DNA from: Hyphococcus flavus
GTDB lineage: Bacteria > Pseudomonadota > Alphaproteobacteria > Caulobacterales > Parvularculaceae
DNA: 64,000 nucleotides
Direction of reading: 5' to 3'
NCBI RefSeq assembly: GCF_028748065.1
Contig: NZ_CP118166.1
Coordinates: 1,813,501 to 1,877,500 of the forward strand
The notes under the pieces were generated by a model, which saw only the letters and a list, made by a program, of their open reading frames with translations, was not told the DNA's origin and did no database searches. A program made the translations under genes and the position numbers. Shown one piece after another: positions 1 to 64,000 of the stretch. Position 1 is the stretch's first letter; every line of letters starts with the position of its first letter.

Positions 1-2
1 TT

Positions 3-1118
3 GTCGGATTTGACACGACGTCGTCGAAATCAAACCTTGCTCTCATTGAAGATGTTGAAGCCTATCTCGGCGACCTCGGTGTTGAGAGTGTTCGCGTCAC
101 CAGCGACGATGGGGTTAAATCGAACCTTTATGCGGTCGTCGGACCGAGTACGGAAGGCGGCGTAGTGCTGTCCGGTCACACTGATGTGGTGCCGGTTGAG
201 GGGCAGGACTGGCAAACGGATCCGTGGACGGTCGTTGAAAAAGACGGAAAACTGTTCGGCCGCGGCGTCGCTGATATGAAAAGTTTTTCAGCCATCGGCC
301 TGTCGTTAGTTCCCGATATGCTTAAAGCTGGTCTCAAACGGCCTCTCATTTTTGCGCTCTCATACGACGAAGAGCTTGGTTGCCTCGGCGCGCCGCGTAT
401 GATCGAAAAGATCGCCGAAAACATTCCCGCGCCGTCTGCTGTAATTGTCGGTGAGCCGACGAATATGAAAGTTATCGACGGGCATAAGGGCATTTCTTCA
501 TTCCGCGTGACCGTCACGGGATACACGACCCACTCCAGTCAGACTGACCGCGGGGTTTCGGCGGTGGAGGCGGCTGCACGCATGATCGCCAAGATCGCCG
601 AGATGAGAGCGCTGCGCGCTGCGCGCGCTGAAAAGGAATCACCATTTGATCCGCCTTATTCGACCATGACCGTGAACGTGGTGCATGGCGGCACACAGCT
701 AAACATCATGGCTGGTGAGGCATGGTTCGAATGGGATCTCAGAACCGTACCAGGGGATTCCCGTGAGGATATCGTTGAGGAATTCACCGACTTCGCTAAA
801 GGCGTGGAGGCTGAGATGCGCGCAAAGGCGTCGGGATGTCGGGTTGAAATCGTTCAGATGACAAATGCGCCGTTTCTTGCACCATCTGCGGATAACACTG
901 CGGCTGATCTTGCCAAGGCTATAACAGGTCACAACAGCACGGATGTTGTTTCCTACGCCGCTGAAGCCGGACAATTTCAGGAAGCCGGCATGTCTGTTGT
1001 CGTGTGTGGCCCTGGCTCCATTGATCAGGCGCATCAGCCTGATGAGTTTATCACCCTTGATCAGGTGCGCGAAGGAACGGTATTCATGCGAAAGCTGATC
1101 GAACGCCTGAGCGCGTGA
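3..1118 (+). CDS. argE: Acetylornithine deacetylase (ArgE), 5' truncated by window edge
   Basis: M20-family zinc hydrolase that removes the acetyl group from N2-acetylornithine in cytosolic arginine synthesis. The reading frame is open from base 3, and the first residues (VGFDTTSSKSN) match the start region of the family, so only about 15 N-terminal residues are missing. Seen in the sequence: the metal-binding SGHTDVVPVEG block near visible residue 57, DEELGCLGA with the catalytic and metal acidic residues, and GEPTNMK before the dimerisation domain. About 371 residues are visible against roughly 385 expected. A methionine at base 165 is internal and is not the start. A succinyl-diaminopimelate desuccinylase is the main alternative, but the GHTDVVPVEGQ-W pattern favours ArgE. 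Confidence 0.9.
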   Translation, partial: VGFDTTSSKSNLALIEDVEAYLGDLGVESVRVTSDDGVKSNLYAVVGPSTEGGVVLSGHTDVVPVEGQDWQTDPWTVVEKDGKLFGRGVADMKSFSAIGLSLVPDMLKAGLKRPLIFALSYDEELGCLGAPRMIEKIAENIPAPSAVIVGEPTNMKVIDGHKGISSFRVTVTGYTTHSSQTDRGVSAVEAAARMIAKIAEMRALRAARAEKESPFDPPYSTMTVNVVHGGTQLNIMAGEAWFEWDLRTVPGDSREDIVEEFTDFAKGVEAEMRAKASGCRVEIVQMTNAPFLAPSADNTAADLAKAITGHNSTDVVSYAAEAGQFQEAGMSVVVCGPGSIDQAHQPDEFITLDQVREGTVFMRKLIERLSA

Positions 1119-1136
1119 CCATTATGGGAGATATTG

Positions 1137-1526
1137 ATGACCGCACTAGAAGCGGCCGGGTTGTGGGCTGGCCTAAATGCGCTGTTGTTGTTTCTGCTAA
1201 GCGCGCGCGTCGGCGCGGCGCGAATGAAACACAAGGTCAATCTTGGAGATGGCGACAACCCCGAAATGGTGAAGGCGATCCGCACGCAGGGTAATTATAT
1301 CGAGTATGCGCCGGCTGCTATTGTTGGATTGGTATTGATGGCCCTTCTCAATGCTCCGGTGCTTTTAGTGCATTTGCTCGGTGGTTTGTTTTTTGTTGGC
1401 AGGGTGTCGCACCTTCTCGGTCTCGGCATGGGTGTTTGGCCAACTGGCCGCGCTGTGGGTACTGTGTTTACGATGTTGACACTCCTGATCACAGGCGTCG
1501 CTTTGATCTATCTGGCGATCGTTTAG
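1137..1526 (+). CDS. MAPEG family membrane protein
   Basis: Small integral membrane protein of 129 residues from the MAPEG superfamily (membrane-associated proteins in eicosanoid and glutathione metabolism). The family signature is visible as NPEMVKAIRTQGNYIEYAP at about residues 40-60, where the Arg-x-Gln/Asn-x-x-E pattern belongs to the glutathione-binding helices. Four hydrophobic segments follow the usual MAPEG layout. The ATG at 1137 is preferred to the TTG just before it. It lies 18 bases after argE on the same strand, so co-transcription is possible, but no shared function is evident. Bacterial MAPEG proteins mostly have unknown substrates. Confidence 0.85.
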   Translation: MTALEAAGLWAGLNALLLFLLSARVGAARMKHKVNLGDGDNPEMVKAIRTQGNYIEYAPAAIVGLVLMALLNAPVLLVHLLGGLFFVGRVSHLLGLGMGVWPTGRAVGTVFTMLTLLITGVALIYLAIV

Positions 1527-1587
1527 CAACGCATCCTTAAACTAAGTAAACGGAGCGTATCGAAACCCGCATTTTACAAGGGCTTCG

Positions 1588-1602
1588 AGGTAAATTTTAC
1601 CT
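1588..1602. repeat. 15-bp palindrome in the gap before the methyltransferase gene
   Basis: AGGTAAATTTTACCT is a perfect inverted repeat with 7-base arms around a single T. It lies between the MAPEG gene and the methyltransferase start. It is AT-rich and short with no T-tract directly after it, so it could be an operator or chance. No second copy was noticed. Confidence 0.35.
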
Positions 1603-1666
1603 TGTCTTTACGCTGTACTGCGAGCCTCCTGAAAAATTAAAGCGTTTCAGGAAAGGCGCCGGTACC

Positions 1667-3022
1667 GTGAAAAAAATAACGCATTGCCGCGCATGCGGAT
1701 CAAAAGCGCTGACGCCGGCGTTCTCAATGGTTTTTGGGGGAGAGCCGAAACTTTTCTCACGCAAGCAACAGCAATCATCAGATTATGTTCTTTGCGATCC
1801 ATCGCGAGATGCTCGCGCTTGCGGTTTGTTGCAATCGTCAGTCGCAGATGCGCAGGCATCTTTCATCCCTTCTGCCCGTCATTCTTCAACGCGTGATCAT
1901 TTGCGTTCTGTTGCGACAGAAGCGCTGGAGATGATTTCTGGCCGGGACTGTTCTGCGCTTGATATTGGGTGCAACGACGGAACGCTTCTGTCGTTTTATC
2001 CGCGTTGGGTTGACCGGTTCGGTGTCGATCCTTCCGACTATATCGAAGAAATCGGCGACTGGGCCTGGACCGGGAAGTCTGTGTTTCCGTCTGAGGAATT
2101 GGATGCCGCCTTTGGCGACAAACGTTTTGATATTATTACGGCTGTTTCTGTCTTTGAACATATTGATGATCCGAAATCCCTGCTGAAGCGGGTGAAATCA
2201 TTGTTGACCAATGATGGCGTGTTTGTCTTGGAGACGGTTTACGCACCGGTTGCCCTGACGCGCACATGTGTCGAAACGCTTCAGGCGAATATATCTGCGG
2301 TTTACTCGCTTTCCGTAATCGAATGGATGTTGCGCGACGCCGGATTAAAAGCCTTCAAAGGCTCCATTACCGGCAAGGAAGGCGGATCGATCAGGTTGTT
2401 CATCACGCATGCCGGCTTTGACGAATATGATTTCGACCCTTGGTTTGAGCGGTTGGCTCAGCTTTGGGATGAAGAAAACGCACTGGCGATGCGGGCGTTG
2501 CAGCCTTACCAGTCGTTTGAACAACGTGCTGGCGAAGTGCAACGTGATTTTATTGAAATTCTGGAAGATATCCAATCGCGTGGCGAGTGCATTCATGTTC
2601 TCGGCGCCGAACCGCAAACGGAAGCCATGCTTCGCTGGGCGGGACCCGCAGCAAAAGCGGTTACGGCCGCAGTAGATACGGGCGCTGCGCGGGAAGCGGA
2701 ACGATTGGGTGAAAATGGGCCGCGCATTATCTCGGAAACCGAGTGTCGTGCGGCTGAGCCGGATTTTCTTCTCGCATCGGCACGCTACAAGCGGGAAATG
2801 ATGGAGCGGTGGCGAGAGTCGATCATGCTGGGCGCGAAGATGATTTTTATCACCCCAACGCCGCTAGTCATTACGGCAGCGAACTTTGCGAGCGAATACG
2901 GAAAAGCGATCAATGCTGGCGACGGTCCGGCCGGGACACAATCCTTGCGCACAATCCTCGCTGCCGCAGGCGGACCGCGCCTTATCGCGGATAATCCCGA
3001 TATTGCAAAGAACGCGGGCTAA
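1667..3022 (+). CDS. Class I SAM-dependent methyltransferase with N-terminal zinc site
   Basis: Protein of 451 residues with the layout of the sugar C-methyltransferase group (Methyltransf_13, Methyltransf_11, Methyltransf_14; the relatives are TylC3-like NDP-hexose C-methyltransferases). Cys-x-x-Cys (HCRACGS) at residues 7-12 begins a putative zinc domain. LDIGCNDGTLLSF near residues 97-109 is the SAM motif I, and the DIITAVSVFEHIDDP segment near residue 155 is the central region of the domain. The start is a GTG at 1667. The stop overlaps by four bases the stop of the convergent phosphatase gene. A role in modifying a surface or lipid-linked sugar is an inference; the substrate is unknown. 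Confidence 0.75.
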   Translation: MKKITHCRACGSKALTPAFSMVFGGEPKLFSRKQQQSSDYVLCDPSRDARACGLLQSSVADAQASFIPSARHSSTRDHLRSVATEALEMISGRDCSALDIGCNDGTLLSFYPRWVDRFGVDPSDYIEEIGDWAWTGKSVFPSEELDAAFGDKRFDIITAVSVFEHIDDPKSLLKRVKSLLTNDGVFVLETVYAPVALTRTCVETLQANISAVYSLSVIEWMLRDAGLKAFKGSITGKEGGSIRLFITHAGFDEYDFDPWFERLAQLWDEENALAMRALQPYQSFEQRAGEVQRDFIEILEDIQSRGECIHVLGAEPQTEAMLRWAGPAAKAVTAAVDTGAAREAERLGENGPRIISETECRAAEPDFLLASARYKREMMERWRESIMLGAKMIFITPTPLVITAANFASEYGKAINAGDGPAGTQSLRTILAAAGGPRLIADNPDIAKNAG

Positions 3023-3756
3023 AAACGCACGCTTAAAAACCAGCGCTGCGTGCCTTCAAGAACGACGGCGGTCAACGGTCCGCCATAACACGCGCCCGTA
3101 TCCACGTTGATGCGCCAACCGTCGTCAATCGGCCTTTCTTCCGGCGTATGACCGTGGACCACCACATATTCGGGCCGCTCGTTTTTTGGCGCGTTATGAA
3201 AACGGGTGCGAATCCACAACATGTCTTCTTCGGTCTGCTCTTCTAGTGGCGTACCGGGGCGCAGCCCGGCATGCACGAACAGGTAATCGCCTTCGATATG
3301 ATTCAGTTTCAGTGTTTGAAGAAATTTATGGTGCGTCGCAGGCATGTTCTTTCTAAGCTCGTTCGCCAGAACTTCATTTGCGAGCGAGGTATCGACACCA
3401 TAGCTTTCGAGCGTTTCCAGACCGCCCCAGTCGAGCCAGTGGGGAAGGTCATCAGGGTGATCCAGAAAATCCAGCATGCTGGCTTCGTGGTTGCCTTTTA
3501 AGAATACAGTCTCGGACTTTGAATGCTTTAACTCGACAAGCCGGTCGATAACCCCGCGGCTATGCTCGCCGCGATCAACGTAATCACCGAGAAAAATCAG
3601 CTTTGCGGCGTCCAGTCCGCTGGCGTCTTTCTCAATCTCGTCAAGCAGCGCATCCAGCAGATCGAGCCGGCCATGAACATCGCCAATGGCGTAAAGGCGC
3701 TTTCCCTCCGGCGCGGCGGCCGGATCGCCTTTCTTATTGAAGAAATTCTCGAACAT
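3019..3756 (-). CDS. Metallophosphoesterase, PP2A-like serine/threonine phosphatase family
   Basis: Calcineurin-like phosphoesterase of 245 residues. The dimetal motifs are in order: YAIGDVHGR (D-x-H), FLGDYVDRG (G-D-x-x-D-R-G), FLKGNHEASML (G-N-H-E), then FVHAGLRPG and VVHGHT for the C-terminal histidines. This is the bacterial PrpA/ApaH-like pattern, so substrates could be phosphoproteins or dinucleoside polyphosphates. The start at 3756 (MFENFF) was chosen because the longer frame upstream runs back into the divergent galE gene and lacks family sequence. The 3' end overlaps the methyltransferase stop codon tail to tail. Confidence 0.85.
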   Translation of the reverse strand: MFENFFNKKGDPAAAPEGKRLYAIGDVHGRLDLLDALLDEIEKDASGLDAAKLIFLGDYVDRGEHSRGVIDRLVELKHSKSETVFLKGNHEASMLDFLDHPDDLPHWLDWGGLETLESYGVDTSLANEVLANELRKNMPATHHKFLQTLKLNHIEGDYLFVHAGLRPGTPLEEQTEEDMLWIRTRFHNAPKNERPEYVVVHGHTPEERPIDDGWRINVDTGACYGGPLTAVVLEGTQRWFLSVRF

Positions 3757-3874
3757 TGACGCGTTAACTTCTCTGCAGGGCGGTATAATTGGCCCGTCAA
3801 AAGGGGTATAAAAAAACTGACAAAGAATCACTACTAACCAATTACGACAGTTTGCGGAGTGGAACGCCCCATTT

Positions 3875-4867
3875 ATGAGTGTTCTTGTCACAGGCGGCGC
3901 GGGATATATTGGCGCGCATATGCTTCTGGCGTTGCAGGACGCTGGTGAGAAGGCCGTTGCGCTTGACGATTTTTCCTCTGGCGCGCGCTGGCTGGCCCCT
4001 GAAGATATCCCGCTCATTGAGGCGGATGTAGGGGATCAGGAAAACCTCGCGCAGATTATTAACGATTACGGCATCGAGGATGTCATTCATTTTGCCGGTT
4101 CGATCCTCGTACCGGAATCCATCCGGCATCCTCTCGATTATTATTCCAACAATACTGGAAACACCTTGAAGCTCCTGCGTGCATGCGTCAGCGCGGGGGT
4201 GAAACGGTTTATTTTTTCTTCAACTGCGGCCGTTTACGGAAAACCCGAGCGTGTGCCTATATCGGAACAGGCGCCTGTGCGATCGATAACGCCTTACGGT
4301 GCATCCATGGCCATGAGCGAACGCATCCTCGAAGATGTTGCTGCCGCGCATGACCTTTCGTTTGTGACATTGCGGTATTTCAACGTAGCTGGCGCCGACC
4401 CATCCTGCAGGGCTGGCGAGATCGGCAAGCCGACGCACTTGATCAAGGCAGCCGCGCAAATTGCACTTGGGTATCGAAAAGAGAAGCTGCAAATTTACGG
4501 CGGCGATTATCAAACGCCTGATGGCAGCGCTATTCGCGATTATGTTCACGTCAGCGATCTTGCGCAGGCTCATCTGGAGGCTTTGGAGCGTTTGCGTACA
4601 GGCGGGGGCTCGATCACCCTCAATTGCGGTTATGGCCGAGGCTATTCAGTCTACGAAGTTGTAGAGGCCTTTCGGCGGGTTACTGGCGAGGCTATGGACT
4701 ATGATGTTGCGCCGCGCCGCGCCGGCGATCCGGCGCAGCTCATTGCCGATAATGCAGCGATCCGCACGGTTCTTGACTGGCGCCCGCGTTATGACGACAT
4801 TGATTTTATTGTCGAAACAGCGATCGCCTGGGAGCGGTTTTTGGAAACCCGCAAAGAGAAAGTTTAA
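3875..4867 (+). CDS. galE: UDP-glucose 4-epimerase family protein (GalE-like) lacking the YxxxK lysine
   Basis: Extended short-chain dehydrogenase of 330 residues. It has the NAD motif GGAGYIGAH at 7-15, the SSTAAVYG segment near 115-122 and the UDP-sugar segment YFNVAGADP, all typical of GalE, which interconverts UDP-glucose and UDP-galactose. The catalytic tyrosine is Y141 in PYGASMAMSE, but the position four residues later, normally lysine, is M145 (codon ATG at 4307). Activity, substrate or mechanism may therefore differ from standard GalE. The stop and the next start share a base (TAATG), which couples it to the VanZ-like gene and then to kdsB, so a cell-surface polysaccharide role is likely. 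Confidence 0.85.
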   Translation: MSVLVTGGAGYIGAHMLLALQDAGEKAVALDDFSSGARWLAPEDIPLIEADVGDQENLAQIINDYGIEDVIHFAGSILVPESIRHPLDYYSNNTGNTLKLLRACVSAGVKRFIFSSTAAVYGKPERVPISEQAPVRSITPYGASMAMSERILEDVAAAHDLSFVTLRYFNVAGADPSCRAGEIGKPTHLIKAAAQIALGYRKEKLQIYGGDYQTPDGSAIRDYVHVSDLAQAHLEALERLRTGGGSITLNCGYGRGYSVYEVVEAFRRVTGEAMDYDVAPRRAGDPAQLIADNAAIRTVLDWRPRYDDIDFIVETAIAWERFLETRKEKV

Positions 4868-5277
4868 TGTCGCCATCCTTGTTGTGGCCGCGCATTGTTT
4901 TTGGTGTGTTGATGGTGGTCGTCACTTTTTTGACGCTGACGCCAAACCCGGTTGAAAGCGAACCCGGCTTCGCCCTCACGCGCTGGATATCCTCATTGTT
5001 GCTCGGTGATGCTGAGAATGCAGACAAGATCGGCCATTTTCTGGCGTATGCCGTGCTTGGGGTGACGGCGTTCTGGGCCCGGCTTGCGATATTTTCGAAA
5101 CGTTGGAGCGTCGTGATAGCACTCGCTTTTTATGGCGCTGCGCTTGAAGGGTTGCAGGGGCTTGGCGGCGTCCGATCTCCTGAGCTTGCCGATGCATTCG
5201 CTAACAGCCTCGGGGCTGTATCCGGCTTTCTTGCCGGCGCGGCGCTAGGCTGGTTTAGAAAGAAAGCCGCATCATGA
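4867..5277 (+). CDS. VanZ-like small membrane protein
   Basis: Protein of 136 residues with four predicted hydrophobic segments. The DKIGHFLAYAVLGVTAFW segment in the middle is the VanZ-type signature (a K-x-x-H-F-x-x-Y-x-x-L pattern). VanZ-like proteins are poorly understood membrane proteins linked to cell-surface and glycopeptide phenotypes in other bacteria. Here it sits between galE and kdsB, with a one-base overlap on the left and an ATGA overlap on the right, so the three are very probably translated together. That context suggests an envelope role; no enzymatic residues are evident. Confidence 0.75.
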   Translation: MSPSLLWPRIVFGVLMVVVTFLTLTPNPVESEPGFALTRWISSLLLGDAENADKIGHFLAYAVLGVTAFWARLAIFSKRWSVVIALAFYGAALEGLQGLGGVRSPELADAFANSLGAVSGFLAGAALGWFRKKAAS

Positions 5278-6053
5278 AGGCGGCGGTGGTCATTCCGGCA
5301 CGATACGAATCAACGCGCTTGCCCGGCAAGCCGTTGCTGAACGACACCGGAAAACCCTTGATCGAGCACGTCTATGAAAAGGCGTCGATGTCGAAGCTGG
5401 CGAGCAACGTCATTGTCGCTACTGACGATCAGCGCATTTTCGATGCGGTCGTGAAGTTCGGAGGCTTGGCCGTCATGACTGAGGCGGCGCATGAGACCGG
5501 CACGTCACGCGTTGCTGAAGCCGCGCGAGAACTAGACGCGGATATCATCGTCAATCTTCAGGGTGATGAGCCTGAAATCGATCCCGAAAATCTCGATCTG
5601 TTGATAGAGATGCAGAACACACATCGCCCGTTCGCGTCGACACTGGCCTGCAAGTTTCCGGACAACGCCTCGCAAGGGCCCGGATCGCCTGATGATCCGG
5701 CGGCGGTCAAGGCTATTCTGGGCGACGCGATTGCCGAAAATATTTTTCAGGCGCGATATTTTACGCGTCACATCTGTCCATGGCCCAGGCAGGGAAGCGG
5801 CCAGATTGCGTCGCCATCAAATTATTATCTACATGTGGGATTATATGCTTTTTCCAAAGCAAGCTTGATGACATTTGCCAGCGCGCCGTCTGCTCCGCTT
5901 GAACGCGCCGAACGGCTGGAACAGCTTCGCATCCTTGAAATGGGGGAGCGTATGACGGTCGGCATTATCGATAGCGCCGCGCCGGGAATTGATACGCCTG
6001 AAGATTATCGGCTGTTCGTCGCCAGGGAACGAAAAGGCGCCGCACGACAGTAG
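5274..6053 (+). CDS. kdsB: 3-deoxy-manno-octulosonate cytidylyltransferase (CMP-KDO synthetase)
   Basis: Cytosolic enzyme of 259 residues that joins CTP and KDO to give CMP-KDO, the donor for the inner core of lipopolysaccharide. The nucleotide-binding N-terminus IPARYESTRLPGKPL and the metal-binding NLQGDEPEI segment near residue 95 are diagnostic, and the length matches the family. The start overlaps the VanZ-like stop (ATGA). Its presence shows a Gram-negative envelope with KDO-containing lipopolysaccharide. Confidence 0.94.
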   Translation: MKAAVVIPARYESTRLPGKPLLNDTGKPLIEHVYEKASMSKLASNVIVATDDQRIFDAVVKFGGLAVMTEAAHETGTSRVAEAARELDADIIVNLQGDEPEIDPENLDLLIEMQNTHRPFASTLACKFPDNASQGPGSPDDPAAVKAILGDAIAENIFQARYFTRHICPWPRQGSGQIASPSNYYLHVGLYAFSKASLMTFASAPSAPLERAERLEQLRILEMGERMTVGIIDSAAPGIDTPEDYRLFVARERKGAARQ

Positions 6054-6470
6054 GGGGAGTTGAGGGGTGTCTGCCGGCGGCGCCTCGGGGTGTGCAGCAG
6101 CGGGAACTTACGCAAGGGACGAATAAGCGTAGATTGCCGGGTATGATGCTGCTGCCAAAACACTAACCATTGTCAGGATTGTGATCAGTCGGGCCATGGT
6201 GCTCTCTCCGTTTCTTGTTGTTATGAGGGGGAGATAGGAGCGCTATTTGAAACTGAAAAGATGCGTCGGCGGCGATTCGGCGCATGGGATAAACCGTTCA
6301 TCGAATGACGTTTTTGCAATGTCTGTTCGCCGCAAGCAGCCTTCAATTCGTCGCCTTTAGTTCTTGAACTTGCTGTAAATCATTCTCCGCCGAAGAGATA
6401 AATCACACGGGTTGCTTTGGGGCGGCGAAGCATGGCCCATTGCCTCAACTGCCAACAGGAGGGCGCGGCC
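6054..6470. other. Intergenic stretch between kdsB and the TerC-family gene
   Basis: Contains one supported minus-strand small ORF (6108-6197, listed separately) and otherwise no gene I can support. The 270 bases upstream of the TerC start must hold its promoter. I see no clear terminator hairpin after kdsB. Confidence 0.5.
6108..6197 (-). CDS. 29-residue single-span membrane microprotein
   Basis: A short ORF reads MARLITILTMVSVLAAAS then YPAIYAYSSLA and stops. It has a positive residue at position 3, one continuous hydrophobic span and an aromatic end, as in small inner-membrane proteins. A strong ribosome binding site (GGAGAG) lies about seven bases before the ATG on the minus strand. It occupies the gap between two plus-strand genes on its own. 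I do not recognise a family. Function unknown; support comes from the binding site and residue composition only. Confidence 0.5.
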   Translation of the reverse strand: MARLITILTMVSVLAAASYPAIYAYSSLA

Positions 6471-7271
6471 GTGGAATCCTTATTGTCTTTGGAAAACCTG
6501 TTTACGTTGATGATGCTCATCCTGCTTCAGGCAGTGCTGGGCTTCGATAATTTGCTTTATATCTCTATTGAGTCGAGCCGCGTGAGGCCTGAGCGGCAGA
6601 AATTCGTCCGCTGGCTGGGAATCAGCCTTGCGATTGTCCTTCGCCTTGTCCTGATGGTCGTGGTGCTTGGCCTGATCAGCGCGTTAACACAGCCTTTGTT
6701 CGGATTTCACATCGACGGCGTGTTTGAAGCGTCTTTCACTTTTCATTCAATTGTTTCAATTTTCGGCGGCGGTTTCATCATGTATACGGCGACGAAGGAG
6801 ATCATGCACCTTCTTGCGGTAGAGCATGTTGAGAACCTCGATAAGAAGCATCAAAAATCGGTGCCGGTGGCGATTGCAACCATCGTTTTCATGAATTTGA
6901 TCTTTTCGTTTGACTCGCTTCTTTCGGCGATTGCGCTAACACACGTCGTTTGGGTGATTGCAGCAGCGATCATCATCAGCGGCATCATGATGATTGTGCT
7001 GGCCGATCAGGTCTCGGTATTCTTGAAAAAGAATCGCATGTTCGAAGTCATCGGTCTGTTCATTCTGTTTATTGTCGGCGTGTTGCTGATCACAGAAGGC
7101 GGACATTTAGCGCATATGGAGCTGTTCAACTTCAAAGTGGAAGCCATGTCCAAGGCGAGCTTTTACTTCGTTATTTTCGTGATGGTCATCGTCTCTCTGG
7201 TGCAGACGCGCTATCGGAACAAGCTCGAAGCATTGCAAGCGAAAGAACGCGGGCAGCACGAAGCAACGTGA
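6471..7271 (+). CDS. TerC family integral membrane protein
   Basis: Polytopic membrane protein of about 266 residues in the TerC family, whose members are linked to metal (manganese) export during protein secretion and to tellurite resistance. The two conserved acidic segments are present: GFDNLLYIS (D26) and FSFDSLLSAIAL in the second half, each within a membrane helix. The GTG at 6471 is preferred because AGGAGG stands eight bases before it, although the frame stays open to 6417 with an ATG at 6432. The transported substrate cannot be read from the sequence. Confidence 0.85.
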   Translation: MESLLSLENLFTLMMLILLQAVLGFDNLLYISIESSRVRPERQKFVRWLGISLAIVLRLVLMVVVLGLISALTQPLFGFHIDGVFEASFTFHSIVSIFGGGFIMYTATKEIMHLLAVEHVENLDKKHQKSVPVAIATIVFMNLIFSFDSLLSAIALTHVVWVIAAAIIISGIMMIVLADQVSVFLKKNRMFEVIGLFILFIVGVLLITEGGHLAHMELFNFKVEAMSKASFYFVIFVMVIVSLVQTRYRNKLEALQAKERGQHEAT

Positions 7272-7313
7272 CCCCGCTTCTTAATGACAGGACTATTGAA
7301 AACGCCGGTGCGA

Positions 7314-7586
7314 TCAGTCCATCGGGCGGAAGATCAGCGTCAGGACGACGCCGATTATGCCAACCACGCCCCACAGCGGAAGCCCCATGATCGTGTTCAG
7401 CGCCTGTGAAACGCCGCCGGGGGAATTTTCGATGAGTGCTGCTGCATTAACGCCGATGAGACCAAGCACGGATTCGGTCGTCCGCATGACCGGCTCCCCG
7501 GTTTCGAGGGATGAGACGCCATCAGCACCCAACAGAGCTATGGCTAACGCCACCAGTACCCACGCAATAAAACGAAACGCCGCCAT
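7314..7586 (-). CDS. Conserved-type small membrane protein, 90 residues
   Basis: Two hydrophobic segments, one near residues 3-20 (FRFIAWVLVALAIALLGAD) and one near 71-86, frame a loop rich in polar residues. The start at 7586 is chosen because GAGGGG lies about ten bases upstream; longer readings lack a binding site. The architecture resembles uncharacterised alphaproteobacterial membrane proteins, but I cannot name a family. It is convergent with the TerC-family gene. Function unknown. Confidence 0.6.
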   Translation of the reverse strand: MAAFRFIAWVLVALAIALLGADGVSSLETGEPVMRTTESVLGLIGVNAAALIENSPGGVSQALNTIMGLPLWGVVGIIGVVLTLIFRPMD

Positions 7587-8030
7587 ACTTCCCATTCCCC
7601 TCAAATGGTTAACGCAAAACCGAGAATTCAGGATAGCCCGCCTGACGGCAGGCTGCAAATCGAAAGCCGAACACGATCCAGTTTTTGGCGTTCTTAGCGG
7701 AATTTAGCCTTGCGGCAAGGCGGCCTGCTTGGTATCCCCCGCCGCTCCGGCGTTGCACAGTCGACAAGTAAAGTGCAGCCGGGCTTCATCGGTGCGGCTT
7801 AACCAAAAGTCGCCAAAACGGCATATCTTCAGCCCCCAGCGCGCTTGGGGTGATGAGTGTGAAGAGCGGCGGCTGAATGGTCAAAAGCCGCCCGTCGCTA
7901 AGGCGACGAAATGAAGACCCGCGTGCGCCGCGCGTTACCGGTGTGAGGACAGGTGGCCGAGTGGTTGAAGGCTGCCCGTCGCGAAGGCGACGATATGAAG
8001 ACCCGCGTGCGCCGCGCGTTACCGGTGTGA
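7587..8030. other. Non-coding stretch before tRNA-Ser, including a tandem duplication
   Basis: No supportable protein gene. The right half is the 84-bp tandem duplication listed below. Open frames here on both strands are artefacts of the duplicated tRNA sequence. Confidence 0.6.
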
Positions 8031-8056
8031 GGACAGGTGGCCGAGTGGTTGAAGGC
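7887..8056. repeat. 84-bp tandem direct repeat ending in the tRNA-Ser 5' part
   Basis: Bases 7887-7972 and 7971-8056 match at a period of 84 with three visible differences (7889/7973, 7899/7983, 7910/7994). Each unit runs from GCCCGTCGC through GACCCGCGTGCGCCGCGCG to the first 26 bases of the tRNA-Ser gene. The second unit leads into the complete tRNA and the first does not. This is a duplication of the tRNA leader plus its 5' end. Confidence 0.9.
7947..7972 (+). pseudogene. 5' fragment of tRNA-Ser (duplicated)
   Basis: GGACAGGTGGCCGAGTGGTT and the next six bases are identical to bases 1-26 of the intact tRNA-Ser at 8031, covering the acceptor 5' strand and D-arm start. The sequence then returns to leader sequence instead of continuing into the anticodon arm. 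It cannot fold into a tRNA. Confidence 0.85.
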
Positions 8057-8120
8057 GCACGCCTGGAACGCGTGTAGGCGGGTAACCGTCTCGAGGGTTC
8101 GAATCCCTCTCTGTCCGCCA
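8031..8120 (+). tRNA. tRNA-Ser(GGA)
   Basis: A 90-base gene with encoded CCA. The acceptor GGACAG pairs with CTGTCC at the 3' end. The T-arm contains GGTTCGAATCC. A long variable arm (class II) marks it as a serine tRNA, and the anticodon loop CTGGAAC gives anticodon GGA. The gene marks the change from household genes on the left to catabolic genes on the right. No integrase is seen next to it. Confidence 0.96.
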
Positions 8121-8447
8121 GCCTCTTCAGATCCGCTATGGTGTGTCAGAACAAGCCCAATCTTCAAACGCTTGCGGGCGATTTCGTCTCTGTACGGCGC
8201 ATGAGAGACGGCACTCTTGCGGGCGCGCGCAGATACCCGAGAGTCTCTGACGGCAGCCCCTACTGAAAACTAGATTTTCACATTTGTGATGCAGCCCGCC
8301 GAGGTGTGAGTGTGCGACATACAGCCTAGACTTTGCTGCTTATGTGGAACAGGCGAATTTTTGCGTAAACTAAGTTTCCTCCGAGCTTGGTTATAGTATC
8401 TCGCGTAACGTTTCAGAACAATTCAACTTTATTAAAGCTGCTTTGAT
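8121..8447. other. Gene-free stretch downstream of tRNA-Ser
   Basis: No supportable gene. It contains one copy of a 16-base sequence (8260-8275) found again at 40062. The rest shows no recognisable element. Confidence 0.5.
8260..8275. repeat. 16-base direct repeat, copy 1
   Basis: CTACTGAAAACTAGAT is identical to bases 40062-40077 in the same orientation. Weaker similarity continues for about ten bases on the right. Both copies lie in gene-free gaps downstream of genes. It may be the worn end of a lost mobile element. Confidence 0.6.
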
Positions 8448-9020
8448 TTAAAACGTGGGAGGCGTGCAGGCGGTAATTAGTTCACAAGAAACAACGCCGT
8501 CATTTTTAAATGAATGAGGTAGATCGCTCTTGAAATAGTAGGCTTCTCCGGCTCTTAACGTACGTGTATGACCAGCGACAGTAACCGTTAATTCCCCCGA
8601 TATCACAAATCCACACTCTTCACCTTCATGGGTCAAGTTATGACGACCGGTGTTGCCGCCTGGTGCGTATCGTTCCCACATGAATTGTATGGCTTTGCCG
8701 ATGGGCCCTCCAACTTGTCGATAAGAGACCGCACCTTCGGAGAGCTCTGTCAACTCGCCTTTCGCGTAAAAAAACTTATCATCCATTGAAAGCGTATCGT
8801 CATCAAAAAACGTTGATAGGCTCATTGGCAGACCACTGACAATTTTTCGCAAAGTACCGACCGTCGGGTTCAGTGCACCGGATTCTATTTGTGAAATCGT
8901 GGCGTTCGCAATTCCCGCCTTTTTTGAGAGCTGTCGCTGAGACAACCCAAAAGCTTTACGGACCCGCATGAGGCGTGCGCCAATGTCTTCTTCTTGAGGT
9001 CGATCGTTTTTTGAGTTCAT
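8448..9020 (-). CDS. XRE-family transcriptional regulator with C-terminal cupin
   Basis: DNA-binding regulator of 190 residues. An HTH_3 domain occupies about residues 14-68 (FGLSQRQLSKKAGIANATIS as recognition region), and a cupin domain about 110-185 (HEGEECGFVISGEL, AGEAYYFKSDLPHSF). This architecture is that of PuuR and related repressors of amine and amino-acid catabolism, where the cupin senses a small ligand. The start at 9020 was chosen because the longer frame upstream runs through the 20-bp inverted repeat at 9037. It is divergent from the aminotransferase gene and probably controls it and the following genes. Confidence 0.85.
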   Translation of the reverse strand: MNSKNDRPQEEDIGARLMRVRKAFGLSQRQLSKKAGIANATISQIESGALNPTVGTLRKIVSGLPMSLSTFFDDDTLSMDDKFFYAKGELTELSEGAVSYRQVGGPIGKAIQFMWERYAPGGNTGRHNLTHEGEECGFVISGELTVTVAGHTRTLRAGEAYYFKSDLPHSFKNDGVVSCELITACTPPTF

Positions 9021-9036
9021 CGCACAGGCCCGCCAC

Positions 9037-9056
9037 GTGTTTAGGATACTAAACAC
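9037..9056. promoter_or_regulatory. 20-bp inverted repeat, probable operator of the XRE-cupin regulator
   Basis: GTGTTTAGGATACTAAACAC has perfect 8-base arms around GATA. It lies 16 bases upstream of the regulator start and within the region divergent to the aminotransferase, a usual place for an autoregulatory site. Binding by this regulator is inferred from position and symmetry. Confidence 0.6.
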
Positions 9057-9172
9057 TTTCTCAAGCAAGGCACAGAAAATCAACAGCTTTTCTAATCTGT
9101 TTAACGTCTTGCTGAACACGTGGTTACAGCCATAGCGTTAGGAGACTTATTGTTTGAGGGTTGCATCAAGCC

Positions 9173-10492
9173 ATGCACACAAACCAGTCTCTGTCTTCCT
9201 ATTGGATGCCGTTTTCTTCCAATCAGGATTTCAAGGCGCATCCCAGGCTTCTGACAAAAGCCGAAGGCCATTACTATCAGTCGGAAGATGGACGGAAAAT
9301 TTACGACAGCTTTTCTGGTTTGTGGACCAGCGGCCTTGGGCACTGTCACCCAAAAATTGTTGAAGCTGTGCAGGCGCAGGTCGCGGAACTTGATTACGCT
9401 ATGGCCTTTCAAATGGGTCATCCGAAAGCATTTGACCTTGCCAATCGAATATCATCCATGGCGCCGGACGGATTTGAGTATACGTTTTTCTGTAATTCGG
9501 GATCAGAAGCGGCAGACTCGGCGCTAAAGATCGCTCTGGCATATCATCATGCAAATGGAGACGCGACGCGGACACGTTTTGTTGGCCGGGAACGCGGCTA
9601 TCATGGAACAAATTTCGGGGGAATTTCAGTTGGGGGCATGGTTGCGAACCGCAAGGTGTTCAGTCCGTGCTTGTTGCCTGGGGTAGACCATCTTCCGCAT
9701 ACGTTAAATTTGAGTGAGAATGCTTTTTCGAAGGGATTGCCAAAATCGGGAGCACACCTAGCCGACGAATTGGAACGTATCTGCGCATTACACGACCCGT
9801 CCAATATTGCAGCGGTGATAATTGAACCAGCGCCCGGGTCGACAGGCGTCTTACCGCCTCCACAAGGCTACTTAAAACGGCTGCGAGACATATGCGACCG
9901 GCATGGCATATTATTGATCTTTGATGAGGTTATTAATGCTTTTGGCCGAATAGGCGCCAGTTTCGCCGCTGAACGGTTTGACGTAACGCCGGATATTATC
10001 ACCACTGCAAAAGGCATTACCAATGGCGTTATCCCCATGGGCGCGGTCATTGTTACCGATAGAATTTATAACAGCATTGTTCAGGGGCCCCCTCATCTTG
10101 TCGAGTTCTTCCATGGCTATACCTATTCCGGCCATCCGGTTGCAGCGGCAGCAGCTCTCGCGACACTTGATGTCTATGAAGACGAAGGTAGTTTCGATCA
10201 GGCCCGCTCGCTTGAGGGTGTGTTTGAAGAAGCAATCCACAGTGTTGCCAACCATCCAAATGTGATCGATGTGCGCAATGTCGGTCTCATGGGCGCTATC
10301 GAATTAGCGCCGCATACGGATGGGCAAGGCATACACGGTCTTGAGGCACATAAACGTTGTTATTGGGACGAGGATTTGGTGATCAGAAACGGCGGAGACA
10401 TTTTACAATTCGCGCCTTTCCTGAACTCAAAGCCTGACGACATTTACCGCACGTTTGAAAAGGTCAAGCGAGTATTGGAAAGCCTTGGCTGA
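9173..10492 (+). CDS. Class III aminotransferase, beta-alanine:pyruvate type
   Basis: PLP enzyme of 439 residues. The N-terminal SYWMPFSSNQDFKAHPRLL and the PLP-lysine segment TTAKGITNGVIPMGAV (K280) closely follow omega-amino acid:pyruvate aminotransferases. D251 in LLIFDEVINAFGR contacts the pyridine nitrogen, and GSEAADSALK is the phosphate region. It would transfer the amino group of beta-alanine or another omega- or beta-amino acid to pyruvate, giving alanine and a semialdehyde, in the cytosol. The ATG at 9173 is preferred to a TTG at 9161. Its neighbours (a P1 aminopeptidase, a symporter) suggest beta-amino acids or small peptides as the substrate source. Confidence 0.85.
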   Translation: MHTNQSLSSYWMPFSSNQDFKAHPRLLTKAEGHYYQSEDGRKIYDSFSGLWTSGLGHCHPKIVEAVQAQVAELDYAMAFQMGHPKAFDLANRISSMAPDGFEYTFFCNSGSEAADSALKIALAYHHANGDATRTRFVGRERGYHGTNFGGISVGGMVANRKVFSPCLLPGVDHLPHTLNLSENAFSKGLPKSGAHLADELERICALHDPSNIAAVIIEPAPGSTGVLPPPQGYLKRLRDICDRHGILLIFDEVINAFGRIGASFAAERFDVTPDIITTAKGITNGVIPMGAVIVTDRIYNSIVQGPPHLVEFFHGYTYSGHPVAAAAALATLDVYEDEGSFDQARSLEGVFEEAIHSVANHPNVIDVRNVGLMGAIELAPHTDGQGIHGLEAHKRCYWDEDLVIRNGGDILQFAPFLNSKPDDIYRTFEKVKRVLESLG

Positions 10493-10520
10493 TCGATATC
10501 GAAGCAGGGAGATCTAAACA

Positions 10521-12209
10521 ATGAATTGTTATTCCAGACGATCACTGATTACGGGGGCGGCGGGCTGTGGCGCTTTCCTGGCGGCTGGCAGCGCGCGCGC
10601 AGCAGTAAACTTTGGTACGGCGGACGCGATAATTCTGGCGAAAAAAATTTACAGCATGGACCCATCGATTGGCGAGGTGAGCGGCGTCGCGATAAGCAGA
10701 GATAAAATCCTGGCTGTCGGTTCGCATGACGATATGCGCATGATTGCGGGGCCGTCGACAAAAATAATTGACGCTCGTGATCAGATTATCATGCCCGGTT
10801 TTATCGATTCACACAGTCATCCGCTAATGGCCAATGAGGCGATTAGCGTCGATGTGAATTTGCGGCGCATTGCTGATGTTCAGGATGCGTTGAGACAGCG
10901 CGCTGAGAAAACAGAGCCCGGCGAGTGGGTTCTTGGTCATGCTTATGACGACACAAAATTCGAAGGCGGGCTTCCGGTAACCCGAGTTGACCTTGATGCT
11001 GTCAGCACCCGTCATCCGATTTTGATCATCCATCGTGGCGGCCATACGGGTGTTGCAAACTCCGCCGCATTCGACGCCGTTGGGGTGACAATCGAAACGC
11101 CTGATCCCGAAGGCGGAAAATTCTACAGAGAAAACGGCGCATTCACAGGACGTGTCGCCGAGAAGGCGCTCTATGTATTCTACAGAGCGGAGAACTATCC
11201 GGTATCATCGCGTGCGGATAACCAAAGGAATGCTGCGCTTTCCACAAAGCGTATGGCTGCTGCAGGCTTGACCTCAGTCACTGACGCATATTGTTCGCCT
11301 GATGAATACACAGCCTATCTTGATGCCCATCACGCGGATGATCTCAATGTGCGTATTGGGATCATGCCTGGGGCGAATAATTCAGGCAATGGCTCCCTGT
11401 ATCAGATGTTAAAGGATCTGAATTATCGAAGCGGAGATGGCGGCCACATGGTGCGCATTGATGCTGTCAAACATTCCGCCGACGGATCCGCGTCGGAGCG
11501 GACTATGCGGATGAGTACGCCATTCGAAGGGCGGCCTGACGACTTCGGCATTTTGACGATGACCCAGGAAGAGATTGACGCTGCCGTCGATGATGCTGTC
11601 GCGCATGGGTTCCGTATCGGCATCCATGCGAACGGAGACGTGACAATTGATATGGTTTTGAAAGCCTATGAGCGCGTTCTGAAGGAGTGGCGCGGACCAA
11701 ATCCGCGTTTTCGTATTGAGCATTGTTCATTAGTGAACCACGATCTCCTGAAGCGGATAAAGAAAACAGGTGCTATTCCGGCCCCTTTTTACACGTACGC
11801 GCACTATCATGGAAACAAATGGACCGAATATGGTGCAGAAAAGATGGAGTGGATGTTCGCCCACAAGTCTTTCATCGATTACGGCATTCCGGTCGCGCCA
11901 GCTTCAGATTATTTACCGGGGCCCTACGAGCCGATGATGGCCCTTCAAAGCCTGACGACGCGAAAGGATTTTGCCGGACGCGTATGGGGGGAATCTCAAA
12001 AAATCAGCATCCAACAGGCAATGAAAGTCTGCACAGTCAATGGGGCTTACGCATCCATGGAAGAAAACGTCAAAGGCACATTAACGCCTGGAAAGTTTGC
12101 AGATGTCGTTATGCTGGCTGACGATCCAGTAGCTGTTGATCCTGAAGCGCTAAAAGAAATCAAAGTCACCAGAACTATAATGGGCGGGAGAACAACGTTC
12201 GAGGCATGA
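10521..12209 (+). CDS. Exported metal-dependent amidohydrolase, YtcJ/Amidohydro_3 type
   Basis: Protein of 562 residues with an N-terminal Tat-like signal (SRRSLITGAAG followed by a hydrophobic stretch and AxA-type cleavage near residue 28). The metal-binding start of the TIM barrel is MPGFIDSHSHP. The body (FRIGIHANGD, FRIEHCSLV, PASDYLPGPYEP) and the C-terminal GKFADVVMLADDP strand match the YtcJ-like Amidohydro_3 group, whose members hydrolyse amide or imide bonds of largely unknown substrates. It follows the aminotransferase by 28 bases and is probably co-transcribed. An exported amidohydrolase next to a symporter suggests extracytoplasmic release of an amino compound. Confidence 0.8.
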   Translation: MNCYSRRSLITGAAGCGAFLAAGSARAAVNFGTADAIILAKKIYSMDPSIGEVSGVAISRDKILAVGSHDDMRMIAGPSTKIIDARDQIIMPGFIDSHSHPLMANEAISVDVNLRRIADVQDALRQRAEKTEPGEWVLGHAYDDTKFEGGLPVTRVDLDAVSTRHPILIIHRGGHTGVANSAAFDAVGVTIETPDPEGGKFYRENGAFTGRVAEKALYVFYRAENYPVSSRADNQRNAALSTKRMAAAGLTSVTDAYCSPDEYTAYLDAHHADDLNVRIGIMPGANNSGNGSLYQMLKDLNYRSGDGGHMVRIDAVKHSADGSASERTMRMSTPFEGRPDDFGILTMTQEEIDAAVDDAVAHGFRIGIHANGDVTIDMVLKAYERVLKEWRGPNPRFRIEHCSLVNHDLLKRIKKTGAIPAPFYTYAHYHGNKWTEYGAEKMEWMFAHKSFIDYGIPVAPASDYLPGPYEPMMALQSLTTRKDFAGRVWGESQKISIQQAMKVCTVNGAYASMEENVKGTLTPGKFADVVMLADDPVAVDPEALKEIKVTRTIMGGRTTFEA

Positions 12210-12360
12210 TGGATATTTTATCGAATAGCTGCGACGCCAAGCACATGATATTCGTGCAGAGAACGGTAGGAATTTCACGATACCGGTTGAGCGAGAGTTT
12301 TTTCAACAAAGTCGTGAGGAATGCCCCCCGGTTTCTGTCCAAAAGCTTTGGTCTAAACGT

Positions 12361-13800
12361 ATGAACGGCGGCGCCATCATTCTTACAGTCGTCATAAGTT
12401 ACTTGGCGGCGATGCTGATCGTTGGAATCGCGGCGCGCCCGCGAACGTCTTCCAAAAAAGAATACTATATTGCTGGAAGGCGTCTTCCCTACTGGGTTAT
12501 CGCTTTTTCGATGAACGCCACTGGAGAAAGCGCCTGGCTGTTGCTGGGGCTGTCAGGGTTAGCGTATGCGGTCGGCGTCAATGCACTATGGGTCGTACTC
12601 GGTGAAACCTTAGGTATCTGGTTGAGTTGGCGGTTTGTAGCTAAACGATTGAACAGGGCAGCGATCAAATCGGATGCGATTACTGTTCCCGACATTTTAT
12701 CCGATAAACTAGGCGACCCATTTCACCTTTTGCGCATCGCCGCCGCCCTGATAATTCTTGCTATGGTTCTGGTTTATGTGGCCGCGCAAATGCTCGCGAC
12801 CGGGAAAGCTTTTGAGAGTTTTCTGGGCTGGCCTTACGCGATTGGCGTGATTGCCGGCGGGTTTGTGACCGTACTTTATACCAGCTTTGGAGGGTTCCGA
12901 GGGGTTGCATATACCGACACGGCTCAGGCGCTATTGATGGTCTTTGCCATCACGGCGGTTCCCATCGCCGGTCTGATTGAAGCCGGAGGACTTGGCGATG
13001 TTGCTAACTCACTAAAATCAATCAATCCAGCTTTGCTGGCCCCTGTGGATCTGTCATCCGGAATGACTATCGGCCTGATTGCGCTAGCCAGTTCCCTTGC
13101 CGTGGGGTTGCCGTTTATGGGCGTCCCGCAATTACTGGTGCGGTTCATGGCCGTTTCCGGTGTGGAGGAGATTCGAAAAGCAAGCCGAATTTCTGTTGTA
13201 GTGATATTTCTCCTCGGTCTGGGCGCCGTTTGTACGGGGCTTGTGGGCCGCGTTCTGGTTCCAAATTTAACCGATCCCGAAACAGTTATGCCGACTTTGA
13301 GCGAAGACCTCTTTCCATCGTTTGTGACCGGGTTGCTTGTCGCGGCGGTTCTTTCTGCGGTCATGTCCACCGTCAGTTCATTAATGAACCTGGCTTCATC
13401 CGCTCTTGTGGGTGATCTATATCACCAAGTACTCCGCCCAAATGCAGACACGCGCACGCTCGGCCGCATCGGTATCGGGGTTACAGCCCTTGTTGGGGTT
13501 TCTGGCGTACTCGTCGCGCTTAATCAAAATAGCTCAATATTCGACTTTGTATTATTCGCTTGGGCGGGACTCGGCGCTGCGTTCGGGCCAATGATCCTAT
13601 GCGTTCTTTGGTGGAAGCGCACCACATGGATTGGCGCGCTCGCAGGCATGATTGGTGGTTTTGCGACAACCGTTATTTGGATTACCTTTTTCAAAACTCA
13701 GTTTTATGACCTCTATGAAATGATACCAGGATTTGCTGCCGGACTTATGTGTACAGTTTGCGTCAGTCTCATCACGTCAAAGAAGCAGCCGGTTGCCTGA
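12361..13800 (+). CDS. Sodium:solute symporter family (SSS) permease
   Basis: Membrane protein of 479 residues with about 13 hydrophobic segments. The family signature is visible: EYYIAGRRLPYWVIAFS after the first helix, ESAWLLLGLSG (sodium-site region), TSFGGFRGVAYTDTAQ and a long conserved core as in PutP. It should import an amino acid or similar solute with sodium. The 151-base gap upstream has no obvious ribosome binding site right before the ATG. The position between the amidohydrolase and the P1 peptidase suggests it brings in their product or substrate. Confidence 0.85.
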   Translation: MNGGAIILTVVISYLAAMLIVGIAARPRTSSKKEYYIAGRRLPYWVIAFSMNATGESAWLLLGLSGLAYAVGVNALWVVLGETLGIWLSWRFVAKRLNRAAIKSDAITVPDILSDKLGDPFHLLRIAAALIILAMVLVYVAAQMLATGKAFESFLGWPYAIGVIAGGFVTVLYTSFGGFRGVAYTDTAQALLMVFAITAVPIAGLIEAGGLGDVANSLKSINPALLAPVDLSSGMTIGLIALASSLAVGLPFMGVPQLLVRFMAVSGVEEIRKASRISVVVIFLLGLGAVCTGLVGRVLVPNLTDPETVMPTLSEDLFPSFVTGLLVAAVLSAVMSTVSSLMNLASSALVGDLYHQVLRPNADTRTLGRIGIGVTALVGVSGVLVALNQNSSIFDFVLFAWAGLGAAFGPMILCVLWWKRTTWIGALAGMIGGFATTVIWITFFKTQFYDLYEMIPGFAAGLMCTVCVSLITSKKQPVA

Positions 13801-13817
13801 AGCAAAGGATTATGCCC

Positions 13818-15032
13818 ATGCACCTTTCAATGCCTACACTTTCTTTGCTTGTCCTTGGCTTAGCGGTTTTACCAGCGAGCACATTCGCTAGTGACCGATC
13901 GCGCGATTTGGGCGTCCCATTTACAGGTGAACCTGGTCCGAACAATACGATTACAGATGTTGCAGGCATAGAAGTCGGGCATTCTACTTTGATCAAGGGT
14001 GAGGGAAGACTGGTCCGCGGCAAAGGACCGGTGCGCACTGGCGTCACTGCCATTCATCCGCGCGGAAAAGAGTCCACAAGTCCCGTCTTTGGGGCCTGGT
14101 TTACGCTTAATGCATCTGGAGAAATGACGGGAACAACGTGGCTTGATGAGAGAGGCTTGATAGACGGGCCCTTGCTAATTACCAACACGCACTCGGTTGG
14201 CGTCGTCCGCGACGCTGCTGTTGAATGGATGGTCGATAAGGGTTGGTCCGCCTTATGGCATGCGCCCATAGTAGCAGAAACCTATGATGGCGCCCTTAAC
14301 GATATTAACGGATTTCATGTCAAAAAACGGCACGCCATGGACGCAATGCGTAACGCTGCGCCCGGTCCTGTGCTTGAGGGTGCGGTCGGCGGCGGTACGG
14401 GGATGATGTGCAATCGGTTTAAAGGCGGAATTGGAACGTCATCACGCGTGGTTGATGTCGATGGCGAAAGCTATACGGTCGGCGTTCTTGTTCAATGCAA
14501 CTACGGAAGGCGGTCCGACCTTAAACAGATCGCCAGCATACCTGTCAGCATACTGATGGAGGCGCCTCTGCCCTGTTACGAGAATCCATCATTGCGGCCA
14601 GATGGCGCATGGGCGGCGGTATGTTCCAAGGCCGAGGCTGACGAAACGAATGCCCCCGATGGATCTATCATTGTTGTCGTCGCGACAGATGCACCGCTAT
14701 TGCCGCACCAGCTCAAACGGGTGGCCAAGCGGCCGTCACTTGCGCTGGGATGGCTTGGGGCCGTAAGCAATGACGGCTCGGGGGATATCTTTATTGCTTT
14801 TTCGACCGCGCAGTCCGGTATCATGGACGAGGAAAACATAGCTCATGGAATATCTATGTATCCTAATAATGACCTGACTGTGCTGTTCGATGCAACGGTG
14901 CAAGCGACTGAAGAAGCTATTGTTAATGCAATGGTTGCAGCCGAAACGATGGTGGGGGCAAACTCGCTTAAAGTTTTCGAACTACCGGAAGAAAAATTAC
15001 GGCAAATAATGACAGATACTTTCCGGAACTAA
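13818..15032 (+). CDS. Exported P1-family aminopeptidase (DmpA/BapA type)
   Basis: Protein of 404 residues with an N-terminal secretion signal (hydrophobic residues 7-19, cleavage near TFAS). The DmpA-like family is self-processing. The chain is cut before a serine that becomes the nucleophile, seen here as DGSIIVVVATDAPLLPHQ with the predicted cut between G282 and S283. Supporting motifs are GNxGGGTGM-like VGGGTGMMC and FKGGIGTSSR. Members release N-terminal residues, including D- and beta-amino acids. The start at 13818 is preferred because AAGGA lies eight bases upstream; 13812 is also possible. It ends the probable peptide-use operon. Confidence 0.85.
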   Translation: MHLSMPTLSLLVLGLAVLPASTFASDRSRDLGVPFTGEPGPNNTITDVAGIEVGHSTLIKGEGRLVRGKGPVRTGVTAIHPRGKESTSPVFGAWFTLNASGEMTGTTWLDERGLIDGPLLITNTHSVGVVRDAAVEWMVDKGWSALWHAPIVAETYDGALNDINGFHVKKRHAMDAMRNAAPGPVLEGAVGGGTGMMCNRFKGGIGTSSRVVDVDGESYTVGVLVQCNYGRRSDLKQIASIPVSILMEAPLPCYENPSLRPDGAWAAVCSKAEADETNAPDGSIIVVVATDAPLLPHQLKRVAKRPSLALGWLGAVSNDGSGDIFIAFSTAQSGIMDEENIAHGISMYPNNDLTVLFDATVQATEEAIVNAMVAAETMVGANSLKVFELPEEKLRQIMTDTFRN

Positions 15033-15091
15033 CACGCTGTCGCTACCGAAAAACGGTTTTCGTGGCAAAAGTTCTCTGATCTCGAATCAGC

Positions 15092-15117
15092 ATTCCCTGT
15101 TAAATTACTCAGGGAAT
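15092..15117. repeat. Inverted repeat ATTCCCTG...CAGGGAAT
   Basis: Perfect 8-base arms separated by ten bases, followed by a T-rich stretch with further CCCTG and GGGAA words up to 15200. Similar CCCTG/CAGGG repeats in gene-free DNA recur in alphaproteobacterial genomes, as far as I recall. It could also act as a weak terminator after the peptidase gene. Confidence 0.45.
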
Positions 15118-15327
15118 TTGTCGTTAAGGCTCTGAATTTTTATCTAAAAATGGGAATAGTTCAGTGTAACCTACCAAAATTCTGAAACTTTCCCTGTAGT
15201 ATCCTCTATATCAGCGAATTCCGCCGAAGACAGGCTCGATCTTGTCCGCTTCCACCGCCATCCGACCTGAAAAAATTTCTGAATCCAGTTTGCTGTTGAA
15301 TAAGCCCGCTTTACTCAAAGCGTTACG

Positions 15328-15520
15328 TGTTTTTGCGATCCAGAGCCCACGACAGTGCGGCTCCAACGAGATCACCAACCGACTGCTCAGGCGGCGTCTT
15401 CCTAAGGGAACAGAATTATCGGCGCACTCGCAAGCGCCATTCAACAAGATCGCGAGGCACTTAATTGAACAGCCAAGAAAGACATTGCAATTTGAAACGC
15501 CGGCAGAGAGATTTAGACAG
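15328..15520 (+). pseudogene. IS30-family transposase C-terminal remnant
   Basis: The conceptual translation contains SPRQCGSNEITNRLLRRRLP, then KGTELSAHSQ and IEQPRKTLQFETPAERF. This is the end of the IS30 DDE domain (usual form H-S-P-W-Q-R-G-S-N-E-N-T-N-x-L-L-R then R-P-R-K-T-L-x-x-x-T-P-A-E). The preceding block FCDP is found in another frame at 15331-15342, so there is a frameshift between them. No N-terminal half and no terminal repeats were found, so the copy is dead. Confidence 0.8.
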
Positions 15521-15646
15521 GTGTTGAGTTTGCGTGAATGTTTGTGGCGCGTTATTCAAAATGGTTGCATCTTCGCAACAAATTTAAACTTTGAAAGCTT
15601 AAAGGCATTGCCAAAAGATTTTCGCCGAGTTACGGTCTAAAAAAAA

Positions 15647-15660
15647 TGACACCGGTAGCA
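15647..15660. promoter_or_regulatory. LacI-type operator site 1 (upstream of TonB receptor)
   Basis: TGACACCGGTAGCA matches the 14-base palindrome TGACACCGGTGTCA at 12 positions. It is centred 22 bp, about two helical turns, before site 2. Related sites are at 15669, 20293 and 22957. Confidence 0.65.
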
Positions 15661-15668
15661 ACAATAAA

Positions 15669-15682
15669 TGACACCGGTGTCA
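15669..15682. promoter_or_regulatory. LacI-type operator site 2, perfect palindrome
   Basis: TGACACCGGTGTCA is perfectly self-complementary with a central CG step, as in LacI/GalR operators. It lies 44 bases before the TonB receptor start. The linked LacI-family gene at 21832 is the likely binder. Confidence 0.75.
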
Positions 15683-15726
15683 AAATATCCAAACCGGCGT
15701 AAAATGCGCCATAATGGGAGGGAACC

Positions 15727-18474
15727 ATGACCGTACGACCACAAAAATCTTGCACCTTTTTGGGGGTGTCGCTTCTTGCTTTGGCTACAAGTATGGCCAT
15801 TCCTGCAAGCGCATTGGCACAAGACGATGAAACGGAAGATCGTATTGTCGTCACCGGTTTCAGGAGCAGCCTTGGCGCTGCGCTGCAAACAAAGCGCGAT
15901 GAAACATCTATCGTTGACGCGATTGTAGCAGAAGACATTGCTGACTTTCCTGACTTGAACCTCGCTGAATCATTACAGCGTATTCCAGGCGTATCTATTG
16001 ATCGCCAGGCAGGTGAAGGTCGCCGCGTAACGGTGCGAGGTCTTGGCGGTGATTTCACGCGTGTACGGATCAACGGTATGGAAGCGCTGACAACAAATGG
16101 CGGCTCTGACGCTTCGGGCGGGTCTAACAGAAGTCGCGCGTTTGACTTCAATACGTTTGCTTCAGAACTATTCAATGAACTGGTTGTGCGTAAGAGCCAG
16201 TCTGCTTCTGTGGAAGAAGGCTCGCTTGGCGCAAATGTCGAACTGAAAACTGCTCAGCCGTTTGATTACGGTGCAGGATGGACGGGGTCAGTTTCAGGCC
16301 AGGCTTTCTATAACGACCTCTCGGATGATGTTGGTCCTCGTCTTGCCGGACTCGTCTCTTACACGAACCCTTCTGAAACTTGGGGCGTGCTTTTATCCGC
16401 CGCCTATACTGAGCGCACGATCCGCGAAGAAGGGTTTTCGACAGTTCGTTTTGATGATCAGGGCGTTTTCCGATCTGTCGGCGGCGTCCCTTGCATGGGT
16501 GATCCATTGCCGGCGGATTGTCAGACACTGCAAAACGCCTACTACGCCCGCATCCCTCGTTATGGCCGGCTTGACTATGAGCAGGAGCGTCTCGGCCTGA
16601 CGGGTTCCATGCAGTTCCGCCCATCTGATAGAACAGTCCTTTCTATCGATGGCCTTTATTCAAACTTTGACGGCCAGCGCGATGAAGAGTTTCTGGAGGT
16701 TTTCATTCGCAGCAACACGGACAATGTTGATGTCACTGACTTCACAGTGGACAGCAATGGTGTTCTGACCCGCCTCGTTGGCGATTTGCAGCCGGATGTA
16801 TCGAACGGCTTGGTGCCGGCTCGCAGCGAACATCGCCGTGACTTTTTGAGTACTGAATTCTATCAGTTTACCGGCAATCTGGAACACGAGTTTTCAGATC
16901 GCATGCGCGGCAACATTTTCGGCGGCATTTCCCGGTCCGATTTTGACGTGCCGACCCAGGCGACCATTTTCTTCGACGCTGCAAATCCTGTAACCGGTTA
17001 CACCTATGACTTTACGGGAAACCCGAACGCAGCATTTGTCGATTTCGGGTCCATGGACGTAAACTCTCCTTCCTCGTTCCTGTTTACGCAGTTTCGGAAC
17101 CGGCCGCAGGGCGTCGACAATACATATGATACAATTCAGTCAAATCTTGAGTACGACCTGAATGATAATATCACCATGAAGGGCGGCGTTAGTTGGAAGC
17201 GATTTGAGTTTTCAACGTTTGAAGCGCGCGCAGAGGGTAGCGTTGCAGACTTGGATGGGTTCGAAGGCGCCGTTCCTGTCACAAGTGATCTTGTAGACCT
17301 GCTTACAGGCTTTGGCAGCGGCTTGGATGCGCCTAGTGGAATTGATACCAGCTGGGTTTCAGCGGATTTCGATGCGTCTGCTGCACTAATTGACCTGTTT
17401 AACATACCTGCAGTGCAGCGTGTGCAGGACACAAGAGGCGTCGTCGAAAAAGATCTCGGCGGATATGTCCAGTTTGATTTCAATTTCGATATGAACGGCA
17501 TTCCGGTCCGGGGTGATTTCGGTGTTCGGTATGTTGAAACAAGAACAGCATCGACCGGCGTGATTGTTGATGAAAACGACGAATTGATCGAAGTCACGGT
17601 TGATCGAAAATACGACGACTGGTTGCCTGCGTTTAACGTCGTGCTCGAGCCAGGTGAAGATTTCCTGATCCGCGCCGGGTTCGCGCAGGTGATGGCGCGC
17701 CCATCGCTGGGTAACCTGACGCCAGGCGGCTCTATCGATACATTTACTGGCCCGCCATACGCGATTGAATTTGGAAATCCCGGACTTGATCCGTTCCGCG
17801 CGACTAATCTGGACCTTTCGTTTGAATGGTACTTCGCAGAGGAGTCGCTTTTGGCGGTCGGTCTTTTCTACAAAGACGTTGGGTCTTTCTTCACGGAAAC
17901 CGATACGATTGAGACAACTTTCAGCCAGTCCGGTTTGCCTGCATCTGTCGCTTCGCCAACAAGCCCGCTTGGCATGGACTTGGCTGGAGGGGCAGACCCT
18001 GACGTTGAAATAGAACAAGTTGTGAATGGAGACTCAGCCAAAATCAAAGGCCTTGAATTTATCTATCAGCAGCCCTTCTCTTCGCTGCCGGGGCCATTTG
18101 GAAACACCGGTTTCATAGGCAACTACACATATGTTAGCTCTGATGAAATCATTGGCTTCTCCGACCATGCGTTCAACGCGACTTTCTATTATGAAGATAA
18201 TCGCTTGGGCGCACGCGTCACCGGCGCCTATCGCAGCGATTATCTAACGACAAACCCTCGCAGCAGCGATGGTAGAGAGGAACGCGGTGTTGCCTCCACG
18301 TTCAATCTTGACTTCGCTATGCAGTATGCGTTGACAGATAGCATAGAGCTGACTTTCGATGCGCTGAACCTCACGGATCAGTATGAGCATCAAACATTCG
18401 ATATGCTGGGGCTTCCAACGCTTTATCACCACACAGGTCGTAACTTCCTGTTCGGTGCGCGGTACAACTTCTAA
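15727..18474 (+). CDS. TonB-dependent receptor, Caulobacter/Xanthomonas type
   Basis: Outer-membrane receptor of 915 residues. A signal peptide ends at SALAQ (about residue 34). The plug domain follows with IVVTGFRSSLGAALQ and FPDLNLAESLQRIPGVSIDR, the pattern of the TIGR01782-type receptors that take up plant oligosaccharides and other substrates. The chain ends in an aromatic residue (RNFLFGARYNF), as needed for barrel insertion. Two operator-like palindromes stand upstream and a strong terminator follows. Its place at the head of a pectin locus suggests oligogalacturonate uptake, which is an inference from context. Confidence 0.9.
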   Translation: MTVRPQKSCTFLGVSLLALATSMAIPASALAQDDETEDRIVVTGFRSSLGAALQTKRDETSIVDAIVAEDIADFPDLNLAESLQRIPGVSIDRQAGEGRRVTVRGLGGDFTRVRINGMEALTTNGGSDASGGSNRSRAFDFNTFASELFNELVVRKSQSASVEEGSLGANVELKTAQPFDYGAGWTGSVSGQAFYNDLSDDVGPRLAGLVSYTNPSETWGVLLSAAYTERTIREEGFSTVRFDDQGVFRSVGGVPCMGDPLPADCQTLQNAYYARIPRYGRLDYEQERLGLTGSMQFRPSDRTVLSIDGLYSNFDGQRDEEFLEVFIRSNTDNVDVTDFTVDSNGVLTRLVGDLQPDVSNGLVPARSEHRRDFLSTEFYQFTGNLEHEFSDRMRGNIFGGISRSDFDVPTQATIFFDAANPVTGYTYDFTGNPNAAFVDFGSMDVNSPSSFLFTQFRNRPQGVDNTYDTIQSNLEYDLNDNITMKGGVSWKRFEFSTFEARAEGSVADLDGFEGAVPVTSDLVDLLTGFGSGLDAPSGIDTSWVSADFDASAALIDLFNIPAVQRVQDTRGVVEKDLGGYVQFDFNFDMNGIPVRGDFGVRYVETRTASTGVIVDENDELIEVTVDRKYDDWLPAFNVVLEPGEDFLIRAGFAQVMARPSLGNLTPGGSIDTFTGPPYAIEFGNPGLDPFRATNLDLSFEWYFAEESLLAVGLFYKDVGSFFTETDTIETTFSQSGLPASVASPTSPLGMDLAGGADPDVEIEQVVNGDSAKIKGLEFIYQQPFSSLPGPFGNTGFIGNYTYVSSDEIIGFSDHAFNATFYYEDNRLGARVTGAYRSDYLTTNPRSSDGREERGVASTFNLDFAMQYALTDSIELTFDALNLTDQYEHQTFDMLGLPTLYHHTGRNFLFGARYNF

Positions 18475-18520
18475 TCCCTTGGAACTAGGCGACGGTTATA
18501 GTTGCTGACCAAGTAAAAAA

Positions 18521-18556
18521 AGCCCGAAGCGTCCTCCCGCGCTTCGGGCTTTTCAT
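18521..18556 (+). terminator. Rho-independent terminator after TonB receptor gene
   Basis: AGCCCGAAGCG (18521-18531) pairs with CGCTTCGGGCT (18540-18550) in an 11-bp GC-rich stem with an eight-base loop. An A-run precedes it and TTTTC follows. Confidence 0.9.
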
Positions 18557-18582
18557 TGGCAAAAACTATAATCGGATAGTCT

Positions 18583-18762
18583 ATGATCAACCGGCGTAAG
18601 GTTCTTGAGTTGATTGGTATAGGCGGATCAGTGAGCATGCTTTCAGCATGTTCAACACATCAAGACTTTCGTCTTGCTGGTGGGCAGGAAAGAAGATCAG
18701 TTCTAATATCAGTCGTAGCCTTATGGCTGCGCACGCAGCCTCGAAAGTCAACAGTTCGCTGA
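18583..18762 (+). pseudogene. 59-residue ORF with Tat/lipoprotein signal, probable truncated gene
   Basis: The ORF begins MINRRKVLELIGIGG and continues SVSMLSACSTHQDFRLAGG. A twin-arginine, a hydrophobic run and a lipobox (LSAC) make a convincing export signal. After about residue 35 the sequence loses protein character and stops. This looks like the surviving 5' end of a Tat-exported lipoprotein gene. The alternative is a real short lipoprotein. No strong ribosome binding site is present. Confidence 0.4.
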
Positions 18763-18854
18763 CCGCAGCGACGGACATTTCTCAACAACCTTGTCTGTGA
18801 GTTTATACTGCAGCTGGCGGAGCGGTTTAAGACAATGACGTATTGAGCGATGAG

Positions 18855-19397
18855 CTAGTGTTCCCATTCCTGTTCCAGGAATTCGGCTAAGCCATTTTCC
18901 AGTTTGACTTCATGCTTTGTTTCTTCGCCTGTCTCGCTGCGGGTGAAAAATTCATAGATGATGACGCCATCGGTCTGATCACTTTCAATGATGCGGTCAG
19001 GCGATATGCCTGGTGCGTACTCTAACAGCACAGTGCGTACGGATTCTGGCGTTTTAACAAAACTGATATCGCGCTGAATTTCAACGACGCGCCAGCTTGC
19101 GCCGTCTTCCATGATATCAAGTTCGATCTCGAGGTTATTCTCATCGACGCCGCCAACGTCATAATAGGTTTTTCCGTTACGGATTTCTTTTTCGGCCTCG
19201 GTGAAAGTAACATTCGGCCGTGTAGCCTGTGCCACAGCAAGAACATTGGACGGCAGGTCATCAATGGTGACTTCGCTCTTATCGGTTAAAGAAGAACCGA
19301 TTTCTCCCTGAATACTCTCATTGTCACTGGAGTTACCAGTTTGTCCGCATGAGACTGAAAAAATAAACGCTGTAAAAAATAATGCTGAGCTTTTCAT
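18855..19397 (-). CDS. PepSY-like lipoprotein of unknown function
   Basis: Protein of 180 residues with a lipoprotein signal (FSVSCG, lipid-modified Cys17). The mature part has a PepSY-like repeat: FTEAEKEIRNGKTYYDVGG followed by a strand pattern with ASWRVVEIQRDISF, then a second half of similar layout ending in KHEVKLENGLAEF. Such domains occur as small periplasmic inhibitors or chaperone-like units. Its start overlaps the stop of the hydratase gene (ATGA), so both are translated from one message that is divergent from the pectate lyase. Role unknown. Confidence 0.65.
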   Translation of the reverse strand: MKSSALFFTAFIFSVSCGQTGNSSDNESIQGEIGSSLTDKSEVTIDDLPSNVLAVAQATRPNVTFTEAEKEIRNGKTYYDVGGVDENNLEIELDIMEDGASWRVVEIQRDISFVKTPESVRTVLLEYAPGISPDRIIESDQTDGVIIYEFFTRSETGEETKHEVKLENGLAEFLEQEWEH

Positions 19398-20248
19398 GCC
19401 GGTTGCCTCAAATTTGAAGATGCGGGATCGATTGGTTCAAAAGCAAATAATTCGCAACGAATTGGCTCTACGTCATCAAAAACAATGTTTGCCGTCTGGC
19501 CAACATGAGCCACGTGGACGCCAGTAATAGCGCCAGTTGAAATAACCATTCCTTTTTGAAGCGGCAGGCCGCGCTGGGCGCTTAGTTCCAGCAGGAAGCG
19601 TAACGATTCTAGTGGTCCGCCGGGAATCGATGCTGGCGATTCCTTGCCGACACTTTGGCCGTCGATGAAAGTTTCGCACCGCCAAGTATCAAATTTTAAT
19701 CGGCGCCAATTTGGAATTTCATTGCCAACGATCAAGCCGAAATTATTTCCGAAGTCCGATATTGTGACCAGCGGGCCAAAGTCATTGATTCCGCAAAAGG
19801 GGCTGCTGGCGATTTCAATGCCTGCTGCAATGGATTTAATTAAGTCAGCAGCCTCGTCGATAGTCCAATTTGCTTTCTCTGGAGGTGCATCAGTGCCTAA
19901 TGTAATTACGATTTCGCCTTCAATTGCTGCGAATCCGTTTTCAAAAACCGGCATCGCCTCGTTTTTTCCGTTCGAGCTTCTTATCGTTTTCTTGAAGATG
20001 GGACCGGCAAGACGATCAACGCCAAACCGTTTTTCATCTGCACCTGTGATCCTGCCGACTTTCCATCCTGCGATGTCATCGGACCAGAGGCTGATCGCCT
20101 CGTCCTGGATAGCGTAAGCGTTGCGCAAAGTGTCCGGCGGCGTCCCCGGATAGGTCTTGAGCGCCTGTCCGGCTTGGCGAGCCCCGACAAAAGACCGGGC
20201 GATCTCCGAGATGTCTGACACGTTGGCGGCTGGTTGTTTTTGTTGCAT
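19394..20248 (-). CDS. 2-keto-4-pentenoate hydratase/FAH-like protein
   Basis: Protein of 284 residues in the MhpD-like branch of the fumarylacetoacetate hydrolase superfamily. Visible features are AGWKVGRITG, AIEGEIVITLG (metal-binding E-x-E), AAGIEIASSPF and ISTGAITGVHVAHVGQT. Known relatives hydrate 2-hydroxypenta-2,4-dienoate or decarboxylate oxo-acids. Here it lies beside a pectate lyase and shares a divergent promoter carrying a LacI-type operator, so a role on an uronate-derived keto-acid is possible. No aromatic meta-cleavage genes are nearby, which argues against the textbook role. Confidence 0.75.
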   Translation of the reverse strand: MQQKQPAANVSDISEIARSFVGARQAGQALKTYPGTPPDTLRNAYAIQDEAISLWSDDIAGWKVGRITGADEKRFGVDRLAGPIFKKTIRSSNGKNEAMPVFENGFAAIEGEIVITLGTDAPPEKANWTIDEAADLIKSIAAGIEIASSPFCGINDFGPLVTISDFGNNFGLIVGNEIPNWRRLKFDTWRCETFIDGQSVGKESPASIPGGPLESLRFLLELSAQRGLPLQKGMVISTGAITGVHVAHVGQTANIVFDDVEPIRCELFAFEPIDPASSNLRQPA

Positions 20249-20292
20249 ATTTTTGCGCCTGTCGATTTTTGTCCCTGATGGTGGACTTTATA

Positions 20293-20306
20293 GGAAACCG
20301 GTGTCA
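20293..20306. promoter_or_regulatory. LacI-type operator site 3 (hydratase/pectate lyase divergent region)
   Basis: GGAAACCGGTGTCA matches the palindrome TGACACCGGTGTCA at 12 of 14 positions. It lies between the divergent hydratase and pectate-lyase starts and could control both. Confidence 0.6.
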
Positions 20307-20374
20307 TTTTCAAACAAAAGAGCTGCCCGTAGATGATTTTGGGCGCTAAAAGATGACTTTGGAGGAGGCTTTTC

Positions 20375-21748
20375 GTGTTTATCACAGGATTTCTCAAAAT
20401 AATTCGCAGTCTGGCGGTGATAACCGGGGTGAGCCTTCTCGGCGCATGCGGGGGCGGAGAGTCTGCTGAAAACGAATCACGGACGGAAGCCGGCCGCGCC
20501 GCCTTTGATGGCGCGTTGGGCTGGGCCGCGACAACGCCAGGCGGGCGTGGCGGAGAAGTCATCAAGGTGACCACTCTCGCTTCTGATGGGCCGGGCTCTT
20601 TGCGCGATGCTATAAATACTGAAGGCCCGCGGATTATCGTCTTTGAAGTCGGCGGCGTCATCGACCTACAAAAATCAACACTGTCTATCACAGAACCGTT
20701 CGTGACGATTGCAGGTCAAACGGCGCCTTCGCCGGGCATCACTCTGATCCGTGGCGGGATTGATGTGCGAAGTCATGATGTGATCATTCAGCATCTGCGC
20801 ATACGACCGGGCGATGTGGGCGAACCGCGCGCCAGTGGCTGGGGTGAAGATGCTATCTCTACTGTCTCCGCATACAATGTGATTGTCGATCATTGCTCTT
20901 TAACCTGGGCGACCGATGAAAACCTCTCCGCTTCAGGTCCGCGCTTTACTGGTGATACGCCCAAGGATTGGCGAAACGGCACGTCTCATAACATCACATT
21001 CAGCAACAATATCATTGCCGAAGGGCTTGCTGACTCAACTCATCCTAAATTCGAACATTCCAAAGGCTCGCTCATCCATGACAATGTCAGTAAGTTGCTG
21101 ATTTACGGTAATCTTTATGCGCATAATTATGAGCGCAGCGCGCTGTTTAAGGGCGGCGTTCATGGCGCCATGATCAATAACTTCATTTATGATCCGGGTC
21201 CGCGCGCTATTCACTACAATCTACAGGCGCTTGAATGGGGTGACGTTCCATTTGAAACGGGTCAGATGACGCTGATCGGCAATGTTTTGCGCGGCGGCCC
21301 ATCTACGCCTGCAGATCTTCCAATGGTGATGCTTGGCGGCGACGGCGATCTTGCTTTGTACATGCGGGACAACGTCGCTGTCGACGAATATGGCCGGCCT
21401 TTGCCGGTTACGGGCCGCTACACGACAAGCGCAGCAAAGATTGTCGAGGTTGCCGAACCGCTTGACCTTCCGGACAATGTCACGCCTTGGCCGTCAAATC
21501 TTGTAGAGCAGCATGTATTAGCCAATGCTGGCGCGCGCCCATGGGATCGCGATGCACATGATGTACGGGTTCTTGCGAACGCAGCCGAGGGCAGAGGCTG
21601 GATCATTGATAGCCAGGAAGAGGTTGGCGGCTATCCCGAAATGGCGGAAACAGGGCGCGAATTCGATCCGTCGCAATGGAATCTCGATACGATGGAACCG
21701 CGCAGACCTGACGTTCTCGATGATGGATCGAAGGCGCGTGGTACTTAA
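20375..21748 (+). CDS. Pectate lyase family lipoprotein (PL1-like)
   Basis: Protein of 457 residues. The lipoprotein signal ends in LLGACGGG (Cys25), so the enzyme is probably anchored in a membrane. The parallel beta-helix start is typical: VIKVTTLASDGPGSLRDAI, then ITIAGQTAPSPGI-like VTIAGQTAPSPGITLIRGG, and VIVDHCSLTWATDENLS, which carries the acidic calcium-binding segment. Pectate lyases cut polygalacturonate by beta-elimination and leave unsaturated oligomers. The GTG start follows GGAGGAGG by six bases. Operator site 3 lies upstream. Exact subfamily and product pattern cannot be read here. Confidence 0.85.
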   Translation: MFITGFLKIIRSLAVITGVSLLGACGGGESAENESRTEAGRAAFDGALGWAATTPGGRGGEVIKVTTLASDGPGSLRDAINTEGPRIIVFEVGGVIDLQKSTLSITEPFVTIAGQTAPSPGITLIRGGIDVRSHDVIIQHLRIRPGDVGEPRASGWGEDAISTVSAYNVIVDHCSLTWATDENLSASGPRFTGDTPKDWRNGTSHNITFSNNIIAEGLADSTHPKFEHSKGSLIHDNVSKLLIYGNLYAHNYERSALFKGGVHGAMINNFIYDPGPRAIHYNLQALEWGDVPFETGQMTLIGNVLRGGPSTPADLPMVMLGGDGDLALYMRDNVAVDEYGRPLPVTGRYTTSAAKIVEVAEPLDLPDNVTPWPSNLVEQHVLANAGARPWDRDAHDVRVLANAAEGRGWIIDSQEEVGGYPEMAETGREFDPSQWNLDTMEPRRPDVLDDGSKARGT

Positions 21749-21831
21749 GCTCTTTACGGGGATAAAAGGAGTTTGCGCTTTGCCGAAGAGCAAGCGAAAG
21801 TTTCTGTCAACGAATCAATAATGGACTCATC

Positions 21832-22920
21832 GTGGCGCGCGGCGGCAAAAAAACTACCAACACAGCGGAAACTTTGCCGGCGAATACACGTGCTTTGGGC
21901 GGTCGCGCGAAGATAACGATTAACGACATTGCGCGCCTTGCAAATGTTTCAAAGAAAACCGTCTCGCGGGTGATCAATGAATCGCCGCTTGTGCGTCAGG
22001 AGACACGGGAAAAAGTCAAAGCGATCATAGCGGAGCACGGATATGCCCCTGATCCGCAGGCTAGGGCGCTGGCGTTTAGGCGATCATTTCTCGTGGGTAT
22101 GATCTACGACAATCCAAGTCCGCAATATGTTGTGAACATGCAGCGCGGCATACTGGATGTTCTCGCCGATACGAGTTTCCAGCTCGTTTTGCACCCTTGC
22201 GAGCGCAGCGAAGCTACATTCAAGCAAAAAATTCACACATTTGTCAGTCAGCAAAAACCCTTGGGTGTTATTTTGCCTCCGTCAGTCTCCGAAGATGATA
22301 CGCTTGCCGAGATGTTCGAGGAATTAGGTTGCGAATATGTTCGCATTGCTTCGGTTGAGCTTGACGCGCCCTCACGTATGGTTCGTACCCATGATGCGGA
22401 GGGGGCGGCGCAGGCCGCGCGACATTTGGCTTCGCTGGGGCATGAAAAAATAGCCCACATTCATGGCCCTAAAACTTTCCGTTCTGCACACGAGCGGATG
22501 GCAGGGTTTAAGGCTGGACTGAAAGAGCATGGTCTTTCACTGCGGAAAAAATGGACAGTTGAGGGCGCGTATACTTTTGATTCAGGCGTGCAGTGTGCGG
22601 AAAAACTGATTTACTCAGATGCTCGTCCAACGGCGATCTTCACAGGTAATGACGAGATGGCGGTCGGTGCTTATCAGGCTGTGCGCAAGGCTGGGTTGCG
22701 CGTGCCAGACGATATCTCTGTTGTCGGGTTTGACGATACGCCCATGGCGGCGCGGGTCTGGCCGCCCATGACTACTGTGCGCCTGCCTATCCGGGAGATG
22801 GGTCAAGCTGCGGCCTCGTTGTTGTTAAAGGAACCTGTTGAAAAGGCAGGGTCTGAGCTTGTGTCGTTCACGCCGGAGATCGTGGTCCGGGAATCCGCCG
22901 CATCTCCTGCAAAAAGCTAG
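21832..22920 (+). CDS. LacI-family transcriptional regulator
   Basis: Repressor-type protein of 362 residues. The helix-turn-helix is [20 protein letters not shown] at about residues 29-48, followed by the hinge region with ALAFRRS and a periplasmic-binding-like ligand domain ([40 protein letters not shown]). The LacI HTH binds CG-centred palindromes, which matches the TGACACCGGTGTCA sites around the locus. It sits between the lyase and the keto-deoxy-sugar genes and is the obvious regulator of both. The effector is probably a pathway intermediate such as 2-keto-3-deoxygluconate (inference). The start is a GTG. Confidence 0.9.
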
Positions 22921-22956
22921 CAACTAGCCGCTTGAATATATTAGGTTTCGATGTTA

Positions 22957-22970
22957 TGACACCGGTTACC
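22957..22970. promoter_or_regulatory. LacI-type operator site 4 (upstream of isomerase gene)
   Basis: TGACACCGGTTACC matches the palindrome at 11 of 14 positions, with one half-site intact. It lies 53 bases before the isomerase start, in the gap after the LacI gene. Confidence 0.55.
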
Positions 22971-23022
22971 TAAATGCAGTTGGGTGGGTTTGTCCGCAGC
23001 CGTCGAAAAACAGGTAGGTTCA

Positions 23023-23664
23023 ATGAAAATCGCACTGATTATTGAAAACAGCCAGGCCGCCAAGAGCGATATAGTTCATGACGCGCTGACCTCGGTGGTT
23101 GAGCCGCTCGGCCACCAGGTTTTTCACTACGGCATGTACACGCCGGAAGATAAGGCCTCGCTGACATATCCGATGAACGGACTTCTTGCCGGCATACTTA
23201 TCAATTCAAAGGCGGCGGACTTCATTGTCACGGGGTGTGGCACCGGTATGGGTTCTATGCTGGCCTGTAACGCCATGCCCGGCGTTTTTTGCGGCCTCGT
23301 TGTGGATCAAACGGACGCCTTTCTTTTCGGTCAGATCAACGACGGAAACGCTCTGGCTATGCCATACGCAAAGGGCTTCGGATGGGCTGCGGAGCTGAAC
23401 CTTCAGGATTGCTACCGCAAGCTGTTCGAGGTTGAGCGCGGCGTTGGATATCCGAAAGAGCGCGCAGCTGTCATGGCGAAGAACCGCGGCATACTGAAAG
23501 ATCTCAAAGCCGCGTCATGTAATGACATGCTCGATGTACTGAAAGAGGTCGACCAGGATCTGTTGAAGGCAGCCATCGCGGGAGAGCGTTTCGAGGAGTA
23601 TTTCTTCTCAAACGCGCAAGATGAAGCAATCGCTGATTACCTCAGAAGCGTATTACGCTCCTGA
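23023..23664 (+). CDS. RpiB/LacAB-family isomerase, probable DhuI-type uronate isomerase
   Basis: Protein of 213 residues in the RpiB/LacA/LacB family, with the substrate loop TGCGTGMGSMLACNAMPGV and a C-terminal helical part longer than in RpiB. DhuI, a member of this family, converts 4-deoxy-5-hexosulose uronate to 3-deoxy-2,5-hexodiulosonate in place of the cupin KduI. The next genes (KduD, KdgK, KDPG aldolase) use exactly that product, and no KduI is present, so the DhuI role is strongly suggested by context. The ATG at 23023 follows AGGTAGG. Confidence 0.75.
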   Translation: MKIALIIENSQAAKSDIVHDALTSVVEPLGHQVFHYGMYTPEDKASLTYPMNGLLAGILINSKAADFIVTGCGTGMGSMLACNAMPGVFCGLVVDQTDAFLFGQINDGNALAMPYAKGFGWAAELNLQDCYRKLFEVERGVGYPKERAAVMAKNRGILKDLKAASCNDMLDVLKEVDQDLLKAAIAGERFEEYFFSNAQDEAIADYLRSVLRS

Positions 23665-23725
23665 GCGCAGCACACTTAAATAATTGGACGAAGATCCAAA
23701 ACTGTTAGGGATTAATTGGCTTCAA

Positions 23726-24475
23726 ATGTTTAGCTTGAAAGACAAGGTTGCGCTGGTAACTGGCGCCAATACCGGCATCGGGCAAGGGCTCGCCATCGGT
23801 CTTGCAGCGGCAGGCGCCGATATCGCCGCTGTCGGGCGAACAGCGCCAGAGGAAACAAAAGCTGAAGTTGAAAAACTGGGCCGGAGATTTGCGTTTATCG
23901 AAGCGGATCTGTCTTCCACGGACGGCGTTGAGGCTGTCGTAACCGCAGCGGAAGCAGCGCTTGGGCCGGTGGATATTCTCGTCAACAATGCCGGCACGAT
24001 CAAACGCAACGATGCGCTCGATTTCACCGAGGAAGACTGGGACTCGGTGATGGACGTTAATCTGAAAACCCTGTTTTTCCTTTCACAGGCTGTCGCCCGA
24101 AAAATGGTCGCCGCGGGATGCAAGGGAAAGATCATCAATATCGCGTCGATGCTGTCGTTTCAGGGTGGTATTCGTGTTGCGTCCTATACGGCCAGCAAGA
24201 GCGGCGTTGCAGGGCTTACAAAGCTGCTCGCCAATGAATGGGCTTTGAAAAACATCAATGTAAACGCGATCGCACCCGGGTATATCGCAACGAATAATAC
24301 GGCTGCATTGCGGGCCGATGAAAAACGCAACGCGGAAATTCTCGGGCGAATACCGGCGGGCCGCTGGGGCAACCCTGATGACCTTGCCGGTGCCGTTGTG
24401 TTTCTGGCGTCATCAGCATCGGACTATGTGCATGGCACGACCTTGGCAGTCGATGGCGGCTGGCTCGCGAGATAG
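23726..24475 (+). CDS. kduD: 2-deoxy-D-gluconate 3-dehydrogenase / 3-deoxy-2,5-hexodiulosonate reductase (KduD)
   Basis: Classical short-chain dehydrogenase of 249 residues. It has the cofactor motif TGANTGIGQG (12-21), NNAG at 87-90 and the catalytic set S141, Y154, K158 (SYTASKSG). It would reduce 3-deoxy-2,5-hexodiulosonate to 2-keto-3-deoxygluconate in the cytosol. Family assignment among the many SDRs rests on length, the start MFSLKDKVALVTG and, above all, position between the isomerase and KdgK. The start at 23726 is the canonical methionine of the family. Confidence 0.85.
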   Translation: MFSLKDKVALVTGANTGIGQGLAIGLAAAGADIAAVGRTAPEETKAEVEKLGRRFAFIEADLSSTDGVEAVVTAAEAALGPVDILVNNAGTIKRNDALDFTEEDWDSVMDVNLKTLFFLSQAVARKMVAAGCKGKIINIASMLSFQGGIRVASYTASKSGVAGLTKLLANEWALKNINVNAIAPGYIATNNTAALRADEKRNAEILGRIPAGRWGNPDDLAGAVVFLASSASDYVHGTTLAVDGGWLAR

Positions 24476-24499
24476 AACGCGTTAACAAAGAGGCACGTC

Positions 24500-25528
24500 A
24501 TGCCTGACTTTCTCACTTTCGGCGAAATCATGCTGCGTTTGAAGACGCTAGGTCATGAGCGGTTCTTTCAGTCGCCGTCATTTGAGGCGACCTTTGGCGG
24601 CGGAGAAGCGAATGTCGCCGTGGCGCTGTGTAATTACGGTCTTGATGCTGCTTTTGTTTCGGCGTTGCCCGATAACGATATCGGCGAAAGCGCAGTGCGC
24701 GAACTACGAAGTTTCGGTGTAGACACGCGTCATATCCGGCGTTCAGGCGACAGGGTCGGTATCTACTATCTAGAAACCGGCGCCAATCAGCGTCCGTCGA
24801 AAGTCGTTTACGATCGCGCGAATTCATCGATTGCTGAATGCAAGCCAGGCGATTTCGACTGGGCAAAGATATTCGATGGCGCGAAGTGGCTGCACATCAC
24901 CGGCATTACGCCGGCGCTGACGCAAAACTCCGCAGACCTGAGCCTTGAATGCGTGCGCGAAGCGAAAAACGCCGGCGTCACGGTGTCATGCGATTTCAAT
25001 TATCGCGGCAAACTCTGGAAATACGGCAAGTCCGCGCCGGAAGTGATGACCGAGCTGGTGAAGTATGTGGATGTGGGCATCGCCAACGAAGAAGACTGTC
25101 AGAAGTCTCTGGGCGTTACAGTCGATGTGGAAGTTGAAAGCGGCGAGCTCGATACGGCGAAATATGAAGCGCTATCGGCAAAAGTGCTGGAGCTTTATCC
25201 GAATATGAGCGCCATCGCGATCACGCTGCGCGAGAGCAAGAGCGCCGATCACAATGGCTGGTCGGCGTGTTTGCGCGACAAGGACGGATTCAAACTAAGC
25301 CGTCGCTACGACATGACCGATATCGTCGATCGCGTGGGCGGCGGCGACAGTTTCGCTTCGGCGCTGATCTACGGCCTTAACGCCTACACTGATCGCCAGC
25401 AGTCGCTGGAATTCGCTGTCGCCGCGAGCTGCCTCAAACATTCCATTCTCGGCGACTTCAACCGCGTTAGCGTCTCCGAGGTCGAAAAGCTTATGTCCGG
25501 CGACGGATCGGGAAGGGTGCAGCGGTAA
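24500..25528 (+). CDS. kdgK: 2-keto-3-deoxygluconate kinase, PfkB family (KdgK)
   Basis: Sugar kinase of 342 residues. PfkB signatures are [15 protein letters not shown] near residue 35 and [16 protein letters not shown] near residue 280, whose Asp is the catalytic base. [16 protein letters not shown] at the N-terminus is typical of KDG kinases. It phosphorylates 2-keto-3-deoxygluconate with ATP to give KDPG for the aldolase encoded next. The gene begins 24 bases after kduD. Confidence 0.9.
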
Positions 25529-25548
25529 CGTATTGAAAGCTTCTTTTT

Positions 25549-26181
25549 ATGCTCGCTGAGAAATTGAACAATACGCCGGTGGTTCCGCTGGTGCAGGCCG
25601 ACGACCCGGAAGTTGCGCTGAAAACGGTTGCGGCGCTTCAGGCGGGCGGGCTCGACATAATCGAAGTCGTGTTGCGAACCGACGCGGCGCTTAGCTGTCT
25701 CGAAGCGATCGCAAAGGAAGCATCAGGCGCCATCGTTGGCGCTGGCACAGTGCTTTCTGAATCTCAGGCAAAAGAGGCTGTGAAGCATGGCGCAAAGTTT
25801 ATTGTTTCACCAGGCTTGAATGATGATGTCGTGAAGTTTTGCCAAGCGCATAAGTTGGAGGTTTTTCCTGGCGTCGTCACCCCAAGTGAGGTTCAGCGCG
25901 CCTGGAATTTGGGATTGCGGACAGTCAAGTTTTTTCCGGCGGGGCTTTCCGGCGGCGCGCCGATGTTGAAGGCACTGTCATCCGTATTCCGCGGAATGAA
26001 ATTCATGCCGACGGGCGGCGTATCTACGGATAATTTAAAAGACTTTTTGGCGATCCCTTCAGTGATCGCCTGCGGCGGAAGCTGGCTAACGCCAGCGAAA
26101 GAAATTGAAGCCGGTAACTTTGGTGCGGTGACAGAGCTTGCGAGTGAGGCGGTGAAGCTTGCCGCTGAAGTGCGGAAATAA
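25549..26181 (+). CDS. eda: 2-keto-3-deoxy-6-phosphogluconate aldolase
   Basis: Class I aldolase of 210 residues that splits KDPG into pyruvate and glyceraldehyde 3-phosphate. The Schiff-base lysine is K127 in RTVKFFPAG, and the general base is E39 in DIIEVVLRT. AIVGAGTVL and FMPTGGVS complete the phosphate site. Length and motifs match Eda. It ends the pectin-derived sugar acid branch and feeds central metabolism. Confidence 0.92.
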   Translation: MLAEKLNNTPVVPLVQADDPEVALKTVAALQAGGLDIIEVVLRTDAALSCLEAIAKEASGAIVGAGTVLSESQAKEAVKHGAKFIVSPGLNDDVVKFCQAHKLEVFPGVVTPSEVQRAWNLGLRTVKFFPAGLSGGAPMLKALSSVFRGMKFMPTGGVSTDNLKDFLAIPSVIACGGSWLTPAKEIEAGNFGAVTELASEAVKLAAEVRK

Positions 26182-26214
26182 ATGACGCCTTAAGGCGCGA
26201 GGGAGGGCGTGGCA

Positions 26215-27807
26215 ATGCGCCAGTATAGCAACATCAACCGCCGGGACGTTCTGGCAACCGGCCTTGCGGCCAGTACGCTTTTTCCCTCCAGCGCAGTCGC
26301 GGCAAAGACAGAAGAACACCCAGTTGCATTGACCAGCCATGGGCCGGTCAGAGGCTATATTCGAGACAACGTCAAAACTTTTAAAGGCGTTCGTTACGGT
26401 GCAGATACATCTGAACGACGCTTTCAAAAACCTGTCGCGCCTATACCATGGCAAGACCCAGTTGATTCATTCGACTATGGCGCGGCCTCTCCGCAACGTG
26501 GCGATCGTGAAGCGATGGGTGAGGACTGTTTGTTTTTAAACGTCTGGACGCCTGCGTTGGCAGATGGCGGCGCCCGCCCGGTGATAGTTTACTTTCACGG
26601 CGGCGCCTACAATTCTGGCTCGGGATCGCATTCGCTTTATGACGGCGTAAATCTTGTCAACAAGGGTGACGTTGTCGTCATTACAGTCAATCACCGTCTC
26701 AACGCCTTCGGCTATTTGTACTTGCCGATGCTGACTGGCGGGGCTTTTCCGGATTCTGGCAACGCAGGCATTTGGGATCTGGTGCTTGCCCTTGGGTGGG
26801 TGCGAGACAACGCTGCAGCATTCGGCGGCGATCCTTCCCGTGTGATGGTTTTCGGGCAATCCGGCGGCGGCGCAAAAATCGCGACTATGATGGCGGCTCC
26901 GGCAGCGAGGGGTCTGTTTCATTCAGCGGCAACGATGAGCGGTCAGCAAGTGACGGCATCAGGTCCGCTAAACGCGACAGAACGTGCGCGTGCTTTCCTG
27001 GATGCGGCGTCGATTGAATATGATGACGTAGAATCATTGAAAACTGCGCCCGCAGAAAAAATGATTGAGGCGCTGTCAGCTGTTGATCCAATTAATTCCG
27101 AACGCGGGCTTTATTTTGGGCCTGTGCTGGACGAGAGGTTTTTAACGCAACATCCGTTCTGGCCTGAAGCGCCAGCGCAATCGGCTTCAATTCCGATGAT
27201 CCTAGGCAATACAAAAGATGAAACGCGCAACCTCATTGGTAATCGTGAGCCGGATACGTTTGATCTGACCTGGGATGAGGTCCCCGCACGTCTTGCCCGG
27301 CATATGCGTGTTGACATATCTCCAATAGAAGTTCTGGAAACCTACCGCCGAGTTTATCCTGATTACTCTCCATCCGATGTTTTCTTCGCAGCGACAACAG
27401 CGGGCCGGTCATGGCGAGGGCAGGTTGAGGAGTCTGATGCGCGCGCGCGGCAGGTCGCCCCTACTTGGGTTTATCAAATGAATTTACCATCGCCTTTAGA
27501 CGGCGGTAAATGGGGCGCCCCACACACATTCGATATTCCGCTAGCGTTTGACAACATGGAAAAGGAAGGCTCCATGACCGGAACGGGGCGCAGTGCGCGC
27601 CGCGTGGCTGATCAGTTAAGCAAAGCGTTTATCAATCTCGCACGCAATGGCGATCCTAATCATGATAGCATACCACAATGGGGTAAGCATAATTTGCCTG
27701 CCCGAGAGACTATGGTGTTCGACGAGGAAACGCAGCTTGTCAGTGATCCGCGTAAGGAAGAACGCGAGCTTTTTGCGAAAGTTCCTTTTATACAGTGGGG
27801 AACATAA
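26215..27807 (+). CDS. Exported type-B carboxylesterase
   Basis: Alpha/beta hydrolase of 530 residues with a Tat-like signal (NINRRDVLATG, then alanine-rich cleavage region near residue 30). The oxyanion segment FHGGAYNSGSG and the nucleophile elbow GQSGGG (S216) are clear; the histidine is probably in GAPHTFDIPLAF. Placed at the end of the pectin catabolic genes it may remove methyl, acetyl or feruloyl esters from pectin fragments, which is an inference. The ATG at 26215 fits the GGGAGGG seven bases before it better than the GTG at 26209. Confidence 0.8.
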   Translation: MRQYSNINRRDVLATGLAASTLFPSSAVAAKTEEHPVALTSHGPVRGYIRDNVKTFKGVRYGADTSERRFQKPVAPIPWQDPVDSFDYGAASPQRGDREAMGEDCLFLNVWTPALADGGARPVIVYFHGGAYNSGSGSHSLYDGVNLVNKGDVVVITVNHRLNAFGYLYLPMLTGGAFPDSGNAGIWDLVLALGWVRDNAAAFGGDPSRVMVFGQSGGGAKIATMMAAPAARGLFHSAATMSGQQVTASGPLNATERARAFLDAASIEYDDVESLKTAPAEKMIEALSAVDPINSERGLYFGPVLDERFLTQHPFWPEAPAQSASIPMILGNTKDETRNLIGNREPDTFDLTWDEVPARLARHMRVDISPIEVLETYRRVYPDYSPSDVFFAATTAGRSWRGQVEESDARARQVAPTWVYQMNLPSPLDGGKWGAPHTFDIPLAFDNMEKEGSMTGTGRSARRVADQLSKAFINLARNGDPNHDSIPQWGKHNLPARETMVFDEETQLVSDPRKEERELFAKVPFIQWGT

Positions 27808-27929
27808 CACGTTAAAGCTGACTATTAAGTTTGGCGTCTGTAAATATAACAGAGCATCAATGACGCCTTGAGGAAAAGCAAAAGCGGCCACTACAAAAAG
27901 CCGCATTCAAGAGCTGGAGACATGTTCTC

Positions 27930-28910
27930 ATGAAAATCAGCAGGCGATTGGCGATGTTGGGGGGCGCATCTTTGTTCGCTGCCTGCGAGCGCCAACATAG
28001 TCGACCGCTTTATTCCAGCGACACGCACCCGGAAGAGTACCCGACAGTGCAGGCTGTTAAGGAAATGGGTCGACTTCTTCGTGAGCGCACGAATGGCGAA
28101 CTGGACATAAAAATATTCGCCGGCGGGCAGTTAGGCTCGGAAAGAGATACCCTGGAGATAACAACTTTTGGCGGTCTCGATATGAACCGCGTGTTTCTTG
28201 CGCCGCTAAACGCAATCGAGCCGTTAACGACAATTCCGTCGTTACCGTTTCTGTTTCAGTCAACTGAACATATGCGCGCTTCACTGGACGGCGCGCCGGG
28301 AGAAGCGATTCTCCGCTCGCTAGAGCCTCACGGCCTTGTCGGCCTTTGCTTTTACGACTCGGGCGAGCGCAGTTTTTACAATGTAGGCCGGGAAATTTTA
28401 ACGCCTGACGACATGAACGGCATGAAGATCAGGGTACCGAATTCCGATCTGAATGTTGCGATGATTCGTGCGCTTGGAGCCGACGCAACGCCAATGTCTT
28501 TAAGCGAAGTTTACCAGTCGCTTGTGCAGGGCGTGATTGACGGCGCTGAAAACAATTGGCCCTCCTATGAGTCAGGCCGACATTTTGAAGCAGCGCCATA
28601 CTACTCGCTAACGCGCCATGTCATGACCCCGGAAATTTTACTCATGTCTAAAACGCGCTGGAGCAAGCTTTCCCTAGAGCAGCAGCAAGTGGTGAGGCAG
28701 TCTGCAAAGGATTCAGTTCCGTTCATGCGTAGGCTTTGGGATCAGCGCGTTGCTGAAGCACGAGACCGTCTCATCGCGGCAGGCGTTAAGGTGAATGAAG
28801 TTTCCGATCTTGCCCCATTCGTTGAACTCATGCGGCCAGTTTGGGAGCAGTTTGTCGTAACCGACGATCAAAAACGGCTTGTACGAGAAATTGAGGAGTT
28901 AGCAGCTTGA
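27930..28910 (+). CDS. dctP: TRAP transporter substrate-binding lipoprotein (DctP family)
   Basis: Protein of 326 residues whose signal ends in a lipobox (SLFAAC, Cys19), so it is membrane-anchored rather than freely periplasmic. The DctP fold is seen in FAGGQLGSERDTLE, IPSLPFLFQS, GMKIRVPNS (the conserved arginine that binds the carboxylate of the ligand) and YQSLVQGVIDGAENNWPSY. It should capture an organic acid, here most likely a uronate or unsaturated uronate from pectin. Its stop is shared with the DctQ start. Confidence 0.9.
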   Translation: MKISRRLAMLGGASLFAACERQHSRPLYSSDTHPEEYPTVQAVKEMGRLLRERTNGELDIKIFAGGQLGSERDTLEITTFGGLDMNRVFLAPLNAIEPLTTIPSLPFLFQSTEHMRASLDGAPGEAILRSLEPHGLVGLCFYDSGERSFYNVGREILTPDDMNGMKIRVPNSDLNVAMIRALGADATPMSLSEVYQSLVQGVIDGAENNWPSYESGRHFEAAPYYSLTRHVMTPEILLMSKTRWSKLSLEQQQVVRQSAKDSVPFMRRLWDQRVAEARDRLIAAGVKVNEVSDLAPFVELMRPVWEQFVVTDDQKRLVREIEELAA

Positions 28911-29419
28911 TGATGAACCAACTCTCGAAAGTCACCCATGTAGCTGCTGATCTCTTGTTAAAGGCGGCGGCTGCAGGCTTGGCGATAATGACTGTGATCG
29001 TCGGCTGGCAGGTGTTTGGCCGATATGTATTGAATTCAAGCCCTTCCTGGTCAGAGCAAGCCTCCTTGACCTTGATGATCTGGTACGTCTCGTTTGCCGC
29101 TGCTGCTGGCGTAAGAGAAGGCTTTCATATTCGCATCGTTGCTGTTGAAAATGCAGTTCAAGCAGGAATACGCAAGATGATGCGCGTTGCTGCCGATTTG
29201 GTTGTGGCGGCGTGCGGCGTCGCCATGTTGATATGGGGCGGGGAGCTGGTGGCGCGAACATGGTCACACGTCATTCCATCGCTTGGTCTGCCGCGCGGGC
29301 TTGCCTATCTGGGACTTCCCATTTCAGGCGCGCTCATTTTTCTTTTTTCAGTCGAGCGTGTTCTGGAAGAACTAAAAGGAGTCGATCTTAAGGACGAGGA
29401 GGACCCGCGATGGAGCTGA
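28910..29419 (+). CDS. dctQ: TRAP transporter small membrane subunit (DctQ family)
   Basis: Protein of 169 residues with four hydrophobic segments. VFGRYVLNSSPSWSEQAS in the first half is the DctQ signature. The ATG at 28910 overlaps the DctP stop (TGATG), and the gene overlaps the next by ten bases, showing a coupled three-subunit transporter. Confidence 0.9.
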   Translation: MMNQLSKVTHVAADLLLKAAAAGLAIMTVIVGWQVFGRYVLNSSPSWSEQASLTLMIWYVSFAAAAGVREGFHIRIVAVENAVQAGIRKMMRVAADLVVAACGVAMLIWGGELVARTWSHVIPSLGLPRGLAYLGLPISGALIFLFSVERVLEELKGVDLKDEEDPRWS

Positions 29420-30690
29420 CTGTCCTCGTACTGACCCTACTGGTTCTACTCGCCATTGGAACGCCTGTGGCGTTCGCCTTGCTCGGTGCATCGATGGCGG
29501 CGTTCATTGTAATGGATATTCCGCTCGTCGTTGTGTTCCAGCGCGTTGCTGCAGGCATGAGCGTTTTCACTTTAATGGCGATTCCGTTTTTCATCTTTGC
29601 AGGTGATCTCATGTACCGCTCCGGTATTGCCGAAAGGCTGGTGCGGGTTGCGGAGGCCATGTTCGGGCGAGCTCGTGGAGGGCTGGGGCAGGTTACCGTT
29701 GGCGCATCGACTTTGTTCGGCGCTGTTTCGGGGTCTGCTATCGCCAGTGCATCAGCGATGGGTTCAACCATGATGCCGCTGATGAAAGAAAAAGGATATA
29801 GCGGCGACTATGCTGTCAATGTAACTGTAACAGCCGCGATTGTCGGCCTTCTCATACCGCCCTCACACAACATGATTATTTACGCAGCGGCGACAGGTAC
29901 AGGTGTTTCAATCGGCGATTTGTTTCTCGCTGGCATCATACCCGGCGTTCTTACAGCTGCACTGCTGATGTTTGTCGCCTGGATTGTCGCTGTTAAACGC
30001 GGGTTTCCGAAAGGCTCTTTCCCGGGATGGGCGGCTTTCGTTCGCGCTTTTGCGCTGGCGGTACCAGGGCTGATGGCGGCAGTCATTATCATGGGCGGGA
30101 TTTTGAGCGGCGTATTTACCGCAACCGAGTCCTCGGCGATTGCCGTTATCTATACTATCCTAGTAGGCGCGTTTGTATATCGGTCGCTTGGTTGGTCCAA
30201 GTTTGTCGAGGCTGCCATTCAATCCGTGAAAATCACAGCAATGGTGCTGTTAATCATCGGGTCGGCGACGGCGTTCGGTTATGCATTAGCAATTTTAGAA
30301 ACGCCTACGCAGCTTGCAAACCTGATCACGACGCTGACCGACAATCCAATCCTTATTTTGTTGATTATCAACATCATGCTGCTGCTGCTCGGTACATTCA
30401 TGGACATGTCACCGTTAATCGTCATTACGACGCCTATCCTTCTGCCCGTTGTCCAAAAAATCGGCATGGACCCTGTGCATTTCGGTATTGTTATGATGCT
30501 TAACCTTGGCATTGGATTGGTAACGCCGCCAGTTGGCTCAGTGCTTTTTGTGGGTTCGGCGGTTGGAAAAATTCCGGTGGAGCAAACTGTGAAAACGATC
30601 TGGCCGTTTTATAGCGCGCTTGTCGTGGCGCTTCTCGTCATCACTTACGTGCCAGGATTGTCTTTATGGCTTCCAAGTCTTTTTAACTAA
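29410..30690 (+). CDS. dctM: TRAP transporter large permease (DctM family)
   Basis: Membrane protein of 426 residues with about 12 spans. Family motifs include AIPFFIFAGDLMYRSGIAER, FGAVSGSAIASASAMGS, LIPPSHNMIIYA and NLGIGLVTPPVGSVLF. With DctP and DctQ it forms a sodium-driven importer of a carboxylate. It is the last gene of the pectin locus on this strand; a decayed IS3 fragment follows. Confidence 0.92.
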   Translation: MELTVLVLTLLVLLAIGTPVAFALLGASMAAFIVMDIPLVVVFQRVAAGMSVFTLMAIPFFIFAGDLMYRSGIAERLVRVAEAMFGRARGGLGQVTVGASTLFGAVSGSAIASASAMGSTMMPLMKEKGYSGDYAVNVTVTAAIVGLLIPPSHNMIIYAAATGTGVSIGDLFLAGIIPGVLTAALLMFVAWIVAVKRGFPKGSFPGWAAFVRAFALAVPGLMAAVIIMGGILSGVFTATESSAIAVIYTILVGAFVYRSLGWSKFVEAAIQSVKITAMVLLIIGSATAFGYALAILETPTQLANLITTLTDNPILILLIINIMLLLLGTFMDMSPLIVITTPILLPVVQKIGMDPVHFGIVMMLNLGIGLVTPPVGSVLFVGSAVGKIPVEQTVKTIWPFYSALVVALLVITYVPGLSLWLPSLFN

Positions 30691-31082
30691 ACCACCATTG
30701 ATCTGTCTGTTTTGGCGTGAATAAAATCACGTATTATCACTGGCGCAAAGAACATGTCGGGTTGAACGTGGAGCAAGCCAAACATTGAAAAGCCTTGAAA
30801 AGGAGGACGCCAGATTGAAGCGGCTTCCGCCCGACCGATCTGGCCTTCGTTGTATTCAGGCTCTAAGCAGACTGATCTTTCATGGAGTATTATCAGCAGC
30901 GGTTAGCTGAAGACAGCTATGGTTTGTGTAAACGGCGCATTTCTTCTAACAAATTTAGTTGTGAAGTCCTTTTTGTTTTAGAAAGAAGCTTGCGGCGATA
31001 TATACCGAAGATTTTACGGCTAACCTTGAAGCATCCATGAACGTGTTGGAAAAGGTGTGTTAGAAATCGGGAGATTTGAAGA
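30691..31082. other. Stretch after dctM with an IS3 relic
   Basis: Contains an IS3 orfA remnant (listed next) and, further right, AT-rich sequence that must hold the promoter of the flavoprotein gene. No gene is supported. Confidence 0.5.
30715..30850 (+). pseudogene. IS3-family OrfA remnant
   Basis: The translation reads KITYYHWRKEHVGLNVEQAK, meets a stop, and continues in another frame as LKSLEKEDARLKRL. Intact IS3 OrfA proteins have the order Y-Y-R-W-R-K-E-Y-G-G-L-K, then Q-x-K-R-L-K-E-L-E-x-E-N-A-R-L-R. The match in two frames shows a dead, frameshifted fragment. No OrfB or terminal repeats were seen. Confidence 0.75.
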
Positions 31083-32300
31083 TTGCATAGAGCGGTTGTT
31101 ATTGGCGCCGGCCAGGCGGGTGCGCAGAGCGCCATTTCATTACGTCAGGCAGGATTTGACGGCCATATAGCTATGTTTGGTGATGAGCCGGCCGCCCCAT
31201 ATCAACGCCCACCGCTTTCCAAGGCATATCTCAAAGGCGAGCTTGAACGAGATCGATTGCAGTTACGCCCGGGCGCGTTTTATGAGCGACAAAATATCAC
31301 TCTTCATCTTGGTGAAAAAGTAAGGTTGATAGATCGTGGTGCGCAAAAGGTAATAACCGAAGACGACGACGAAACACACTACGATAAATTATTGATTGCA
31401 ACCGGGGCGCCGGCGCGTCGATTGAAATCTCCGGGTGCAGACCTTCAGAACATATTTTATTTGCGCACCCTCAAGGATAGTGATGCGCTGCGCTCCATTT
31501 TGCACTGTGACGGCCGCGTAGTTATCGTCGGGGCAGGGTATATAGGTCTTGAGGTGGCGGCTGTCGCGCGCCAGGCGGGTCGGGATGTTACGGTTCTTGA
31601 AATGGCTGACCGCGTGCTGGCGCGTGTTTCTAGCCAGCCAGTGTCTGAATTCTATCAGCAATTGCACTGCGATGCTGGAATTGACTTGAGGTTAGGTGCG
31701 GCGCTCGATGAGTTTCTCGGTGAGCACAGTAAAGTGACTGGCGCAAAGCTGACGACGGGCGAAGTCATCGACTGCAAAGCTGTTCTTGTCGGTATTGGGG
31801 CGCTTCCGGAAACAACGCTTGCCGCCGAGGCGGGCCTCGAAGTTGGTAACGGAGTTATCGTCGACGAATACGCTCGCACCAGTGATGAAAATATCTGGGC
31901 GGCGGGCGATTGTGCGAATTTTCCGTCGCCCCGCTACGGTCGCCGGCTGCGGCTGGAATCCGTGCCAAACGCAATCGAACAGGCGAAGGCGGCCGGCGCC
32001 AATATGGCTGGCCAGTCTGTCGTTTATAATGCTTTACCCTGGTTCTGGTCTGATCAATACGGCGTCAAGCTGCAAACGGTCGGGCTCATAGAGGGGCATG
32101 ACGAACTTGTCGTTCGCGGTGACCCGGCAGCAAAACGTTTCGCCGTCTGGTATTTTAAAGACGGCAAGCCGCTTGCAGTCGACGCGATCAACGACCCTGC
32201 TTCCTTCGCCATGGGAAAGCGACTGATTGAAAAAGGCGCGGCGTTAGATCTAGCAGCGTTAGCAGATATAAAAACCAACCTTAAATCGCTGCTTGATTAG
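31083..32300 (+). CDS. FAD-dependent ferredoxin-reductase-like protein
   Basis: Flavoprotein of 405 residues in the rhodocoxin/putidaredoxin reductase family. It has an FAD motif at the N-terminus (VIGAGQAGAQSA), PYQRPPLSK, an NAD motif (VVIVGAGYIGLEVA near residue 148) and the second FAD motif (IWAAGDCANFPSP near residue 275). Such enzymes pass electrons from NAD(P)H to a [2Fe-2S] ferredoxin that serves a P450 or Rieske oxygenase. No ferredoxin or oxygenase gene is in this window, so the partner is elsewhere. The start is a TTG nine bases after GGGAG. Confidence 0.85.
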   Translation: MHRAVVIGAGQAGAQSAISLRQAGFDGHIAMFGDEPAAPYQRPPLSKAYLKGELERDRLQLRPGAFYERQNITLHLGEKVRLIDRGAQKVITEDDDETHYDKLLIATGAPARRLKSPGADLQNIFYLRTLKDSDALRSILHCDGRVVIVGAGYIGLEVAAVARQAGRDVTVLEMADRVLARVSSQPVSEFYQQLHCDAGIDLRLGAALDEFLGEHSKVTGAKLTTGEVIDCKAVLVGIGALPETTLAAEAGLEVGNGVIVDEYARTSDENIWAAGDCANFPSPRYGRRLRLESVPNAIEQAKAAGANMAGQSVVYNALPWFWSDQYGVKLQTVGLIEGHDELVVRGDPAAKRFAVWYFKDGKPLAVDAINDPASFAMGKRLIEKGAALDLAALADIKTNLKSLLD

Positions 32301-32513
32301 GAGCACATCAGTTTATTTGGTAGTGCTGTTAAGATTATTTTTTGGGCCATGAAAATTGGCGTAGATATTTCCACACTTATGGAAGCTTCGTTGTAGAACG
32401 ATATATTCCGAAGGAACCCGGATTTAGCTACGCTTTGAATAGTACTTTCTTTTTAGAATGAGAAGCTGCGTGTTATGGCGCATTCTATACGGATGGTTGC
32501 AAATCCACCTGCT

Positions 32514-33089
32514 TCATCCGCGATCAGCTTCGATACTTTGCACGTGTTGGAGCTCTTCAAGAGTGTATCGTTGGGGAATGTGTTGCGGACAGTTCCAGTC
32601 ATATGCCTCGACTGAAATTACGACCACACGTTCCGGACGTGCAGGATAATTCTTGTCATGCAACTGTGCGATGAGTTTTGGGTTATCGGTGTTGCCATGA
32701 ATGGTTGTACGGCCCCATATTTTTAGCCGTCTTTGCCTAGGGTAATCCATTAATATAAGAGAAATTTTTCTGTTTTTAGACAAGTTGCCTAAACTTAAAT
32801 ATTGCCGGTTACCGCGGTAATCCGCATAAGCGATAGTCCTCTCATCTAAAATGTTTAAAAACCAGCGCGGGCCTCCGCGAAACTGCACATAGGGCCAACC
32901 GGATTCTGACACCGTTGCCTGATAAAAACCGTCCCGCTCAGCGATGAATGCGATCTCTTGTTTTGTAAGTTTTTCGCCGCCAGCCGCCTCGGGCGATAGG
33001 AGTTTCGCATAGCTTTCCGCTGAACCCTGTTGTCTTTGAACATCAATCACTGACGGTGTGAATGCTATTTCTGCAAAAGCGCGAGGCAA
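32514..33089 (-). CDS. Pyridoxamine 5'-phosphate oxidase-family flavoprotein
   Basis: Protein of 191 residues with the split-barrel FMN-binding fold. Visible: AFIAERDGFYQATVSESGWPYVQFRGG in spirit of the family start (ATV-x-x-x-G-x-P), then YADYRGNRQYLSLGNLSKN and ISLILMDYPRQRRLKIWGR. Such proteins bind FMN, and many reduce or oxidise unknown small molecules. It is the last of four minus-strand genes after the cysteine hydrolase, YHS and DUF1348 genes, so it may share their control. Confidence 0.8.
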   Translation of the reverse strand: MPRAFAEIAFTPSVIDVQRQQGSAESYAKLLSPEAAGGEKLTKQEIAFIAERDGFYQATVSESGWPYVQFRGGPRWFLNILDERTIAYADYRGNRQYLSLGNLSKNRKISLILMDYPRQRRLKIWGRTTIHGNTDNPKLIAQLHDKNYPARPERVVVISVEAYDWNCPQHIPQRYTLEELQHVQSIEADRG

Positions 33090-33117
33090 AAGCTATCTCC
33101 TTTGAAAACCAGATTGT

Positions 33118-33522
33118 CTACAGGCGACGGTCAGTTTTACGAATTGGCAAATCGTTGATGCTGGCGTAGCGCTTTTGCATCAGGCCATTGGCCGCAAACT
33201 CCCACATCTCGTTTCCATAGCTGCGAAACCATTGGTCATTGTCATCATGCCACTCATATTCGAAACGAACAGCAATCCGGTTTTCTGTGAACGCCCAGAG
33301 CTCCTTTTTTAGGCGATAGTTTTGCTCCTTCGCCCATTTCCGTTCTAGAAACGCTTTTATAGATTCGCGTCCGCTTAAAAACTCGTTCCGGTTTCGCCAT
33401 TCAGAGTCTTCTGTATAGGCTAGGGCGACTTTTTGGGGGTTACAGGTATTCCAGGCGTCTTCGGCGGCCTGCACTTTCTCGCGTGCGGTTTGTTCTGTGA
33501 AAGGCGGAAGGGGCGGTTTCAT
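33118..33522 (-). CDS. DUF1348 protein (NTF2-like fold)
   Basis: Protein of 134 residues. The SnoaL/NTF2-like start [20 protein letters not shown], then [33 protein letters not shown] and YGNEMWEFA, matches the DUF1348 family. The family is widespread and its role is unknown; an NTF2-like cavity suggests small-molecule binding or turnover. It lies 28 bases before the PPOX gene on the same strand. Confidence 0.8.
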
Positions 33523-33558
33523 GACGGTGGTTCCGTTTTATAAATTAAGTTCAGCTGG

Positions 33559-33586
33559 TGCGCCCGAACACAATTGTTCGGGCGCA
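33559..33586 (-). terminator. Strong hairpin after YHS gene
   Basis: TGCGCCCGAACA (33559-33570) and TGTTCGGGCGCA (33575-33586) form a perfect 12-bp stem with a four-base loop. On the minus strand it directly follows the YHS stop. There is no T-run, so it may end, slow or stabilise the message rather than fully terminate it. Confidence 0.6.
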
Positions 33587-33594
33587 AACTCTTA

Positions 33595-34080
33595 CTAGAG
33601 ATCGCCGACAGCAGTGTGCTTGATTGACGGCCAGGTTTTTTCGGCTTTCGCAAGAATGCGTTTGGAATCTTTTTTATAGATTTCGAAAACTTCCGCGTTC
33701 ACGAAGAGATAAAGTTTACCATCGACGATGTCGGCGTAATGCGGATCACCATCGAATTTTTTGCCTTTGGCAACCGCATATGCGCAAAACCCGCCATACT
33801 GTGGCGTATATTTCTCAGGCGTCGACTTGAATAGGCGTGCGGATTCTGCTGAGGCAAAATAATAAGCGACGCCATCTTCGACGACCGTGTGAGCAGCTTC
33901 ACCTTCTGCAACAGCGTTTAATGTCGATAAGGTAACCGGATCGACGCCATGCAGACCAAGGGGAACGCCTGCCGCGGTTACACCAGTAGAGACGTTGTAT
34001 TCGTCTTCAGCAAATGCCGCTATTGGCGTGACAAGTGCAAATGCGATAGCGGCGGCGGTTTTTTTCAGCGTGTTAGTCAT
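33595..34080 (-). CDS. Exported YHS-domain protein
   Basis: Protein of 161 residues with a clear signal peptide (KKTAAAIAFALVTPIAAFA). The mature part has the YHS-like segment VDPVTLS and VEDGVAYYFASAESARLFKSTPEKYTPQYGGFCAYAVAKG divided over about residues 65-105. YHS domains often go with metal handling. It is the second gene of the minus-strand set behind the isochorismatase-fold hydrolase. Function unknown. Confidence 0.75.
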   Translation of the reverse strand: MTNTLKKTAAAIAFALVTPIAAFAEDEYNVSTGVTAAGVPLGLHGVDPVTLSTLNAVAEGEAAHTVVEDGVAYYFASAESARLFKSTPEKYTPQYGGFCAYAVAKGKKFDGDPHYADIVDGKLYLFVNAEVFEIYKKDSKRILAKAEKTWPSIKHTAVGDL

Positions 34081-34250
34081 GGGCTAGTCCTTTTTTAGTG
34101 TTGAGTTGCGTTGGTTTGTCTTTCCACAAACGAAGTTGACTGGTTTGCGGAGCTCTCTTCAGGCTTTGTTCATGTCTTAAGGCCTGAGAAGTTGGCGCGC
34201 CCGGCTGGCGTGGGGAGTTAGGAGAGGGAGACGCAAGCCGGACGCTTCAG

Positions 34251-34271
34251 GCCATCCGATTAATGGATGGC
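34251..34271 (-). terminator. Short hairpin after cysteine hydrolase gene
   Basis: GCCATCC and GGATGGC form a 7-bp stem with a seven-base loop just after the hydrolase stop on the minus strand. No T-run follows, so termination is uncertain. Confidence 0.35.
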
Positions 34272-34279
34272 GTCGAGTG

Positions 34280-35143
34280 TTAGCGGCGGAATGCAGCCTT
34301 AATCGCTTTCACTGTATTGCTGGTGTTATCAACGGCGCTCGCGATCATGCGAAAGTTGATTAAGGATGCGGCGTATCCATTGTAGTGCTCAGTGATGGCG
34401 CCTGCGGTGGCGTCCGTGACGACCATGACTTCAAAACCGTTTTCAATCAGCGTGCGCATATGTGATTCCGTGCACAGGTTCGACGACATGCCGGCAAGAA
34501 TGACTTTATTGATGCCCGCCTTGCGCAGTTGCAGCACGAGGTCGTTGCTATCGGGGCCATAGACTTTGTGTGGGCTCGTAACGACAGTCTTGCTGTTATT
34601 GATGTAAGGCTTATACCGCTCAAGCCAGTCGGCGCCTGAGCCTTCGAACCCTTCAAGTGTCAGCGCATGGGGTCGATCGAACATACCAATGTTGTGCATC
34701 AATGTTTCCAGGGTTCCCTCGAATCGCCATTGGTGATCGTGCGCGAAATAGTAATGAGGAGATACGAATATAGGCATGCTGGTTTCATCCGCCACGCTGA
34801 ACAATGCTTCCAGATTCTTGACTGTACCGTTTTCGGTAATGCTTTGTCCGACGACACCCCATGTCACTCCATTTGGCGATAGAAAGTCATTTTGCGGATC
34901 CGTAATCACAATCGCTGTGTCATCGTTTGTGATTTCAAACCCTGGTTCGGGAAGGCCGTCATTTTTAGGTGGTGACTTCGCTGTGGCGGCGCGGGAAGCC
35001 GGTTCTTCGGCGTGTACTGGCGTTAACAGTAAAATTGCCGGACTGATGACAACCAAGAGAAGCGCCAAGTTTGCAATGATGCTGAAAATGAGCGCCGAGG
35101 CGTCTGTTCCCCTACTGTAGAATTGACGAAGCGACTTTTCCAT
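34280..35143 (-). CDS. Isochorismatase-family cysteine hydrolase, membrane-anchored or exported
   Basis: Protein of 287 residues. An N-terminal segment of about 50 residues with one long hydrophobic stretch (LIFSIIANLALLLVVISPA) precedes the hydrolase domain and would act as signal or anchor. The catalytic triad is visible as DPQNDFL (Asp), SPHKVYGP (Lys) and GMSSNLCTESH (Cys). Family members hydrolyse amides, ureas or isochorismate; exported forms are less common. The ATG at 35143 follows AAAGGGG. It leads a minus-strand set and is divergent from a TetR gene. Confidence 0.8.
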   Translation of the reverse strand: MEKSLRQFYSRGTDASALIFSIIANLALLLVVISPAILLLTPVHAEEPASRAATAKSPPKNDGLPEPGFEITNDDTAIVITDPQNDFLSPNGVTWGVVGQSITENGTVKNLEALFSVADETSMPIFVSPHYYFAHDHQWRFEGTLETLMHNIGMFDRPHALTLEGFEGSGADWLERYKPYINNSKTVVTSPHKVYGPDSNDLVLQLRKAGINKVILAGMSSNLCTESHMRTLIENGFEVMVVTDATAGAITEHYNGYAASLINFRMIASAVDNTSNTVKAIKAAFRR

Positions 35144-35225
35144 TTCGCTGACCCCTTTCAAACAATGTTGTTTCTGTATGAGGGGCGGATTGACCTCCGC
35201 CCGGATTGCCCGGCCGGATACATTT

Positions 35226-35235
35226 ACCGATCGGT
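35226..35235. promoter_or_regulatory. TetR-type operator-like palindrome, copy 1
   Basis: ACCGATCGGT is a perfect 10-base palindrome in the divergent region between the cysteine hydrolase and the TetR gene. A near copy lies 32 bases to the right, about three helical turns. Position and symmetry suggest binding by the neighbouring TetR protein. Confidence 0.55.
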
Positions 35236-35257
35236 GCATGTTAAATATGAAAAGTGT

Positions 35258-35267
35258 ACCGATCTGT
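35258..35267. promoter_or_regulatory. TetR-type operator-like site, copy 2
   Basis: ACCGATCTGT differs from copy 1 at one base. It lies between the two divergent starts. Together the two copies look like a paired operator. Confidence 0.45.
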
Positions 35268-35424
35268 CAATGTTATATGGAAGAATTTTGTGAAATTTCG
35301 CACTCGACATATTCAAGGCGCGGCTATATAATTGTTATTGCAAAAGAATATGGATTCTTCTTGCAATAAAGCCGATCATAAGTATTTACGATTCTGTTAT
35401 TGTAGTTGTGAGGAGACGGCCCTA

Positions 35425-35985
35425 ATGAGCGCCTCAAAACGTGACGAGTTAGTCCAGAAAGCGCTTAAAGCGTTCTACCAGGGCGGGTTCCACGCCATCG
35501 GCATGGACAGACTTGCAAGAGAGACCGGCGTTTCAAAAACGGCGATTTACAAACATTTTCGGACGAAAGAAGAACTCATCCTGGCTACGCTGCGGCTACG
35601 CGACGAACAATTTCGCAATTGGCTCATGCGCCGTATTGAGGCGATCGCGCCCGAACCAAAAGATCAACTTATCGCTATTTTTGACGCGCTTTCTGAGTGG
35701 TTTAATGAGCCGGAATTCAAAAGCTGCATGTTTATAAAAGCATCTTCTGAATACCAGGACCGTGCTCATCCGATACATGCAACGTCTGCGGAGCATAAGC
35801 GATTATTGGCAGCCGATTTCACGGAGCGCGCAAAAAAGGCCGGTGCATACGAACCGGAACAGCTTGCGAACGAGCTACTGATCATAAAAGAGGGTGCGAT
35901 CGTACTTGCACACCTTCATGACGCAAAAAAAGTGGCTATTGACGCTCGCCGAGCTGCTGAAAAGGTAATCAGCGTGTCGAGGTAA
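35425..35985 (+). CDS. TetR-family transcriptional regulator
   Basis: Regulator of 186 residues. The HTH lies at about residues 28-48 (MDRLARETGVSKTAIYKHFR), and the rest is the helical ligand domain with CMFIKASSEYQDRAHPIH. The ATG at 35425 follows GAGGAG; the longer frame upstream has no family sequence. It is divergent from the cysteine hydrolase set, with two ACCGATCGGT-type sites between, and so probably represses that set and itself. Confidence 0.88.
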   Translation: MSASKRDELVQKALKAFYQGGFHAIGMDRLARETGVSKTAIYKHFRTKEELILATLRLRDEQFRNWLMRRIEAIAPEPKDQLIAIFDALSEWFNEPEFKSCMFIKASSEYQDRAHPIHATSAEHKRLLAADFTERAKKAGAYEPEQLANELLIIKEGAIVLAHLHDAKKVAIDARRAAEKVISVSR

Positions 35986-36116
35986 TTGCAAAAAGGGTTT
36001 CGTGTTCTGTTGCGAGACTACCGTGAAAATGCCTTACATCAGTAAGCTGGGTGTATCTGGGTAAAATGAATTATGTATCGGGTTTTGAGGGGGGGGAGAG
36101 AAACTTACTTCACCGG

Positions 36117-37052
36117 TTATCGCGCTCTGGCCCGATATTCATAAGGGCTCTCGCCTTTGATCCTTTTGAACGCGGCGCTAAAAGCAAAAGGGCTTTTGTA
36201 GCCGATTTTTTCGGAGACTGTTCCCACAGTTTCTTCCGGTCGGCGGAGAAGGTCTTCTGCAAGCGCCATACGCCAGTTTTTTAGGAACGTCATCGGCGGT
36301 TCACCGACAATATCGTTGAAGCGTCTGGCGAGGGACGCACGCGATGCGTTGGTTTTCGCTGCAAGCTTATCTAAGGTCCAGGCATAAGCGGGGTCCTTAT
36401 GAATGAGTTGAAGCGCTCGCTCCACGATCGGATCACCTTGGGACTGCCACCAAACGGGACGTTCCGAATCCTGTTTTCCCGCCCACGCTTTTAATACGGC
36501 CGTCAACAAAAGATCTAACAACCGGTCGAGAACGGCTGCTTGTCCAGGTTCGTCTTTTCCAACTTCAGTCACAAGAATTGACAGCAATGGAGAGTCCCAG
36601 TCTTCTTTACTCAGAGCCAATGCTGGGGGAAGTATTTTTTCAAGCCTATCGCTCACCGTGCTCAAATGCTCATAAGCACCAACAATAAAAACACACTCTC
36701 CTTTAGGATCGTTTCCCCAGGTTCGTACGCCGTGTGTCATCTCTTCGAGTACGGAATTTCCTTCAAGATCGCAGCAGTGCTGTTGAGGGTGGATGACAAT
36801 TTCCGGTTCTGTATCGATAGCGCCCACGACATTGTAATGGTCTGGCGCGCGCGTCACTGCCACACCGCCTGGCGCGATGTGCAGCGGGTCTCCTTTGTCG
36901 GGCATAACCCATAATTCGCCCTTGACCGCAGCAATAAGGGTAACGGGCGACTGCGCCACAATGCGCAACCCCCAAGGCGGGCTCATGACGCAGCGAAGTG
37001 AAAAAGCTCCCCGTGCGCGCGTTCCTTCCAATAAGTTGGCAATAGCGTCCAT
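36117..37052 (-). CDS. AraC-family regulator with N-terminal cupin
   Basis: Regulator of 311 residues. The N-terminal cupin-like half includes VTLIAAVKGELWVM and IAPGGVAVTRAPDHYNV. The AraC DNA-binding domain is at the C-terminus, with WTLDKLAAKTNASRASLARR as the first helix-turn-helix and VSEKIGYKSPFAFSAAFKR as the second. This pattern (AraC_binding_2/cupin_6 plus HTH_18) is common in regulators of small redox or hydrolase operons. It is divergent from the DUF1772/MBL/serine-hydrolase genes and likely controls them. Confidence 0.88.
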   Translation of the reverse strand: MDAIANLLEGTRARGAFSLRCVMSPPWGLRIVAQSPVTLIAAVKGELWVMPDKGDPLHIAPGGVAVTRAPDHYNVVGAIDTEPEIVIHPQQHCCDLEGNSVLEEMTHGVRTWGNDPKGECVFIVGAYEHLSTVSDRLEKILPPALALSKEDWDSPLLSILVTEVGKDEPGQAAVLDRLLDLLLTAVLKAWAGKQDSERPVWWQSQGDPIVERALQLIHKDPAYAWTLDKLAAKTNASRASLARRFNDIVGEPPMTFLKNWRMALAEDLLRRPEETVGTVSEKIGYKSPFAFSAAFKRIKGESPYEYRARAR

Positions 37053-37158
37053 AGGGTGAATTTAGACGAACTCGTATGATTCTGAACAGACTGAACATGG
37101 CTGAATAACAGTCCAGATTATAGGTTTTGATCAGAAACAGAACCAATCGGATTGTCCA

Positions 37159-37647
37159 ATGCTTGATGCAACTCTCACAGCAACTCTCTGGTTTTGCGCA
37201 GTTGGCAGCGGCGTCATGGCCGGCGTCTACTTCGCATTTTCGGCCTTTATTATGGCTTCATTGGCGCGGATCGAGACATCTGCGGGCATTCTCGCTATGC
37301 AGTCCATCAATAACGTCATCCTACGCTCAGCTTTCATGCCGCTTTTCTTCGGAACGACTGTCGCTGCCGTTGGTGTTGCGGCAACAGCATTGTTGGACAT
37401 GTCCAGGCAGAGTGCGCTCTTAATTGCGGGTGGTGGCGCTATCTATTTCGGCGGCATGTTCCTGATTACCATCTTCTATAACGTACCGCTCAACAACAAA
37501 CTCGACAGCGCTGACCCACATTCAGCTTTTGGCGCAGAAGTGTGGGATTTTTATCTACGCAAGTGGACGCGCTGGAACCATGTGCGAACCATCGCATCCG
37601 TTGTTTCGAGCGTAATCTTTTTCATTTCAATCTCAGGGAAACTATAA
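37159..37647 (+). CDS. DUF1772 membrane protein (anthrone oxygenase-like)
   Basis: Protein of 162 residues with four membrane segments. The family pattern is GVMAGVYFAFSAFIMASLAR in the first half and FYNVPLNNKLDSADP with a Trp/Arg-rich end (WTRWNHVRTIAS). DUF1772 contains fungal anthrone oxygenases; bacterial members have no firm role. The stop overlaps the next start (TAATG), so it is coupled to the metallo-hydrolase. First gene of a three-gene set divergent from the AraC regulator. Confidence 0.8.
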   Translation: MLDATLTATLWFCAVGSGVMAGVYFAFSAFIMASLARIETSAGILAMQSINNVILRSAFMPLFFGTTVAAVGVAATALLDMSRQSALLIAGGGAIYFGGMFLITIFYNVPLNNKLDSADPHSAFGAEVWDFYLRKWTRWNHVRTIASVVSSVIFFISISGKL

Positions 37648-38726
37648 TGAAAACATTCGAATTTTTTGCATCGGCAGTATTCTGGGTTGGTTTGTCGGCG
37701 GTTGTGCTGCAGGCAGTCTATTCCAAATCTAATGCTGACGAAGCAGCGCCGCTGCAATTCAATACCGGCGACGACGTCAGCTTTTCGTCTGGCGCCCCCA
37801 ACTACTTTGAAGCATTTGCGCCAGAATTGCCAGAAATGTTAGCGCGCATGCCTCAGGTGGACGCTGAAACGGGATTATATGTTTCAGAGATAAAGCCGGG
37901 CCTCTTTTATGTGACGGAAGGCGTCTATCAGTCTGCCTTTCTTGTCACTGATGACGGCGTCATTGTATTTGATGCGCCACCGAGCTTTGCTCACAAATTG
38001 CCCGACGCCATTCGTCAGCATGCACCGGACAAATCAATACGCTACTTAGTCTATAGCCATGGTCATAGCGACCATATCGGCGGTGCAAGCGTTTTTGGAG
38101 ATATTGATGCACTGGAAGTCGTCGCTCATGGGGATGTTGCGCACAGCATCGCTATAGCAAAGCATCCCGGCATTCTAGCCGCTACTGAAACATATAATGC
38201 ACCTCATAGCTTCTCGCTTGGCGGCGAAACAGTAGAGCTTACACCGGCGTCTTTTCACGCCGAAGATGTAGATACGATTATTTATCTACCGAAACAGAAA
38301 TTCGTTTTGGCTGTGGATACCATTACTCCGGGCGAAGTTCCTTTTATGAATTTTGGCGCCACTTCGGATGTCGGCGCCTATATGGCCTTCTTTGACATGA
38401 TCCTTGAGTATGAGTTCGATCATATATTGTCGGGTCACGTATCAGTATTAGGCACGCGCGAAGACGTGATCATCGCACGCGACTATGCGAATGACGTCTG
38501 GCAAACAGTTGGCGCGGGCATGGCGGATTTTTTTGACCGCTTCAATTCTACGTTTGCCGACATTGGACACAAAAACGCAAACCTTGCTTACCGTGCGACA
38601 ATCGAAGCTGTAAGACGAGATTGCGCAAGACAGATAATCGATCGATGGACTGGTAAATTGTCCGTGGTGGAGGTGTGGGCGGACAGCCACTGTGAGGCGG
38701 TGATTTTATACAAAATCATGCACTAG
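37647..38726 (+). CDS. Exported MBL-fold metallo-hydrolase
   Basis: Protein of 359 residues with an N-terminal hydrophobic signal. The zinc motif H-x-H-x-D-H is seen in YSHGHSDHIGG, followed by the SFHAEDVDTIIYLP strand and FVLAVDTITPGEVPF, then LSGHVSVLGT for the last histidine. The fold is that of metallo-beta-lactamase-type hydrolases; the wide family covers lactonases, thioesterases and others. The substrate is not evident. The start overlaps the DUF1772 stop. Confidence 0.82.
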   Translation: MKTFEFFASAVFWVGLSAVVLQAVYSKSNADEAAPLQFNTGDDVSFSSGAPNYFEAFAPELPEMLARMPQVDAETGLYVSEIKPGLFYVTEGVYQSAFLVTDDGVIVFDAPPSFAHKLPDAIRQHAPDKSIRYLVYSHGHSDHIGGASVFGDIDALEVVAHGDVAHSIAIAKHPGILAATETYNAPHSFSLGGETVELTPASFHAEDVDTIIYLPKQKFVLAVDTITPGEVPFMNFGATSDVGAYMAFFDMILEYEFDHILSGHVSVLGTREDVIIARDYANDVWQTVGAGMADFFDRFNSTFADIGHKNANLAYRATIEAVRRDCARQIIDRWTGKLSVVEVWADSHCEAVILYKIMH

Positions 38727-38770
38727 TTTTGCGGCCCAAAGTCACTAAACATGTGTTCTGGAGAAATAAG

Positions 38771-40048
38771 ATGAAATTACTGAAACTCAGTTTTGTTGTG
38801 CTTGGCGCATTAACCGCCATTGCTGTTTGGTCCGCTTTTACAGTATTTGTGGGTTTTTATGGCTGGTGGATGAAACCGGTTGCGCCTGAAGACGGTCATG
38901 CTGCATTTTTCGCTGAAGCGACACGCATGATTGATGAATTCAATCTCGGCAATACAGCGTTCATTCTTATAGAGGCCGGCGAAACGGTAGGGGAATATTA
39001 CGCTAGGGCTGAGCGTGCCGTCGATGAGAACACAATCTTTCCAACGTCGTCGTTCAGTAAATGGATCACTGCGATAGGCGTGATGTCGCTGGTCGAGGAG
39101 GGGCGGATCGATCTTGATGATGCTGTGTCGTCTCATATGACGCGCTGGAATCTGCCAGATGGCCCATTTAATGAAGACGATGTAACAGTCCGGCGGCTCC
39201 TTAGTCACACGGCGGGCCTGACTGATGGCTTGGGGTTCGGTGATTACGAAGCTAGCGAAACTCTGCCTACGCTTGAGCAGTCATTAAGCCACCCACGTGC
39301 ATCTTCCGGGCGGGATGTGGAGATCACGGTTGGCTCAGAGCCTGGAAAAGAGTTTGCCTATTCCGGAGGCGGTTATCTTATTTTGCAATTAGTGATTGAA
39401 GAGGTGTCCGGCCAAGACTATCAGAGTTTTATCGAAGGCAGGCTTCTTAAGCCGCTTGAGATGAACCGCTCATCTTTCAACTTTATTGGAGACATCGAAG
39501 AAGCAACTGGCTCCTTCGATCCGGCTGGCAACCCGGCGCCTCAATATAAATATGCGGCCGCGGGCGCCACCGGATTCTCCACGTCGGCCGCCGATTTAAT
39601 GCGGCTTGTGCATGCAGTTGCGACGGCTGACCCAGCGCTCGGGCTCAGCGCAGAGGCCTTGCAATCCATGCGTGCGCCAGAAGCAAGTATCCTTGGCAGC
39701 GGCATATGGGGGCTAGGGACCATGCTTTATGCACCCACACGGTCCGGCAGCGATTATATCTATGGACACGACGGCGCCAATGAACCCGCTATCAATGTTT
39801 CCGTGCGTATTAATCCTGAAACGGGTGATGCTTACGTCGCGCTAGTTAATGGGCATCCTTCACTCGCTTCTGACATCGGCGCCGAATGGGTGCTCTGGCA
39901 GACTGGTAACCCGGATTTTTTATCCACGGATCGCGTTTTGAAAAGTGCGCTTTTACCTGCGCTGATTGGGAGTGCTGCTATTCTCATTTTGGCGTTTATG
40001 TTTTTTCGACGCTTGTTTAACCGATCCCAAGTTAGCCCTCAGTCTTGA
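38771..40048 (+). CDS. Serine hydrolase of the class C beta-lactamase fold
   Basis: Protein of 425 residues with a hydrophobic N-terminus and a second hydrophobic segment near the C-terminus (LIGSAAILILAFMFF), so it is probably membrane-anchored. The S-x-x-K nucleophile is SFSK (S94-K97), the Tyr motif is YSGGGYLIL (Y-S-G instead of Y-S-N), and LLSHTAGLTDG is typical of the family. Members include esterases, D-aminopeptidases and true lactamases. The role here is unknown. GGAGAAATAAG precedes the ATG. Confidence 0.82.
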   Translation: MKLLKLSFVVLGALTAIAVWSAFTVFVGFYGWWMKPVAPEDGHAAFFAEATRMIDEFNLGNTAFILIEAGETVGEYYARAERAVDENTIFPTSSFSKWITAIGVMSLVEEGRIDLDDAVSSHMTRWNLPDGPFNEDDVTVRRLLSHTAGLTDGLGFGDYEASETLPTLEQSLSHPRASSGRDVEITVGSEPGKEFAYSGGGYLILQLVIEEVSGQDYQSFIEGRLLKPLEMNRSSFNFIGDIEEATGSFDPAGNPAPQYKYAAAGATGFSTSAADLMRLVHAVATADPALGLSAEALQSMRAPEASILGSGIWGLGTMLYAPTRSGSDYIYGHDGANEPAINVSVRINPETGDAYVALVNGHPSLASDIGAEWVLWQTGNPDFLSTDRVLKSALLPALIGSAAILILAFMFFRRLFNRSQVSPQS

Positions 40049-40061
40049 GGTTTAGTTTATT

Positions 40062-40077
40062 CTACTGAAAACTAGAT
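40062..40077. repeat. 16-base direct repeat, copy 2
   Basis: CTACTGAAAACTAGAT is identical to 8260-8275. It lies between the 3' ends of the serine hydrolase and a TetR gene. Confidence 0.6.
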
Positions 40078-40172
40078 GTCCGCATATACATGACACGGCC
40101 GACCGTGATGCGGAATGGAATAAGCCTTGCGGGTCTATTTCAAATTTTAGCAGAGAAACGCTTAGAGGCTGG

Positions 40173-40826
40173 CTAGGCTTTAGAAAGTATATTGGGTATA
40201 TAATTGCTCAGATATGATTTTCCCGCAACCTGTGCTTCATGAACCATGTGGGGGGCTATTGTTCCGTGCTCCAAAACGGAAAGTGAAAAAATTAAATCAA
40301 CGATTTCGACATAATAGAAAAATACTTTGTTGGCGCGAGGAATCTCGGGTAACTGAAAATATCTTTTGATATCCTGCTCTGTCATTTCCGCGATACGTCT
40401 GTCATTCTCCCGATCCCAGTGTTTAATTTCCGGGGGAGTCTTCCCGCCGATGATAATTTTCATCGCGGCAGGGTCTTCTTGAAAGAGCTTGGCCCCTTGT
40501 TCAATTTGCTTGTCGATTACGTCTTGCCATGTATGAAAGTCTTTGTTTGCAGGGGCCGCAATAGCACTCACATAACGCTGCAAAAATTCCATGGCTATTG
40601 CAGCATAAATTGAATTTACATTTGGAAAAAAATGATACGCGGACCCGGCGGGCACTTTCGCTGTTTCAGCAATTTCATTATAGGAAATATCTTCGAGATT
40701 CTTTTTTAGCAACAGTTCTTTTGCAGCAGATGTAATGCGCTCACGACGTTTAACGCCGCGCGCTTGCATAGTGCCGCTGCGGCGTTTGCGCTTTACGGTT
40801 TTCTTTTTTTGTGTTTTTGCTGCCAT
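40173..40826 (-). CDS. TetR-family transcriptional regulator
   Basis: Regulator of 217 residues with a lysine/arginine-rich N-terminal tail (residues 5-29), then the HTH (EIAETAKVPAGSAYHFFPNV near residue 50). PAGSAYHFF is the form seen in regulators of amine and fatty acid genes. The ligand domain follows. It lies just downstream of the omega-aminotransferase on the same strand with 81 bases between, and may regulate it. Confidence 0.85.
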   Translation of the reverse strand: MAAKTQKKKTVKRKRRSGTMQARGVKRRERITSAAKELLLKKNLEDISYNEIAETAKVPAGSAYHFFPNVNSIYAAIAMEFLQRYVSAIAAPANKDFHTWQDVIDKQIEQGAKLFQEDPAAMKIIIGGKTPPEIKHWDRENDRRIAEMTEQDIKRYFQLPEIPRANKVFFYYVEIVDLIFSLSVLEHGTIAPHMVHEAQVAGKSYLSNYIPNILSKA

Positions 40827-40907
40827 AGCCCATTACGAAAAGAATCGCCAAACATTTTGGGCAATATGCTTCGCGACGTCAATTCGGGGCAGCGGCGGAT
40901 TTGGGCT

Positions 40908-42278
40908 TTAGAGAATGCCCTCTTCTTTAGCGACTTCATCGATGCAGTAGCGTGCCCGGTCGAACAGCAGGTCGATTTCTTGGGTAGTTATGATCAAAGG
41001 CGGGCTGAACTCCAACACCTCCCGTATGGCGCGCATGATGATCCCATTCTCGAACCCTTTTTCTACGCAACGGATGGCGACCCGTTTCTCGGGTGCGAAT
41101 TTCTCACCTTGTTTCGGATCCCGTACAAGTTCAAGCGCGCCTAGAAGGCCAACGCCTCTCGCCTCGCCGACAAGAGGATGGTCTGCGAATTCTTGTAGTT
41201 TATTTTGAAAATGCGGCCCGGCCACATCTCGCACATATTCGACGATTTTTTCGTCTTTCATGATGCGAATGTTTTCAAGAGCTGCCGCGCAGCAAACTGG
41301 ATGGCCTGAGTAGGTAAAACCATGAGAAATTTCACCGCCGGCGCTAAGCACCGCGTACATATCGTCACTAACCGCAGTGGCTGAGATGGGTGCATATCCT
41401 GAGGAAAGCCCTTTCGCCATGTTCAAAATGTCTGGTTTGATATTATAGGTGAAAGAACCGAACCATTCCCCTGTACGCCCAAATCCGGTGATGACTTCGT
41501 CGGCAATCAAAAGAACATCGTGTTTTTTGCAAATCTCCTGAACCATCGGCCAGTATGTATCAGGCGCAGGGATGACGCCTCCCGCGCCCATTACAGGTTC
41601 AGCAATAAAGGCGGCGATATTATCAGCGCCGGCAAGCAGGATTGCATCTTCAAGCGCTTGCGCGGCTTTGAGCCCGAAGTCTTCTTTCGATTGATTACGC
41701 CCGAACTCAAACCAGTAAGGCGGCATTATATGGGTGTAGCCTGCCTGCAAAGTTGAACCCATTTTGTGCATAGCGGGCCAGCCGCCCAGGGACGCTCCGG
41801 TGATCGTGCTGCCGTGATAAGCGTGGATAAGACTGATTATTGTTTTCTTGGTGGGTTTACCTTTAAGGTCCCAATAATGACGGACCAACCGCGAGGCGGT
41901 GTCGTTAGCATCCGACCCGGATGTACCGAAGAAAATATGATTGAGGCCCTCAGGTGTCAGCGAGGAGATTGTTTCCGCCAGCTCTATTTGCGTCGGCGTT
42001 GCGGACATGAAGAATGAGTTGTAATAGCACAGCTCTTCTATTTGAGATTTAACACGCTCTGCAATTTCATTTCGTCCGTATCCGATATTGACGCACCACA
42101 GACCTGCCATGCCATCGAGATACTTGTTGCCGTCATTATCCCATATTTCGACACCTTTGCCGCGCGAAATAATTCGCGAGCCGTTTTCGGCTAGGGCTTT
42201 GGGATCGGTAAAGGGGTGAGCGTGATGCTTCTTATCCGCCAGTTGTAGCGCTGCAGTTGAAGCAGGCGTTTTTGTCAT
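40908..42278 (-). CDS. Class III omega-aminotransferase, putrescine/amine:pyruvate type
   Basis: PLP enzyme of 456 residues. LDGMAGLWCVNIGYGRNEI at the start, GSDANDTASRLVRHYW, D260 in LLIADEVITGFGR and the PLP lysine K289 in ILNMAKGLSSGYAP match the SpuC/omega-transaminase group that moves amino groups from diamines or omega-amino acids to pyruvate. It is divergent from a PLP decarboxylase-like gene, which suggests a link: decarboxylation of an amino acid to an amine, then transamination to an aldehyde. That link is inferred. Confidence 0.85.
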   Translation of the reverse strand: MTKTPASTAALQLADKKHHAHPFTDPKALAENGSRIISRGKGVEIWDNDGNKYLDGMAGLWCVNIGYGRNEIAERVKSQIEELCYYNSFFMSATPTQIELAETISSLTPEGLNHIFFGTSGSDANDTASRLVRHYWDLKGKPTKKTIISLIHAYHGSTITGASLGGWPAMHKMGSTLQAGYTHIMPPYWFEFGRNQSKEDFGLKAAQALEDAILLAGADNIAAFIAEPVMGAGGVIPAPDTYWPMVQEICKKHDVLLIADEVITGFGRTGEWFGSFTYNIKPDILNMAKGLSSGYAPISATAVSDDMYAVLSAGGEISHGFTYSGHPVCCAAALENIRIMKDEKIVEYVRDVAGPHFQNKLQEFADHPLVGEARGVGLLGALELVRDPKQGEKFAPEKRVAIRCVEKGFENGIIMRAIREVLEFSPPLIITTQEIDLLFDRARYCIDEVAKEEGIL

Positions 42279-42296
42279 AACTCACTAGTCCAACAT

Positions 42297-42396
42297 TTAA
42301 GCCTTACGGCGGATTTTCTCGTTCGAGGCCTTTGGTGCGCCAAACTTTTCTTCCAGTGCTTTCCGGTTAGCTTTTTCATAACCGTTGAAAACCGAG
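42297..42396 (-). pseudogene. Possible C-terminal relic of a lost gene
   Basis: An open frame on the minus strand reads GYEKANRKALEEKFGAPKAS then NEKIRRKA and stops. It has good protein-like composition but no start codon, and a stop in frame lies just upstream. It may be the surviving tail of a deleted gene. I cannot assign a family. Confidence 0.25.
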
Positions 42397-42540
42397 TTTT
42401 AATCGTTACAATTCTTTCCTGTCAAGCTGAGCTCTGGGACAGGTGTGGGCGGGGCTTGGCTCTTTAGTGCGCGTATAGTTAACTGAAAAATCGTAGCTTT
42501 TGAATTTGTATTGTCAGGAGAGATGGCGTTTGTTTGATAT

Positions 42541-44001
42541 ATGACAGCATCAACGTCAACGGAAAATAGTCGAGTAAAACCGAATATGATACATGGCAAC
42601 GCTTCAAATATAGAGCCGTTCTCCGAGACGGCTCTATCGCTTTTTCATGCCGCCATGGGCGCGAGCGATGATGCGGAGATCAACGAGAACCATGAGCTGA
42701 CGCTCGGCGGTACAACTGTGAGCGAGTTGGTCGAGGGTTTTGGAGCGCCTTTATTTGTCATTAGCGAAACAACGTTGCGATCTAATTTTCACCGCTTCCG
42801 TTCTGCTTTCCATAGCTGTTGGGATGAATCGGTTGAGGTGCTCTATGCCGTAAAAGCCAACCCAAACCCGGTTCTTTGCAGGATATTGTCAGAGGAAGGG
42901 GCAGGTTTTGATTGCACAGGTTATGGAGAGCTAAAGCTTGCGATCGAATACGGAAGGTGCCCAGCTAAAACGACATTAAACGGCAGCAACAAAACGCAAC
43001 ATGAACTGAAGTTAGCGATTGAGGCTGGCGCCATGATTGTTGTCGACGTGGAAAGCGATTTATCGCAACTGGCGTATGCGGCTTCTGGAATGCAGAGTCA
43101 TGTGAAAGTGTTGATTAGGCTAAAAGCTTTCGATGCTGAACTCATGGCGAATTTTGAAAGCGATGCCTACCCTTCGGGGGATGGGGCTGCGCAAGTTTTG
43201 GCGCGAAAAAAATGGGGTCTCGGCTTTGAGGCAGCGAAGCGGGTTATTGAAAAAACCAAAGCTGTATCACAATTGGAGCTTGCTGGTTATCACTTACATA
43301 TTGGCCGCTTAACGCGAAATGCAGATGCTATAAGGGCAAATGCGACCGCGCTGTCCACGCTTATTGGCGATCTGAATACCGCAACAGGTTTTTCACCGAA
43401 GATTATTGATATCGGCGGCGGTTGGCCAAGCGATCGCGACCCTGAAGCGCGTACAGATAAGCTAAATCCGTTTTCCATTGAGGACTACGCGGACTGTGTT
43501 TGCGCTGCGTTGCGCGAAGGATTGAATAGATCGGGCATGAAAACGCCGATCCTTTGGTTGGAGCCCGGAAGATATTTGGTGAATAACGCCGGTGTTTTAC
43601 TGACGCGCGTCGGTTGTATCAAACATGATGAGGACCGATGCTGGGTCAATGTTGACGCCAGCGGTGAGTGGCTTGTGCTAACGACGTTGCATGGCGCGCG
43701 CAATTTGATCGTCCCAACAAGCAGAATGGAGCGCAACCTCAGCTTGGTTGCCGATGTGGTCGGACCGAATTGTATTCCAGCAGTGTTTGGCAAAGACAGG
43801 CCCCTTCCCGAACTTGAGAGGGGAGAAATGCTCGCCGTTTTTGATGCAGGCGCCTACGGAGAAAGCCAAGCCAGTCAATTTAACTCGATTCCAAGACCCG
43901 CAAGCGTGCTTGTTTGTCGTGGAAACGCAGACCTTGTTACGCGGCGGGAGACGATTGATGACCTCTTCGCCCGGTATGTGACGCCTGAAAGATTTGAGTG
44001 A
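42541..44001 (+). CDS. Fold-III PLP decarboxylase family protein, not a standard diaminopimelate decarboxylase
   Basis: Protein of 486 residues of the Orn/DAP/Arg decarboxylase family 2. The PLP lysine is K105 (LYAVKANPNP), GGG at 292-294 and EPGR at 341-344 bind the phosphate, and Y439 is in FDAGAYG. The usual C-E-S-G-D motif is replaced by C411-I-P-A-V, the usual HIGS is HIGR (R256), and YN near 447 is FN. These are substrate-contact positions, so the substrate is probably not meso-diaminopimelate. The first ~60 residues are an extra tail before the barrel. A hairpin follows at 44009. Confidence 0.75.
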   Translation: MTASTSTENSRVKPNMIHGNASNIEPFSETALSLFHAAMGASDDAEINENHELTLGGTTVSELVEGFGAPLFVISETTLRSNFHRFRSAFHSCWDESVEVLYAVKANPNPVLCRILSEEGAGFDCTGYGELKLAIEYGRCPAKTTLNGSNKTQHELKLAIEAGAMIVVDVESDLSQLAYAASGMQSHVKVLIRLKAFDAELMANFESDAYPSGDGAAQVLARKKWGLGFEAAKRVIEKTKAVSQLELAGYHLHIGRLTRNADAIRANATALSTLIGDLNTATGFSPKIIDIGGGWPSDRDPEARTDKLNPFSIEDYADCVCAALREGLNRSGMKTPILWLEPGRYLVNNAGVLLTRVGCIKHDEDRCWVNVDASGEWLVLTTLHGARNLIVPTSRMERNLSLVADVVGPNCIPAVFGKDRPLPELERGEMLAVFDAGAYGESQASQFNSIPRPASVLVCRGNADLVTRRETIDDLFARYVTPERFE

Positions 44002-44008
44002 CGCTCCA

Positions 44009-44046
44009 ACCCTGGCTCTCGAAGTCTGTTGCCAGGGTCCTTTTCC
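44009..44046 (+). terminator. Probable terminator after the PLP decarboxylase gene
   Basis: ACCCTGGC (44009-44016) pairs with GCCAGGGT (44031-44038) in an 8-bp stem with a 14-base loop, followed by CCTTTTCC. It may separate this gene from the ThDP enzyme gene. Confidence 0.55.
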
Positions 44047-44098
44047 GCTCTATAAAACCGGGGTATAACCGATTATTGACAGATTAAGGAGTGAAAAG

Positions 44099-45823
44099 AT
44101 GGCGAAGGTAGACGGCGGCGTCATGGTTATTAAAACGCTTTTGGCGGGCGGCATCGATCAAGGCTTTGCTCTCCATGGCGGCCATCTTGAGCCTGTTTTT
44201 CAGGCTGCCATCGATCATTCGTTTCCTATCATAGATACGCGTCACGAGGCGGCGGCGGGGCATGCAGGTGCCGGTTATGCAAAGTCAAATGGGCGTCCTG
44301 CGGCAGTGTTCGTAACGGCAGGGCCTGGTATGACAAACGTCATAACGGCTCTCGCTGATGCTTATCTTGACGGCGTTCCAATGATCGTTATCGCTGGGGC
44401 TGAGCCCCTGGTTGAGAACGAAGCCAACGCCCTCCAGGGCGGGTTTGATCAAGTCGCGTTAGCCAAACCGGTTTCAAAGTGGGCGTTTCGAATTACGCGT
44501 ACAGAAACAATTCCCCGGATTGTTGCTCGTGCTATTCGCGTTGCAAGTACTGGGCGCCCCGGTCCGGTGTTTTTGGAAATTCCGGCGGATGTTATTTATC
44601 AACCTCTTCCTTATGAAGAGTTTGACTCGCCGAAGATTGAATTGCCAGCAAAGCCAGCGCCGGGAGTTGGAAGCCTTGGTGAAGCGCTAGATCTATTAAA
44701 AAAAGCCAAGCGTCCAATCATTATGGCCGGTGCAGGAGTTGCGCTTTCGCAGTCGCAAAAATTACTTACGGCTTTTGCAGAAATGACAGATACGCCCGTT
44801 TATACTAATTGTAAGGCTCATGGCGCCATACCGACAAGACATCCGCTATGGGGCGGTGATTTTGCTAATCTTAAAGCATTGAATGACGAGGGGGCGCCGC
44901 CGGATGTGGTGTTGTTGCTCGGCGCGAGAATTGGTCGCTATACAGGCGGCATGACGGACAGCCTGGTGCCTTTTGACACGAAGATAATATCAGTTGACAT
45001 TGACGGGTCTGAGATTGGCCGTCTTCGTCCTGTAAAAATTGGTATCGAAGCTGACTGCAGCGAATTTTTAAATACTGCAATCACAGATGCGGCAGGTTAT
45101 GACTGGTCTGATCGGGAAGAATGGAGAAGCGTCGTAACGAATGCTGCTGACTGGCACATTCGGCGCTTTAAAGACGCCCTGGATAAATCCAATACCCCAA
45201 TTCATCCGTATAAGGCAGGCTTTGAAATTGTGAATGCCCTGCCTCAACAAAGCTGGGTCGTAGTTGATGGGGGAGAGTCATATAACTGGATTGAATTAAA
45301 CCTTGCGCAATCTGACATCGGTGGTTTCATGGTGACGGGCTATCTGGGATGCCTGGGGACTGGAATGCCATATGCTATCGGCGCGCAACTTGCGCATCCG
45401 GACAAGCCTATCGTTTGCATAGCTGGGGACGGAGCGGTTGGCTTTAACATCCAGGAATTTGATACTATGGCGCGGCACAATCTGCCGATCCTAAACATCG
45501 TTTTCAATAATCAGTGCTGGGGCTTGTCGAAACACGGACAAATGATGATGTTTGGCGCGAACCGGCAATCAATCGTTGATCTTGCAGATTCTGGTTATGA
45601 CGGCGTTGCGAAAGCATTCGGATGTCATGGTGAGCGTGTGACGGAAGCTGATGAAATCGGCCCTGCGATAAGGCGCGCGCTTGATTCAGGCCTGCCGTCT
45701 TGCCTCAACATCGTCGTGGATCGCGAAGTTGTTGCGCCATTTACCGAGGCATTGGTGGGCAACAGGAAATCTCAAGGTGAAGTCGTGATTCCTTACTACG
45801 AGAATTTGAATGCCAGCGCATAA
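44099..45823 (+). CDS. ThDP-dependent enzyme, benzaldehyde-lyase-like
   Basis: Protein of 574 residues. From memory the N-terminus is close to benzaldehyde lyase: IDTRHEAAAGHA with the ThDP-activating E50, and the active-site segment LHGGHLEPVFQA with H26 and H29, where benzaldehyde lyase has A28 and this protein G28. The C-terminal ThDP motif is AGDGAVGFNIQEF ending in NIVFNN. These enzymes make or break acyloins without decarboxylation, though acetolactate synthase or oxalyl-CoA decarboxylase relatives are possible. It lies 97 bases after the PLP decarboxylase gene. Confidence 0.8.
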   Translation: MAKVDGGVMVIKTLLAGGIDQGFALHGGHLEPVFQAAIDHSFPIIDTRHEAAAGHAGAGYAKSNGRPAAVFVTAGPGMTNVITALADAYLDGVPMIVIAGAEPLVENEANALQGGFDQVALAKPVSKWAFRITRTETIPRIVARAIRVASTGRPGPVFLEIPADVIYQPLPYEEFDSPKIELPAKPAPGVGSLGEALDLLKKAKRPIIMAGAGVALSQSQKLLTAFAEMTDTPVYTNCKAHGAIPTRHPLWGGDFANLKALNDEGAPPDVVLLLGARIGRYTGGMTDSLVPFDTKIISVDIDGSEIGRLRPVKIGIEADCSEFLNTAITDAAGYDWSDREEWRSVVTNAADWHIRRFKDALDKSNTPIHPYKAGFEIVNALPQQSWVVVDGGESYNWIELNLAQSDIGGFMVTGYLGCLGTGMPYAIGAQLAHPDKPIVCIAGDGAVGFNIQEFDTMARHNLPILNIVFNNQCWGLSKHGQMMMFGANRQSIVDLADSGYDGVAKAFGCHGERVTEADEIGPAIRRALDSGLPSCLNIVVDREVVAPFTEALVGNRKSQGEVVIPYYENLNASA

Positions 45824-46036
45824 CTAAACTCGGGAAATTACGGTTCTCACATTTCCCCCCCCAGGGCGCGAGGAGCTTAGAATATAGCTTTTTTCAGCAA
45901 TGTTCTGCTCAGAGCCGTATTTCCATGCGAAAATACCAAGGAAAGCCCGAGTTTTTCTTGACTGATTTTTAAACTCGTTGAATACTGAGTTCTATGGCGC
46001 GTTGTCTTTAAAGTTGCGCCAGGGAGGGTTTTGAAA

Positions 46037-48295
46037 ATGACGGCGAAAATGATCACAGCGGCGAGTTGCGCCGCCTTGCTCGTGTATGGTGGCCCGGCGG
46101 CTGCGCAGACTGATGAGATTATCGTCTCTGCTAAGAAACGCGATGAAAGCATTCAGGACGTCAACATTTCCGTTACGGCGATCTCTGGCGATGACATGAA
46201 AGCGTACAGCTTCGATACGGCTGATGACATCGCACAACAGACATCAAACCTCACAACGGTAAACCTGTTCGGCAACAACTTGCCGAATTTCGCCATTCGC
46301 GGCGTCGGGCTAAATGATATTGCACCAAATAATAGCTCGCCAACGGCTGTTCACGTTGACGAAGTTTTTTACCCATTCGCTGTCATGCTGAATTTCGGAC
46401 TATTTGACATGGAACGGGTTGAGGTACTCAAAGGGCCTCAGGGTACGTTGTACGGCCGTAACACAACAGCTGGCGCTGTGAGTTTCTTTTCACGACGCCC
46501 TGATATCGATGAATTCAGTGCGGAAATTACGGCTGGATACGGTAACTATCAGAATTTTGAAACTAGCGGCTTCATTAATGCGCCGCTCGGCGACCGCGCC
46601 GCTTTCCGGCTATCGGGCGACTATCGTAAACAAAGCGATGGACCTTTCTACAACCGGAACTTAGGCCAGAACCATGGTGAGATTGAGCGCTTTGCCCTGC
46701 GTGGTCAGCTCAACTTTCAGCCAACAGATGACTTTGAGATCAATCTCAATGTTCACGGCGGCAAAGAAACTAGTGACTTAGCGCAATATGACATGTTGCC
46801 GAGCGGGAATGCAGCGCTGGATGGCTTTTGCGATGCTTTTACTAACGGTACTTTGATGGGTGGCGAGCCGGATTGCTTCGACCTCTCTCTCAATCAGGAG
46901 CCTGATACAGACCCGTTTACATCTGCGCCCGGATTCAGGCCGTCTTTGAATCTTGAAGGCATAGGCGGTGTCGCCACCATAGAGTGGGATGCGGGGCCGG
47001 TTATTCTCACATCCATTACAGGCCTTGAGCATTTTGAACGTGAAGTTCGCGAGGATGCTGACGGCTTCTCGCAGATTATTGTCGACGACTATTACGTAAA
47101 TGATATCGACGTCTTCTCGCAGGAAGTACGTTTTACGTCGGACTATGACGGTCCGTTTCAGTGGATCGCCGGTCTATATTATCAGACCGACTCATTGGAC
47201 TCGCCAATATCCGAGGTAAAGGCGTATACGCGCGGCGTTGCCATTAATACGCAAATTTTTCAGGATACGGAGACATTTGCGGCATTCGGAAACGCAGAAT
47301 ATCAGCTTTCACCAATGTGGAAGCTTTCAGGCGGACTGCGTTACACTCATGAGAAGCGGGACTTTGAAGGGCGAACTTTTTTTGACGTTTTCATGATGCC
47401 GCCTACAGTCGTTTCTTTCGACCCGCCGCCACCAGGTGATCTTCAACCGTTTGGCGTGCCGGCATCGGAAAGAATTGACTCAAAAGAGTTCAACAATATT
47501 TCTGGAAAGGTCGCCCTCGATTTTACACCGGATGACAATACGCTGATCTATCTTAGCGCGTCTCGCGGGTTCAAGAGCGGCGGCTTTAATGGCAACCTGG
47601 CGCTAAACGATGCTTCTATTACTGATTTCGATGAAGAAGAAGTCTACGCGTTTGAGTTAGGCAAGAAGCTAACGCTTGCGAATGGGACGTTACGGTGGAA
47701 TTCAGCAGCCTTCTGGTATGAGTACAAGGACGCTCAACTTCTTGGCAATTTCCTGGTGGATACTGGCGGCGGCGTCATGGGCAACATATTTGCTCTCAAT
47801 AATCTCGCCGATGCGCGTATTGCCGGCTTTGAGAGTGATATCCAATGGAGCCCGACGCCGGAATGGGATATCCGCGGCGGCATCGGTGTTCTTGACACGC
47901 AAATCAAGAACAGCATTGAGCCAATGAACGCGATTACAATTGGCGAAGAACTGTCGTTTGCGCCGCCTGTAAACGCCAATGGCTCAGTGCGATATACAAC
48001 TGATGTCGCAAACGGCTATGTCGGATCGGTTCAGGTTGACGTTACTCATTCGGCGAAGTTTTTCACCAATATATCCAACATACCAGTGACTGAGTCCGGC
48101 GGGTACACATTGGTCAATGGACGGGCGAGCCTGTTTGCCTCTGATCAAGGGTGGCATTTGTCCTTCTGGGCAAGGAATATCTTCAACGAAGAGTATTCAA
48201 CCTGGGTCAACAACCTTGCAAGCACCTATCGAGTCTTGCGCGCAACGGGCATGCCGCGAACATTCGGCGTTGAGCTAAGCTACGCCTTTAACTAG
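46037..48295 (+). CDS. TonB-dependent outer-membrane receptor
   Basis: Receptor of 752 residues with a signal peptide ending at AAAQ (about residue 24), then DEIIVSAKKRDESIQDVNIS and the plug. The plug contains FAIRGVGLND, MERVEVLKGPQGTLYGRNTTAGAV and FFSRRP, which are the standard plug boxes. It ends in GVELSYAFN; the final residue is N after F. The type is the large sphingomonad/caulobacter group of unknown ligands. The ATG at 46037 follows GGGAGGG by eight bases. It precedes oxidative genes on the same strand and presumably imports their substrate. Confidence 0.88.
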   Translation: MTAKMITAASCAALLVYGGPAAAQTDEIIVSAKKRDESIQDVNISVTAISGDDMKAYSFDTADDIAQQTSNLTTVNLFGNNLPNFAIRGVGLNDIAPNNSSPTAVHVDEVFYPFAVMLNFGLFDMERVEVLKGPQGTLYGRNTTAGAVSFFSRRPDIDEFSAEITAGYGNYQNFETSGFINAPLGDRAAFRLSGDYRKQSDGPFYNRNLGQNHGEIERFALRGQLNFQPTDDFEINLNVHGGKETSDLAQYDMLPSGNAALDGFCDAFTNGTLMGGEPDCFDLSLNQEPDTDPFTSAPGFRPSLNLEGIGGVATIEWDAGPVILTSITGLEHFEREVREDADGFSQIIVDDYYVNDIDVFSQEVRFTSDYDGPFQWIAGLYYQTDSLDSPISEVKAYTRGVAINTQIFQDTETFAAFGNAEYQLSPMWKLSGGLRYTHEKRDFEGRTFFDVFMMPPTVVSFDPPPPGDLQPFGVPASERIDSKEFNNISGKVALDFTPDDNTLIYLSASRGFKSGGFNGNLALNDASITDFDEEEVYAFELGKKLTLANGTLRWNSAAFWYEYKDAQLLGNFLVDTGGGVMGNIFALNNLADARIAGFESDIQWSPTPEWDIRGGIGVLDTQIKNSIEPMNAITIGEELSFAPPVNANGSVRYTTDVANGYVGSVQVDVTHSAKFFTNISNIPVTESGGYTLVNGRASLFASDQGWHLSFWARNIFNEEYSTWVNNLASTYRVLRATGMPRTFGVELSYAFN

Positions 48296-48320
48296 TTGCG
48301 AGGAATAAATCCTCCCTGTA

Positions 48321-48357
48321 GGCGGGGGAAAGCATTGCGCATGATGCTTCCTCCGCC
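48321..48357 (+). terminator. Imperfect GC-rich hairpin after TonB receptor gene
   Basis: GGCGGGGGAAAGCAT (48321-48335) pairs, with small bulges, with ATGCTTCCTCCGCC (48344-48357). Only a weak T-rich tail follows, so it may reduce rather than stop read-through into the SDR gene. Confidence 0.45.
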
Positions 48358-48374
48358 GATTTATTAGGCGGATT

Positions 48375-49157
48375 ATGGAACGGTTTTCTTCAAAAACTGT
48401 AGCGATTTCTGGCGGCGCGTCAGGTATCGGGAGAGCGGCGGCCAAGGCGTTTTCAAGCGAAGGCGCAATAGTTTACATACTCGATCAAAACGACTTGCTT
48501 GCTGAAAAAACAGTTGCGGAAATTGGTTCTTTCGCAAGGTTTAAACATGTGAATGTGAAAGATGAGGCGCATTGGATTGGCGCTCTCGATGCAATCGCTT
48601 CTGAAACCGGCGGATTGGACGTTCTTGTCAACTCAGCGGGCGTAGGTGCAAGGGCCACATTTGACGAGTGCAACCTTGAAAGCTGGAACCATGTTATCGG
48701 CGTTAATCTCACAGGCGCTTTCCTCGGGTGCAAGCATGCGTTTCGCATTATGCGCGCGTCCGGAAGGGGCGGCGCGATTGTAAACCTTTCATCAGTCGCC
48801 GCCCACTGGTCTACAGAAGATGGGGCTGCCTACAGCGCCAGTAAGGGCGGGCTAAAGCTTTTGACGCAGAGTGTTGCGCTTGCCGCTGCACATGAAAAGT
48901 TAGGCATCCGGTGTAATGCCGTCGAGCCGACTTCGACAGATACTGAGCTTCTTGACCCTATGGCGGAGTCTTTAGGCGGGCGAGAAAAACTTAGAGAGGT
49001 CATGGGATCGAAAATTCCCATGGGACGAATGGTGCGCCCGGAAGAGGTTGCTGCCGCCATTTTGTTCCTGGCTTCAGATGACGCATCGATGATTAACGGG
49101 ATCGGCCTTCCTGTGGACGGCGCGGTGTTGTCTGGAATGGTAGGCCGATACCGCTAA
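48375..49157 (+). CDS. Short-chain dehydrogenase/reductase
   Basis: Classical SDR of 260 residues with SGGASGIGRAA (12-22), NSAG near 86-89, SSVAAHWS and the catalytic YSASKGG motif, then PEEVAAAILFLASDDASMI near the end. It oxidises or reduces an alcohol/ketone with NAD(P). No specific substrate can be read. It lies 24 bases before the aldehyde dehydrogenase gene, so an alcohol-to-aldehyde-to-acid sequence is a natural guess. Confidence 0.85.
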   Translation: MERFSSKTVAISGGASGIGRAAAKAFSSEGAIVYILDQNDLLAEKTVAEIGSFARFKHVNVKDEAHWIGALDAIASETGGLDVLVNSAGVGARATFDECNLESWNHVIGVNLTGAFLGCKHAFRIMRASGRGGAIVNLSSVAAHWSTEDGAAYSASKGGLKLLTQSVALAAAHEKLGIRCNAVEPTSTDTELLDPMAESLGGREKLREVMGSKIPMGRMVRPEEVAAAILFLASDDASMINGIGLPVDGAVLSGMVGRYR

Positions 49158-49181
49158 TTTCCATTTATGAAGGAGACGGAC

Positions 49182-50651
49182 ATGCCGGAGCTCGAAAAAT
49201 ATCAGCTCTATATCGGAGGACGTTTTACAGATCCAAAATCCGGAAAATGGTTACTCTCAGAAAATCCGTACACGCAAAAAGACTGGGCGCGGATACCGCA
49301 TGCGAATGCCTTAGATATCGAGACTGCAGTCACGGCGGCAGACACGGCGTTTCATTCGCCTGAATGGTGTAATTTAACGGCGGCTGCACGCGGCTCCTTA
49401 CTGAATACGCTTGCTGATTGCATAGAGGAACAAGGCGAGCATCTGGCGGAGATCGAAACACGCGATAATGGCAAGCTGTTATCGGAGATGAGGGCTCAGC
49501 TTTCTTACATCCCGCATATATTTCGTTACTTCGCAGGTTTGGCTGACAAGGTCACCGGCGACGTGGTGCCGCTCGACCGCCCTGACGGTTTTGCCTATAC
49601 GCGAAAAGAGCCGCTTGGGGTGATTGCTGCGATTACACCCTGGAATTCGCCTTTACTGCTCGCTTCTTTTAAACTCGCGCCAGCGTTGGCGGCAGGTAAT
49701 ACAATCGTTTTAAAACCTTCAGAACACGCCTCTGCATCAACGTTGGAGTTTGCCAAAGTTTTCGCGAAAGCCGGGTTTCCCGACGGTGTTTTAAATGTAG
49801 TCACTGGCTATGGGCATGAGATTGGAAATGCGCTGGTTGCTCATGACAAGGTTGCAAAAGTCGCATTCACTGGCGGCGAAGCAGGCGGGCGTGCCGTCGC
49901 GCAGACTGCAGGAAGTAGAGCAAAGGCAGTCTTACTTGAGCTTGGCGGTAAATCGCCGAATATCGTTTTTGAAGACGCAGACCTGGACAATGCTGTAAAC
50001 GGTGTGATCGCAGGCATTTTTGCTGCGAGTGGTCAAACTTGCATTGCGGGCTCAAGGTTGCTTGTTCATCACTCAATACACGATGAATTTGTCAAACGCT
50101 TGGTCGATCAGGCGTCGACAGCACGAGTGGGCGATCCCATGGCGTTGGAAACACAAGTTGGGCCAGTCACGACCAAAGCCCAGCAGCAGAAAATTCTTGA
50201 ATACATTGATATTGCAAAGTCAGAAGGTGCTGAGTGCGTACTTGGCGGCGGTGCAGGCGAGGGACAATTTGTTCAACCTACGATCTTCACGAGTGTAAAG
50301 CCGCAGATGCGTATTGCTCAAGAAGAAGTGTTCGGCCCTTTGTTATGCGTCCTATCGTTTGAAAACGAGCAGGAAGCGATTGAGATTGCAAATGGAACGA
50401 ATTACGGCTTGGCTGCCGGCATATGGACGCAAAACCTTGCTCGTGCTCATCGTGTTGAAAAACAGCTAAAGGCCGGCACCGTCTGGATAAACACCTACCG
50501 CGCCTTCAGTGTTCAATTGCCCTTTGGCGGTTATAAACAGAGCGGTGTTGGGAGAGAAAATGGACGCGCCGCTGTGGAAGAGTTTATGGAAAACAAAAGT
50601 GTCTGGATAAACCTTGCGCCAAAATTTCCAAACCCCTTTATTATGCAATAG
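49182..50651 (+). CDS. NAD(P)-dependent aldehyde dehydrogenase
   Basis: ALDH of 489 residues. It has AITPWNSPLLLASFKLAPAL (cofactor-binding strand), VLKPSEHA, the general base in ELGGKSPNIVF and the catalytic cysteine in SGQTCIAGSRL, and QEEVFGPLLCVL near the end. It converts an aldehyde to its acid. The start at 49182 is preferred because AAGGAG lies six bases upstream. It is co-directional with the SDR and convergent with the MFS gene, with only one base between stops. Confidence 0.88.
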   Translation: MPELEKYQLYIGGRFTDPKSGKWLLSENPYTQKDWARIPHANALDIETAVTAADTAFHSPEWCNLTAAARGSLLNTLADCIEEQGEHLAEIETRDNGKLLSEMRAQLSYIPHIFRYFAGLADKVTGDVVPLDRPDGFAYTRKEPLGVIAAITPWNSPLLLASFKLAPALAAGNTIVLKPSEHASASTLEFAKVFAKAGFPDGVLNVVTGYGHEIGNALVAHDKVAKVAFTGGEAGGRAVAQTAGSRAKAVLLELGGKSPNIVFEDADLDNAVNGVIAGIFAASGQTCIAGSRLLVHHSIHDEFVKRLVDQASTARVGDPMALETQVGPVTTKAQQQKILEYIDIAKSEGAECVLGGGAGEGQFVQPTIFTSVKPQMRIAQEEVFGPLLCVLSFENEQEAIEIANGTNYGLAAGIWTQNLARAHRVEKQLKAGTVWINTYRAFSVQLPFGGYKQSGVGRENGRAAVEEFMENKSVWINLAPKFPNPFIMQ

Positions 50652-50652
50652 A

Positions 50653-52053
50653 TTACATTGAATCGATCCACTCTTGTGCGTCATCAATGCTTTTACTGAA
50701 ATGTTTAAGACCCAGGAACAGCATAATGGCGGCGATCGGCAACGTGACTGCGGATACAATTGTCATTGAGTATTTCAGCGCCATCGGGTCTTTGAAAATA
50801 AAGTCAGTAATAAGTGCAACCAATGTTGGGCCAAAAATCAGCCCAATGACATTATTAAAGAGAGAGAACAATGCGCCAAGCTGGCCGCGCATTTGGTTTG
50901 GCGTAATTGATTGCAGCAGGCCTGGCACAAAGGCAAACAATCCAAATGAAAGACCGATGACTGGAACGCATAGTCCAAGCGAAATCCAGGCATTTGGCGC
51001 GAGTGTTAGAGCTATCGCCAAGGGCGCCATCACCAATGTGAGATAGAGCGGCGCGCGCAGGAAGGCGTCCTTGAGGCCGCGCTGGTTCATCCACTGCGCA
51101 ATGGACGTTCCGCCGATCATACCCAGAGAAGCGAAGATTAGAATGATAATGCCTAGCCGCGTTCCGACCTCACCGGTGTCCCAGCCGAAAGTGCGCTGAA
51201 AAAATGGCGGCAACCACATGGTCAATGTGATGGAGTGTAGCCCCAGTAATCCGAAAGCGATAAAGATCACCATGAAAGTATTGCGGTTCTCAACGAATAC
51301 GAAACGCGCCACCTCTTTTAAAGGGATTTGCAGTGTCGTTTGTTGATGTTTCGCCGTATCAGTTTTCTGTGGCCTCAAGCCTCGGCGTGCTGGCTCCCGG
51401 ATGAGAAGGACCATTGGCACCAATAGCAACCCTGGCAGGCCAACAATAATAAACGCTGCCTGCCATGGTTCGATCGCGCCAATTATGGGTAAAGATAAGT
51501 CAGGGATCCCTGACATCCACTGTAGTACTTTGCCGCCGACCAGGAACGCGAGGCCCGACCCAATAGCTAAAGCCACCATATAAGTGCCAAGCGGGCGAGC
51601 GCGTTTTTTGGGCGGGAAATAGTCTGAGATCATTGAAAGCGCGGCGGGAGATAAAGTGGCTTCGCCTATGCCAACACCCACGCGCATCATAAATAGTTGC
51701 CAGAAGTTCGTTGCAAGACCGCACATGGCGGTCATCAAGCTCCATACAAAGATACCTCCGGCGATGAGGTTTCGCCGGTTTACACGATCGGCGAGCCGAC
51801 CCAGAGGAAGGCCCATAATAACGTAAAACAAGGCAAAAGCTGCGCCGCCCAATAAGCTGATTTGAGTATCGTTAATCTGCATGGAGTTACGGATCGGTTC
51901 GACAAGTAACCCAAGAATTTGCCGATCTATGTAAGCGGCTGTGTAAGAGAGCGTCAGAACGAATACCGCCCACCAGCCAAGCACAGGACTTGGCCACGCT
52001 TTGCTGTCACTTGTTAGCGCTGCCTGCGCGGTGCGATCAAATTGATCCGCCAT
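50653..52053 (-). CDS. MFS transporter, Spinster-like
   Basis: Membrane protein of 466 residues with 12 hydrophobic segments. LTLSYTAAYIDRQILGLLVEP, IMGLPLGRLADRVNRRN and VGIGEATLSPAALSMISDYFPP are the hallmarks of the Spinster-like MFS group (related to sphingolipid and organic acid carriers). The ATG at 52053 follows GAGGA. It is the only gene on the minus strand inside the catabolic block and is divergent from the CoA-transferase gene, so it may carry the pathway's acid substrate or product. Confidence 0.85.
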   Translation of the reverse strand: MADQFDRTAQAALTSDSKAWPSPVLGWWAVFVLTLSYTAAYIDRQILGLLVEPIRNSMQINDTQISLLGGAAFALFYVIMGLPLGRLADRVNRRNLIAGGIFVWSLMTAMCGLATNFWQLFMMRVGVGIGEATLSPAALSMISDYFPPKKRARPLGTYMVALAIGSGLAFLVGGKVLQWMSGIPDLSLPIIGAIEPWQAAFIIVGLPGLLLVPMVLLIREPARRGLRPQKTDTAKHQQTTLQIPLKEVARFVFVENRNTFMVIFIAFGLLGLHSITLTMWLPPFFQRTFGWDTGEVGTRLGIIILIFASLGMIGGTSIAQWMNQRGLKDAFLRAPLYLTLVMAPLAIALTLAPNAWISLGLCVPVIGLSFGLFAFVPGLLQSITPNQMRGQLGALFSLFNNVIGLIFGPTLVALITDFIFKDPMALKYSMTIVSAVTLPIAAIMLFLGLKHFSKSIDDAQEWIDSM

Positions 52054-52221
52054 TTGGTTGTCCTCTGTTTTCATTGTGCCTTGCATTAAGCAGAGAGCTA
52101 TTCTATCGTCACTCGGGAATCCCCCGGTTTTAGCATTGTTTTCTCTCCGGGTCTATTCGCGTGGAAATACGCCTCGCTTTTCGCGGCGGGGTTCATCAAG
52201 AGGATTTGGATTTTCTGCAAA

Positions 52222-53409
52222 ATGCCTTCAGATCTACCGATAAATCCAAGTGCTGAAGGGCTACCTCTGGTTGGCGTCACTGTGGTTGAGGCGGGCCATA
52301 GCGTGGCGGCGCCTTTTGCGGGGGCAATCTTTGCGCAACTCGGCGCTGACGTCGTGAAAGTTGAAATGCCGGGCCGGGGCGATCACACCCGTGATTGGGG
52401 GCCGCCTTATCGCGACGGTGTCGCCGTCATTTATCAGGCATTCAACCGGGACAAGCGTAGTATTGTCGTTGATCTGTCGGATGAAGAAGAGCGAAATGGG
52501 TTAAAATCATACATCTTGGAAGAGGTTGATGTCGTCATACAAAATCTCCGGCCGGGGGTGATGGAGAAATATGGCCTCGACTCAGAAACACTGTGTACGG
52601 AAAAACCGTCTCTGATTTACTGTAACCTGTCTGCTTACGGGCAGACGGGACCGATGCGCAACCGGCCCGGATATGATCCTCTAATGCAAGCCTTTGGCGG
52701 CATTATGAGTGTAACAGGGGAAGAAGGCCGGGCTCCTGTACGGGTTGGAACGTCAATTGTCGACATGGGGGCGGGCATGTGGTCAGTGATCGGCGTTCTT
52801 TCAGCGCTGATTGCGAGGTCAAACTCCGGTTGCGGTAGCGTTGTCGATACGTCGTTATATGAAACGGCAATCGGTTGGATGACGCCGGTATTTGGAACGT
52901 TCATGGCTTCAGGCGATATTCCAAAACGCCTGGGGTCTGCCGCGGCGCAGATAGTTCCTTATGAAGTTTTTGAAACCGCTGATGGGTACTTGATGATTGC
53001 CGCAGGCAGCGACGGGCTGTTTGAAAGGCTATCAAAAGTCTTGGCCAAAGCGGAATGGGCGGTGGATGAGAAGTATGCAACGAACGGCGCGCGTGTCGTA
53101 AACCGCCATCTGCTAGTTCCAATGATAGCTGAAATTGTGAAGACAAAGGCGACTTCTTATTGGGAAGACGCCCTTAACGCGGCGCAGGTGCCAAATGCAC
53201 CGTTGCAAAATGCAAAAGAAGTCACAGAGAATGAGCAAACCAAAGCTTTAGGCATTATTCAGACCATTGGCGATCAGGAATGTTCATTAATAGGTTTGCC
53301 GCTTTCCTTTAATGGCATGCGGCCTGCGTTTCGAAAGCAGCCGCCTAAGCTTGGTGAAGATACAGACCGTGTCTTGAAGTTTCGTTCCAAAACGAGTTCC
53401 AAAAAATGA
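52222..53409 (+). CDS. Class III CoA-transferase (CaiB/BaiF family)
   Basis: Protein of 395 residues. Family pattern: VVEAGHSVAAPFAGAIFAQLGADVVKVE, NRDKRSIVVDL, LRPGVMEKYGLD and the catalytic aspartate, D181, in VGTSIVDMGAG. These enzymes move CoA between organic acids through an aspartyl-CoA thioester. The stop overlaps the enoyl-CoA hydratase start (ATGA), so it is the activating step of the following beta-oxidation-like genes. The acid is not known. Confidence 0.87.
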   Translation: MPSDLPINPSAEGLPLVGVTVVEAGHSVAAPFAGAIFAQLGADVVKVEMPGRGDHTRDWGPPYRDGVAVIYQAFNRDKRSIVVDLSDEEERNGLKSYILEEVDVVIQNLRPGVMEKYGLDSETLCTEKPSLIYCNLSAYGQTGPMRNRPGYDPLMQAFGGIMSVTGEEGRAPVRVGTSIVDMGAGMWSVIGVLSALIARSNSGCGSVVDTSLYETAIGWMTPVFGTFMASGDIPKRLGSAAAQIVPYEVFETADGYLMIAAGSDGLFERLSKVLAKAEWAVDEKYATNGARVVNRHLLVPMIAEIVKTKATSYWEDALNAAQVPNAPLQNAKEVTENEQTKALGIIQTIGDQECSLIGLPLSFNGMRPAFRKQPPKLGEDTDRVLKFRSKTSSKK

Positions 53410-54200
53410 TCCTTGATTATGCAACCATCAAGGTTGGAAAGCCGCACCCGCACGTGATTTTGGTAACGCTTGATCGGCCAAGGACGGCAAATGCGATCAA
53501 TACGCAAATGGCGAAAGATCTGTATGCCCTTTTTAGCGCTCTTGCGCGTGATGAAGTCGACATTCGTGCGCTTGTATTAACGGGCGCCGGGGAGAAAGTT
53601 TTTTGCGCAGGCGGCGATCTGAAAGAACGAAATGGCATGACAGATGAGCAATGGTCTCATCAACATGAGATCATGGAGAAGGCGTTGTTTGAGCTTCACG
53701 ATGTCCCCGTACCCGTCATTGCTGCAATAAACGGCGCAGCATTTGGCGGTGGATGTGAGCTCGCTCTCGCAGCAGATTTTGCATATGCTTCAGAAGAAGC
53801 CCGGTTTGCGCTTACGGAAACGTCTCTGGGAATAATGCCTGGCGCAGGCGGTACGCAAAACCTTCCGCGTGCGGTAGGTTTGAAGCGCGCGAATGAAATT
53901 ATCCTGACAGCTATACCCTTTTCAGCGCATGAAGCGATGGAATGGGGCGTGGTCAATAGGCTTTATCCAGGAGAGGTTCTGTTAGAGAAGACGCTGGCGA
54001 TTGCCGGGAGAATTGCAGAAAACGCACCTCTGGCAATCAGGCAGGCAAAACGCGCAATGCGCGCCGGCCTGGATATGGAAAAACGAGCAGCATTACAGCA
54101 TGAGATCGACCTTTATCACGAGCTTATTTCAAGCGAAGACCGGCATGAAGGCGTCAAGGCTTTTAATGAAAAGCGTAAGCCGGTTTTCAGAGGTACATAA
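53406..54200 (+). CDS. Enoyl-CoA hydratase, methylglutaconyl-CoA hydratase-like
   Basis: Crotonase-fold enzyme of 264 residues. FCAGGDLKER forms the oxyanion hole start; the two catalytic glutamates are E118 (GGGCELALAADF) and E138 (TETSLGIMPGAGGTQ), so hydratase activity is expected. The GAGGTQNLPRAVG segment and neighbours resemble the AUH (methylglutaconyl-CoA hydratase) type, and the next gene encodes an HMG-CoA-lyase-like protein, which fits. A generic enoyl-CoA hydratase is the alternative. Confidence 0.85.
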   Translation: MILDYATIKVGKPHPHVILVTLDRPRTANAINTQMAKDLYALFSALARDEVDIRALVLTGAGEKVFCAGGDLKERNGMTDEQWSHQHEIMEKALFELHDVPVPVIAAINGAAFGGGCELALAADFAYASEEARFALTETSLGIMPGAGGTQNLPRAVGLKRANEIILTAIPFSAHEAMEWGVVNRLYPGEVLLEKTLAIAGRIAENAPLAIRQAKRAMRAGLDMEKRAALQHEIDLYHELISSEDRHEGVKAFNEKRKPVFRGT

Positions 54201-54203
54201 TTG

Positions 54204-55130
54204 ATGCCCGACAACGTCGTCATACGAGAAGTAGGCTTGCGGGATGGTCTCCAGATCATCAAAGAATTTATGCCAACGGAGCACAAGATCGGATGGTGTC
54301 AGCGAGAATATGACGCCGGCATACGCGAAATGGAGGTCTGTTCATTTGTGCCAGTGAAATATATCCCGCAGTTTTCAGATGCAGACGAGCTTGTAGCGTT
54401 TGCCCTTACTCTGTCTGAGCTTACTCCGTCCGCGCTCGCGCCCAATTTAAAGGGGGTGGCGCGTGGCATGGATCTGGGTGTCCCCAAAATCACTTGTATT
54501 GTTTCTGCTTCGGACAGTTTCAATCACGCCAACGTCAAGCGACCCACTGAAGAAAGCCTGGAAGAGTTTCGACGGATTGCATCGGTCCGTGACGGTAGAA
54601 AAGGAAAAGAGAGAACAAAACTCATTGGCGGCGTATCGTGCACTTTCGGTTGCACAATCGAGGGGAGGGTCGCTGTTGCCTCAGTCATGCACGTGGTTGA
54701 GGAATTGTTGAGCGCTGGTGCTGATGAAATTGCTCTTGCGGATACTGTCGGGTATGGCGATCCGGCGCTGGTTCGGAATGTCTTTTCTGAAGTCGCAAAA
54801 GCGGCTGGCGATATTCCCATGAGCGCGCATTTCCATAATACGCGTGGTACAGGGCTGGCGAATGTAGTAGCGGCGCTGGAATGCGGCGTTCGTATTTTTG
54901 ACAGTTCAATTGCAGGTCTCGGCGGATGTCCGAATTCGCCAGGTGCGACAGGCAACATAGCGACGGAAGACCTTGCGTTCATGTTGGAGGCAATGGGATT
55001 CGACACAGGCGTTGACCCACAGGGCCTTATTGAAGTTCGGCAGTATGTAAAACGAGCCCTGCCCAACATTCCCATGTTTGGGCACATCGGCGATGTGGGT
55101 TTGCCGAAGTCCTTTCGCCAGTCAGTATAA
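54204..55130 (+). CDS. Hydroxymethylglutaryl-CoA lyase family protein
   Basis: DRE-TIM metallolyase of 308 residues. It begins VVIREVGLRDGLQII with the D-G-L-Q barrel start and has AHFHNTRGTGLANV with metal-binding histidines, then the active-site cysteine loop GLGGCPNSPGATGNIATEDL, which matches HMG-CoA lyase. It splits 3-hydroxy-3-methylglutaryl-CoA, or a close relative, into acetyl-CoA and acetoacetate. The ATG at 54204 comes just after the hydratase stop. It fits with the hydratase and the acyl-CoA dehydrogenase as a C6 branched acid module. Confidence 0.87.
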   Translation: MPDNVVIREVGLRDGLQIIKEFMPTEHKIGWCQREYDAGIREMEVCSFVPVKYIPQFSDADELVAFALTLSELTPSALAPNLKGVARGMDLGVPKITCIVSASDSFNHANVKRPTEESLEEFRRIASVRDGRKGKERTKLIGGVSCTFGCTIEGRVAVASVMHVVEELLSAGADEIALADTVGYGDPALVRNVFSEVAKAAGDIPMSAHFHNTRGTGLANVVAALECGVRIFDSSIAGLGGCPNSPGATGNIATEDLAFMLEAMGFDTGVDPQGLIEVRQYVKRALPNIPMFGHIGDVGLPKSFRQSV

Positions 55131-55144
55131 AGAGGGCGTACAGT

Positions 55145-56341
55145 ATGACGTTTTCACTGGATCAGTTTTCAGAAAGCCTTTCCGTTTCAATCGGACCTGA
55201 TTATCCGGAATTGCGAGAGGCAGTGGGGCGCATCTGCGCGCGGTATCCGGGCGAATATTGGCGAAAACTTGAAGATGGGCGCGATTACCCGACTGCCTTC
55301 ATAAAGGACTTAACAGAGGCGGGGTACCTAGCAGCGCTCATACCGGAAGAATATGGCGGGGCGGGTTTGCCCTTGCGCGCCGCTTGCGTGATTCTTGAAA
55401 CTATCAACGCCTATGGATGCACGGCTTCTCAAGGTCATGCGCAAATGTACATAATGGGTACGCTTTTGCGGCATGGCAGTCAGGAACAAAAAGAAAAATA
55501 CTTGCCGGGGATCGCCGCGGGAGAAATTCGCCTGCAGGCTTTTGGCGTAACAGAACCGACAACCGGTTCAGACACCACTAAACTAAAAACCCGCGCCATT
55601 CGCCGTGGTGACAAATATATCGTCAACGGCCAGAAAGTGTGGACGTCGCGAGCGTTGCATTCAGACATGATGTTGCTGTTGGCGCGCACGACGCCTGTTG
55701 AAAAGTGCGCAAAAAAAACCGAAGGGCTTTCGGTATTTCTTGTGAATATACAGGAAAGCTTGGGCAAAGGCCTCGACATTCGCCCGCTTGAGGCGATGTT
55801 TAATCATAATACGACTGAAGTTTTCTTCGACGATCTTGAAATTCCGGCAAGTGACTTGATCGGCGAAGAAGGCAAAGGCTTCCGTTATATTCTTGACGGC
55901 ATCAATGCTGAACGCATCATGGTTGCTGCAGAAGCCGTTGGCGATGGGCGATTCTTTTTGAAAAAAGCAGTCGACTACGCCAATGAGCGTATCGTTTTTG
56001 AACGGACAATTGGCAAAAATCAGGGAATTCAGTTTCCTTTAGCGCGCGGACTGGCGGAGTTAACGAGTGCGGATACGCTGGGGCGAACTGCCGCCGCGCT
56101 TTTCGATGCCTCGCAACCCTGCGGCACGCAAGCGAATATTGCAAAACTTCTTGCTTCGGAAGCGTGCTGGCACACGGCAGAGGCAACCATGCAGACGCTG
56201 GGTGGTTTTGCATTCGCGCGGGAGTATGACATCGAGCGCAAATGGCGAGAGTGCCGCGTTTATCAGGTGGCGCCCGTTTCCACCAATATGATCCTTTCAT
56301 ACTTGTCGCAGCACGTTTTGGGCCTCGAACGGTCGTTTTAG
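55145..56341 (+). CDS. Acyl-CoA dehydrogenase
   Basis: Flavoprotein of 398 residues. AFGVTEPTTGSDTTKLKT is the FAD segment, and GIQFPLARGLAEL with the mid-domain follow the family. The C-terminal part, where medium-chain enzymes carry the catalytic Glu in a Y-E-G motif, reads RVYQVAPVSTNMIL with Gln at that place. The general base may therefore lie elsewhere, as in isovaleryl-CoA dehydrogenase. It follows the lyase gene by 14 bases and is co-transcribed with the CoA-transferase set. The substrate is probably a branched or dicarboxylic acyl-CoA. Confidence 0.88.
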   Translation: MTFSLDQFSESLSVSIGPDYPELREAVGRICARYPGEYWRKLEDGRDYPTAFIKDLTEAGYLAALIPEEYGGAGLPLRAACVILETINAYGCTASQGHAQMYIMGTLLRHGSQEQKEKYLPGIAAGEIRLQAFGVTEPTTGSDTTKLKTRAIRRGDKYIVNGQKVWTSRALHSDMMLLLARTTPVEKCAKKTEGLSVFLVNIQESLGKGLDIRPLEAMFNHNTTEVFFDDLEIPASDLIGEEGKGFRYILDGINAERIMVAAEAVGDGRFFLKKAVDYANERIVFERTIGKNQGIQFPLARGLAELTSADTLGRTAAALFDASQPCGTQANIAKLLASEACWHTAEATMQTLGGFAFAREYDIERKWRECRVYQVAPVSTNMILSYLSQHVLGLERSF

Positions 56342-56355
56342 TGGGAAGAGCGCTC

Positions 56356-57843
56356 ATGAGTGAAGAAATCAATATCGATAAAGCTCACCTTAAACTTGCT
56401 GCCGAGCTGGCTGAATTCGATGCCGTTGGATTGGCGGAGCGTATTCGAAAAAAGGAATTGTCGCCGAAAGAAGCGGTCGAAGCATCTGTTGCTGCGATTG
56501 AGGTGCTGGACAAGGAGTTGAATTTTCGCTGCCAGGATTATGCAGAAGAGGCGCTTGCCGAAGCTGGTGTATTTTCCGTAGCCGATCAGCCTTTTCCAGG
56601 CGTTCCCTTTTTGCTGAAGGACTTAGGCGCGCAGATGGAAGGGAAAGTCTGCGATGCTGGGAGCCGTCTTGCTGCAGGTATTATCGCCAAACATGATACG
56701 GAACTGATGGCGCGTTTCAGGCGTTCGGGCCTCATTACACTTGGTAAAACAAACACGCCGGAGTTTGGCGCCAATATTATTACCGAAAACGTATTGCAAG
56801 GCGTTACTCATAATCCCTGGAACAAGGACTATTCTCCGGGCGGTTCAAGTGGTGGTTCTTCTGCTGCAGTTGCAGCTGGAGCTGTGGCAATTGCTCACGC
56901 AAATGATGGTCTTGGTTCAATTCGCATTCCGGCTTCCATGACCAATTTATACGGGTTGAAGCCCACGCGTCAGCGGATTCCGTCCGGCCCCGATATCGCT
57001 GAATCTTCCGGTGGGCGCGCGGCGGAATTGGTCGTCACGCGCTCCGTGCGCGATACGGCCGTTCTGCTTGATGCAGTTTATGGGTCAGATCCCGGTGCGC
57101 CTCATGTGGCGCCGCCACCCATGCGCCCTTACGTGGAAGAACTAGACAATCCGCCTAAAGATCTTCGTATTGCGTTGATGGTAGCATCGTTCAGCGGAGC
57201 CAAACCGGAACCGATTTGTGCAAAAGCAGCTGAAGAAACTGCAGCGTTATGCGCACAGTTAGGTCACAGAGTTGAACTGGCGACGCCCCAAATCCCCTGG
57301 GACGAGTACCTTTGGTCATTAAAGATGACGGCGCAAGGGGGGTTCGCGGCTGGCGTTCAGCTAACAGCGGAAGCGACAGGCAGAACGCCCTCGCCAGATA
57401 ATCTCGAGCCGCTGACCTGGGCCAGTTATGAAGAGGGAAGGAAAGTCTCCATGCTCGATTTTCATAAAGGCCTTAGCATTTACGGGAAAGTACAGCGCGC
57501 TATGGGCCGCTTCTTTGAGAAGTTTGATATTTTGATCTCGCCCGTGTTGATGGGGCCGCCGCCCCCGGTTGAATATTTTGCCAGCAAGGATGTCGATATC
57601 GACGAGTTCTGGGACTGGTTTGGAGGAGATGCATATTCTCCTTTTGCAGGCGTTTTTAATGTAACGGGTCAGCCCTCCGCTTCAGTACCGCTTCACATGA
57701 CTGAGGACGGGCTCCCTATTGGCACGCAAATTACAGGTAAGTTCGGAGATGAGGGTACGATCCTTGGATTGTCTGCCGAACTTGAACGCGCTGCGCCATG
57801 GGCGTCGCGCCGTCCGTCCATCCATATTTCCAATTACGTCTAG
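56356..57843 (+). CDS. Amidase signature family hydrolase
   Basis: Protein of 495 residues. The Ser-cisSer-Lys triad reads K88 (FLLKDLG), S164 (SPGGSSGGSS) and S188 (GLGSIRIPAS), with the usual spacings of 76 and 24. It hydrolyses a carboxamide or an N-acyl amine in the cytosol. GGAAGAG precedes the ATG at 56356. It lies between the acyl-CoA dehydrogenase and a PLP lyase and thus probably releases an acid and an amine that those enzymes use (inference). The substrate is unknown. Confidence 0.88.
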   Translation: MSEEINIDKAHLKLAAELAEFDAVGLAERIRKKELSPKEAVEASVAAIEVLDKELNFRCQDYAEEALAEAGVFSVADQPFPGVPFLLKDLGAQMEGKVCDAGSRLAAGIIAKHDTELMARFRRSGLITLGKTNTPEFGANIITENVLQGVTHNPWNKDYSPGGSSGGSSAAVAAGAVAIAHANDGLGSIRIPASMTNLYGLKPTRQRIPSGPDIAESSGGRAAELVVTRSVRDTAVLLDAVYGSDPGAPHVAPPPMRPYVEELDNPPKDLRIALMVASFSGAKPEPICAKAAEETAALCAQLGHRVELATPQIPWDEYLWSLKMTAQGGFAAGVQLTAEATGRTPSPDNLEPLTWASYEEGRKVSMLDFHKGLSIYGKVQRAMGRFFEKFDILISPVLMGPPPPVEYFASKDVDIDEFWDWFGGDAYSPFAGVFNVTGQPSASVPLHMTEDGLPIGTQITGKFGDEGTILGLSAELERAAPWASRRPSIHISNYV

Positions 57844-57852
57844 GAGGAACGC

Positions 57853-59103
57853 ATGAGTCAGAAAGTCAACCTGCCGAAGCAGGGATTAGGAAAGATGGGT
57901 GTTCTTTCGAAGCTCGACGAGGCGCTTACAAAAGAACCCGACGTGCTTCGCGGTAATATGAGCTGCTATGCGATGAAAGGTACGGAAGATATGGTCGACG
58001 TCGTCTCTCAAGCCTATCAAAAGTATTTTTTTCTCAATGGTGTCGCGCGCCGGTTTTTTCCCGGTCTGCAGGATCTTGAAGCCGACGTTACGGGTATGGC
58101 GTCAAACATTTTGAGCGGCGGTGCTGACGGCATCGTTGCGAACATCACCAGCGGTGGAACGGAAAGCATTTTCTGCGCGCTTCATGCTGCGCGTGAGTGG
58201 GCGAAGGAAACAAAACCGCATATTAAAGAGCCGGAAATCGTTGCTCCTTATTCCATTCACGCAACTTTTTCCAAAGGATGCCAATATCTCGGTATCAAGA
58301 TTGTGCGAGTCCCTGTCAGGGATGACTGGCGTGCCGACGCGGTAGCAATAGAAGCAGCGATCTCACCAAACACGATCATGATCGCAGGTTCCGCGCCTTC
58401 CTGGCCTTACGGCGTCATTGATAACATGGACGAACTTGCAGAAGTGTCGAAAAAGCATGATCTCTGGCTGCATGTTGACGCCTGCGTCGGTGGGTATCTC
58501 TCTCCGTTTGTCAGCAAACTGGGTATCGACCTTCCCAAGTGGGACTTTTCGGTAGATGGCGTGCATTCCATTTCTGCTGATTTGCATAAGTATGGTTATG
58601 CGGCGAAAGGCATTTCAACTATCGCCTGGCGTTCGGAGGAATTGCAGAAGTATCATTTTGTATCGCCTACAGATTGGCCTTGTTCGCCTTATATTACCCA
58701 GGCTTTCACGGGTTCGCGTCCGGCGTCAGCAGTGGCGGCGGCCTGGGCGGCGCTGAGTTACCTCGGCGAAGACGGATATATTGCTTATGCGGATCGCGCT
58801 ATGAAAGCCAAAGCGCGCCTGATTGAAGGCTTGAACAAGATCGAGGGAATAGAACCTATTGATACGGACTTGTTAATTGTCGTCTACGGCGCCAAGGATA
58901 TTCGCGTTGAGCAAATTGTCGGCGGTTTGTCTGAAAAGGGATGGACTAGCGGTGGCGTAATGGACCCGCCCCTCGCGCATCTCGTGCTTGATCCGTTATC
59001 TGAAGATGTCGTGGATATTTATCTGGAAGACTTGCGTGCTGTTGTCGACAGCATACGCGCCGGAGAGGCGTCTGCTGAAGGCACGCTGTCTTATGCTGAC
59101 TAG
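57853..59103 (+). CDS. PLP enzyme of the group II decarboxylase/sphingosine-1-phosphate lyase-like family
   Basis: Protein of 416 residues. NITSGGTESIFCALHAAREW (phosphate and substrate loop), H136 (stacking), HVDACVGG with D209, and the PLP lysine K246 in ISADLHKYGYAAKG match the sphingosine-1-phosphate lyase pattern most closely. Family members cleave phosphorylated long-chain bases or decarboxylate amino acids. No sphingosine kinase or phosphate-related gene is near, so a decarboxylase or aldolase-type action on another amine is equally likely. Nine bases separate it from the amidase. Confidence 0.8.
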   Translation: MSQKVNLPKQGLGKMGVLSKLDEALTKEPDVLRGNMSCYAMKGTEDMVDVVSQAYQKYFFLNGVARRFFPGLQDLEADVTGMASNILSGGADGIVANITSGGTESIFCALHAAREWAKETKPHIKEPEIVAPYSIHATFSKGCQYLGIKIVRVPVRDDWRADAVAIEAAISPNTIMIAGSAPSWPYGVIDNMDELAEVSKKHDLWLHVDACVGGYLSPFVSKLGIDLPKWDFSVDGVHSISADLHKYGYAAKGISTIAWRSEELQKYHFVSPTDWPCSPYITQAFTGSRPASAVAAAWAALSYLGEDGYIAYADRAMKAKARLIEGLNKIEGIEPIDTDLLIVVYGAKDIRVEQIVGGLSEKGWTSGGVMDPPLAHLVLDPLSEDVVDIYLEDLRAVVDSIRAGEASAEGTLSYAD

Positions 59104-59108
59104 GCGCC

Positions 59109-60347
59109 ATGCCTCCTGAGATTACAATAAACGGCGACCGCCTTTGGGAATCGCTGATGGCGATGGCTGAAATCGGCGCTACGGCGAAAGGCGGCGTCTG
59201 CCGCCTTGCTGCGAGCGAAGCGGACAAGGCGGGACGCGAACTCTTTATCAAATGGTGTGTTGACGCCGGTTGCGAGATTGTCGCCGATGAAATCGGCAAT
59301 CTCTTCGCTAAACGCGCTGGTGAAGACACCGACGCCTTGCCGGTAGTCATGGGTAGTCATCTTGATAGTCAGCCCACGGGAGGGAAGTTTGATGGCGTTT
59401 ATGGCGTATTAGCCGGACTGGAAGTCATCCGGTCATTGAATGATGCAAAATTATCTACGAGGGCGCCCGTTGAGGTCGCCGTATGGATGAATGAAGAGGG
59501 CGCGCGTTTTTCGCCTGCCATGCTTGGGTCAGGTGTTTTCGCTGGCGCCTTTTCTCTCGATTATGGGCTAGGCCGTACGGACAAAGATGGTGTTGCTTTA
59601 AAAGCAGCGCTTGTACAGCATGAGCTCGCAGGCATTGCTCCGGTAGGGCGCAAGCTTGGCGCGCACTTTGAAGCGCATATCGAACAAGGTCCAATTCTGG
59701 AGGCGGAAAAAAAGACTATTGGCGTTGTTACTGGCGTGCAGGGTATCGTGTGGTTTGATGTCGTTATCGCCGGTTCGGAATGTCACGCTGGGCCGACACC
59801 CATGGAAATGCGCATCGATCCCGTTCAAAAGGCGGCATCCTTGCTTACGCAATTTTTTACACTAGCTCGCGAGTATGCGCCGCACGCGCGCGTGACGGTA
59901 GGTGAAATTCATTCGCATCCCAGCTCGCGCAATACAGTGCCAGGAAAAGTGCAGTTTAGCCTCGACCTGCGTCATCCAGAGCCTGCCATTTTGCAAACGA
60001 TGCATCGAAAAGCGGACGCCATCGTAAAAAAAGAAAACTTATGTGGTGCGCCCGTTTCACTGGAGGAGATCTGGCATTCGCCGCCTGTAGCCTTTGACGA
60101 GAATTGCATCACTGCTGTTAGCAATGCTGCAGCAAAAACGGGATACCCTTTCAAGGAAATGGTTAGCGGCGCCGGTCATGATTCCGTTTATATTTCGCGC
60201 GTGGCGCCGACCGCCATGATTTTCGTGCCTTGCAAGGGCGGGATCAGCCATAATGAAGCTGAAAGCGCGGAACCTCATGATCTAGCAGCAGGGTGCAATG
60301 TTCTCTTGCATGCCGTGTTGGAGTATGCAGGTTTGTGTGAGATTTAG
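59109..60347 (+). CDS. Zinc-dependent M20 amidohydrolase, N-carbamoyl-L-amino acid hydrolase/beta-ureidopropionase type
   Basis: Protein of 412 residues. VVMGSHLDSQPTGGKFDGVYG contains the zinc ligands H84 and D95; MNEEGARFSPAMLGS, HFEAHIEQGPILE, ECHAGPTPM and GGISHNEAE follow the hydantoinase/carbamoylase group of this family. It would release CO2 and ammonia from an N-carbamoyl amino acid, or ammonia from an allantoate-like substrate. It begins five bases after the PLP lyase stop, so they are co-transcribed. Confidence 0.87.
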   Translation: MPPEITINGDRLWESLMAMAEIGATAKGGVCRLAASEADKAGRELFIKWCVDAGCEIVADEIGNLFAKRAGEDTDALPVVMGSHLDSQPTGGKFDGVYGVLAGLEVIRSLNDAKLSTRAPVEVAVWMNEEGARFSPAMLGSGVFAGAFSLDYGLGRTDKDGVALKAALVQHELAGIAPVGRKLGAHFEAHIEQGPILEAEKKTIGVVTGVQGIVWFDVVIAGSECHAGPTPMEMRIDPVQKAASLLTQFFTLAREYAPHARVTVGEIHSHPSSRNTVPGKVQFSLDLRHPEPAILQTMHRKADAIVKKENLCGAPVSLEEIWHSPPVAFDENCITAVSNAAAKTGYPFKEMVSGAGHDSVYISRVAPTAMIFVPCKGGISHNEAESAEPHDLAAGCNVLLHAVLEYAGLCEI

Positions 60348-60379
60348 GGTTATTTATTTGGGTATGTGAGGAGAGTGTC

Positions 60380-61804
60380 ATGCGGCACAGCGCAGACTTT
60401 TACATTGATGGCGAATGGGTGAGCCCGGTCGACGCAAAGCTTCTTGATGTTGTTAACCCCGCGACGGAAGAGGCGGTTGCGCAGATCAGTCTTGGAACGC
60501 CCGCGCATATCGATGCTGCGGTCGCCGCGGCTCAAAATGCTTTCGACAGTTTTTCACAAACATCAAAAGAAGAACGTCAGAGCCTGCTTGACCGTATTAT
60601 TGAGACTTACCAAAAGCGCTATGATGAACTCGCTGAAACAATCACGCTGGAGATGGGCGCACCCTTGTCGCTGTCGAAAGCAGCGCAAGCGGCAGCAGGG
60701 TTGCAACATCTGAAGACCGCCCGAAAGGTCCTTGCTGATTACTCATTCGAAGAAAAGCGCGGCTCCACGCGAATAAAGAAGGAGCCTATAGGGGTTTGCG
60801 GTTTTATCACGCCGTGGAACTGGCCTTTAAATCAGGTAACCTGCAAGGTTGGGCCAGCCATCGCAGCGGGTTGCACGATGGTTTTGAAGCCGTCTGAAAT
60901 CGCACCGCTTAGTTCCATTGTGTTTGCGGATATTTTGCATGAAGCTGGCGTGCCGAAAGGCGTGTTCAATCTGGTCAATGGAGAGGGGCCTGACGCCGGA
61001 CAGACGCTATCCAGCCACCCCGGTGTTGACATGATGTCATTCACCGGCTCAACGCGCGGCGGCGTTGCTGTCGCCAAAGCCGCCGCCGATACGGTTAAGC
61101 GCGTGACGCAGGAGTTGGGCGGTAAGTCGCCAAACATTATTCTCGACGATGCAGACATTGAGCGGGCGGTAAAAGGCGGTGTTATGGGATGCATGCTCAA
61201 CACCGGTCAGTCATGCAACGCGCCAACGCGCATGCTGGTGCCGGCTGATATGCATGACAAAGCGGCGGAAATCGCAAAAGCAGCCGCTGAGAAAATTCGC
61301 GTTGGCGGTCCGAGAGATGAGACGACTACCATTGGTCCGGCAGTGAGCGAAGTACAATGGAATAAGATACAAGACCTCATTCAAAAAGGAATTGATGAAG
61401 GCGCGAAACTGATGACCGGCGGCACGGGGCGACCGGACGGTTTAAACAAAGGTTATTTTGTAAAGCCGACAGTCTTTGCGAACGTCAATAATGACATGGC
61501 GATAGCGCAGGAAGAAATTTTTGGCCCTGTACTAAGCATTTTGCCGTACGCTGATGAGGCGGAGGCCGTTAAAATCGCGAACGATACGATCTACGGCCTT
61601 TCGGCCTATGTTTCCGGTTCGCCATCGCGCGCCGCTAGTGTTGCATCGAAACTGCGCGCGGGCATGGTGCATGTGAACGGTGCTATGCTGGACCATTCTG
61701 CGCCATTTGGCGGTTACAAAATGTCAGGTAATGGCCGTGAATGGGGCGTTGAAGGATTCGAAGAGTTCCTCGAAACAAAAGCTGTTATGGGGCTTGACGA
61801 ATAG
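60380..61804 (+). CDS. NAD(P)-dependent aldehyde dehydrogenase (second copy)
   Basis: ALDH of 474 residues. FITPWNWPLNQVTCKVGPAI, VLKPSEIAP, ELGGKSPNIIL (general base) and NTGQSCNAPTRML with the catalytic cysteine are complete. It differs clearly from the first ALDH at 49182 and so is not a recent duplicate. It is the last plus-strand gene of the operon, with 32 bases from the amidohydrolase. It likely oxidises the aldehyde formed by the PLP lyase. Confidence 0.88.
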   Translation: MRHSADFYIDGEWVSPVDAKLLDVVNPATEEAVAQISLGTPAHIDAAVAAAQNAFDSFSQTSKEERQSLLDRIIETYQKRYDELAETITLEMGAPLSLSKAAQAAAGLQHLKTARKVLADYSFEEKRGSTRIKKEPIGVCGFITPWNWPLNQVTCKVGPAIAAGCTMVLKPSEIAPLSSIVFADILHEAGVPKGVFNLVNGEGPDAGQTLSSHPGVDMMSFTGSTRGGVAVAKAAADTVKRVTQELGGKSPNIILDDADIERAVKGGVMGCMLNTGQSCNAPTRMLVPADMHDKAAEIAKAAAEKIRVGGPRDETTTIGPAVSEVQWNKIQDLIQKGIDEGAKLMTGGTGRPDGLNKGYFVKPTVFANVNNDMAIAQEEIFGPVLSILPYADEAEAVKIANDTIYGLSAYVSGSPSRAASVASKLRAGMVHVNGAMLDHSAPFGGYKMSGNGREWGVEGFEEFLETKAVMGLDE

Positions 61805-61841
61805 CGCGAGACGCGACCGATACTGCGTTATGACGTAGTGG

Positions 61842-62534
61842 CTACAAATTACTCTTTAAGCTATAGCCAGGCCGATAGTAGAGCTTCACCCAAGTTATAA
61901 ATTGTTCACCAAACCACGTTGTACGGTCTATAGTAAAGAGGGCGTCGCCACTAGAGATTCCCAATGCAGAAGCCTGCATCTCTCCTGCTTTTTCCGCTGA
62001 AAAAGAGACATCGCCGTTTGAATAAGGCGTCTGACGCAACAGCCATTCATTAGCGCTTACTCGATCGAAGGGAGCATCTAAAATATCCGGCGCCGCTTCG
62101 ATGTTTACCCAACGATCTTCAAAGGCGAAAGGATTATCATTACACAGATGTACAGTTTGCAGATGTAAAACGCTAGAGGCCGGAGATAATCGAAGCCTTG
62201 CAGCGACATGGTTGGGGGCTTCCAGAACATCTTTTAAAATAACGTGCGAGTGATATGCGCCGCCTGTTTCTTCAACCTCCCGTCGAACAAGCGGGATCTT
62301 GAATTTAGCCTGCCGCACAGGCAACTCACGCACGCGTGTGCCGGCCCGGCGTTTGCGCTCGATCAAACCATCTTCTGCCAGTGTCTGTAGCGCACGATTG
62401 ATTGTGGACCGGGCGCATCCATACTCTTCCGCAAGCTGCGCTTCGTTAGGCATGACCGCGCCTGGTCGCCACTCGCCGGCGGCGATGCGTTGCATTATAT
62501 CAGACTTTAAGGATTGATGAGTATGTAATGTCAC
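61842..62534 (-). CDS. hutC: GntR/HutC-family regulator
   Basis: Regulator of 230 residues. Winged helix: MPNEAQLAEEYGCARSTINR then ALQTLAEDGLIERKRRAGTRV at about residues 29-69. The UTRA ligand domain follows (SHVILKDVLEA, SVLHLQTVHLC, FDRVSANEWLL). It is the HutC type, which in Pseudomonas represses histidine use and senses urocanate. The GTG start overlaps the stop of hutF (GTGA), so the two are made from one message, which supports the assignment. Confidence 0.85.
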   Translation of the reverse strand: MTLHTHQSLKSDIMQRIAAGEWRPGAVMPNEAQLAEEYGCARSTINRALQTLAEDGLIERKRRAGTRVRELPVRQAKFKIPLVRREVEETGGAYHSHVILKDVLEAPNHVAARLRLSPASSVLHLQTVHLCNDNPFAFEDRWVNIEAAPDILDAPFDRVSANEWLLRQTPYSNGDVSFSAEKAGEMQASALGISSGDALFTIDRTTWFGEQFITWVKLYYRPGYSLKSNL

Positions 62535-63898
62535 AAGGCTGACCTGACCTCTTTCATCAGCGATAAAAATTTTGGAACAATCTTTTCACGATGAATATGT
62601 CGTCCTTGTTTTACGACATGACGCCCCCCGGCCCATAGATCGCTTACGCAACGGCTGTCGCCAGCAAAAATCCACCCGTCCAAGATGGCGTCTTTATCAA
62701 GGCCACATAAAACAGGCGTGCTTTGATCAAGCGCGACGAGGTCAGCGATAAGTCCAGGCGATATTACACCGGCGCTTCGCCCAAGAGCCTGCGCGCCTGC
62801 GGTCGCGGTCATATCTAAAAGGCGCCGTCCGCATGACTTGTTACCATCATTGAGCAGTACGCGCCGCCGGTCGCGCAAACGCTGACTATATTCTAGCATG
62901 CGCAATTCTTCGACGGCGCAAATGCGCACATTGGAGTCAGACCCGATAGCGAAGGCGCCTCCTTTGTCTGCAAACTGGGTAGCCTCAAAAATACCATCGC
63001 CCAAATTGGCCTCGGTTATGGGGCACACGCCGGCAACAGCGCCAGAGCGGGCGAGATCGTTGATTTCGCTGCTATCCATGTGCGTAGCATGAACAAGGCA
63101 CCACTGGCTGTTAATATCGTAGTTGTCCAACAACCAGCGAACAGGGCGCGCGCCCAGGTGTGACAAGACTTCGTCGACTTCTCCCGTCTGCTCCGCGATG
63201 TGAATATGCGTCGGCGCCCCCTCAGTAATATCTTTCAGTAATGAAAGTCCGTCTGAAGAGACGGCGCGCAAGGAGTGTGCTGCACCGCCCAGCATAAAAT
63301 CGGCTGGTGCGCCATTGAAGCTTTTCTTGATGTCTGAATAAAGCGCAGAGAAAGCTTCAGGAGTACATCCAAAACGCCTTTGCCCGCCTGCCAAAGCCCT
63401 CCCGTCAAGCCCGCCTTGCATGTATAAAGTTGGTAAATGCGTGAGGCCAATACCTGTATCCAATGCCGCCTGAAGCACGCGGTTTGAAATTTCACCCGGC
63501 TGATCGTAGGGTGTTCCGTCGGGCTGGTGATGCACGTAATGAAATTCGCCGACGGCGGAAAAGCCGGACTCGAGCATTTCTACTTGCGTCATAGCGGCAA
63601 TGATCTCAAAATGATCAGGCTGCAGATAATCCATGCATTTGTACATTAACGCTCGCCACGACCAGAAGTCATCTTGAGCGTTGGTGCGGTATTCGGTTAA
63701 TCCGGCGAGCAGGCGTTGAAACGCATGGCTGTGCACATTGCTGATTGCCGGCAAGAGAACGTCCACCGTGGTGCTGTTCGGCGCCAGCCCGTTTTTGATG
63801 GCGGCGATCTGTCCGTCCTCACCGATAGTGAGATGCATGTCTGATTGCCAGCCATTGGCTGTCAGCATGGTTTTGGCTGATATGGTCTGACTCTTCAC
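62531..63898 (-). CDS. hutF: Formimidoylglutamate deiminase (HutF)
   Basis: Amidohydrolase of about 455 residues. VHSHAFQRLLAG carries the first metal ligands, followed by VGEFHYVHHQPDGTPYD, HIHIAEQTGEVDE and GSDSNVRICAVEELRM, which are typical of HutF. HutF turns N-formimino-L-glutamate into N-formyl-L-glutamate and ammonia in the five-step histidine pathway. The GTG at 63898 fits the AAGGG eight bases before it better than the GTG at 63907. No other hut enzymes are in the window; they may lie beyond the right edge. Confidence 0.88.
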   Translation of the reverse strand: MKSQTISAKTMLTANGWQSDMHLTIGEDGQIAAIKNGLAPNSTTVDVLLPAISNVHSHAFQRLLAGLTEYRTNAQDDFWSWRALMYKCMDYLQPDHFEIIAAMTQVEMLESGFSAVGEFHYVHHQPDGTPYDQPGEISNRVLQAALDTGIGLTHLPTLYMQGGLDGRALAGGQRRFGCTPEAFSALYSDIKKSFNGAPADFMLGGAAHSLRAVSSDGLSLLKDITEGAPTHIHIAEQTGEVDEVLSHLGARPVRWLLDNYDINSQWCLVHATHMDSSEINDLARSGAVAGVCPITEANLGDGIFEATQFADKGGAFAIGSDSNVRICAVEELRMLEYSQRLRDRRRVLLNDGNKSCGRRLLDMTATAGAQALGRSAGVISPGLIADLVALDQSTPVLCGLDKDAILDGWIFAGDSRCVSDLWAGGRHVVKQGRHIHREKIVPKFLSLMKEVRSAL

Positions 63899-63917
63899 AT
63901 CTTGCACCCTTGGTTAA

Positions 63918-63931
63918 TATGTGCATACATA
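63918..63931. promoter_or_regulatory. Probable HutC/GntR operator upstream of hutF
   Basis: TATGTGCATACATA has 5-base complementary outer arms (TATGT/ACATA) and the GT-N4-AC spacing seen in HutC-type sites. It lies 20 bases upstream of hutF. Binding by HutC is inferred. Confidence 0.45.
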
Positions 63932-63989
63932 TCGCACAATAAACGAGTTTAATGCTATCGCCAAGTACGTCATCCTTCAGGAATAGTTG

Positions 63990-64000
63990 ATGAAGCTGAA
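63990..64000 (+). CDS. Possible divergent gene start cut by the window edge
   Basis: AGGA, seven bases and ATGAAGCTGAA give a plausible start at 63990 in the direction opposite to hutF. Only three codons are visible, so identity cannot be judged. Confidence 0.25.

Follow-up and report, generated by a model that had tools for sequence, protein, structure and literature searches.

A predicted local LacI-type regulon for pectin use with palindromic and asymmetric operator designs

The comparisons reported here make it very likely that the LacI-family protein encoded at position 21832 of the window (the whole 64,000-nucleotide stretch of DNA analyzed) controls the surrounding pectin genes via four sites. 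We put the probability at roughly 90% that these genes form a local pectin/galacturonate regulon under this one LacI-family repressor; such a local LacI-type regulon is an ordinary kind of switch. Comparison with loci of relatives shows two conserved designs of putative operators, palindromic and asymmetric, and pairing of such operators as the rule at receptors.

The preliminary description listed the four sites as copies of one palindrome, and their positions and match counts were confirmed. The proximal receptor operator TGACACCGGTGTCA (15669..15682, no strand assigned) is a perfect palindrome ending 44 bp before the receptor ATG, and the distal receptor operator TGACACCGGTAGCA (15647..15660, plus strand, 12 of 14 palindrome matches) lies 22 bp upstream of it, a spacing that had been given correctly. 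The remaining sites are TGACACCGGTTTCC (20293..20306, minus strand, 12 of 14 matches) in the intergenic gap between a hydratase-like and a pectate lyase gene, and TGACACCGGTTACC (22957..22970, plus strand, 11 of 14 matches), which starts 37 bp past the end of lacI. With up to three mismatches allowed, nine matches were found in the window, whereas 100 shuffles averaged 1.72 matches and never exceeded 5. The idea of a single palindrome in four copies had to be modified, as sites 20293 and 22957 belong to a second, asymmetric design that is exactly kept and are not decayed palindromes.

The adjacent genes fit a pathway for pectin use. The receptor gene (15727..18474, plus strand) encodes a TonB-dependent receptor of the TonB-Xanth-Caul subfamily (TIGR01782, 625 bits). 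The divergent gene at 19394..20248 (minus strand), the probable target of site 20293, encodes a 2-keto-4-pentenoate-hydratase-like protein with weak matches far under the cut-off. The pectate lyase (20375..21748, plus strand) was recognized by the PelZ model with 394 bits (cut-off, 840) and by PDB entry 9buj (E value, 1.2e-22), and it gave no Pfam match at an E value of 0.001. Downstream of lacI follow, all on the plus strand, an RpiB/LacA/LacB-type isomerase (23023..23664; the ATG at 23023 is inferred from relatives, the listed open reading frame starting from GTG at 22984), which we take to be possibly a 4-deoxy-5-hexosulose-uronate (DHU) isomerase, the KduD dehydrogenase (23684..24475; TIGR01832, 414.6 bits, above cut-off), a PfkB kinase that is probably a 2-keto-3-deoxygluconate kinase (24500..25528) and a KDPG aldolase (25549..26181), both assigned by domain and family profiles, and a carboxylesterase with a profile match (26209..27807) at the end of the probable operon. 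As in a local regulon, CG-centered inverted repeats stand in gaps before adjacent pathway genes and are kept alongside the regulator.

The regulator gene itself (21832..22920, plus strand) encodes a protein with the recognition helix VSKKTVSR that belongs to the LacI family according to PF00356 (70.5 bits) and PF13377 (137 bits), both above cut-off. The claim that the locus holds the only LacI gene proved valid for the whole genome, as a LacI-family search yielded 21832 alone. Both specificity positions are K in 78 of 80 orthologs, the other two being unread. All 20 matching NCBIfam models remained below their own cut-offs; among the models compared, RbsR aligned from position 2 to 329 of 331 with residues 27 to 357 of 362, and the LacI-type model PRK09526 matched as far as 335 of 358. 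Since the protein ends where the RbsR model ends, a lac-type tetramer tail is not expected; judged by length only, the C-terminal tetramerization helix is absent, with five residues left past the RbsR match.

The asymmetric sites consist of a TGACACC and a GGWAACC half. In 77 of 80 loci encoding relatives of the 21832 protein, TGACACCGGTTACC was found exactly (131 copies), along with 39 copies carrying TTTCC and five other single-letter variants, and TGACACCGGTTTCC occurred in 39 exact copies across the 80 loci. TGACACCGGTTACC was located 30 to 121 bp past the end of the lacI match in 72 of the 80. Judging from 172 asymmetric sites, which had a frame of at least 200 amino acids solely on the pointed side in 48 cases and solely on the opposite side in 3, these sites appear to point mostly at genes. 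This orientation bias is one of two observations favoring a different explanation of their constancy, namely an overlapping second function (a promoter −10 element, or binding of a different factor to the GGWAACC half) rather than a need of LacI. The other is a promoter-like element, TTGAAT-17-TATGAC at 22932..22960 (plus strand), whose −10 hexamer overlaps operator 22957: of the 99 TGACACCGGTTACC sites on the plus strand, 39, with 22957 among them, had a TTG at this 17-bp spacing to a hexamer ending in the operator's TGAC, and 36 of the 39 had TA before TGAC. Against it, the remaining 60 sites lack the TTG register yet have the identical 14 letters, and two GGWAACC halves alone make up an intragenic 14-mer of relatives, which is located inside a gene, downstream of the upstream operator. 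We regard a second function as a possible but less likely cause of their constancy.

A further promoter-like element, TTGAAA-17-TAAAGT at 20285..20313 (minus strand), reads into the hydratase gene and has operator 20293 in its spacer; TTGAAA adjoins the operator also in loci L050 to L053, L055, L058, L065, and L080. As the stretch contains 10 promoter-like sites versus 6.3 ± 2.7 in shuffles, and thus no more than shuffled DNA, the consensus match of this element is weak when taken alone. A receptor −35 element inside the operator (GTGTCA-17-TAAAAT) was rejected, since among 48 distinct receptor promoters TANNNT at that gap was found in the window only.

At the receptors of relatives, at least two operators were present in 45 of 61 cases, a count that omits receptors with a plug outside the search pattern, such as those of L062, L064, and L077, which all have upstream pairs. 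The nearest relative, L050, has a receptor operator pair identical in letters to that of the window. The 22 bp of the window, which had been interpreted as cooperative binding on one DNA face, is one of ten receptor spacings (19, 22, 24, 31 to 35, 96, and 99 bp) whose helical phasing is weakly non-random (R = 0.53, P about 0.045). Given this weak phasing, cooperative same-face binding is plausible at most.

The statement that the locus genes are free of sites held for good matches, but weaker ACCGGT-centered matches do occur in the receptor gene: CGTCACCGGTTTCA at 15849..15862 (plus strand, over V-T-G-F-R codons, matrix score 13.1), 16989 (11.6), and 18102 (9.2). These were not favored as window operators, as all L050 equivalents score below 8; over the V-T-G-F-R codons L050 keeps ACCGGT with a score of 2.2. 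The three matches are probably coding chance, although, of the nine stretches of V-T-G-F-[R/S] type that the genome contains, only that at 15849 carries ACCGGT, so it reflects no plain codon habit. The codons at 15849 coincide with the position of a putative intragenic operator in some relatives. There, GGTAACCGGTTTCC within the V-T-G-F-R codons is a probable intragenic operator: it was found in 10 of 16 receptors without an upstream pair versus none of 45 with a pair, a count selected independently of GGTAACCGGTTTCC, while the invariance of the GGTAACCGGTTTCC codons is partly built in because rows were picked for containing it. We lean towards the view that each receptor gene needs two operators, either an upstream pair (19 to 35, 96, or 99 bp), the group to which the window belongs, or one upstream operator plus GGTAACCGGTTTCC in the plug codons V-T-G-F-R (Hyphomonadaceae group and L095). 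GGTAACCGGTTTCC, built from the two GGWAACC half-sites of the asymmetric operators, would then be bound by a LacI dimer that lacks the lac-type tetramer tail, and this dimer would work either as a roadblock or through looping (over 163 to 193 bp, or over 337 bp in L095). In Escherichia coli, lac O1/O2 and gal OE/OI likewise combine a promoter operator with a second operator that lies within the first gene. This layout resembles that predicted for the single-operator relatives, whereas the window differs by its upstream pair and by a regulator for which no tetramer tail is expected.

For binding, repression, inducer, promoter positions, and cooperativity we infer the following scheme. When the inducer is absent, LacI dimers would occupy the palindromic operator pair before the TonB receptor gene, the asymmetric operator in the gap that separates the divergent hydratase and pectate lyase genes, and the asymmetric operator over the −10 element of a probable promoter in the gap from lacI to rpiB-kduD-kdgK-eda. 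A pathway intermediate, with 2-keto-3-deoxygluconate as the best guess, would release LacI. The 21832 protein may also act by activation in place of repression.

The assignment of the sites to the 21832 protein, proposed earlier, is supported by comparison and was modified with respect to operator design and spacing. A site with up to two mismatches was present in 72 of the 80 loci, which together contained 358 matrix matches versus 35 in one simulated set. The perfect palindrome was found in 9 of 14 ortholog-carrying genomes (absent from the other 5) and in 0 of 46 genomes without an ortholog (Fisher's exact test, P = 1.4e-7, relatedness ignored); the ortholog cut of 47% identity was chosen after seeing the tables, and with a cut of 50% the figures become 8 of 13 versus 1 of 47. 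Thirteen of the 14 carriers contained the looser TGNNACCGGTGTCA, as did 6 of the 46 genomes without a close ortholog, and 12 of 30 phylum-wide loci fetched by TGACACCGGTTACC had neither a LacI nor any other of 13 query proteins within 1.5 kb. These two observations speak for another regulator binding the sites. We consider this very improbable, as the sites travel with 21832-type LacI proteins, the LacI-family search found a single LacI in the genome, and LacI motifs usually take the form of inverted-repeat palindromes according to PMC4052901. The tie between 21832-type LacI proteins and these sites is well supported at the level of sequence comparison. Next to the Caulobacter ortholog (L106) lie genes for an altronate hydrolase/galactarate dehydratase, UxaC, KduI, and an SDR dehydrogenase.

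Within the own genome, TGACACCGGTNNC was absent from the rest of the 3.47 Mb, and in a search with TGNNACCGGTNNCN (29 rows) all rows starting with TGACACC (5 rows, 4 places) were inside the locus. A matrix scan, as had been suggested, placed 15669 (25.5), 20293 (20.8), and 15647 (20.6) on top of 48 own-genome loci, many of them overlapping and covering the genome partly, but gave 22957 only 15.9; the matrix was built from relatives with L050 left out. The best four outside sites (15.9 to 17.9) are all within open frames of 125 to 662 amino acids, one (L139) at the first codons of its frame, though this test is loose, as antisense frames of 181 amino acids (15647 and 15669) and 236 amino acids (20293) cross operators too. 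No further regulon members outside the locus were found among the matches listed, and weak members could escape notice since the loose search covers those matches. The perfect palindrome was present in 65 of 398 genomes of the order. The view that the sites are ACCGGT matches arising by chance or from base composition, as the 177 genome matches per strand with up to three mismatches (63 for the backwards control) and the occurrence of ACCGGT in coding DNA might suggest, is practically refuted by their exact conservation beside the ortholog, the confinement of the strict form to the locus, and the backwards control, found in no row of the 398 genomes.

The IclR-type KdgR of Gammaproteobacteria serves the same pathway and belongs to an unrelated regulator family. 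The LacI-family KdgR, UxaR, and UxuR groups, placed in Bacteroides in the main text of PMC4052901, form local regulons that likewise have the regulator beside sugar-acid catabolic genes and an inverted-repeat motif. In Caulobacter, a genus also carrying 21832 relatives, the same text describes the LacI-family regulators GluR (central sugar metabolism, 20-bp palindrome) and BglR1-3 (beta-glucoside genes), which are set apart by these targets. That main text, taken without supplements or RegPrecise, does not contain "pectin" or "Hyphomona"; the regulon is unnamed in the parts of the literature searched, including PMC4052901, PMC2978694, PMC1790865, and PMC5507952, and TGACACCGGTGTCA was not found in papers among the matches listed.

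For this group of Alphaproteobacteria, the regulon would provide a regulator-operator pair that serves pectin use, with its target genes, and an operator grammar composed of a palindromic pair, an asymmetric gene-facing site, and an intragenic site in relatives. If the intragenic operator is real, a conserved protein motif of the receptor has come to serve as a repressor site. The apparent exchange of an upstream operator for one encoded in receptor codons would make it possible to test cleanly why two sites are needed by LacI dimers and how a conserved protein motif can carry a regulatory site.

The pectin locus of the window (~15.6-27.8 kb) encodes a TonB receptor, a hydratase-like protein, a pectate lyase, a LacI-family regulator (21832..22920, plus strand), an RpiB/LacA-type isomerase, KduD, a PfkB kinase, a KDPG aldolase and a carboxylesterase. 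The four motif copies reported in the preliminary description (15647, 15669, 20293 and 22957) are present, and a search of the genome (3,472,649 bases in one contig) with the LacI family model returned one gene, within the locus. Across the genome the strict form is specific: TGACACCGGTNNC occurs at 4 places in 3.47 Mb, all inside 7.3 kb. The loose form is unspecific, with 177 matches per strand versus 63 for the backwards control. The hydratase-like gene (19394-20248) shares its operator gap with the pectate lyase gene here and in many relatives; it has only weak matches to 2-keto-4-pentenoate hydratase and no nameable role in pectin breakdown. A small protein adjoining the pectin genes (18855-19397) has a lipoprotein-like start (MKSSALFFTAFIFSVSCGQTG...) and no Pfam match, and a 32-44% match to it is located 3′ of the esterase gene in other relatives.

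Conservation of the sites was analyzed in 80 loci encoding relatives of the LacI (best 80 of 251), of which L050, from a Parvularculaceae MAG, is the closest named one (88% LacI identity). Sites with at most two mismatches were found in 72 of these 80 loci (140 sites in total), and a matrix made from 137 of them, L050 excluded, gave 358 matches scoring at least 8 in the 80 loci versus 35 in one simulated set. In a set of 60 genomes, own genome included, the perfect palindrome was present in 9 of 14 ortholog holders versus 0 of 46 others (Fisher 1.4e-7, relatedness ignored) at an ortholog cut of at least 47% identity that was chosen after the table was seen; with the cut raised to 50%, the counts were 8/13 and 1/47. 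The looser TGNNACCGGTGTCA occurred in 13 of the 14 holders but also in 6 of the 46 others. Across 398 genomes of the order, 65 contained the perfect palindrome and none the backwards control.

Half-site tallies split the sites into two designs. Palindromic sites are variable and mostly consist of joined TGNYACC halves. In asymmetric sites a strict TGACACC is followed by GGTAACC (131 copies) or by GGAAACC (39 copies); 5 further variants of TGACACCGGTTACC also differ from it by one letter. Sites 20293 and 22957, previously taken for imperfect copies of the palindrome, both belong to the asymmetric design and therefore do not represent worn palindromes. In 72 of the 80 loci (best 80 of 251), TGACACCGGTTACC follows the end of the lacI match at a distance of 30-121 bp, and in five more (L053, L112, L120, L125, L129) it is located farther downstream; the exact sequence is absent from L075, L078 and L081. 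In a sample of 398 genomes from the phylum, 28 contained TGACACCGGTTACC. Among 30 fetched loci, a LacI relative was located within 1.5 kb in 7, including the window's own; 11 had only other query homologs, some of them weak (a 38% SDR piece in L182), and 12 had no query homolog within 1.5 kb. TGACACCGGTTACC also precedes TRAP transporter genes in many relatives (L053 17708, L054 14838, L056 13770). Since it is missing before these genes in the window (27807-29410), L050 and L051, this branch apparently regulates its TRAP transporter in another way.

The asymmetric sites have a direction. For 172 of them (window and 80 loci), a frame of at least 200 aa starting within 320 bp was present on the pointed side in 167 cases and on the other side in 122, and solely on the pointed side in 48 versus solely on the other in 3. 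Of the 99 plus-strand sites with TGACACCGGTTACC, 39 have a TTG exactly 17 bp upstream of a hexamer whose last four letters are the operator's TGAC (TATGAC in 36 of the 39). This register, represented in the window by the promoter-like TTGAAT-17-TATGAC at 22932-22960 overlapping operator 22957, suggests that the predicted operator probably covers the -10 region and the start. A TTGAAA-17-TAAAGT faces the hydratase gene with operator 20293 in its spacer; promoter-like sites there show no excess over shuffles, and no receptor promoter could be fixed.

To collect receptor operators, palindromic-class sites (score at least 15, asymmetric sites excluded) followed by a receptor plug motif were sought in the window, in the 80 loci and in a further 30 (L217-L246) retrieved solely through the perfect palindrome. 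Among 61 cases, 45 had at least two upstream operators, spaced by 19, 22, 24, 31-35, 96 or 99 bp, and 16 had one; in two of these (L056, L232) another site, weaker or asymmetric, lies 24 bp away. The ten distinct spacings lean weakly to whole helical turns (R 0.53, p 0.045, without correction for ancestry). The 22-bp pair before the window's receptor (15647 and 15669) therefore fits a general pairing habit; the cooperative binding on one DNA face proposed for it is plausible, the phasing being weak.

A candidate intragenic operator, GGTAACCGGTTTCC, covers codons V-T-G-F-R of the plug in 10 of the 16 single-operator receptors versus 0 of the 45 paired ones (Fisher 8.9e-8), although the ten, each with a single scoring upstream operator (L054, L058, L059, L060, L063, L065, L072, L079, L095, L101), mostly form one Hyphomonas/Ponticaulis-type group and hence are not independent, L095 being the distant one. 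Stretches able to code V-T-G-F-[R/S] numbered 58 in the eight genomes that were searched through loci, and the 8 with GGTAACCGGTTTCC all fell in the six single-operator-receptor genomes (45 stretches); six are the single-operator receptors and two (L215, L216) lie outside receptor frames. In 12 receptors picked for holding GGTAACCGGTTTCC, 46 fourfold-degenerate residues are invariant. At three of them, the motif's V, T and G, the codon is invariant too, and at the other 43 it varies. Family f2, which includes the genome of L058 (Hyphomonas atlantica, matched by coordinates), has GGTAACCGGTTTCC in 10 of 11 genomes holding the perfect palindrome. Among 27 occurrences in 398 genomes of the order, 18 are receptors by reading of frames, 10 of them with the perfect palindrome 163-193 bp upstream. 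The other 8, all from family f3, have no site scoring at least 10 within 700 bp, so the letters of GGTAACCGGTTTCC also arise without the regulon. One f3 receptor group (L191, L192, L194, L196, L197) codes V-T-G-F-R by GGTAACCGGTTTCC but lacks operator-like sites within 700 bp, which may reflect a codon choice in common or common descent.

Sugar-acid regulons under LacI-type regulators are well established (PMC4052901), a LacI-type UxuR2 is named in Algoriphagus (PMC5507952), and a receptor gene adjoining pectin enzymes is mentioned for Xanthomonas (PMC1790865); the literature searches found no account of this LacI ortholog group or its two operator designs. In the mechanism that we propose, LacI dimers would repress at the sites and would be released by pectin breakdown products. 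As the LacI, judged by its length, lacks a lac-type tetramer tail, strong repression would require paired sites, a roadblock or GalR-like contacts. In Caulobacter (L106) the ortholog is flanked on one side by an altronate hydrolase/galactarate dehydratase and on the other by UxaC, KduI and an SDR dehydrogenase, and these neighbors agree with a galacturonate-pathway signal as a possible inducer.
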